This document shows positions 1-33,088 of a DNA stretch of 33,088 nt, piece by piece. The translations under genes were made by a program, and so were the position numbers. The DNA lies in the NCBI GenBank assembly GCA_029858345.1, contig JAOUFG010000019.1, positions 1-33,088 on the forward strand, given 5' to 3'. The notes below the pieces were generated by a model. The model was not told the origin of the DNA. It ran no database searches and worked only from the letters and a program-made list of their open reading frames with translations. This DNA is from Phycisphaerae bacterium. Lineage in GTDB: Bacteria > Planctomycetota > Phycisphaerae > Sedimentisphaerales > Anaerohalosphaeraceae. Each line of letters opens with the position of its first letter. The first letter of the stretch is position 1.

Positions 1-229
1 CCTTCGGGCTTTTAATGATATCCACGTCGGCCTGCTTGGCCATGATCATCAGCACGTCATCAACCGGCGTATCTTTAAAATCCAGACTGATTTCCTGCAG
101 CATTCGCTGCTGTACGGGCGTCAGCAATTCGGGCTTGGCTGCCTCCTGGGCCGAAACCCATAACGGGATGCTCAGCACCAGTAACATGCTGTATCGAACG
201 GCCGCTCTTTTCGCTCCGGTCGTTTTCAT
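1..229 (-). CDS. Secretin (PilQ/GspD-like), N-terminal fragment
   Basis: This is the start of a gene that leaves the window at its left edge; 76 codons are visible. The first 28 or so residues form a typical signal peptide: a Lys/Arg-rich start (MKTTGAKRAA), a hydrophobic stretch (MLLVLSIPLW) and a VSAQE cleavage region. After it comes the pattern 'LDFKDTPVDDVLMIMAKQAD', which matches the secretin/TonB short N-terminal domain at the start of PilQ and GspD secretins. Such proteins form the outer-membrane pore for pili or secreted proteins. The gene starts 44 bases after the PilP/GspC-like gene and is the last visible gene of the pilM-N-O series, where pilQ usually sits. Another STN-domain protein is possible because the pore domain is outside the window. 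Confidence 0.72.
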   Translation of the reverse strand, partial: MKTTGAKRAAVRYSMLLVLSIPLWVSAQEAAKPELLTPVQQRMLQEISLDFKDTPVDDVLMIMAKQADVDIIKSPK

Positions 230-273
230 TGTCCTGTCCTTTCCTTTTATCCATATCGCAGTTTTAATCATAC

Positions 274-1095
274 TTATCGCTGAACCTGTTGGGTCCATTG
301 CTTGTCGTTGGATTTAAATTCAACGGCGTCCTTGGTGATCCTGATGATGGTGATGCCGTTGATGCTCTGTCCTTCGGTCAGAATCTCGCCGTTAATGATC
401 GCAGACGGTTTGTTTTGGCTGAAGACAATTCCCTTAACCGCCAGCTCGCCCGAACCGAAATTCCCGGAAGCATCGCCCGTCGAATCCGTCTGCCTGGAAG
501 CGGTCGATGTTGCATCACGCAGGTCCGCGGGCAGCGGTTGCGGGATTTTCCAGTCCTGTGCGGACTTCTTTGGGGTTTGCGTCTGAACCGTCTGGTTGTC
601 CGGTGCCTCCTCTGCGGCCTTCGCCTGGCTTTGGCCCACCCCGCCCAGCGAAATGAACATCACCACGCCAAACACAACGCCCAGAACGCCCACGAGTCCC
701 GCCATTTTCTTCTGGCGGGCATCCAGAGAACCTTTGCTTGAACCAAAAAGCGCTTTTCTGGCCTGTGAAGAAATGCTCGGGCCGGTCTTTGCGGCCATCG
801 CCGAAGACTTGGGCAGCGGCATGGGCCGATCCACCTGGATCGCCGGCGCAGAAGCACACTCCGACGGGTCCGCGGACATCCGCTTGACCAGCGAAGACCG
901 GGATGGTTCCGCCGCCGGCGCCGGGTTCGGCCGGGCCTGAGGTTCCATCGGCTCCTGGGGCTCTGTCGTGTCCCGGGCCTCCGGCTGCATCAGCACAGAA
1001 GATGCATCCGTCTCTTCCGGCAGGTCGTTATTCTGCGGCACCGGAACACCATCAAATATTGACGAAATCTGTTTGTGTAAGCCTGATTTTCTCAT
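274..1095 (-). CDS. PilP/GspC-like inner-membrane pilus assembly protein
   Basis: A 273-residue protein with three parts: a long Pro/Ala/Ser-rich cytoplasmic stretch (about 1-130), one membrane helix (about 131-152) and a periplasmic region ending in a small beta-rich domain (about 218-273, beginning LAVKGIVFSQNKPSAIINGE). That last domain is the pattern of GspC/GspB/PilP periplasmic domains, which contact the secretin. Its place after pilM, pilN and pilO and before the secretin supports a PilP-type role: linking the inner-membrane complex to the outer-membrane pore. The start ATG is preceded by GGAAGAG at a suitable distance. It overlaps the end of the ParA gene by 44 bases in another frame, which suggests translational coupling. 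The long N-terminal cytoplasmic extension is more GspC/GspB-like than PilP, which is normally a lipoprotein. Confidence 0.65.
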   Translation of the reverse strand: MRKSGLHKQISSIFDGVPVPQNNDLPEETDASSVLMQPEARDTTEPQEPMEPQARPNPAPAAEPSRSSLVKRMSADPSECASAPAIQVDRPMPLPKSSAMAAKTGPSISSQARKALFGSSKGSLDARQKKMAGLVGVLGVVFGVVMFISLGGVGQSQAKAAEEAPDNQTVQTQTPKKSAQDWKIPQPLPADLRDATSTASRQTDSTGDASGNFGSGELAVKGIVFSQNKPSAIINGEILTEGQSINGITIIRITKDAVEFKSNDKQWTQQVQR

Positions 1096-1846
1096 AGCAA
1101 ATCTCTTCCGCTAATTGCATATATTCTTTTGCACCTTGATTTTTCGGATCAAAGGTCATAATCGACTCGCCGGCGCCGGGGGCCTCGGCCAATCGAATAC
1201 TCCTGTGAATTACGGTTTTCAAAATCAACTGACCAAAATAGCTGCGCATCTGATTTTCGATATCTTTACAAAGAACGGTTCCCTGCTCCGCCAGCGTCAG
1301 CAGAATGCCTCGAATGTGCAGCAGGGGGTTAAATCGATTCCGCACAATATCCAATGTCTCAAGAACCTGTTTCAGTCCTTCGATGGAATAATAATGCGTC
1401 TGCACCGGGACAATCACTTCCGTGGCCGCGTTCAGGGCGTTCAGAGTCAGTAAGCTCAGCGACGGAGAGCAGTCAATGATACAATAATCAAAATACCGTT
1501 CATACTTTTCAAGCCGTTTCATCAGAACGTGTTCACGGTCCTGCATCTTCATCAGGGCGGCTTCGGCGCCGGAGAGCAAGACGTTGCTCGGTGCGAGAAT
1601 CAACTTGGGGATATTGCTCTGGACCAGTACGCACTGCAGCGGGACATCGGGATTGGTGATCACGTCATAAATCGTCCGGTTTCGATTTTCCGGAATGATC
1701 CCGAATCCCAGCGTGGCATGGCCCTGCGGGTCCAGATCGATTAACAGTGTGCGATAGCCCTTCAGGGCCAGCGCGGCGGCCAGATTGACCGAGGTCGTGG
1801 TCTTGCCGCAACCGCCCTTCAGATTTGTAATCGCAATGGTTCTCAC
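1052..1846 (-). CDS. ParA/Soj-family ATPase in the pilus operon
   Basis: A 264-residue P-loop ATPase. The deviant Walker A motif KGGCGKTTTS is at residues 10-19, the switch region LLIDLDPQGHAT near 35-46, and the second Asp motif YCIIDCSPSLS near 120-130. These are standard for ParA/Soj proteins, which form ATP-dependent dimers and position DNA or protein complexes in the cell. The start codon is GTG, with AGGA about nine bases upstream. No ParB homologue or parS-like cluster was seen nearby. The gene sits between pilO and the pilP/gspC-like gene, so a role in placing the pilus machine is likelier than chromosome segregation, as for TadZ in Tad pili and other orphan ParA/MinD-type ATPases. 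Family assignment is firm; the role is inferred from position. Confidence 0.88.
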   Translation of the reverse strand: MRTIAITNLKGGCGKTTTSVNLAAALALKGYRTLLIDLDPQGHATLGFGIIPENRNRTIYDVITNPDVPLQCVLVQSNIPKLILAPSNVLLSGAEAALMKMQDREHVLMKRLEKYERYFDYCIIDCSPSLSLLTLNALNAATEVIVPVQTHYYSIEGLKQVLETLDIVRNRFNPLLHIRGILLTLAEQGTVLCKDIENQMRSYFGQLILKTVIHRSIRLAEAPGAGESIMTFDPKNQGAKEYMQLAEEICYEKIRLTQTDFVNI

Positions 1847-1897
1847 TGTTTTTTTCCTGTCTTTCTACGGGCCGCCTTGTCCCCGACGGCAACCTGA

Positions 1898-2500
1898 TTA
1901 ATCAACCGCCATGGCAACCTTCTTGCCGCCGGCATCTTTTTCGGCTAAAAATGACAGCCGCAATGACGCTGTGTGACCTTTCGCTCTTGACGTTCCACGT
2001 CGAAAGGCAACTTCCTCAATAAAGACAACGGGGCAATGACGCTCCAGTCGATTGATGAATTCGGCGAACTGGTTAAACGTCGCAAAAAACTCCACATTCA
2101 GCCAGCCCTCGTCGAGCGTCTTGCTCTTTTCGACCGTGGACTTGTCTTTCCTCTTTTCATTCTTACTTGAAAATTCAACTAATCGCAGGTCGTTAGCGAT
2201 TTGGCCGACCTGAAAAACAAGCTCCGTCATTTTGTCGGGCTTTGTTGAAAACTCCGAGATTAAACGGCTTGTTTCTTCGCACCGCCGTTTCATTTTTTCT
2301 TTGGTCTGATCCTGGGCGGCCAACTGAGCGTTTTCCAGTTCCGTCCGACTTTCAGAGAACTGCTTCCGGACTTGCGCCAGTTCGACTTTCTGCGACTGAT
2401 AGAACAGCACATGGCCCGCACCGACCACCACTACAGAAACCGCCCAGGCCGCGAGGGTCACGATAGCATATTTACCGAGTTTTATATTTGGTTTTGTCAT
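1898..2500 (-). CDS. pilO: PilO-like type IV pilus inner-membrane protein
   Basis: A 200-residue protein with a short basic N-terminus, one membrane helix (about 11-33), a coiled-coil-like charged segment (about 35-90) and a small alpha/beta domain. This is the PilO/GspM architecture; PilO pairs with PilN in the periplasm and aligns the inner-membrane platform with the secretin. The start at MTKPNIKL is chosen because its ATG overlaps the stop codon of pilN (ATGA arrangement), a usual sign of coupled translation; eight more upstream codons are open but would lie inside pilN. Sequence similarity to PilO is weak by eye, so the name rests mainly on architecture and gene order. Confidence 0.72.
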   Translation of the reverse strand: MTKPNIKLGKYAIVTLAAWAVSVVVVGAGHVLFYQSQKVELAQVRKQFSESRTELENAQLAAQDQTKEKMKRRCEETSRLISEFSTKPDKMTELVFQVGQIANDLRLVEFSSKNEKRKDKSTVEKSKTLDEGWLNVEFFATFNQFAEFINRLERHCPVVFIEEVAFRRGTSRAKGHTASLRLSFLAEKDAGGKKVAMAVD

Positions 2501-3141
2501 GATCCCTGTTCCCGAAGAACACAATCGATTTCATAATAGATCGCGGGTCTGCCGTCCACCTCGCCCTGCTGCCGTGCCGACGGTTTCATCTCTACAAAGA
2601 GACCGGTCAGCAACGGCGACTTCTCAAGCTCGCTCACGTAGTCCTGCACGGCAATGTCGCTTTTTTCCGGATCGTATCCGCACAAGACAAGCTTGAGCTG
2701 TCTGCGAACGACCAATCGCTGCTTGACTTCGGCGGAGTTTTCCTGTTGGATTTTTTCATTAACAGCGCTGCGGTTCATGTTCATTTCGTAAATAAAAATG
2801 GATTCCGGCAGGGTCTGAACCAGTTCCATCAGAAGGTCGGACACCTGGATTCGATACGACAGCGCCTTGGAAATGTCATTGAGGCCTTTTTCCAAGCCCT
2901 TGATCCGGGCGTCCATCCTGTTGTATTCAATCACGTCTTTGGTATATTGGGCGATCTGCCGCTGGTTGCCGGCGAGCGCCTGCCGCTGCGCACGCAGCAT
3001 CGATGCGTTCCGCTGGTAGGACGCCGCAAAAACACCCATCGCCAACAGCGGAATGAGGATCGGCACGGCCTTCAGTGCCGATTTTCTCATATCGAGCTTT
3101 TGAGGCAGCCCTTTTCCTTTGAGTAGGTCGATTGAAAACAT
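2497..3141 (-). CDS. pilN: PilN-like type IV pilus assembly protein
   Basis: A 214-residue protein starting MFSIDLLKGKGLPQ. A cytoplasmic N-terminal stretch is followed by one membrane helix (about 24-41), a coiled-coil region (about 45-90) and a C-terminal alpha/beta domain. PilN proteins bind PilM through a short N-terminal segment and pair with PilO in the periplasm. The reading frame is open far upstream, but that part would overlap pilM. The chosen ATG has GAGGG about ten bases ahead and lies two bases after the pilM stop. It overlaps pilO by four bases. Gene order pilM-pilN-pilO is the strongest support. Confidence 0.78.
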   Translation of the reverse strand: MFSIDLLKGKGLPQKLDMRKSALKAVPILIPLLAMGVFAASYQRNASMLRAQRQALAGNQRQIAQYTKDVIEYNRMDARIKGLEKGLNDISKALSYRIQVSDLLMELVQTLPESIFIYEMNMNRSAVNEKIQQENSAEVKQRLVVRRQLKLVLCGYDPEKSDIAVQDYVSELEKSPLLTGLFVEMKPSARQQGEVDGRPAIYYEIDCVLREQGS

Positions 3142-3143
3142 AA

Positions 3144-4211
3144 TTATATTGCCCTCATTGCAAGGCCGGCCGCAACGGCAAAAGCAGGCCCGTTTTGTTT
3201 CAGCGTTTTGTTCTTGCCGGCGGCGGCGCTGTCCGTGATGATGGAAAACGGATTCAGTATCTCGACCGGGACCGATAAGGCGTCGGTCAGAAATTCCACA
3301 AAGGCACCGATTAAAGCAAAGCCGCCGCATAAAAAGATGCGGTCCACGCCCGACTTCTTTTCCTGGAAGGAATAGAACCGCAGTGTTTCATTAATCGCGT
3401 TGGCCAACGGCACAACAGCATTGTTCAGGGCCAGCAGCAGGTTTTTGTCCAACTGTGATGACGAGGATTCCTGGGCAAACATCTGCCAGATTTCTTTTTC
3501 CGTGACGTCGATCGCCTTGCTGATCTGCTGAACGATCTTGTTGCCGGCGGTATTGATATCGCGTACAAACGGCAACCCGTCATATCCGTAAATAATGACA
3601 TTGGTCTGCGAACCGCCGACATCAATGATGGCCGCCGTTTCCTGCGCACTTAACGACTTTAACTCATTGAGACAGTTCAGCAGGGCCAGGGCATTAACGT
3701 CCACTATGACGGGCGTTGCGCCCGCTTCGGTCACCAGCCGCTCGGCTTCCTGGGTCACGCGCTGGGTCGCCACGGCCATGACGCCATGACGCGGCTGGGC
3801 TTTGGAAGCCGATTTGGTCGGAGCGTTTGCAATGAGTTGATAGTCCAGCACGCTTTGCTGCATATCCAACGGACACACTTGCCTGGCTTCCATCTGCACG
3901 GCCTGCTCGACCGCCTGATCCGGCAGCGGCGGGAATGTAAAACCGCGAACGATCACTTCCGGCCCGGAAATCCCGCAAACGATATTTCGACTTCTGAGAC
4001 TGGCTTTGGCCAGGCAGGCCTTAACCGCGTCGGCGCGGTTCTGCTGCTGCTTGCTTTCATCCCCCGAACACGGAACAATCTGCTCGGCGGACGCGTGGAT
4101 CAGGGCGTATCCGTCGGCGGTCTTGTCCAAATGGACCAGCTTGACCGCTGACGTCCCGATATCCAGGCCCGCGAATTCAATTTTTTGACGATTTAATAGA
4201 TTCAATCCCAT
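3144..4211 (-). CDS. pilM: PilM, actin-like type IV pilus assembly ATPase
   Basis: A 355-residue soluble protein of the actin/FtsA-like fold. The N-terminal phosphate-binding motif is visible as GLDIGTSAVKLVHL (about 15-28), the second as AAIIDVGGSQTNVIIY (about 194-209), and the adenosine motif as IFLCGGFALIGAF (about 295-307). PilM is a cytoplasmic ring component that recruits PilN and contacts the motor. Length is normal for the family (about 350). An AAGGA ribosome site lies nine bases before the ATG. It is the first gene of the pilM-N-O run and follows the second PilX-like gene by 11 bases, so all are probably co-transcribed. Confidence 0.9.
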   Translation of the reverse strand: MGLNLLNRQKIEFAGLDIGTSAVKLVHLDKTADGYALIHASAEQIVPCSGDESKQQQNRADAVKACLAKASLRSRNIVCGISGPEVIVRGFTFPPLPDQAVEQAVQMEARQVCPLDMQQSVLDYQLIANAPTKSASKAQPRHGVMAVATQRVTQEAERLVTEAGATPVIVDVNALALLNCLNELKSLSAQETAAIIDVGGSQTNVIIYGYDGLPFVRDINTAGNKIVQQISKAIDVTEKEIWQMFAQESSSSQLDKNLLLALNNAVVPLANAINETLRFYSFQEKKSGVDRIFLCGGFALIGAFVEFLTDALSVPVEILNPFSIITDSAAAGKNKTLKQNGPAFAVAAGLAMRAI

Positions 4212-4222
4212 GATTGCTATCC

Positions 4223-5467
4223 TTATTCTTCAGTCCAGCGGCTGGTCACAAAGCGCGCCCCTTCGTCATACACCGTGACGGTCCTCAGGGATGCGTCATA
4301 TAAAAATCTCGCCGGATTTTTCAATTCAAAATTGTTCGTCACAAAAGACCCGACAATATCACCCCCGGAAAACATCGTCAGGTCCGCATCCGGGGCATAG
4401 ATTACGCCATAAAACTCACCCTTTGCCTTGATGTCGATGGCCTGTCCAATCGGGCCTGTACCATACAGGGCAAAAGTGGTTGGGGTGTTGGTTTCATTAT
4501 TAATGCTGGAATTATTATCCGAAATCCAGTCGCCATCCAGATAAATCGTCAGTTTGGCATTTTTACTGGCATCTAATATGATTGCTGAGTCCTGACCCAT
4601 TCGGACATCGCCGGTCAGATACAGGGTACAGTCCCCGATAACTCGAAGCGTTGTTCCCTGCCGCAGTGCGATTCCGGAAAACCGTCCGTTTGCCGGAAAA
4701 TCTCCGCCGGGGCCGATTGTTCTCTCTCCGTTCTTGACGCCGATGGTCGTATCCGGCCCGAACAATGACGGAGCGGAAACCGGCGGAAACTCCACATCTG
4801 TACTCAGCGAATAACTTCTGTCTATGGTGGCGCCAAGGTCCTTGATCACGGTGGATGTATCCCCGCCAACGCCGACAACGACGTCGCCGTCAACCACAAC
4901 CCCCATATTCAGAATAACACTGTCCGCTTCAACGCTGCTGGTTCCGATAATCGCTTTTTCATCGCAATCCGCCGGATCCATCGAAATTGTCGAATCAATC
5001 GTATCAACCACCGTACCGGATTTCAGGACAATGTTGTCCCGGCACTGAATGGCGTCTTCAAACAACCCTTTCAGCCGCAGTTTCGTATTCACGGTACGCG
5101 TGCGGTTTCGATCCGTGCCGACGGAAACGATAGTGTATCCGTCTATCGCATTGTATGCCGTCTTGACTGAATACACCGAATCCGAATAAGGCAGGGCTTC
5201 ATTGCCGGCATACGGGACAACGCTTTCAGACCATTTTCCTGCCCTTACAGCATTGTTAATCTGCTGAACAGCGTGCTCCAGACCAGCGTCCGCCGCAGAA
5301 CGCGCCTTCATATCCTGAACCTGATTGCTGGACATAACACGGGACTGGGTCCCCAGGGCCAACAGCCCGGTTCCGATAATAAAACTGACCAGAACGACCA
5401 ACAAAACAAGAACCAGCGCGGACCCCGGTTTTCTGTTCAATAACAGTCTTTTCTTCTTTTTATTCAT
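4223..5467 (-). CDS. PilX-like pilus protein, second cassette copy
   Basis: A 414-residue protein with a basic start, one N-terminal hydrophobic helix (about 16-40; GSALVLVLLVVLV) and the PilX-type continuation 'ARSAADAGLEHAVQQIN'. The remaining 300 or so residues are a beta-rich domain with repeating TLYLTGDV / YLDGDW / YGVIYAPDADL units, typical of the polymer-forming-like (DUF7305) domain often fused to PilX in planctomycete-type pilus clusters. It is a clear paralogue of the protein at 6587-7798. The helix lacks the Glu-5 of classical pilins, as PilX-type proteins may. The start is placed at MNKKKK because GAGGA lies just ahead; an ATG four codons upstream (5479) is also possible. Probably a minor pilin or a pilus-linked surface protein. 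Confidence 0.7.
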   Translation of the reverse strand: MNKKKKRLLLNRKPGSALVLVLLVVLVSFIIGTGLLALGTQSRVMSSNQVQDMKARSAADAGLEHAVQQINNAVRAGKWSESVVPYAGNEALPYSDSVYSVKTAYNAIDGYTIVSVGTDRNRTRTVNTKLRLKGLFEDAIQCRDNIVLKSGTVVDTIDSTISMDPADCDEKAIIGTSSVEADSVILNMGVVVDGDVVVGVGGDTSTVIKDLGATIDRSYSLSTDVEFPPVSAPSLFGPDTTIGVKNGERTIGPGGDFPANGRFSGIALRQGTTLRVIGDCTLYLTGDVRMGQDSAIILDASKNAKLTIYLDGDWISDNNSSINNETNTPTTFALYGTGPIGQAIDIKAKGEFYGVIYAPDADLTMFSGGDIVGSFVTNNFELKNPARFLYDASLRTVTVYDEGARFVTSRWTEE

Positions 5468-5547
5468 TTTTGTCCTCATTTATCGGACTCACCGTTGGCA
5501 TAGCCCGTTCCACCGTCATTTATCGTCCCTGCCGCAATGCCACTTAA

Positions 5548-6069
5548 CTACTCATTATGTAAAATTGCCGTCGAAACAACAGTGGTTGTCTCGCGGCCGT
5601 CATCCAGCGCCAGCTTCATTTCAATGCCGCCGCTGACCGGCTTAAACTCCAGATCCGCCACATTCGACGCCAGCAATACCTCCGTGGCAATATCTTTTTT
5701 CACTCCGCTTTCAAGCGTGCCATGCTCAATATACATCTCGGAAGCATCATCCGTTGAGCGGTAAAGCCGTGCATATCGATCCAGGTCCGTCGATGCCAGC
5801 CAGTCGTTATAGTAATAGACCGTAATGTCATCAAGTGCATCAAAACGATAGAAGGACCGCGATGCTTTACGAATCACTTTGTCAAATGCCGCTTTGGCCA
5901 CCATCGCGTCAGCCGTGGCGCCGCCGTGCACCTTGGCGTAGGAGTCCATCCAGCCCTTCTGTGTATCGACCATCACCACGCCGATGGTCAGGACAAGGAT
6001 GGAACTGACCGCAATCGCCAAAATCAGCTCGGTAATCGTAAATCCCAAATGATTTTTTTTTCGTTTCAT
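5548..6069 (-). CDS. Prepilin-type N-methylation protein, PilW-like, second copy
   Basis: A 173-residue minor pseudopilin. The leader MKRKKNHLG is followed by FTITELILAIAV, the type III signal: cleavage after Gly-9, then Phe+1 and Glu+5. A prepilin peptidase would cut and methylate it, and the hydrophobic helix anchors it in the membrane or pilus. It shares with the protein at 7807-8340 the motifs QKxW, A..AFD.V.RKAS, YYY.D..AST, YARxY and the 'MYIEHGTLESG / MFVEYGSLETG' segment, so the two are paralogues. It lies 19 bases after the PilV-like gene. No prepilin peptidase gene is in the window. Confidence 0.78.
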   Translation of the reverse strand: MKRKKNHLGFTITELILAIAVSSILVLTIGVVMVDTQKGWMDSYAKVHGGATADAMVAKAAFDKVIRKASRSFYRFDALDDITVYYYNDWLASTDLDRYARLYRSTDDASEMYIEHGTLESGVKKDIATEVLLASNVADLEFKPVSGGIEMKLALDDGRETTTVVSTAILHNE

Positions 6070-6088
6070 AATAACCCCGGCTTTCCGA

Positions 6089-6565
6089 TTAGGTTTGGGT
6101 TAATGTGGACAGGCAAAACTGCTGCCTGAGTTGTTTTCTGTCCTGCCAGTTCATCACCACATACAGCAGCCGGGCGTTGGGAACACCGGCAGCATTCTCG
6201 TACATCAGTTTGGCCCGAAATTGACGGCCTTCAATCTCGACCTGATAGTCGCCAAGCAACAGCGACCCGGAAGGTAACGTTCCCATAAATGCCAGCACGC
6301 TGCCGGCGGGTAGAATTTGAAAATAGTCGTCAAAGCCCTGCTGTGTGGGATCAAAATCCGTCGCCCCTTTTTGGGCTCGCCAGGCCTCCGAGATCACAAC
6401 CGCGGCCCGCGCCGCCAGAAGCTGCGTTTCCGCCCGTTCCGCGCTCAGGATCGAAAAATAACGAAAACCAATGACCCCGCCGAATGTAACCATTAAAATC
6501 AGCATGACGACAAGGCACTCGACCAATGTGAAGGCCCGCATTTTATTTTGATGTCTCAACTTCAT
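6089..6565 (-). CDS. Prepilin-type minor pilin, PilV-like, second copy
   Basis: A 158-residue pseudopilin with leader MKLRHQNKMRA and then FTLVECLVVMLILMV. The residue before the cleavage point is Ala rather than the usual Gly; Ala is tolerated by some prepilin peptidases, so the site is probably still used. Glu+5 is present. The mature part resembles the upstream PilV-like protein (8351-8923), for example 'EAWRAQKG..DFDP' against 'ESWKGQQG..SFDP'. The ATG has AAGGA eight bases ahead. A second ATG just before the cleavage site (MRAFTLVE) would leave a very short leader and lacks a ribosome site. Confidence 0.75.
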   Translation of the reverse strand: MKLRHQNKMRAFTLVECLVVMLILMVTFGGVIGFRYFSILSAERAETQLLAARAAVVISEAWRAQKGATDFDPTQQGFDDYFQILPAGSVLAFMGTLPSGSLLLGDYQVEIEGRQFRAKLMYENAAGVPNARLLYVVMNWQDRKQLRQQFCLSTLTQT

Positions 6566-6586
6566 CTTTTTTTCCTTTCGGCTCGA

Positions 6587-7798
6587 TTACGTTTCTTCCC
6601 ACCGGGTGACCGTAAAACGAACCAGTTTATCATCTTCAGCGACCTGTTTAAGGGCTTCGTCGTAGTACACCTGACCGCTGTTTTTCAGCTCAAAGCTTTC
6701 CGTAATAAATGACCCGTATGCTTCGCCGCCGTTGTTGACGGTCATGTCCGCATTCGGAGCATAAACGACGGCATATAAATCCGCGGAGTTTTTCAAATCG
6801 ATCTTTTGATTCGTTCCGGTTCCATAGATCTTTACGTTAGACGGAATTTCAGATTCGTTGTTAATTCCCGATGAATTATTCGCATTGATATCGCCGTCAA
6901 AATAAAGCTCCAGTGTCGCGTTATTTTTTATTTCAACTTCGGTATTGTTCTTAAGATCAATATCCCCGGTTACATACAGTGTCACGTCGCTGTCGATCGT
7001 CAGGGTGCCGTCGTTGGAAATAGAGATTTCGGTGTATTTTCCGCTGTCCGGTGTATTCAGCGTAACGTTATTCCCGGAGATCGACCCCTTAGAGGCCGTA
7101 TAATCCGGCGGTGCGACCGGCGGCAGATAAAATTCTGTCGGCATAATAAAAACCTCGCCGTCAATGTTTAACTGATCCTTTGACTTGATGACCGTGTCAG
7201 GGTCACCGCCGGGTCCAATAAAAATATCGGCGTCGATATCGGTATCGCTTTTGATATCAATCGCATCATTACCAGCGCTTTGGGTTCCGATTTTGGTATC
7301 GACATCTGTATCGGACGGGTCGGACGAATTGAAACCGCCCACCGTGCATTTGCTTTTTAGCGCCAGCGCGTTGCGGCAGAAAATCGCGAAATCTTCGGCG
7401 ATAGGACTTGTCAGGGCAACCGTCGCCCGGACCGTCTTGGTTTGGTTGCCATTATGGCCTACGGATGTGATTTGATACCCGCTCGTCAGGTTCCCGGTAA
7501 ACGTGACCGTATAATCGGCGTTGCTGGCGGTCAGGGCCTGGGCACTGTATGTTGGGACGTTGTCCAGCGTCCATGTTCCGGCTTCCAGTTGCTTATTCAT
7601 CAGGTACAAAACCCGTTCGATACCGGCATCCGCGGCAAACCGCGCCGAGATTTGTGAGGCACTTTTGACGGTTCGCAGCCGTGCTTCGGTGCCCACCCGG
7701 ATCAGGGCTAAGCTGGTCATGGACAACAGCAACACCACCATCACCATGAGTGCGAGGATGGCGCCTTTATTTTGTTTTTTTCTTTTTACTCTGCGCAT
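6587..7798 (-). CDS. PilX-like pilus protein, first cassette copy
   Basis: A 403-residue protein built like the one at 4223-5467: basic start, one N-terminal hydrophobic helix (about 13-33), 'ARFAADAGIERVLYLMN', then a long beta-rich domain. Shared elements are TLYVTGDIDLKNN, YFDGDINANNSSGINNES, YGTG...IDLKNSADLYAVVYAPNADM and GSFITESFELKNSGQVYYD. The C-terminal domain matches the polymer-forming-like DUF7305 type. It starts eight bases after the PilW-like stop. The ribosome site is weak, so translation may depend on coupling with the gene before it. Likely a minor pilin-like surface component; the exact role is unknown. Confidence 0.7.
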   Translation of the reverse strand: MRRVKRKKQNKGAILALMVMVVLLLSMTSLALIRVGTEARLRTVKSASQISARFAADAGIERVLYLMNKQLEAGTWTLDNVPTYSAQALTASNADYTVTFTGNLTSGYQITSVGHNGNQTKTVRATVALTSPIAEDFAIFCRNALALKSKCTVGGFNSSDPSDTDVDTKIGTQSAGNDAIDIKSDTDIDADIFIGPGGDPDTVIKSKDQLNIDGEVFIMPTEFYLPPVAPPDYTASKGSISGNNVTLNTPDSGKYTEISISNDGTLTIDSDVTLYVTGDIDLKNNTEVEIKNNATLELYFDGDINANNSSGINNESEIPSNVKIYGTGTNQKIDLKNSADLYAVVYAPNADMTVNNGGEAYGSFITESFELKNSGQVYYDEALKQVAEDDKLVRFTVTRWEET

Positions 7799-7806
7799 TT
7801 TATGTT

Positions 7807-8340
7807 CTAATCATTATGCCGAACGGAGGAACACACCACCGGCATCATATTTTCGTCTATGTAATTTAAAAACATCTGAACCGAGGTTCCCTCGACCGTA
7901 AATGTTAACGAGTCCACATCGCCGGCAAGTTTGACCGTCGTCACCGGCGCCCCGGTGTCCGGCTGCCATGTGCCGGTTTCCAGGCTTCCGTATTCAACAA
8001 ACATATCCTCGCCGCTTTGATAAAAACGAGCGTAATGTTCCGGCGTCGATGCCGTCGAAGAACCGTCCCAATAATATAACTCAAGCAAATTGCCGGACCC
8101 GTTGAGAACATATTTGCGAAGACTGGCCTTTCGGCAGACGGCATCAAATGCTTTTTGCGCGGCAAAGCTGTCAATCGCCTGATCGCCGTAGACACGTCCG
8201 AATAATCGCCCCCAGCTTTTCTGTCCATTCGCCAAAAGCACGCCCGCCCCCAGTGTCATCATACCGACCATCACAATGACCGCGGCAATTTCTATCAGGG
8301 TAAATCCGTTGTTTCTAATCTGTCGGGATTTCGGTTTCAT
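7807..8340 (-). CDS. Prepilin-type N-methylation protein, PilW-like, first copy
   Basis: A 177-residue pseudopilin: leader MKPKSRQIRNNG, then FTLIEIAAVIVMVGMM, with Gly-1, Phe+1 and Glu+5 all present. The rest is a beta-rich head with the segment AQKAFDAVCRKASLRKY and 'MFVEYGSLETG', shared with its paralogue at 5548-6069. The start was chosen as the ATG that gives a normal leader length; the frame is open upstream but that stretch overlaps the preceding gene. It lies ten bases after the PilV-like stop codon, inside the minor pilin cassette. Confidence 0.78.
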   Translation of the reverse strand: MKPKSRQIRNNGFTLIEIAAVIVMVGMMTLGAGVLLANGQKSWGRLFGRVYGDQAIDSFAAQKAFDAVCRKASLRKYVLNGSGNLLELYYWDGSSTASTPEHYARFYQSGEDMFVEYGSLETGTWQPDTGAPVTTVKLAGDVDSLTFTVEGTSVQMFLNYIDENMMPVVCSSVRHND

Positions 8341-8350
8341 GGGCGTTTTC

Positions 8351-8923
8351 TTAATAGGACACAAGGAATGTTGAATAGCGGACAAACAGTTCATCGCCCG
8401 CAAGGTCCCCCTGTCCGTAATCCCGCCTCCAGGTAATCGTGGCATTCAGGATCATCGGCTCCAGGGTGGATTCGGTATCGTAAGACAAGGTTACATAATA
8501 ATGGATATTATTAAGAATAATTTCATAAGATCCCAATTTGACCAAGGGCGCCCCGGTCGAATTATTCGGCACGTCCGGTCCGATCATTGAGGTCTGGATG
8601 GTCATTTCTGAATCGAAAACATCAACCGGATCAAACGACAAATCGCCCTGTTGACCCTTCCAGCTTTCCAACAGCAGCATCCCAATGCGGGCGGCGGAGG
8701 CCTGAACTTCCGAGATCTTGACGTCCCGGGTCGAGGCGTATTGATATCCCATCGCCCCGGTCACCAGGATCATGACGATCAGGATAGAAATCATCACTTC
8801 GGTCAACGTAAACCCTTTTGGGGCCACAGAGGACACAGAGGTTAAAGAGATATTTTTAACCACGGATTTCGCGGATTTACGCGGATTTTTTTTTAAATCA
8901 TTATGGTAATGGATTTTATCCAT
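8351..8923 (-). CDS. Prepilin-type minor pilin, PilV-like, first copy, with long leader
   Basis: A 190-residue minor pilin. The cleavage motif is KG-FTLTEVMISILIV, with Glu+5. From the chosen ATG (GGAG six bases ahead) the leader is about 37 residues, far longer than the usual 6-20. The DNA for residues 12-33 or so is the degenerate intergenic-type repeat at 8825-8888, so the normal start may have been displaced by it. GTG codons nearer the cleavage site (for example the one giving VAPKG) are alternatives but have no visible ribosome site. The mature protein has an 'ESWKGQQGDLSFDP' segment shared with its paralogue at 6089-6565. It opens the first V-W-X cassette. Confidence 0.72.
   Translation of the reverse strand: MDKIHYHNDLKKNPRKSAKSVVKNISLTSVSSVAPKGFTLTEVMISILIVMILVTGAMGYQYASTRDVKISEVQASAARIGMLLLESWKGQQGDLSFDPVDVFDSEMTIQTSMIGPDVPNNSTGAPLVKLGSYEIILNNIHYYVTLSYDTESTLEPMILNATITWRRDYGQGDLAGDELFVRYSTFLVSY
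8825..8888 (+). repeat. Degenerate dispersed repeat inside the PilV-like leader
   Basis: On the plus strand this begins CACAGAGGACACAGAG, runs through an A/T block (ATATTTTTAA) and ends with the near-repeats CCACGGATTT, CGCGGATTT, CGCGGATTT. The 14-mer CAGAGGACACAGAG and a following ATATTT..TTAA block recur in the same orientation at 17569-17600, and 'ACCACGGA' also occurs near 28313. Such word-like sequences are usually found between genes; here one lies inside the predicted coding start of a pilin gene. The exact borders cannot be fixed from two copies. Confidence 0.5.
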
Positions 8924-8990
8924 TTTATCTCCAAATTCATGTCCATTTGTGGTTTCACTCGCCGTCATTATTCACTGCATAAACATGAAA

Positions 8991-9026
8991 GAAGCAGAGG
9001 AGATGCCGGCGGGCCTCCTCTGCTTC
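8991..9026 (-). terminator. Strong stem-loop after the major pilin gene
   Basis: A perfect 12-base inverted repeat, GAAGCAGAGGAG (8991-9002) and CTCCTCTGCTTC (9015-9026), encloses a 12-base GC-rich loop. Read on the minus strand it lies 26 bases after the pilin stop and is followed by a T-rich run (TTTCATGTTTATG). It should work as a terminator or partial attenuator, letting the pilin be made in excess over the minor pilins and assembly genes behind it, and may also protect the pilin mRNA end. Confidence 0.78.
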
Positions 9027-9052
9027 CTTGTACACGTAAAATGTGCCGTGCT

Positions 9053-9442
9053 TTAGTTCCAGGAACCGGTGGCACTCAATGTCTTAGTGCCGGTCGGAGC
9101 ATTGGTCTGACTGCCGGTAACGGCAACCGTCGCCTGGCCCTCGCTGTTGACCGCGGTGATATTGTAGTCACCGGGGACAAAATAGGTACCGGTCAGGTCC
9201 GCAGCCGTAAAGCCCAGCAGTGTCTGCGTAGCAGAAACACTGAGCAAACCGGTCGGAGCCGATCCATTCTCTGCGAAGTACACACGAACCGCAGACTTAA
9301 TAGTACCCGCTGTCGCATTGGCTTCGGACCACTTGGCCGAATCAATACGTCCCCGCATCATCGGCACAGACGCCGCGGCGAGAATACCGACGATCAGAAT
9401 CACAACCATCAGCTCGATCAATGTAAAACCTTTTACTCTCAT
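9053..9442 (-). CDS. Major type IV pilin (PilA/GspG-like)
   Basis: A 129-residue prepilin. The leader MRVKG is followed by FTLIELMVVILIVGILAAASVP, the classical pilin helix with Phe+1 and Glu+5. Then comes 'RIDSAKWSEANATAGTIKSAVRVYFAENG', close to the GspG/PilA type of small pilin, and a Ser/Thr/Ala-rich C-terminal part. Two ATGs lie six bases apart; AGGAG is too close to the first and well spaced (about seven bases) for the second, which decides the start. The gene stands alone between an upstream gap with a palindrome and a downstream strong stem-loop, the setting of an abundant pilin. It lies between pilC and the minor pilin cassettes. Confidence 0.88.
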   Translation of the reverse strand: MRVKGFTLIELMVVILIVGILAAASVPMMRGRIDSAKWSEANATAGTIKSAVRVYFAENGSAPTGLLSVSATQTLLGFTAADLTGTYFVPGDYNITAVNSEGQATVAVTGSQTNAPTGTKTLSATGSWN

Positions 9443-9461
9443 GTTCATTCTCCTATAAATA

Positions 9462-9475
9462 AAATGTTAACATTT
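9462..9475. promoter_or_regulatory. 14-base palindrome in the pilin leader region
   Basis: AAATGTTAACATTT is a perfect 14-base palindrome, 19 bases before the pilin start codon and just ahead of its AGGAG ribosome site. It could be an operator for a dimeric regulator or a short hairpin in the leader mRNA. No clear sigma70 or sigma54 promoter could be fixed in the 120-base gap behind it. Confidence 0.4.
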
Positions 9476-9561
9476 ACCTTTTTCGGCATTTCCACTTGAC
9501 ATTTCGTTCAATCCGTCTTCCAACTTAACCACTATTTTCTAAAAAATGGCAATTCTATCCG

Positions 9562-10764
9562 TTATACCTTCATGGAGAAAATCGGCAGATACATGGCCAA
9601 AATCACCACTAAAACGATGGCGCCTACCGTAATAATCAGTATCGGCTCCAGCATTCCCAGCATCAGCGAAACCAGCGTGTCCACCTTCTTTTCATAATAT
9701 TCACTGGTCTTTTCCATCACCGAGGACAGTGAGCCGCTGTTTTCGCCGATTTGGGCCATTTTTATCGCCACACCCGGAAACAACCCAACCTCTTCCATGC
9801 CTTGGGAAATGTTTTTGCCTTCAACCATCTTCTCGCGTGTCTCGAGAACTCCCCGCCGCAGAAGCTCGTTATTGGTCATCTCCGCAAGAATTGAAAACGC
9901 GTCCAGCAGCGAAACGCCGGCGCCGATCAGCGTTCCCAGTGTCTTGCAGAACATCGCGACAAACGCCATCAAAACGATTTTTCCAAAGATCGGCGTCGAC
10001 AGGGTCAACTGGCAGTATTTCTCATGGCCCCGCTTTGTTTTGCTGTACAGCACGGCACCGAAAATAAACACCCCCAGCCCCATCAGGATATAGAGGATAT
10101 TGTGCACAATGCCGTCATACACCGCCATAAAACCCCGTGTAAACGCCGGCAGCTCGCCGTTGAATTCCTCAAACATCTGTGAAAACCGCGGGATAATCAG
10201 CGTCATCAGCACGATCACGATCACAATAATAAAGCTGACCACGAACATCGGATAGGCCATGGCGCCGCGAACCTTGCGCACCAGTTTCTCCCTGTTTTCG
10301 TAATGTTCCGCCAGACGCTCCAGGGCCTTTACCAGTGATCCGCCCGTTTCTCCTGCCATGACAATCGCACAGCACAATTTACCGAAAACCTTCGGGTATT
10401 GCCGAATACTATCGGTAAACGACATCCCCTTTTCGATCTTGTCCGCCATGCTTTTCAAAACATGCTCGAAATAGGGATTCGAAATTTCGTCCGCAATCGT
10501 TTGGATTGCACTGGTAATCGACAGACCGCCCGAAAGCATCGTACTGAGCTGCCAGCAAAAGGTTGCCAGGTCGATGGATTTGACTTTCTTATATCGAACC
10601 TCTGCCTTTTTTTGCTGTTGCTCGCCAACAATCTCATTGATAACCGCGGGCGTCAATTCCTGGCCGCGCAAATAGGCCAGCAGTTCATCCTGGCTGGATG
10701 CCTGCCGGGTGCCTTCTTTGCAGTTGCCCGAATAATCCCATGCGACGTATTCAAATGTTTTCAT
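9562..10764 (-). CDS. pilC: PilC/GspF-family inner-membrane platform protein
   Basis: A 400-residue integral membrane protein with two GspF domains. The first (about 65-190) contains FCWQLSTMLSGGLSITSAI and MAGETGGSLVKALERLAEHYE; the second (about 270-395) contains FCKTLGTLIGAGVSLLDAF and IGENSGSLSSVMEKTSEYYE. Membrane helices lie near 170-190, 220-240 and the C-terminus (ILIITVGAIVLVVILAMYLPIF). PilC is the platform through which the PilB motor drives pilin insertion. Of two close ATGs the second is taken because AAAGG is seven bases ahead of it. The 91-base repeat lies 31 bases upstream. Confidence 0.93.
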   Translation of the reverse strand: MKTFEYVAWDYSGNCKEGTRQASSQDELLAYLRGQELTPAVINEIVGEQQQKKAEVRYKKVKSIDLATFCWQLSTMLSGGLSITSAIQTIADEISNPYFEHVLKSMADKIEKGMSFTDSIRQYPKVFGKLCCAIVMAGETGGSLVKALERLAEHYENREKLVRKVRGAMAYPMFVVSFIIVIVIVLMTLIIPRFSQMFEEFNGELPAFTRGFMAVYDGIVHNILYILMGLGVFIFGAVLYSKTKRGHEKYCQLTLSTPIFGKIVLMAFVAMFCKTLGTLIGAGVSLLDAFSILAEMTNNELLRRGVLETREKMVEGKNISQGMEEVGLFPGVAIKMAQIGENSGSLSSVMEKTSEYYEKKVDTLVSLMLGMLEPILIITVGAIVLVVILAMYLPIFSMKV

Positions 10765-10795
10765 GGTCATGCCTTTACATAAATATACTGATCAC

Positions 10796-10886
10796 GATTG
10801 AAATTTCCCGTTTCTGCGCGGCTATGTAGGGCTACGACCGCAAGTTACGACCCCGCCCGCGGGAATTTACTACCCTGAAGGGTATA
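10796..10886 (-). repeat. 91-base dispersed repeat, copy A, upstream of pilC
   Basis: Read on the minus strand this runs from TATACCCTTCAGGGTAGTAA to ACGGGAAATTTCAATC and is about 86 percent identical, with no gaps, to 30319-30409 (about 78 of 91 positions by eye). It opens with a perfect hairpin, TACCCT-TC-AGGGTA. A longer AAATTCCCG ... CGGGAAATTT pairing can be drawn in this copy but is imperfect in the other. It ends 31 bases before the pilC start, in the same orientation as the gene. Possibly a leader RNA element, a REP-like repeat or a small non-autonomous element. Confidence 0.8.
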
Positions 10887-11140
10887 ATCACAGTACCGGT
10901 GAATATTTCGTCTTTTTTGAAGGGGGAGTTTTGGAGAAACAAAAATTTTTCCGCCGCAAATCAGATCTAAGGGCCGTATCATATCGGTCCGATAAATGCC
11001 CGGAAATCAAGTACTGTTTCAGCTTTTGATCGTATTTAAGCCTTGCCCGATTCGGCGAAGCAAATGAAGGATATTATTTTGTGGTTGACCGGCAACACCG
11101 TCCGATAACAAAAAAACAACCCCCCCCCCTCTTCACGGAG
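10887..11140. other. pilB-pilC gap with a poly-C/poly-G tract
   Basis: No gene is seen here. Eleven bases after the pilB stop codon is a run of ten C (11120-11129; poly-G on the transcribed sense strand), followed on that strand by TTG and seven T. The words TTATCGGACGG and TTATCGGACCG occur near both ends of the gap, and ATCGGTCCGAT forms a palindrome near 10992. The rest holds nothing I can name. With repeat copy A it fills the 376 bases between pilB and pilC, unusually long inside this otherwise compact cluster. Confidence 0.5.
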
Positions 11141-12910
11141 CTACGGAGCGATATTGTCCGCATACGTCACGCGCAGAATTTCTTCCGCGGTGGTGCGTCC
11201 GTCCGCCACACGTGCGGCCCCGCTCGATAACAGCCCGCCGTATCCCTTTTCACGGGCCATGGTGCGGATCTGGGTTTCCCGCGCGCCGTTGGCGATGGCC
11301 TCTCGAATATCCTGATCCATGACGAGAAACTCAAAGATCGGAAGCCGGCCGCGATAACCAGTGCCTTCACATTCAGAGCAACCCTTCCCGTGGAAGAATG
11401 TTGCGGCGGCAAGCTGATCGGGACTTAATTGCAGACGCTGAATCTGCGGCTCGGATAACTCTACCGGTTCTTTGCACTTGTCACAGATTTTTCGAACAAG
11501 CCGCTGCGCCAGAATCAGATTTAATGAAGATCCCAGCAGGTAGGGCTCCAGCCCCATATAAACCAAGCGGCTCAGAGCGCTGGGGGCGTCGTTCGTGTGG
11601 AAGGTACTCAAGACGAGGTGGCCGGTCAGCGACGCCTTGATCGCAATTTCCATGGTTTCCTTGTCACGAATCTCACCGATCAGGATGATATCCGGGTCCT
11701 GCCGAAGAAGGGTTCTCAGGCACGAGGCAAACGTCAGACCGATGCCCGGTTTAATTTGTGACTGATTAATGCCGCTCAGTCGATATTCCACCGGATCCTC
11801 AACCGTGCTGATATTTTTATTCGGATCGCGCAGTTCATTTAATGCCGAGTACAGTGTCGTGCTTTTTCCACTTCCCGTCGGGCCGGTCACGATGATAATC
11901 CCGTGGGGCTGACTCAGTGTTGCCTTAAATTCGCTCAACAGCTCCGGCTCCAGCCCCAGCGTTGTCAGATCATGATTGACCGCGCCCTTGTCCAAAATAC
12001 GCATCACGATCTTTTCGCCGTAAATCGTCGGCAGTGAAGAGACACGCACATCGATATCTTCTTTGCCCTTGCCGCGTTTGATTCGAAACCGTCCGTCCTG
12101 CGGCAATCGGCGTTCAGCGATGTCCATTTCGGATAAAATCTTAATACGCGCCAAAACCGCCGCCTGCATCTTGCGCGCCGGGGGAACCATCTCCGTCAAC
12201 ATCCCGTCCACGCGCATCCGAATACTCATGGTTTTTTCCTGCGGCTCAACATGGATGTCGCTGGCACGGCTCTTGATGGCCTGACTGAGCATTAAATCGA
12301 CAAAGCGAATGACCGGCGCTTCTTCGGCCTCCACCGTCACGGCCGTCTCCATCTCAAAAGCGTTTTCCAGCAGGTCATCGTCGTCCCGGCTGATTTCCAA
12401 CTCCACCAGGTCACGAAGCTGCTGTTCCTCGACGTCCGTACCGTGGTACACATACTCGATGGCTCTCTGCACTTCGCTTTCGGACGCCAGCATCGTTTGG
12501 GTCGGACGTTTGAGCTTGACCGAGACCGTGTCCACCGCAATCACATTCAGCGGATCCGACATCGCGACCACAATCTGATCGTCTCGCTCTTCAATGGCCA
12601 GCACCCCGAACCGCTTTGAGATATTCTCGGGAATGCAGCGGGCTACATCTTTGTCAATCGTTGAAAAATCCGCCAGTGAAATATATTCGAAGTTCAGGTA
12701 TTCGGCCAACAGCATCGTCAACCGATTATCCGGCAGGGTCTTCTGACGGACCAGCGCCTGCCCCAGTCGGCCGCCGTTTTTCTTCTGGTCCTCAAGCGCA
12801 GACTGCAACTGCTCCTCCGTGATGCTGCCGCGCTGAATCAGCCAGTCGCCGAAAAGCAGGTTTTCTTTGACCGCTAACGCGGAACCTTGTTGTTGTATAT
12901 GCTCAAACAC
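11141..12910 (-). CDS. pilB: PilB/GspE-family pilus assembly ATPase
   Basis: A 589-residue hexameric motor ATPase that powers pilus extension. Residues 1-155 are an N-terminal T2SSE_N/MshEN-type domain. The ATPase core shows Walker A GPTGSGKS (343-350), the Asp box STVEDPVEY (368-376), Walker B DPDIILIGEIRD (405-416) and the His box GHLVLSTFHTND (430-441). Two CxxC pairs (476/479 and 511/514) form the zinc-binding site of extension ATPases, so this is PilB rather than PilT. The MshEN motifs that bind c-di-GMP are only partly kept: the first starts FGD instead of RLG, and the second keeps RLG but has lost its later Gly and Gln. The start is GTG. It follows the pseudo-kinase gene by 20 bases. 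Confidence 0.95.
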   Translation of the reverse strand: MFEHIQQQGSALAVKENLLFGDWLIQRGSITEEQLQSALEDQKKNGGRLGQALVRQKTLPDNRLTMLLAEYLNFEYISLADFSTIDKDVARCIPENISKRFGVLAIEERDDQIVVAMSDPLNVIAVDTVSVKLKRPTQTMLASESEVQRAIEYVYHGTDVEEQQLRDLVELEISRDDDDLLENAFEMETAVTVEAEEAPVIRFVDLMLSQAIKSRASDIHVEPQEKTMSIRMRVDGMLTEMVPPARKMQAAVLARIKILSEMDIAERRLPQDGRFRIKRGKGKEDIDVRVSSLPTIYGEKIVMRILDKGAVNHDLTTLGLEPELLSEFKATLSQPHGIIIVTGPTGSGKSTTLYSALNELRDPNKNISTVEDPVEYRLSGINQSQIKPGIGLTFASCLRTLLRQDPDIILIGEIRDKETMEIAIKASLTGHLVLSTFHTNDAPSALSRLVYMGLEPYLLGSSLNLILAQRLVRKICDKCKEPVELSEPQIQRLQLSPDQLAAATFFHGKGCSECEGTGYRGRLPIFEFLVMDQDIREAIANGARETQIRTMAREKGYGGLLSSGAARVADGRTTAEEILRVTYADNIAP

Positions 12911-12930
12911 AGCTTTGCCTGTTACCTGTA

Positions 12931-14271
12931 TTAGTTTTCATATTGAATGACAGCCGTCTCTTCCTGCGAAACCTGATCGTTCGGGCCTGAAAGGCGCTTA
13001 ATAAACTTCTTGAGCGTTTCAGATAATTTCCGGCTGTCCACCGGTTTTGTAAGAAACCCGTCAAACATCATCGATATCTGATGGTGTTCCTGTTCGTCGA
13101 ACACTTTTGCCGAAAGGGCAACGATCGGCGTCTGAATGCCTTTTTGTCGAAGCTGCCGTGTGGCTTCATAGCCGTCCATCCGGGGCATTTTAATATCCAT
13201 CAAAATCAGATCGTACGTGTTGTCGGCGGCTTTGGCCAGTGCTTCTTCGCCGTCGGCTGCGGTCTCCACCTGAACCCCCAGGGCCTCCAGCATCAAGCTG
13301 ATAACGGTCCGGTTGGAGTGTTGATCCTCCACCAGAAGAATAACGTTGGAAGAGGACGGTTCCTCGCACGATGCCTCATCCGGCTGCTGGATCTCGATGT
13401 CCCGCTTCCAGGAAAGAGGACCGAGCTTGGGCTCCGTCGCCGGATTCACACCCGCCGGGATTCGAAGCGAAAAGATGGATCCTTGATCGACCTGGCTGCT
13501 CACTTCAAGGGTGCCTCCCAGCGCTTCCGAGAGCAGTTTTGTTAAAGCCAGCCCGGCCGCGACAGTCTGACCTTGGTTTAACTGTGAAAACGATTCCTTA
13601 TCCATCCCGAGTTGACAATCTGTCAGTTCAAACATCCGCTCAAGCTCTTCGGGGTCGATCCCGCCGTTATTGTCGATGACATCAAAACAGATGAACGTTT
13701 TGTCGCCCTTTTGTTCGGAGTACACGTGAAACCCGACATTCCCCTGTGGCGTATATTTGATCGCACTGATGGCCAGATTCAGAACACATTTCAACAGCTG
13801 ATCATAGTCACTGTAGATACAGGCGGGCATCTCAGGATCCGTCACAATCTGGTAATCCAGCCCTTTCTCCTTCGACGCCCGGCAAAGCATCTTTTGGACG
13901 TCTTTTATAAGATCGGATACATAAAATTTTGTTTGGGAAATCTGGAACTTCCCGGACAGGAGCTGGGCCCAGTCCAAGACATCGTTCACCAGAGCGGAAA
14001 GACCCTGTCCGGCACGGTGAATCTCCTGTACATATTCGGTTTGATCCTGCGATAACGACTCCGTGGAAAGGAGGTCGCTAAAACCGATAATTGCGTTTGA
14101 CAGCGTCCGGATTTGATAAATCATATTGTCAACAAGCTCGCTTTTGGCACGCAACTGTGCCGTCTGGGCGACGGTCTGCCGCTGAAGACCAATATCTGCC
14201 TGAGGACCTGCCGACGAACACCCTCCCGGTTGTACATTGCTGTGTTTTTCCGGATTATCGTTCGTTTTCAT
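12931..14271 (-). CDS. Hybrid histidine-kinase-like protein with receiver; kinase motifs degenerate
   Basis: A 446-residue soluble protein without membrane segments. A HisKA-like dimerisation region (about 40-110), a HATPase-like region (about 115-275) and a receiver domain (about 308-430) can be seen. In the H-box the usual S-H-E-I-R-T-P reads I-Y-Q-I-R-T-L, so the phosphoacceptor His is Tyr-52. The N-box Asn is Ser-169 (ISAIKYT), and the G1 and G2 glycines are partly lost (DNNGG; AAGLAL). The receiver keeps its acidic pair (Glu-315, Asp-316), Asp-359 (LILMDIKMP), the Ser in ALSA and the Lys in TKP. It is therefore probably a pseudo-kinase whose receiver is phosphorylated by another kinase. 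It lies 20 bases before pilB, so it probably controls or docks on the pilus motor. GGAG precedes the ATG. Confidence 0.85.
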   Translation of the reverse strand: MKTNDNPEKHSNVQPGGCSSAGPQADIGLQRQTVAQTAQLRAKSELVDNMIYQIRTLSNAIIGFSDLLSTESLSQDQTEYVQEIHRAGQGLSALVNDVLDWAQLLSGKFQISQTKFYVSDLIKDVQKMLCRASKEKGLDYQIVTDPEMPACIYSDYDQLLKCVLNLAISAIKYTPQGNVGFHVYSEQKGDKTFICFDVIDNNGGIDPEELERMFELTDCQLGMDKESFSQLNQGQTVAAGLALTKLLSEALGGTLEVSSQVDQGSIFSLRIPAGVNPATEPKLGPLSWKRDIEIQQPDEASCEEPSSSNVILLVEDQHSNRTVISLMLEALGVQVETAADGEEALAKAADNTYDLILMDIKMPRMDGYEATRQLRQKGIQTPIVALSAKVFDEQEHHQISMMFDGFLTKPVDSRKLSETLKKFIKRLSGPNDQVSQEETAVIQYEN

Positions 14272-14605
14272 TGCTGCTCCGTGTTATTATCGGTTTTTCC
14301 TGGTCTTCACGCGGCCACCATAATACACCTGAAAAAATATCCACGTCTCACCTTCGTCATATCTTTACGGGGAATTAACTAAAATAACCGCCGCCACAAT
14401 GTTTTTTGAAAACCGGCAACGGTTATCGGACTCCCGGCACAACCCACCAAGAAGATTTCGGCACACCGGAAAAAGAAGCCACGTTTATCTTGGGACGCAT
14501 GAACAAAAGGGGGCCACCGGGAAACCCCAGCGGGACCGAATGTTCCTGGGCCCCGCAATAGGATTTCGGGTAGAATCATCAAACGTGACTAAGGTAGGTT
14601 TTTCG
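14272..14605. other. 334-base gap with a GC-rich stem-loop
   Basis: No convincing gene lies here; short open frames are neither conserved-looking nor well started. The clearest structure is at about 14525-14552: CCCA and TGGG enclose GGGAC and GTTCC with a five-base loop (CGAAT). It is folded the same way on the minus strand, upstream of the pseudo-kinase gene and after the MnmE-like stop. It may be part of a leader RNA, but I do not recognise a known riboswitch or small RNA. No clear terminator was found for the operon ending at 14606. Confidence 0.4.
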
Positions 14606-15748
14606 CTAACGTAATCGCTCCAGGGCCCCCTGTGCGGCGGCGGGATCGTTGAGGATCGCATCAAACAATCGCCGCTGCCGCGTCGTAAAAACAACCGGAG
14701 CGGCAAAATCGAAACGAGACACCCCTAAGATTTTCATTATTGCTTCTGCCAGCAGGTCCATGCCCTGATTTTCTTTGGCGCTGATATCAATAGACTTGAG
14801 ACTTGAGGCCTGAGACTTGAGAAGGTCGCATTTGTTGCCAATATAAATCACCGGACAAGCAAGATTTATTCTGGCCTCTGGCTTCTGGCTTCTGACTTCT
14901 ATGACATCCTGCACATAAAGCACCAAATCGCTGGACTCAAGCAATTCTTTTGTAATTTGTTGTGCGGTTTGTTCGATCGTATCTTTTCCGGCCAGCGCAT
15001 CATCCAACCCCGCCGTATCGATCAGTTCGGCCCTGATTGGACCCAACTGACACATGACGCTCACCCAGTCGCGCGTCGTTCCGGCGGTGTCGGAAACAAC
15101 CGCCTGCTGCTGGCCGGCCAGGCAATTCAAAAGCGTGCTCTTGCCGGAATTGGGCGGCCCGGCGATGACAATCCGCACGCCCTCAATGATCCTTTTCGCA
15201 ACTTTGCTGTGTTCCAGAATCTCAATGCATTCTCGCCGGATTGCCTCCAGAGCCATTTTTTCAAAGCTTTCAACGGTTTTTTGTGCCCATGTGGATAACC
15301 CGCTGTCAATTTGCGCCCGCAATATCTTGACCCCTAACAGCGTCGCGCTTTTCTGCATTGCCAGTTTTGCCTCCGCCTCGATCAAATTCTCGGATGCGGC
15401 TTGATGCTGTGAAAATGCAAAATGTTCAGCATCTGTCAATTTCGCTCCATGTGATTGGAGTAGTTTTATAACCTGCTCCAATAACAGGGGGTTGCCATGA
15501 CAGTGTATCACAAAGCGATTCGCTCCCTCGCAGCCCACCAGCACCTCATCGATTACCCGCTGGCCATCCACGATCACCCCATGAACAGTACCGCCGGTTT
15601 CTGAGCCGCAGGTTTTGGACGTGGGATTATAACTGCGAAAAACCTTCTCCAAAATCTCCTTCGCACTATCTCCCGCAACGGCGATACTGCCAATCGCCGC
15701 CATCCCGCGGGCAGTGAGAACGCTCACCGTTGTTTTATCATTCTGCAT
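14606..15748 (-). CDS. MnmE/TrmE-like GTPase lacking the C-terminal Cys motif
   Basis: A 380-residue protein with the layout of the tRNA-modification GTPase MnmE. The N-terminal domain (about 1-115) has VSVLTARGMAAIGSIAVAG and the IHCHGNP motif. A helical region follows, then a G domain from about 200: GPPNSGKST (G1), TAGTTRD (G2), LIDTAG (G3), NKCD (G4) and ISAKEN (G5). Two things are odd. MnmE is normally about 450 residues and ends in C-x-G-K, whose Cys acts with MnmG in modifying the wobble uridine; this protein stops after ALERLR with no such motif, and the other frames do not supply it. The segment around the usual GEFTxRAFLNGK is also altered (EHFAFSQHQ). It may be a divergent MnmE or a related GTPase with another role. 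The start gives the standard N-terminus; the gene lies 13 bases after the methyltransferase. Confidence 0.75.
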   Translation of the reverse strand: MQNDKTTVSVLTARGMAAIGSIAVAGDSAKEILEKVFRSYNPTSKTCGSETGGTVHGVIVDGQRVIDEVLVGCEGANRFVIHCHGNPLLLEQVIKLLQSHGAKLTDAEHFAFSQHQAASENLIEAEAKLAMQKSATLLGVKILRAQIDSGLSTWAQKTVESFEKMALEAIRRECIEILEHSKVAKRIIEGVRIVIAGPPNSGKSTLLNCLAGQQQAVVSDTAGTTRDWVSVMCQLGPIRAELIDTAGLDDALAGKDTIEQTAQQITKELLESSDLVLYVQDVIEVRSQKPEARINLACPVIYIGNKCDLLKSQASSLKSIDISAKENQGMDLLAEAIMKILGVSRFDFAAPVVFTTRQRRLFDAILNDPAAAQGALERLR

Positions 15749-15761
15749 CTCAGGAATTCTC

Positions 15762-16715
15762 TTAGGATTTGGAGGCGGTAATCCACGTACAGCCAATCTC
15801 TTCAGCTTCTGTCGCCACCTGCGGATTCACAAAACCGGCTTTTGTGATTTCGTCAAATAACTCGGCTTTCGAATACGCTCCCATCATGACATTAAACAGC
15901 GCCGGAATCTCCGGTCCGGTTTTGTCATCATTCAGAGCGAATTCCTGTATGGTCAACAGGCCGCCGGAAACCATGGATTCAAACGCTTTTTGTAATTTCA
16001 CATCTGTCATGCTGCCGGGGCCGTGCAGTACATTGGAAAACAGGACCACGTCGTTGCCGCTGCCGAAGTCGTCCGTTTCCCAACTGCCGCCTCGCAACGA
16101 AATACGATCCGTCAAGCCCGCCTCTTCGACGAGCTCGCGTGCAATGGCAATCGTTGCAGGCAGATCAAACAGGGTTGCCGTCAACTGTGGGTATTTTTGA
16201 CACGCCAGAATACAATACAACCCCGGCCCGCCGCCGACGTCGAACAGCTTCTTGCGGTCGGAAAGGTCAATATTATCGAGAAAGACCTGGCCCCGTCCAC
16301 CCATGGTAATATCACGCATCCCCAAAATAAAATTGCGATGATCCCGCGCCTCATCCGGTTGCGGCGGATTCTCCAAAATAAACCGCGGCAGATCATGCCA
16401 GTAGTCCCACACCCGCGCCGCGTGCGCAATAATATTGCCCTTATACAACGGCTTGCCGTCAACCAGATATTCCTGCGATAAAGCTGTATTACGATAAGCA
16501 TCGCCTTCTTTTTCCAGTAAACCCAAAGCACAACAGGCGATCAGCACACGCCCCAAGATGTCCGGTTTGGCCCCGCACGCCGCCGCCAATTCCTTGCACG
16601 CCAGCGGTTTATCCGCAAGCTGCGTGAACACTTTCAACAACGCCGCCACATGCAATACCCGCGACGCTCGACACCCCCACGTCAATTCGTTCAAGTATGC
16701 AATATCCCTTGCCAT
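15762..16715 (-). CDS. SAM-dependent O-methyltransferase, acetylserotonin OMT-like
   Basis: A 317-residue protein of the two-domain small-molecule methyltransferase type. The N-terminal winged-helix dimerisation domain (about 1-95) shows LLKVFTQLADKPLACKELAA and PDILGRVLIACCALGLLEKEG. The catalytic domain has the SAM motif FDVGGGPGLYCI (about 172-183), LFDLPATI, and VVLFSNVLHG (about 240), where the His is in the place of the usual catalytic region. The substrate cannot be told; relatives methylate phenolic or polyketide hydroxyls. The chosen ATG has AAGGA nine bases ahead. It sits 13 bases after coaX and 13 before the MnmE-like gene, so the four genes from obg look like one operon. Confidence 0.82.
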   Translation of the reverse strand: MARDIAYLNELTWGCRASRVLHVAALLKVFTQLADKPLACKELAAACGAKPDILGRVLIACCALGLLEKEGDAYRNTALSQEYLVDGKPLYKGNIIAHAARVWDYWHDLPRFILENPPQPDEARDHRNFILGMRDITMGGRGQVFLDNIDLSDRKKLFDVGGGPGLYCILACQKYPQLTATLFDLPATIAIARELVEEAGLTDRISLRGGSWETDDFGSGNDVVLFSNVLHGPGSMTDVKLQKAFESMVSGGLLTIQEFALNDDKTGPEIPALFNVMMGAYSKAELFDEITKAGFVNPQVATEAEEIGCTWITASKS

Positions 16716-16728
16716 TATTTTTTTCCTT

Positions 16729-17550
16729 CTAATCTTCGTCGCCAAGTTTCCTAATCTCGGCCTGTTCAAATAGGTATTTCTTGTATGCGATAATGATCCC
16801 GCGCAGGGCTAGGTCCGACACCCACGAGTCCACAAAATCGCAATCGTCTTTAATCAGCTTCGCCGCCCCGCCGGTCAAAATCACCTGCGGCCACCGGCCG
16901 ATCTGCTCGGCATACTTGCGGCAGACCGTCTCCAGCAATCCTACCGCGGCCCAGTACACACCCGCCCGCATTGCCTCTTCGGTATTGGTTCCATACACTT
17001 CTTTGGGTTTCTGCATTTTAACGATGGGCAGCTTCGCCGTCCCGGCATGCATCGCCTCCAGCGATAACTCAAACCCGGGGCTGATCGTCCCGCCGACAAA
17101 CACGCCATCCTCATCCACCAGATCGACCGTCACTGCCGTGCCGAAATCGGCCACGACCACCGCATCCTCGACCACCGCATACGCCGCCGCCGCCGCGGTC
17201 AGCCGGTCCGTGCCGACGGCCAGCGCGTCATCGACCGCCGTCTCGATCGGCAGCGGCACATCCACGCCGATCACCATCAGCTTCGTGCCCAGCTCCTCTT
17301 TGACGATCTCCCGTATCTTCTCCGTCCAGTCCGGCTTGACCGAACTGGCCACCAGCACACAGTCCTTGGCCGGCTCTTTGGCCCCCTCAACCAGCGGCAC
17401 CTGATCCCAGCACTCCGCCAGAATGTCCGCCAGTTGCGATTCGATATCGCCGGCGTTTTCGTCAGCCGTTTTCAATAATTTTTCCTCGTCCTTCAGGCAA
17501 AGGGCGATCTTGATATTTTGGTTTCCAATGTCAATTGCAATCAAATTCAT
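16729..17550 (-). CDS. coaX: Type III pantothenate kinase CoaX
   Basis: A 273-residue ASKHA-fold kinase that phosphorylates pantothenate, the first step of coenzyme A synthesis. Diagnostic motifs are AIDIGNQNIKIAL (5-17), GTDRLTAA (about 117-124), ADFGTAVTVDLVD (about 134-146, the second phosphate motif) and GGTISPGFELSLEAM (about 153-167). The length is normal for CoaX (about 255-275). There is only a weak ribosome site (GGATTAG). The 86-base gap before it holds a degenerate repeat. Confidence 0.92.
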   Translation of the reverse strand: MNLIAIDIGNQNIKIALCLKDEEKLLKTADENAGDIESQLADILAECWDQVPLVEGAKEPAKDCVLVASSVKPDWTEKIREIVKEELGTKLMVIGVDVPLPIETAVDDALAVGTDRLTAAAAAYAVVEDAVVVADFGTAVTVDLVDEDGVFVGGTISPGFELSLEAMHAGTAKLPIVKMQKPKEVYGTNTEEAMRAGVYWAAVGLLETVCRKYAEQIGRWPQVILTGGAAKLIKDDCDFVDSWVSDLALRGIIIAYKKYLFEQAEIRKLGDED

Positions 17551-17566
17551 GATTCTAATCCTTTGC

Positions 17567-17642
17567 CGCAGAGGACACAGAGAAAATATTTAATGTTAAT
17601 CCTGTTATCCTGTCTACTAAATCCCGTTAATCTCGTCTAATA
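17567..17642 (+). repeat. Degenerate dispersed repeat between obg and coaX
   Basis: It begins CGCAGAGGACACAGAG and continues with an A/T block and the near-repeats TAATCCTGTTATCCTGTC and AATCCCGTTAATCTCGTC. The first 14 bases from CAGAGG match 8827-8840 exactly and in the same orientation. It fills nearly the whole obg-coaX gap and touches the last codons of obg. This kind of word-like repeat is common between genes of several environmental bacterial groups; its origin is unknown to me. Confidence 0.5.
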
Positions 17643-18653
17643 ATCCTCTTGTTCTTCTTTACCCTTAACAATCACCCACAGGCGTTCGTTCAGCTGGTCA
17701 ATACCTCGCCCAGTGACCGCCGAAATCACGAACACATCTTTGATTGTCTTTGGCAGTCGGCTGCTTATATCTTCACAGAAAATGCCGTCGCCGTCCAGGT
17801 CGGCCTTGTTGAGTACCACAATCTCCGGCTTTTCGACTAGCGCCTTGCTGTGTTTCTCGAGCTCGCCTCGGATCTTATGGTAATTTTCCACCGGATCCGA
17901 ATTGTCTTCCGGCAGGATGTCCAGCAGGTGCACCAAAATCCGCGTCCGCTCAATATGCCGCAGAAAATCGTGCCCCAGCCCGGCGCCGTCGTGGGCGCCT
18001 TCGATTAAGCCCGGGATGTCGGCCATCACAAACCGCCGAAACCCGCTCAGTTCCACGATCCCCAACACCGGCGCCAGCGTCGTAAACGGATAATTGGCAA
18101 TCTTCGGCCGGGCCTCCGAGCAGCGCGATATCAGCGTGCTCTTGCCGGCGTTGGGCATCCCGACCAACCCGACATCGGCGATCAGCTTCAGTTCCAGCCG
18201 CAGGTTTCGTTCCTGTCCCGGCTTGCCGTCGGTCGCGAACCGCGGCGTCTGGCGGACCGACGTGGCAAACGCCTTGTTGCCCTGGCCGCCCCGGCCGCCC
18301 CGGCAGATACACACATGCATCTCCGGTGTGTTCATATCTTTTAGAAGCAGCCCGTGCTCTTCGTCGTAAACCAGCGTTCCCGGCGGCACCGGGATAATCA
18401 AATCTTCACCATCGGCGCCGTGTTTATTGGCACCCTCGCCGCAGTTGCCGTTTTTGGCGACCCAGTCGTGCCGGCCCGAAAAATCCAACAGCGTATCGAT
18501 TGACGGGTTCACCACAAAGATAACGTCACCGCCCTTGCCGCCGTCGCCGCCGTCCGGGCCGCCCTTGGCAATATATTTTTCGCGGCGGAAACTCACGCAC
18601 CCGTGGCCCCCGTCGCCAGCCTTCACACGTATTTGGACCTGATCTATAAACAT
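17637..18653 (-). CDS. obg: Obg/CgtA GTPase
   Basis: A 338-residue essential GTPase linked to ribosome assembly and stress. The N-terminal Obg fold (about 1-158) carries its glycine-rich turns, for example GGPDGGDGGKGG and CRGGRGGQGNKAFA. The G domain shows GMPNAGKST (about 165-173), NYPFTT (G2), DIPGLIEGAHDGAGLG (G3), LNKADL (G4) and ISAVTGRG (G5). The extra C-terminal OCT domain found in some Obg proteins is absent. The start MFIDQVQIRVKAG is the family's standard; the frame is open for 56 codons upstream but contains the promoter. It heads the operon leading to coaX. Confidence 0.95.
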   Translation of the reverse strand: MFIDQVQIRVKAGDGGHGCVSFRREKYIAKGGPDGGDGGKGGDVIFVVNPSIDTLLDFSGRHDWVAKNGNCGEGANKHGADGEDLIIPVPPGTLVYDEEHGLLLKDMNTPEMHVCICRGGRGGQGNKAFATSVRQTPRFATDGKPGQERNLRLELKLIADVGLVGMPNAGKSTLISRCSEARPKIANYPFTTLAPVLGIVELSGFRRFVMADIPGLIEGAHDGAGLGHDFLRHIERTRILVHLLDILPEDNSDPVENYHKIRGELEKHSKALVEKPEIVVLNKADLDGDGIFCEDISSRLPKTIKDVFVISAVTGRGIDQLNERLWVIVKGKEEQEDY

Positions 18654-18708
18654 TTTGCTCGGCTCGGTATATTGAACTCTTTTATTTCGTGGCACACGAA
18701 AAGACCGG

Positions 18709-18737
18709 ATTATACCGCCATAAAAGGGAAATGGCAA
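18709..18737 (-). promoter_or_regulatory. Sigma70-type promoter for obg
   Basis: On the minus strand TTGCCA (18737-18732) and a perfect TATAAT (18714-18709) are separated by 17 bases, the ideal spacing. The -10 box lies 55 bases before the obg start codon, giving a leader of about 50 bases. A small hairpin, CACTGT-GAGA-ACAGTG (18755-18770), lies just upstream and might bind a regulator. Confidence 0.75.
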
Positions 18738-18819
18738 GAAACGCAGTTGTGGCTCACTGTGAGAACAGTGTTTGTCAAGGCCGCCATAACAGGGTCTTGC
18801 TTTCTGTCCCAGTCGGCCC

Positions 18820-19120
18820 ATAGCGGTTTTCTGTGGATAACCTATTAGTTCTTGTGTGGTTTTTGTCAGTTTTCGCCTGTTGGTTTACGGGGACCTAAAT
18901 CGGTCCTGTGTTTTCGACTCAATCTCACAGGTCTAAAAAACAATCCCGTAACAGGTTTTCCACAGCCCCAACCCCCTTTCTTGGAGATATAAGTGCTTGC
19001 AGGTAAACAACTTGCCTTCCCGTTAGGCCAAAAAACCGAACAGTTTCACAGGGTATATGACAAATACCAATAAATTATTTCTTATCTTATTTATAACTTC
19101 CCGCGCAAAACCCTGTGCTC
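18820..19120. other. Candidate replication origin (oriC-like)
   Basis: This part of the divergent obg/dnaN gap contains TGTGGATAA (18832-18840), a perfect DnaA box in reverse, and TTTTCCACA (18956-18964), one base off the consensus. An AT-rich stretch (about 19055-19100) could be the unwinding element; it is bordered by a perfect inverted repeat, CACAGGGT (19047-19054) and ACCCTGTG (19110-19117). CCTGTG/CACAGG words recur at about 18905 and 18925. Genes to the left all run left and dnaN-gyrB run right, as around a bidirectional origin. Two boxes are few for an oriC, and dnaA is not adjacent. Confidence 0.55.
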
Positions 19121-19316
19121 CTCCCGAGTCACTTATTTTGTTCAGAAATCTTGTTTTTTTAGCCCCTAAATCCCTTTTCAAAGAGGCCCTTTTCGGGTAC
19201 AGTAAGAGGTTAGTAAATCCGGCCAACTTCCGGGTTGTTTACTGGTTTTGAGGTTTTCGTCATACGTTTGTGGCTTGGACACTGAAGGAAAAAAGGATTT
19301 TGATAAAGAGGATATT

Positions 19317-20414
19317 ATGAAAGTAAAATTCAACCGTGCAGCATTGCAGGAAGCGCTAAGTTTGGTTACCACTCTGATCCCCGGCAGGACGCCCAAGCCG
19401 ATCCTGCAGTGTCTGCGGATTACCACCGAGCAGGACGCCGTACGCATCAGCGCGACGGATCTCGAAGTGGGGATCACTTTTCTGGTGTCTCAGGTCGAGA
19501 TCGCCGAACCGGGCGACATCGTTGTGCCGGCGGACAAACTCTCTTCGATCGTGCGGGAAAGCTTTGATGATGTGATCGCACTGGAGGCCTCCGAGGCCGC
19601 GGTGCAGATCATCGGCTCCGACAGCCGGTTTACCATTTACAGCCACGACCCGCAGCAGTATCCCGCCATTCCCGGATTCGAAGGCGACGCGGACCTGGAA
19701 GTGAAACTGGCAGCCCTTCAGGACGGCATCGAGCAAAGCATTTTCTCTGCGGCCCGCGAGAGCACCCGCTACGCACTGAACGGCATTCTGTGGGAAGTTG
19801 CCGGCAAGAAACTGTTCCTGGTTGCGACCGACGGCCGTCGGCTGGCCAAGGCCACCGTATCGCTGGAAAAAAGGGCCAAACTGCCCGAAGGCAGAATCAT
19901 CGTTCCCGCGAAAACAATGGCCCTGCTGGACAAGATATCGGCCCATAACGAAGGCGTTGTCAAAGTTCGCTTTGTCAACAATCAAATCGTTCTGGCCTGC
20001 GAAACGGTTGTCGTCAGCTCGAACTTAGTTGAAGGCCACTTTCCAAAATATGAAGACATTATCCCCAAGGATTACGATAAAAAAATAACCCTTTCGACCG
20101 CCAATGTGCTCAGTGCTGTCCGTCGAGCCGCCTTGCTGGCCAACGAAGACAGTAAGGGCATTAAAGTGGCGCTGGATAAGGGCTCGATGATCTTTACCAG
20201 CCGGGCGCCCGAAACAGGTGATGCGCAGGTTGATATGGCGATCGATTATAGCGCTGAGCCGATTGAGATCGGGTTTAATCCGCAGTTTTTGGTGGACGTA
20301 TTGCGTGTCATTAAAGCCGATGAGTTCGAACTGCATCTGGGCCAGTCGGACCGTCCCGGGCTTATCAAGAGCGGCAGCAATTTCCTGTATATTGTCATGC
20401 CGGTAAACCTCTAA
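19317..20414 (+). CDS. dnaN: DNA polymerase III beta subunit (sliding clamp)
   Basis: A 365-residue ring clamp that tethers DNA polymerase III to DNA. The start MKVKFNRAALQEALSLVTTLIP is typical, as are PKPILQCLRI, ISATDLEVGI, FSAARESTRYALNGI, LVATDGRRLAKA and the C-terminal FLYIVMPVNL, ending in the usual clamp signature. The ATG has GAGGA five bases ahead; an open stretch of 23 codons upstream is leader. A hairpin-forming segment (AGTAAA..CCGG / CCGG..TTTACT, about 19212-19243) lies in the leader. dciA follows after 46 bases. Confidence 0.96.
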   Translation: MKVKFNRAALQEALSLVTTLIPGRTPKPILQCLRITTEQDAVRISATDLEVGITFLVSQVEIAEPGDIVVPADKLSSIVRESFDDVIALEASEAAVQIIGSDSRFTIYSHDPQQYPAIPGFEGDADLEVKLAALQDGIEQSIFSAARESTRYALNGILWEVAGKKLFLVATDGRRLAKATVSLEKRAKLPEGRIIVPAKTMALLDKISAHNEGVVKVRFVNNQIVLACETVVVSSNLVEGHFPKYEDIIPKDYDKKITLSTANVLSAVRRAALLANEDSKGIKVALDKGSMIFTSRAPETGDAQVDMAIDYSAEPIEIGFNPQFLVDVLRVIKADEFELHLGQSDRPGLIKSGSNFLYIVMPVNL

Positions 20415-20460
20415 AAAAGGTGTTTTCTCGCAAATCATCTTTTTTGAAACACATACGATC

Positions 20461-23249
<2,789 letters not shown>

Positions 23250-23334
23250 GAATTTTTTAGTTGAAAAACGTGTTCAAGACGCTCACAATAGAAAAAACGA
23301 AAACAATGGCCGCTAAAAACGAACGGAGGCACTT

Positions 23335-23994
23335 ATGACACGGATAGTTACAGTTCTCGCATTATTGTTGGCACTTTCTTTGGCTGGCTGCGGATCTTCT
23401 GAAAAGGCCCCGACTTCTGATCAGGTGACTGCTGCCGCGCAGACCGAAAAAGGACAATTGCTCGAAAAGATCGACCGCCGTTATGAGAACCCGGAAGCAC
23501 ATTACAAGCTCGGCAGGCTTTATTACAATGAAGGAGCGCTGGACAGGGCTGATTTTGAGTACCGTGTTACCCTCGGCTTTGATCCGGTTCACTACCGCGC
23601 TCAGGCGGGCGTTGTAAAGGTTCTGGAGGACCAAAAAGCCCCCCAGCGTGCTCAAACCATTGCGGAACTTTACATCAGTCAGACGGCGGTTTCCGCCAAG
23701 AACTCATTGCGGCTGGGCAAGGCGTTCGAAAATGAGGGACTGAGCGAGTATGCACTAAGCTGCTATTATCAGACCATCGGCCTGGATCCGGAAATGGCCG
23801 AGCCGTACAAACTGCTCGGGTTTCATTATCTCAACGCCGGCGACAAGGTGCGGGCCGAGGAAAACCTCCGCCGCAGTTTCGAGCTGAATCCCTACCAGCC
23901 GGATGTATCCGGTGAATTGGGTCGCCTGGGAGTGATTATTACGACGCCCCACCAACCAGCCGAAGCCATCCCGGAGCAACCTGCCGAGCAATAA
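23335..23994 (+). CDS. TPR-repeat lipoprotein
   Basis: A 219-residue protein with a lipoprotein signal: MTRIVTVLALLLALSLAGC, the lipobox LAGC placing the lipidated Cys at 19. The mature part contains tetratricopeptide-type helices, such as PEAHYKLGRLYYNEGALDRADFEYRVTL and AEPYKLLGFHYLNAGDKVRAEENLRRSFELNP, and ends in a Pro/Ala/Glu-rich tail. TPR lipoproteins often scaffold outer-membrane or pilus complexes (PilF/PilW type), but it is far from the pilus genes and nothing else ties it to them. GGAGG lies six bases before the ATG. It is 85 bases after gyrB. Confidence 0.75.
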   Translation: MTRIVTVLALLLALSLAGCGSSEKAPTSDQVTAAAQTEKGQLLEKIDRRYENPEAHYKLGRLYYNEGALDRADFEYRVTLGFDPVHYRAQAGVVKVLEDQKAPQRAQTIAELYISQTAVSAKNSLRLGKAFENEGLSEYALSCYYQTIGLDPEMAEPYKLLGFHYLNAGDKVRAEENLRRSFELNPYQPDVSGELGRLGVIITTPHQPAEAIPEQPAEQ

Positions 23995-24021
23995 GAACAC
24001 GATTTGTCAGCAGATTAATTT

Positions 24022-24768
24022 ATGGCACAACATTCAAGAATTGAGTGGACAGAATCAACTTGGAATCCGGTCACGGGCTGCACAAAGATTAGTGCCGGTT
24101 GCCAAAACTGCTACGCAGAGCGGATGGCAAGGCGTTTACATGCAATGGGGGTCGAGAATTATCGAAATGGCTTTGAGGTTACTTTGCATCCCCATGTCCT
24201 TAGCAAGCCCTTAAGCTGGAAACAGCCGCAGACAATCTTTGTGAATTCCATGAGCGATCTTTTCCATGAATCCGTTCCGGATGACTTCATCCTGCAGGTG
24301 TTTGATGTGATGAGAAGCGCCTCATGGCATCGTTTTCAGGTCTTGACAAAACGCTCCGAACGATTATTGCATTTAAATCGACTGATTGACTGGCCGGAAA
24401 ATGTCTGGATGGGCACAACTGTCGAAAACGCCGGGTGTATTTATCGAATCGAGCATCTCCGAAACACCGAGGCGGTTATTAAGTTTTTATCACTTGAGCC
24501 GCTTTTAGGCCCGTTACACGATATGAATTTAAAGAATATTGATTGGGTGATTGCCGGTGGAGAATCGGGGCCGGGCGCCAGACCCATTGAGCCGGAGTGG
24601 GCCCGAGATATTCGCGACCAGTGCGTCGAAACAAAAACGCCGTTTTTCTTCAAACAATGGGGAGGCACAAACAAAAAGAAAAACGGCCGTGAATTAGACA
24701 AGCAAACATGGAATCAAATGCCAAAGGTAAATAGAAGGAGTACAGTAGTTGGATCAGGATGCAGTTAA
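24022..24768 (+). CDS. Three-Cys-motif protein, DUF5131 (phage Gp37/Gp68 family)
   Basis: A 248-residue protein beginning IEWTESTWNPVTGCTKISAGCQNCYAERMA in outline: the Cys residues at about 20, 27 and 30 are the family's signature and resemble a radical-SAM-type cluster site. Other family patterns are IFVNSMSDLFHESVPDDFI, FQVLTKRSERL, VWMGTTVEN, FLSLEPLLGP, VIAGGESGPGARP and TPFFFKQWGG. Members occur in phages and in mobile islands; the chemistry is not established. It overlaps the next gene, which encodes the known partner type, by 20 bases. The DNA is more AT-rich than the neighbours. No strong ribosome site precedes the ATG. Confidence 0.88.
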   Translation: MAQHSRIEWTESTWNPVTGCTKISAGCQNCYAERMARRLHAMGVENYRNGFEVTLHPHVLSKPLSWKQPQTIFVNSMSDLFHESVPDDFILQVFDVMRSASWHRFQVLTKRSERLLHLNRLIDWPENVWMGTTVENAGCIYRIEHLRNTEAVIKFLSLEPLLGPLHDMNLKNIDWVIAGGESGPGARPIEPEWARDIRDQCVETKTPFFFKQWGGTNKKKNGRELDKQTWNQMPKVNRRSTVVGSGCS

Positions 24769-25861
24769 TTTCTTCAAAGAAAAAAAATCGTGGTCACCGT
24801 ATAAAGATTTAATTCTTAATTATTACCTTGGGCCATATCTCGCTAAGGTGGCACTTCTCAAGAAACCAATCCTTGTCGTGGATTGCTTTGCAGGACCGGG
24901 CAAGTTCGATGATGGCGAAATTGGAAGCCCACTTATAATTGCTAACCACCTTGAAAAGTGCTCTGTGAAAGGGATAGGTGTAAAAGGTTTTTTTGTCGAG
25001 AAAGAGCCGGAGCTATTTTCTAAGTTAGAAAGAAATGTTCAACACTATTCCTTTCCGATAATAACAAAAAATAGCTCTTTTCAAGACGTTGTTGACGAGT
25101 TATCGGAGTATGCAAAATCGCACACGGTTTTTGTGTATGCAGATCCAATAAAACCAAGTCATTTGGCGTTCAATGACCTTAGAAGTGTATACGATCACCT
25201 TTGGAAGTCAGGCCAAAGTATTGAGTGTTTAATTAATTTTCTGTCTTTTGGGTTCTTGAGAGCAGTTGAAGGCATTAAAGATTATATTGTAACGGACAGA
25301 ACGATCAATGTTGGTCACGACAACACGGTAAAGTGGGATGCTATAGCAGGAGGAGACTATTGGCACAAAAATTTATTGGAAAATTTGCCGTCAGGGGAAA
25401 AAGTTGATCTGTTGGCCAATGGATACTCGGTGCAACTTGGGCGCTGGTTTAAATATGTTCTTAAATATCCAATCAGAGAAAAGTATGAAGACAGCTTGCC
25501 TAAATACCATTTGATATTTGGCTCAAGGTACCCGGACGCAGTCGATATAATTAACCGGGCGATGGTCAAGGCCAGAAGAGAATTTGTTGGGTCGCGATTT
25601 GTCAAAGGTATGTTGTTTGATAACCGCCCGAAAGAAGAGGTGGTTGATGAAGATGAAATCAAAGATTATCTGATTTCGACGTTGCAAAGAAACAACCATA
25701 CGACATGGAAACTACTCCGGGTAACCACAACACTGGATCATCCATGCATGTATACGGATTCTGAATTTAACAGAAATATAAAAAAGCTCATCCAGAATAA
25801 AATAATAAAAAGCAATTGTCCGGGTACAAGAAACGAGGACGATGCAGAAGTATGGCTATAG
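24749..25861 (+). CDS. tcmP: Three-Cys-motif partner protein TcmP
   Basis: A 370-residue protein that begins at TTG (AAGGAG eight bases ahead) inside the end of the DUF5131 gene. The start DAVNFFKEKKSWSPYKDLILNYYLGPYLAKVA, then PILVVDCFAGPGKFDDGEIGSPLI, is the TcmP pattern; DCFAGPG looks like a SAM-binding loop. FVYADPIKPS takes the place of the family's DPFG-type motif. The C-terminal part holds a winged-helix-like stretch. TcmP genes are consistently found beside three-Cys-motif genes; the joint function is unknown. Base composition is clearly AT-rich and codon use differs from the core genes on both sides, which suggests acquisition from elsewhere. Confidence 0.85.
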   Translation: MDQDAVNFFKEKKSWSPYKDLILNYYLGPYLAKVALLKKPILVVDCFAGPGKFDDGEIGSPLIIANHLEKCSVKGIGVKGFFVEKEPELFSKLERNVQHYSFPIITKNSSFQDVVDELSEYAKSHTVFVYADPIKPSHLAFNDLRSVYDHLWKSGQSIECLINFLSFGFLRAVEGIKDYIVTDRTINVGHDNTVKWDAIAGGDYWHKNLLENLPSGEKVDLLANGYSVQLGRWFKYVLKYPIREKYEDSLPKYHLIFGSRYPDAVDIINRAMVKARREFVGSRFVKGMLFDNRPKEEVVDEDEIKDYLISTLQRNNHTTWKLLRVTTTLDHPCMYTDSEFNRNIKKLIQNKIIKSNCPGTRNEDDAEVWL

Positions 25862-25902
25862 AATGTTTTGTGCATGTGTGCTGTTCATAAAAAACCACGG
25901 GA

Positions 25903-26826
25903 TTAATTAAACAGCGCTTCCACGAATTCGTCGGGGTCGAATTCGGCGATGTCTTCCGGGGTTTCGCCCAGGCCGACAAATTTCACCGGAATATCCAGCA
26001 TGTCTTTGATTGCGATCACAATCCCCCCGCGGGCAGTGCCGTCGAGTTTGGCCAAAAAGATGCCCGTCACATTGATCGCGGCGGTAAACATCTTCGCCTG
26101 CACAATCGCGTTTTGTCCCGTCGTGCCGTCCACCACCAGAATCACCTCGTGCGGCGCCTCCGGAATCAGCTTGCTTGCGACATTGCGAATTTTCGACAGT
26201 TCATCCATCAGGTGTTTTTGCGTGTGCAGCCGTCCGGCGGTGTCCATAATTAAATAGTCCGCATTCCGCGCGATCGCCGCCTGGCAGGCATCGTACGCCA
26301 CCGCTGCCGGGTCCGCCCCGGACTTGTGCTTGACGATCTGCACGCCGATGCGCTCCGCCCAGACGGTCAACTGCTCCACCGCCGCCGCCCGAAACGTATC
26401 ACACGCCGCCACGATGACTGTGTTGCCGGCCTTGTTCAGCGTATAGGCTAACTTGGCGATACTGGTTGTCTTGCCGGAACCATTAATGCCGGCGACCAAA
26501 ATCACCGTCGGTCCCGCCGCGGCCTTGTTAAGGTCTCGACCCTGCTGCGGCCAATAGCTCTTCATGTGCTCCTTCAAAAACGGCAGAATATCATCCGTTT
26601 TTTGGATGTCGCCTTTTTTATACGCACCCCGCAGGTCCTCGATCAATTGTGAAGTCGTTTCCACGCCGATATCGTCGCTGATCAGCGTCTCTTCCAGCTG
26701 TTCCAGCAGGTCGTCGTCAATATCACGTCCCAGAGTCAAAATCGACGACAGGCCCGAGGCGATTCTTTTGCGGGTCTTGCCGAGATGTTCCCTGAGATAC
26801 TGAACTGTTTTTGTAAAAATTCCCAT
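25903..26826 (-). CDS. ftsY: Signal recognition particle receptor FtsY
   Basis: A 307-residue SRP GTPase that docks ribosome-SRP complexes at the membrane. The helical N domain spans about 10-95 (GLSSILTLGRDIDDDLLEQLEETLISDDIG). The G domain has GINGSGKTTSIAKLA (P-loop, about 113-127), CDTFRAAAVEQL, IMDTAGRLHTQ, AKLDGTARGG and VKFVGLGETPEDIAEFDPDEFV. The long acidic A domain of E. coli FtsY is absent, as in many bacteria. GGAG precedes the ATG. It follows the DAHP synthase gene by 30 bases and is convergent with tcmP, with 41 bases between them and no clear terminator. Confidence 0.95.
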   Translation of the reverse strand: MGIFTKTVQYLREHLGKTRKRIASGLSSILTLGRDIDDDLLEQLEETLISDDIGVETTSQLIEDLRGAYKKGDIQKTDDILPFLKEHMKSYWPQQGRDLNKAAAGPTVILVAGINGSGKTTSIAKLAYTLNKAGNTVIVAACDTFRAAAVEQLTVWAERIGVQIVKHKSGADPAAVAYDACQAAIARNADYLIMDTAGRLHTQKHLMDELSKIRNVASKLIPEAPHEVILVVDGTTGQNAIVQAKMFTAAINVTGIFLAKLDGTARGGIVIAIKDMLDIPVKFVGLGETPEDIAEFDPDEFVEALFN

Positions 26827-26856
26827 TACGTCTCCAAAAGTAACGCCGGTACCGTA

Positions 26857-27900
26857 TTATTGTTTCACTGCATCCGCCAGGTACCGGATCAGTTCTTCTG
26901 TTTCGTCCCACCCGATGCAGCTGTCGGTCAGTGAAACGCCGTATTTTAATCCGCCGGCTGCCCCGATGCTTTGCTTGCCTTTGCCCAGAAAGCTTTCAAT
27001 CATCACGCCTGCGGTACAGGTATTGCCGGCCTGAATCTGGTCCGCGATATCCATGAGCGACTCACGTTGGCGCTGATAGTTCTTGTGCGAGTTGGCATGA
27101 CTGCAATCCACCACGATCCCGTTCGGGACGTGCATCTTGTTTAACAGGACCTCGGCAAAGGCGACATATTCGCTGGTGTAGTTCGGTCCGCTTGTCCCGC
27201 CGCGCATTACGAGGTGCCCGTACTTGTTGCCCTTGGTCTCGGCGACGACGACCTGCCCTTTGCGGTCGATGCCCAGAAATGAATGCGGGTTCGAGGCCGC
27301 CTTAATCGCGTCCATGGCGACGGCCAGATTGCCATCGGTGCCGTTCTTGAATCCGACCGGCATGGACAGGCCGCTGGCCATCTGACGATGAATCTGTGAT
27401 TCCGCCGTCCGCGCCCCGATGGCGGCCCAGGCAATCAAATCCGCCAGGTACTGCGGCACGATTGGGTCCAGGAACTCCGTGGCGCACGGCACCCCGATCT
27501 CAGCGATTTCACACAACAGGCCCCGGCTTTTCCGAATCCCCAGATCCAGGTCGTACGTCCCGTCCAGATGCGGATCGTACAGCATCCCCTTCCAGCCCAG
27601 TGTCGTCCGCGGTTTTTCAAAATAAGCCCGCATGACAATGAGCACCTGCTCGCTACAGGCCTTCTGCGCCTTAAGGAGGCGTCTTGCGTAGTCGAGCGTG
27701 GCCTCTTCGTCATGCAGGCTGCAAGGTCCCACGATCAGCATTCGCCGCGTGTCTTCGCGGCGGAGAATCCGCTCGATCTGACGCCGCGCCGCGGCCACCA
27801 GATGAGCCGCCGCATCGGTTTCCGGAAGCTCCGCCTTGAGCTGTTCCGGTGTCGTCAGCGGCTTAAACTGAATAATGTTAAGATTGTCAGTCAGTTCCAT
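26857..27900 (-). CDS. 3-deoxy-7-phosphoheptulonate synthase, class I (AroG type)
   Basis: A 347-residue enzyme joining phosphoenolpyruvate and erythrose-4-phosphate, the first step to aromatic amino acids. Motifs: LIVGPCSLHD (about 55-64), YFEKPRTTLGWKG, GIRKSRGLL, ATEFLDP, WAAIGARTAESQIHRQMASGLS, GFKNGTDG, MRGGTSGPNY, IVVDCSHANSHK and MIESFL. Length matches the E. coli AroF/AroG/AroH group (about 350), including the N-terminal regulatory extension. AAAGGA lies before the ATG. Which aromatic amino acid inhibits it cannot be told. The strong hairpin at 27983-28008 is about 80 bases upstream and could lie in its leader. Confidence 0.94.
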   Translation of the reverse strand: MELTDNLNIIQFKPLTTPEQLKAELPETDAAAHLVAAARRQIERILRREDTRRMLIVGPCSLHDEEATLDYARRLLKAQKACSEQVLIVMRAYFEKPRTTLGWKGMLYDPHLDGTYDLDLGIRKSRGLLCEIAEIGVPCATEFLDPIVPQYLADLIAWAAIGARTAESQIHRQMASGLSMPVGFKNGTDGNLAVAMDAIKAASNPHSFLGIDRKGQVVVAETKGNKYGHLVMRGGTSGPNYTSEYVAFAEVLLNKMHVPNGIVVDCSHANSHKNYQRQRESLMDIADQIQAGNTCTAGVMIESFLGKGKQSIGAAGGLKYGVSLTDSCIGWDETEELIRYLADAVKQ

Positions 27901-27982
27901 AAACGTCCTTTACCCTAAAACAGGGTATATAACCGAAATACCCATAAATTGCAAGCAAAGCCCGCCTCCGGCGGCCCGGACT

Positions 27983-28008
27983 GGCGGCAAATTTCAAAAA
28001 TTGCCGCC
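27983..28008. repeat. Strong hairpin upstream of the DAHP synthase gene
   Basis: GGCGGCAA (27983-27990) and TTGCCGCC (28001-28008) form a perfect eight-pair stem with a ten-base A/T-rich loop; CCGG on both outer flanks can extend it. Neither side is followed by a T-run, so a terminator is unlikely. It could be a leader structure for the gene at 26857-27900 or a REP-like sequence. Confidence 0.5.
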
Positions 28009-28413
28009 GCCCGGTTAAGAGAGCCGTTTTTTACGCCGATACAAACAGCGGACAGGAAACGAAAAGACGGACTTATGATTAAAAAATGGCTAAAAAAATG
28101 GTTCCGCCTACAGCATCCCCTCGAGGATGTCAAACACGAGATATGGATGTATCCCAGCCATCAAAGCTGTGTCAAACACAATATGAGCCAGGTCAAACCC
28201 GAACACCTCCCCCCGCTCATGGTCCGAAAACCCGCCTGGCGCCGCTGAACACAAAAGCACGGCGGCGCGAGCCGCCCGATTGCGTACATACAAGACGGTG
28301 CGGTCAAAATTCAACCACGGAAACCACCGAATTGCACGGAATTATTGTAGGGCGGGTATCGTTTTATCTTTAACGTAGCTTACCACGGAGGATTTTGCTG
28401 GTAATTGTCGATT

Positions 28414-28433
28414 GCCGATTTTTAAAAATCGGC
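28414..28433. repeat. Perfect 20-base palindrome
   Basis: GCCGATTTTTAAAAATCGGC reads the same on both strands. The centre is TTTTTAAAAA flanked by GC clamps, so it could form a cruciform, act in both directions as a terminator, or be an operator. It sits about 290 bases before the ACT-domain gene. Confidence 0.55.
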
Positions 28434-28467
28434 GGCCTCGTTGTTCTCGGCGGTTAAACATAAGACA

Positions 28468-28558
28468 ACCTCTAAAAATGTGGAAAACAAAAGCCCGGAA
28501 CGACAGTGACGGGATAAAAACGCGGCATTGGCATTGTGGAATTTGAATTTTTAGAGGT
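28468..28558. repeat. 91-base element with 11-base terminal inverted repeats
   Basis: ACCTCTAAAAA (28468-28478) and TTTTTAGAGGT (28548-28558) are perfect inverted repeats enclosing 69 bases without an open frame. This is the shape of a small non-autonomous (MITE-like) element. No target-site duplication is visible in the flanks and no second copy was found in the window, so the element call is tentative; a long hairpin RNA is the alternative. Confidence 0.4.
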
Positions 28559-28570
28559 GCCCATAATTGT

Positions 28571-28598
28571 TTGCATGGCCGGTGGCCGGTGGTATAAT
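28571..28598 (+). promoter_or_regulatory. Probable promoter for the ACT-domain gene
   Basis: A perfect -10 box TATAAT (28593-28598) is preceded at 16 bases by TTGCAT (28571-28576), a weak -35 match; TTGTTT at 28567 is an alternative. Transcription would begin near 28605, leaving a leader of about 120 bases that contains the stem at 28637-28679. Confidence 0.6.
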
Positions 28599-28636
28599 GG
28601 AAGGCACATACCGGATTCACATCGTTGGGGTCTATT

Positions 28637-28679
28637 CCGAAGCTGGACTTTGGCGAGTTCAGTCGAGTCGAAGCTTCGG
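28637..28679 (+). promoter_or_regulatory. Stem-loop in the ACT gene leader
   Basis: CCGAAGCT (28637-28644) and AGCTTCGG (28672-28679) form a perfect eight-pair stem. Inside, GACT and AGTC add a second helix, leaving a loop of about 15 bases. It lies between the predicted promoter and the AAGGAG ribosome site, a place where RNA folding can control translation. It does not match a riboswitch class I know. Confidence 0.45.
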
Positions 28680-28725
28680 TCACATTGGAGAAAGCTAACT
28701 TTGGGGGGCGAAAGGAGACGGAACG

Positions 28726-29148
28726 ATGGATTTACTGATTGAACGCGTGAATGTGTGGGCGGCGCCGATCCCGGATGAGCCGGGCGGGTTGGCCCGGGTG
28801 CTGGCGGGGCTGCGCGACGCGGGGGCGGACCTGAACTTTGTGATCGCGCGGCGCGGTGTGGATAAACACGGCGAGGCCGTGGCATTCGTCACGCCGATCC
28901 GCGGTGACCGGGAGATGCAGGCGGCCGGAGATTTGGGGTTTAACGTGGCCAGCAGCGTGCATTCGCTGTGTATCGAGGGCGACAATGCGCCGGGCGTCGG
29001 GGCAACGATTACCGAGACACTGGCACAGGCGGGGATCAACCTTCGCGGATTCTCCGCCGCGGTGATCGGGACGCGGTTCATCGCCTACATCGGCTTTGAC
29101 AGCGAAGCGGACGCCGAAAAAGCCCGTGCCGTACTGGCGGCAGCATAA
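28726..29148 (+). CDS. Tandem ACT-domain protein
   Basis: A 140-residue protein made of two ACT domains. The first (about 1-68) begins RVNVWAAPIPDEPGGLARVLAGLRDAGADLNFV; the second (about 72-140) begins SVHSLCIEGDNAPGVGATITETLAQAGINLRG. ACT domains bind amino acids and control enzymes of amino acid metabolism; a protein of ACT domains alone usually acts as a separate regulatory or sensor subunit. AAGGAG is eight bases before the ATG. It lies near the DAHP synthase gene but in the opposite direction, so a link with aromatic amino acid control is possible but not shown. The coding DNA is markedly GC-rich. Confidence 0.82.
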   Translation: MDLLIERVNVWAAPIPDEPGGLARVLAGLRDAGADLNFVIARRGVDKHGEAVAFVTPIRGDREMQAAGDLGFNVASSVHSLCIEGDNAPGVGATITETLAQAGINLRGFSAAVIGTRFIAYIGFDSEADAEKARAVLAAA

Positions 29149-29559
29149 CCCAGGCTTGCAGATTGAGAATCGCTCGGCCACATTGAGTGGAGCGGTTGCA
29201 GAAACCCGTGTTTTTGGTGCTGAAAACGGGTAAATCTATCAATTTGTCGTCATTTTTGCAAAAAACGGAATTTTTTCAGTTTGTAAAGCTATTGCAGATA
29301 CAGTTTTATGAAAAATTTTACTATTACGACAAATAATCCCTTGCAAGTCCTGAACAATTGCTGATAATTATAGTATATAGACTCATTGTGGCGGTTTTCA
29401 GGCGTTCTTTGAGTCGAGAACAACGGCGTGTTAAAACGGGGTCATGGATTTCGTATTCAATCAAATGTTATCGGAAAACAGCGGTTTGATATTTTCCGGA
29501 CCCGGAGAAAACGTGAAATACAAACTATTATTAACCTCTTTTTTTGTTAGGAGATTCCT
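29149..29559. other. 411-base AT-rich gap before the Rrf2 gene
   Basis: No gene is seen. A hairpin-like pair, ACCCGT and ACGGGT (about 29203-29231), follows the ACT gene but has no T-run. A perfect inverted repeat, ATTTGTCGT (29242-29250) and ACGACAAAT (29326-29334), frames an AT-rich stretch of 75 bases. TTGCAA (about 29342) and TAATTA 18 bases on could be a weak promoter for the regulator gene; the long leader after it is unexplained. Confidence 0.4.
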
Positions 29560-29955
29560 ATGAAAATCAGTCGATCAACCGGTTACGCACTTGTGGCTGT
29601 CGGTTACATCGCCCAGAACTACAAAGACGGCGCAGTACTGGCAGCGCGTGTTTCCAAAGAATATGGCATCCCGCTCGAATACCTGCTCAAGATCCTGCAG
29701 CAGTTGGTTCGTGCCAATGTCCTTCGCAGCAAACGCGGTCCTCGCGGCGGCTTCTTTCTGGCTCGCCCGGCGGAAACCATTACGCTGCTGGAAGTCATCG
29801 AAGCCGTGGACGGCCCGCTCATGAGCCATCTGCACCTGGCCGAACAGACAAACAACGCTCCCTTCAGCATCAAGATGGAAGCTGTCTGCCGCAAGTCCAC
29901 CGCCGGGATGCGTGACATCTTCGCCGCCGCCAAGCTCGGCGATATGCTTGCGTAG
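29560..29955 (+). CDS. Rrf2-family transcriptional regulator
   Basis: A 131-residue DNA-binding protein. The winged helix is typical: MKISRSTGYALVAVGYIA, then VLAARVSKEYGIPLEYLLKILQQLVRANVLRSKRGPRGGFFLARPAETITLLEVIEAVDGP. Well-known relatives (IscR, NsrR, RirA) bind an iron-sulfur cluster through three Cys in the region after this; here only one Cys is present (in AVCRKS, about 109), so it probably senses something else or forms no cluster. AGGAG precedes the ATG. The small MazG-like gene follows after 32 bases, perhaps in one transcript. Confidence 0.88.
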   Translation: MKISRSTGYALVAVGYIAQNYKDGAVLAARVSKEYGIPLEYLLKILQQLVRANVLRSKRGPRGGFFLARPAETITLLEVIEAVDGPLMSHLHLAEQTNNAPFSIKMEAVCRKSTAGMRDIFAAAKLGDMLA

Positions 29956-29987
29956 CACAGCGCCCTGAAAAACGGCACGAGGGATCG

Positions 29988-30254
29988 ATGGATATACGTG
30001 CGTTTCAGCAACTGATTGAGCAGCGATACGGCAAGCGGGACAGAGAACGCGGCACGTCCGGCACGTTTATGTGGCTGATCGAAGAGGTCGGCGAGCTGGC
30101 CACCGCGCTGCACGGTGACGATCAGGCGAACAAGGAAGAAGAGTTCGCCGACGTCTTCGCGTGGCTGTGTACGCTGGCCAACATCAATGACGTGGACATC
30201 GAGGCCGCCTGCCAAAAGTACATCGACGAAACCCGCGTTCAGGGATTTAAGTAG
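29988..30254 (+). CDS. Small MazG-like nucleotide pyrophosphohydrolase
   Basis: An 88-residue single-domain protein of the MazG/all-alpha NTP pyrophosphohydrolase type. The metal-binding pattern is visible as WLIEEVGELATAL (EE..E, about 29-41) and EEEFADVFAWLCTLAN (E..D, about 50-65). Such enzymes hydrolyse nucleoside triphosphates, often non-canonical ones, to monophosphates. The start MDIRAFQQLIEQRYGKRDRERG is the common N-terminus of this small group. It follows the Rrf2 gene closely and ends 64 bases before the 91-base repeat copy B. Confidence 0.82.
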   Translation: MDIRAFQQLIEQRYGKRDRERGTSGTFMWLIEEVGELATALHGDDQANKEEEFADVFAWLCTLANINDVDIEAACQKYIDETRVQGFK

Positions 30255-30318
30255 TTACTGGTTCGTGGTTGGTCGTTCACAGGCAATGCATAGCGGGTGT
30301 TGGTGAGCCCGCTTTTTT

Positions 30319-30409
30319 TATACCCTTCAGGGTAGTAAATTGCCGCGAGCAAAGTCGTAACTTACCACCGTATCGCTACATAGCCGCGCAGCAACGGGAA
30401 ATTTCAATT
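30319..30409 (+). repeat. 91-base dispersed repeat, copy B, upstream of the thioesterase gene
   Basis: This matches copy A (10796-10886, reverse strand) over its whole length without gaps, differing at about 13 positions. The conserved blocks are the TACCCT-TC-AGGGTA hairpin with TAGTAAAT, GTCGTAACTT, CTACATAGCCGCGCAG and AACGGGAAATTTCAAT. It ends 22 bases before the start codon of the thioesterase gene, in the gene's own direction, the same arrangement as copy A and pilC. Confidence 0.8.
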
Positions 30410-30431
30410 GCGGTGAGTAATGGAGCAACCA

Positions 30432-30914
30432 ATGGCCGAGACAATCAAGACACCTGCTGACAGCGCTGTTGAGACACGCTACCTGGTCATGCCCGGAAAC
30501 GCCAATGCGTTCGGCACGGCGTTCGGCGGTGCGATTATAGGCTGGATCGATATGGTCGCGGCGATGGCCGCCCAGAAGCACTGCGGCAGACAGGTCGTCA
30601 CCGCCGGTATCGACTCGGTGGCCTTTGAGGCGCCGGTTTGTATCGGCGACCAGGTGGTCCTGCTGGCCGCCGTCAATTATGTCAGCCATACTTCGATGGA
30701 GGTGGGCGTCAAAGTCATCAAAGAAGACCCCGCCACCGGCCAGCGCGTCACCGCGACACGGGCCTTTGTGACATTGGTCGCCATCGATGAAAACCATCAC
30801 CCGATTCCTGTGCCCAAACTGACGCCGCAAACCGATGAAGAAAAACGCCGCGCCAGCAACGCCGCCCTCCGCGTCCAAGCACGCAAACAACTCCGCCAGC
30901 AAACCACCCGCTGA
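30432..30914 (+). CDS. Hotdog-fold acyl-CoA thioesterase
   Basis: A 160-residue protein of the YciA/BFIT-like hotdog family, which hydrolyses acyl-CoA thioesters. The core pattern is MPGNANAFGTAFGGAIIGWIDMVAAMAA (an N..G..GG...WID motif), then VAFEAPVCIGDQVVLLAAVNYVSHTSMEVGVKVI and ATRAFVTLVAIDE. The charged C-terminal tail is usual. Of two in-frame ATGs twelve bases apart, the second is preferred because GGAG lies six or seven bases before it. Natural substrate unknown. Confidence 0.86.
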   Translation: MAETIKTPADSAVETRYLVMPGNANAFGTAFGGAIIGWIDMVAAMAAQKHCGRQVVTAGIDSVAFEAPVCIGDQVVLLAAVNYVSHTSMEVGVKVIKEDPATGQRVTATRAFVTLVAIDENHHPIPVPKLTPQTDEEKRRASNAALRVQARKQLRQQTTR

Positions 30915-31077
30915 TTTCCATTGAGGAAGAGGTTGAGCGGAAACTCGAAGGATTTCTTAAAAAAACTGAAACAAAATCACATTTACGGCATCTTTATCTA
31001 ATAGTAAGGCCGCACTGGCAGTAACTGTGGTTTTATGATAAGATTGCAAAAGAACGACTGAAAAAGGGAGATTTTCC

Positions 31078-32970
31078 GTGAAAAAAAGCATTTGGCTCAT
31101 CATTGTACCCGGTCTATTTATTGCGGCCGGAGCGATCTATTTCGCTCGCGGCCATTCAAAAGAGGTTGAAAACCTTATCGAAACGGTTCTGCCGGCAATT
31201 ATTCCCGAAGAACCGTCGCCCTACTCCATGAAGTGGGGTGCTGAACTGGCTCGCGTGGTGGACCAGGACGGAAAGGGCGTACCCGAAGCCACGGTAACCT
31301 TCGACAAATATCTCGCCCGTGACTGCGATGGCAATATTACAGAAGAGCCGCCGGCTTGGCAGGGCACAGCCATTACAACAAACGAAAAAGGGGAATTTGT
31401 CTATCCGGGGGTGATCTGGCAGGATGAAGATGGTGACAAAAAGCCGCAACCGCAAATCACCATCGAGGCGGAGGGGTTTCTGAAACGAAGTGGTGTTAGC
31501 GTTGGCGTAAACTATTCAAATGAACGCGGCGAAATAGATATTTTTCGTATCGGGCGAATTGAGGGGGCCATTATCGACCCCAACGGACAACCGCTGGCTA
31601 ATGTCCCGGTCTGGTTCAATACGCATACACGCTATAAAAACCCAAATAGTTCCTGCGGGGGCTGTTTTAGTGCTAATCTCAAAACGGATGAAGCGGGCGG
31701 GTTTGTGATCGAAAAGGTTCCGCCGGGGATGCACATTGTCAAGTTTCCCGGTCATGCGGGCGGGTGCGGTCCGGAACCCAAAGTTGAAAAAATACCATAC
31801 GAGGAATATGCCTCGTTTCAGACGATCAATATGAAAGACGGAGAGGTCAAGAGCAATATTTTTATCGATCTGCGCCAGGACCGAGCCATCGTCAAAGGCA
31901 AGGTCGTGGATAAATACAACCGTCCCATGTCGGGTGTCAATGCGGTGCTGTATCGGGAGATTAAACAATATTATGCGGACGGCAGCGGCTGGTCGTCGCA
32001 TACTGAAAGCCTGAAATCTGCATTAAGCGACGAGAATGGTGATTATATATTGAAGCATGTTCCGCCGGGGGACTATCAGATCAAGGCAGATTATCCGTAC
32101 GAAAAGGGCAAAAACTATGACTCCGGCAAGCCGCTGACGATCTACCTGGCCGGAAGGCAGGAGGTAACGTTCAATCTGGTTTTGGAGCGGCAGGATGACA
32201 GCTTGCCCAAGCCCCACAATCGCGAGGAATCCCTGTTTGAGGTTCCATTGCCCGAGGGTTTAGCCGAGCGCGACATGATGATCGTTGATCCCAGAGGCAA
32301 TGGCATCAGCGGCGCAAATGTGGTTTTTGATACTACAATCACTACCGAGGACCATAAAACACTTCAAAAAACAACGAAAGAATGGAATGGCGCGTCATTG
32401 ACAACCGACTCGCGGGGTGTGTTTGTTCTGCCGAGTGTGCTTGAGGAATTGGAAGGAAAATGGGTGCAGTGTCGAGCAGCTATTGAAGTCGAAGGTTTTG
32501 AAAAACATCAGGTATGGCTCGGCGCGCATTATCTCAAAAAAGAGCGACGCTTTGATATTTTGCCAATCGGCGAAATGCGAGGGCGGTTGATTGGTCTTGA
32601 CGGCATGCCCGTTAAAGGGCGCGTAGAAATGCGAGACAGTATGCGGAGTTATCGAAGCCCGAATTCGGAGTTAAGCTCTGGAGGTTATCACAGTCAGGTC
32701 ACCGACGATGGTGGCAAATTCGTGTTTGAGAAAATCCCCGAAGGAACCCACATTATTCATTACACGGTTGATGGACGCGATGCCGATGAAAAGCGCACCG
32801 GGGCTGTGATTGTGTATACGCAGGGCGGACAAGATATTGACGATATGGTGATCGATTTGCGGCAAGATACGTGCTCGGCCCACGGGCGGGTACTGGACTG
32901 GGCTGGCAAACCGGTCAAGAATGCTACAGTGCGATTGGTCAAAACCATCCAGTGGGGGTATCGCGGCTGA
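31078..32970 (+). CDS. Membrane-anchored carboxypeptidase-regulatory-like repeat protein
   Basis: A 630-residue protein starting at GTG (GGGAG eight bases ahead). An N-terminal signal or anchor helix (about 4-23) is followed by several carboxypeptidase-regulatory-like beta-sandwich units (G.V.D..G.P...A.V, then TDE.G.F....VPPG.Y). The protein is internally duplicated: about 50-300 corresponds to about 395-630. Examples are IGRIEGAIIDPNGQPLANV with IGEMRGRLIGLDGMPVKGR, GGFVIEKVPPGMHIV with GKFVFEKIPEGTHII, and IFIDLRQD with MVIDLRQD. The second copy stops soon after IDLRQD, where the first continues for about 110 residues, so the C-terminus may be truncated. Probably an extracytoplasmic binding or structural protein. 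Confidence 0.72.
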   Translation: MKKSIWLIIVPGLFIAAGAIYFARGHSKEVENLIETVLPAIIPEEPSPYSMKWGAELARVVDQDGKGVPEATVTFDKYLARDCDGNITEEPPAWQGTAITTNEKGEFVYPGVIWQDEDGDKKPQPQITIEAEGFLKRSGVSVGVNYSNERGEIDIFRIGRIEGAIIDPNGQPLANVPVWFNTHTRYKNPNSSCGGCFSANLKTDEAGGFVIEKVPPGMHIVKFPGHAGGCGPEPKVEKIPYEEYASFQTINMKDGEVKSNIFIDLRQDRAIVKGKVVDKYNRPMSGVNAVLYREIKQYYADGSGWSSHTESLKSALSDENGDYILKHVPPGDYQIKADYPYEKGKNYDSGKPLTIYLAGRQEVTFNLVLERQDDSLPKPHNREESLFEVPLPEGLAERDMMIVDPRGNGISGANVVFDTTITTEDHKTLQKTTKEWNGASLTTDSRGVFVLPSVLEELEGKWVQCRAAIEVEGFEKHQVWLGAHYLKKERRFDILPIGEMRGRLIGLDGMPVKGRVEMRDSMRSYRSPNSELSSGGYHSQVTDDGGKFVFEKIPEGTHIIHYTVDGRDADEKRTGAVIVYTQGGQDIDDMVIDLRQDTCSAHGRVLDWAGKPVKNATVRLVKTIQWGYRG

Positions 32971-33088
32971 TATGGAACGACCTTTGTCAAGTTATCATTT
33001 TGTTATTTTTACATTTTCTTGAAAACACTTCCAGGTGCAGGCGGCTTCGACGATGAATCAGTCTGATATTCGTGGATTATCCCGCATC

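Follow-up and report, generated by a model that had tools for sequence, protein, structure and literature searches.

The 91-base repeat present in two distant copies in the window, the 33,088-nucleotide stretch of planctomycete DNA analysed here, is very probably an IS630-type MITE, of which the 91 bases form part within a transposon of approximately 100 bases. The element inserts at TA and has an end in common with insertion sequences (IS) of the IS630 family, and it is on these TA-duplicating insertions, on the corresponding empty sites, and on the common right end that the assignment is based. Elements of this kind are well known, and the family in Sedimentisphaerales appears to be undescribed so far, no earlier description of such a family having been found in the literature searched. 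With its target sites, its empty sites, and a candidate for the autonomous partner, the family could serve both in repeat masking and in the tracing of recent insertions in uncultured planctomycetes.

In an unbiased repeat search covering the whole window, positions 10786-10887 pair with 30318-30419 (102 nt, 84% complementary, gap-free), bearing out the original prediction of two distant copies. The TACCCT-TC-AGGGTA hairpin and the common blocks ascribed to them are both present, and the 91-base copies do lie 31 and 22 nt from the start codons of pilC and a thioesterase gene. The length of 91 bases described a real repeat but fell short of the family unit, which an alignment of 30 copies places at 103 nt (TATACCC...CAGTATA), with the form TATACCCTTCAGGGTAGTAAATTCCCGCG...ACATAGCCGCG(CAGAA or ACCCA)ACGGGAAWTTTCAATCGYGATCASTATA; both window copies are 103 nt long, with TATA...TATA ends (Table 1). 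The left end is the most conserved part of the family, with a mean of 93% per column, and an internal block (columns 58-70) is 81% conserved, versus 69% in the remaining interior. The conservation of this block goes beyond the needs of a bare MITE, and counts against so simple a description. Regarding the two neighboring genes, the best matches of the pilC/gspF-like gene are the TIGR02120 GspF and PilC models, and that of the thioesterase gene is NF007970, all of them under the curated cut-offs. Elsewhere in the window, positions 24022-25861 hold two adjacent genes whose products presumably resemble a DUF5131 (phage Gp37/Gp68-like) protein and a three-Cys-motif partner (TcmP-like) protein, respectively.

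Table 1. Element copies, their ends, and neighboring genes in the window, with loci of copies that carry additional repeats.
Feature	Position or loci	Strand	Remarks
Element copy 1, family F1, with TA target duplication	10784..10886	-	Borders set by the empty site in G003 (L135)
Copy 1, element proper, 99 nt	10786-10884	-	Flanking TA at 10885-10886 and 10784-10785
Copy 1 left end, TATACCCTTCAGGGTAGTAAATTCCCGCG, hairpin and divergent terminal inverted repeat	10858..10886	-	
Copy 1 right end, AAACGGGAAATTTCAATCGTGATCAGTATA, terminal inverted repeat common to IS630-family IS	10784..10813	-	
Element copy 2, family F1	30319..30421	+	Right-hand TA duplication decayed (GTAAT)
pilC/gspF-like gene, MKTF..., start 10764	9562..10764	-	19 nt downstream of the 103-nt copy 1
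YciA-like acyl-CoA thioesterase gene, MAETIK..., start 30432	30432..30914	+	Downstream of copy 2
Copies with palindromic inserts or tandem unit	L393-L403, L022, L389; CSMAG_2489 copies L182, L224, L226		

The most direct evidence for mobility comes from sites that are filled in one genome and empty in another. PilC orthologues from the same genus were employed to read the spacer upstream of pilC, and in G003, whose PilC is 87% identical, this spacer aligns throughout and is devoid of the element; the filled site reads GTGATTA[TACCC...CAGTA]TATTTATG in the window, and the empty one CTAATCATTTATT. Four further loci, tested with joined flanks, are each empty in same-genus genomes, the filled sites displaying the arrangement TA-99 nt-TA (one of these copies being one base shorter) and the empty sites a single TA or a mutated form thereof. 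At the hisC-hisB junction, where the last codons of hisC have been replaced by the element, removal of the insertion restores the target in frame (GAG ATA CTT GAT TAA), to be compared with GAA ATT GTT GGT TAA in G003, while at locus L026 the predicted empty target, CCTCATTATAAAAAAAGC, is matched letter for letter in G002. In addition, one copy on a CSMAG_2489 contig (L212) is inserted within another, as GTTG-TA[TACCC...CACTA]TA-AATTATT, at a point where the receiving copy reads TTGTAAATTATTG. A TA target with a 2-bp duplication is thus documented at five sites that are empty in same-genus genomes and in one nested insertion; duplication of a 2-bp TA is the signature of transposases of the IS630/Tc1/mariner group.

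In the named genomes, loci L164, L186, L246, and L252 consist of a partial left element followed by a complete one, the right half of the first being missing, an arrangement that looks like a nested insertion followed by deletion between both right ends. The existence of an autonomous element defined by the left end only was also considered, and was rejected because unpaired left ends could be traced to nesting, to truncation, or to a palindromic insert within the copy. Such palindromic inserts (TCCCGATNNATCGGGA and GATCCCGGATCAAGTCCGGGAT), as well as a 15-nt tandem unit (ACCTGTGGCACAAGT), are found inside a number of copies, and are further small repeats that insert into the element or expand within it.

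A candidate source of the transposase was recognized among the DDE_3 loci of relatives. In G007, a member of the same genus, AAACGGGAAAACTCAATCGTGAACAGTATA follows directly upon a transposase stop codon (L295) and displays 3 differences from the right end of the element (E=3e-8), within an IS that has decayed to fragments. In G121, of the same order, an intact transposase ORF of 347 amino acids (L315) is flanked on either side by the element's right end, in inverted orientation to each other, and belongs to the IS630 family (NF033545, 227.5 bits for a cut-off of 100; PF13358, 115 bits). None of 5000 shuffles matched either end of this IS as well as the right end of the element does. The element's left end is more divergent: its similarity to the right end is above chance, 9 of 5000 shuffles aligning as well, and its likeness to the two IS ends is weak, being equalled in 30 and 166 of 5000 shuffles, respectively.

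Both carriers of the close IS, G007 and G121, also hold the element, which is absent from five genomes whose IS relatives are all more distant or partial, and from G015, which has 32 DDE_3 genes. Conversely, the genome of the window contains no relative of this transposase at E<=1e-15, and G035 and G052, among other nearly complete genomes that carry the element, display no DDE_3 match, so that the majority of copies may date from an activity now lost. A partner IS that is missing from the host genome is usual for decayed systems, and a MITE does not strictly require its presence.

Such copies are numerous. The genome from which the window originates (3.0 Mb in 198 contigs) yields at least 125 profile matches at E<=1e-3, a count that takes in related subfamilies and fragments, 150 of 1261 first-look candidates having been scored by profile; with a best E-value of 2.5e-31, the repeat lies far beyond chance. 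A search for further copies in the genome and its relatives, proposed along with the original prediction, thus found many, at non-orthologous places. The element is patchy among relatives (25 of 59 genomes), and of 397 genomes sampled from the class 23 contain it, all of them belonging to Sedimentisphaerales, the order of the window itself; in several families of this order, most copies measure 102-103 nt. The exact left-end pattern was retrieved from 111 stretches in named genomes, with planctomycete metagenome-assembled genomes in every row listed and many rows named Sedimentisphaerales, while an exact-pattern search of viral contigs found none. Copies are on average 81% identical within the window's genome and 72% between genomes, and the nearest neighbor of 73 of 85 copies resides in the same genome, where shuffles lead one to expect 16; both observations point to amplification of the repeat family within lineages.

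These sequence data suggest a mechanism in which a transposase of the IS630 family (a DDE enzyme of the Tc1/mariner superfamily) would mobilize the element in trans by recognizing its ends, presumably including the divergent left one, with movement probably following a cut-and-paste route. The copies found next to start codons are insertions into short intergenic spacers, and there is no evidence in support of a regulatory role for them.

The genome of the window also contains a second family, F2, which is likewise approximately 100 nt long. F2 agrees with F1 in its left end and ACATAGCCGCG core, but has another right end; at least one F2/F1 chimera exists (L411). It is unlikely, although worth bearing in mind, that the ACATAGCCGCG core together with the left end constitutes a conserved module that is joined to differing right ends (the IS630 repeat in F1, an unrelated end, ...GCGCAGTTTTTTAGTAGAACTGGTAT, in F2, and the combination in L411). 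If this were true, the family would represent a modular group of mini-transposons capable of switching transposase, and the common half would have a job of its own, such as a single-strand fold or a site for a host factor. F2 loci (L365-L383, L391, L416, L419) display a ACATAGCCGCGCAG core and a right end terminating in ACTGGTAT, and often start immediately at the stop codon of the gene before them.

The IS630-type MITE could in addition furnish neighboring genes with a portable promoter, terminator, or site of mRNA processing. Such roles have been reported for other MITEs, namely Correia elements and ERIC (PMC10969869, PMC2229807), and the copies described here do sit in intergenic spacers; moreover, in one genome, G013 (L031, L060-L069, L455-L459), copies in a tandem context are oriented 10 same to 1 opposite. 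This bias (p=0.012) is, however, uncorrected for the several genomes considered, pooled orientation is random, proximity to starts is not favored over proximity to stops (38 of 83), and neither a sigma-70-like promoter nor a terminator was found in the region of copy 1, all of which make a role of this type rather improbable.

The original prediction envisaged either a leader RNA or a mobile promoter or regulator; the mobile element stands, on account of its dispersed copies and empty sites, and the leader RNA does not. That the repeat could be a cis-acting leader or riboswitch ahead of genes under its control was suggested by the fact that both window copies point toward a start codon at a distance of 22-31 nt, and by the conservation of an end hairpin and of a 9-bp stem that links one end to the other. 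The polarity proved to be a two-copy coincidence, since among 140 copies those located between co-directional genes are oriented 43 same to 40 opposite (p=0.83), with 17 to 23 in the window's own genome and 33 to 36 in a partly overlapping GTDB set of named genomes; gene calls for these counts were made with a simple caller based on codon usage, whose output was compared by eye with the ORFs of the window. Neither a fixed polarity nor a conserved position before orthologous genes was found, the pilC site being empty in relatives.

Compensating changes, whose search had also been proposed, do not exceed those in shuffles. With 91 copies and an explicit three-stem structure, 79.5% of cells are paired, versus 79.4% after shuffling, and RNAalifold retains only 3 pairs, which correspond to the end hairpin. 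A mild excess of pairs changed on both sides was seen for the whole structure (14 of 500 shuffles) and, when the inner hairpin was considered alone, for its cells (11 of 500), but the other measures give no support. In a few very divergent copies (L389, L378, L390) the stem is kept while bases are changed on both sides; matching changes at both ends are nevertheless also expected for terminal repeats that must suit one and the same transposase. Rfam scans of the window and of divergent copies yielded no match above gathering, only chance microRNA and snoRNA matches. The leader reading is therefore highly improbable, and the tempting image of a "mobile riboswitch" is superseded by a documented transposon insertion, a reminder that polarity should not be read from two copies.

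Divergent copies located before rplT and rplE evoked a ribosomal-protein leader, a candidate that was abandoned for rplT as the element is absent there in 29 of 29 other genomes examined. The second of these copies, in the window's own genome, lies between rplX and rplE (L378, C92:30474-30555:+), and its stems are changed yet paired. A separate hairpin, GCTTCYCGGC...TCRGCTGCCGCAGC, is conserved in the spacer between rpmI and rplT (L425-L454, e.g., L426:1426-1498:+), with GAAAGGAAAGCTGRT lying between it and the start of rplT; it is present in at least 26 genomes of Sedimentisphaerales and has no Rfam match at gathering in the three loci scanned. Its outer pairs that vary freely, four in number, all do so with compensatory changes, which makes the hairpin a positive control, indicating that the method is able to detect a real RNA, and marks it as a candidate L20 leader RNA of planctomycetes.

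Among known systems, the REP/REPIN elements, moved through single-strand hairpins by IS200/IS605-like Y1 (RAYT) transposases, are also approximately 100 nt long, with a hairpin at one end and a high copy number, and Y1 transposases are common in Sedimentisphaerales (52 of 59 genomes), but that the present element should be one of them is scarcely credible, since it duplicates TA, which Y1 enzymes are not known to do, it has its right end in common with an IS630 element, Y1 genes occur in element-rich and element-free genomes alike, and an examination of 24 Y1 loci found none with a copy at its flanks. Other short repeats are comparable with the preferred IS630-type MITE. The 127-nt ERIC/IRU/RU-1 element of enterobacteria (PMC2229807) is, like the present one, intergenic, with TA ends and target duplication, although sequence and host differ, and ERIC is known for its effects on mRNA stability. 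The Correia elements (NEMIS/CREE) of Neisseria are likewise short and dispersed, with TA termini, target duplication, and terminal inverted repeats (PMC2229807), but differ in their 24-bp terminal repeats, documented promoters, and processing by RNase III (PMC10969869, PMC2229807). The closest parallel is RUP, the repeat unit of pneumococcus, an intergenic element of 107 bp with some hundred copies, a TA target, and ends like those of an IS630-family IS (PMC2229807), mobilized by IS630-Spn1. In a comparison limited to published properties, the two are alike in their length of approximately 100 nt, copy number, use of TA, and IS-like ends, whereas the planctomycete element belongs to another phylum, has only one end that closely matches that of the IS, lacks the IS in the genome of the window, and spans an order rather than one species. 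These likenesses suggest that the element would work in a manner analogous to pneumococcal RUP.
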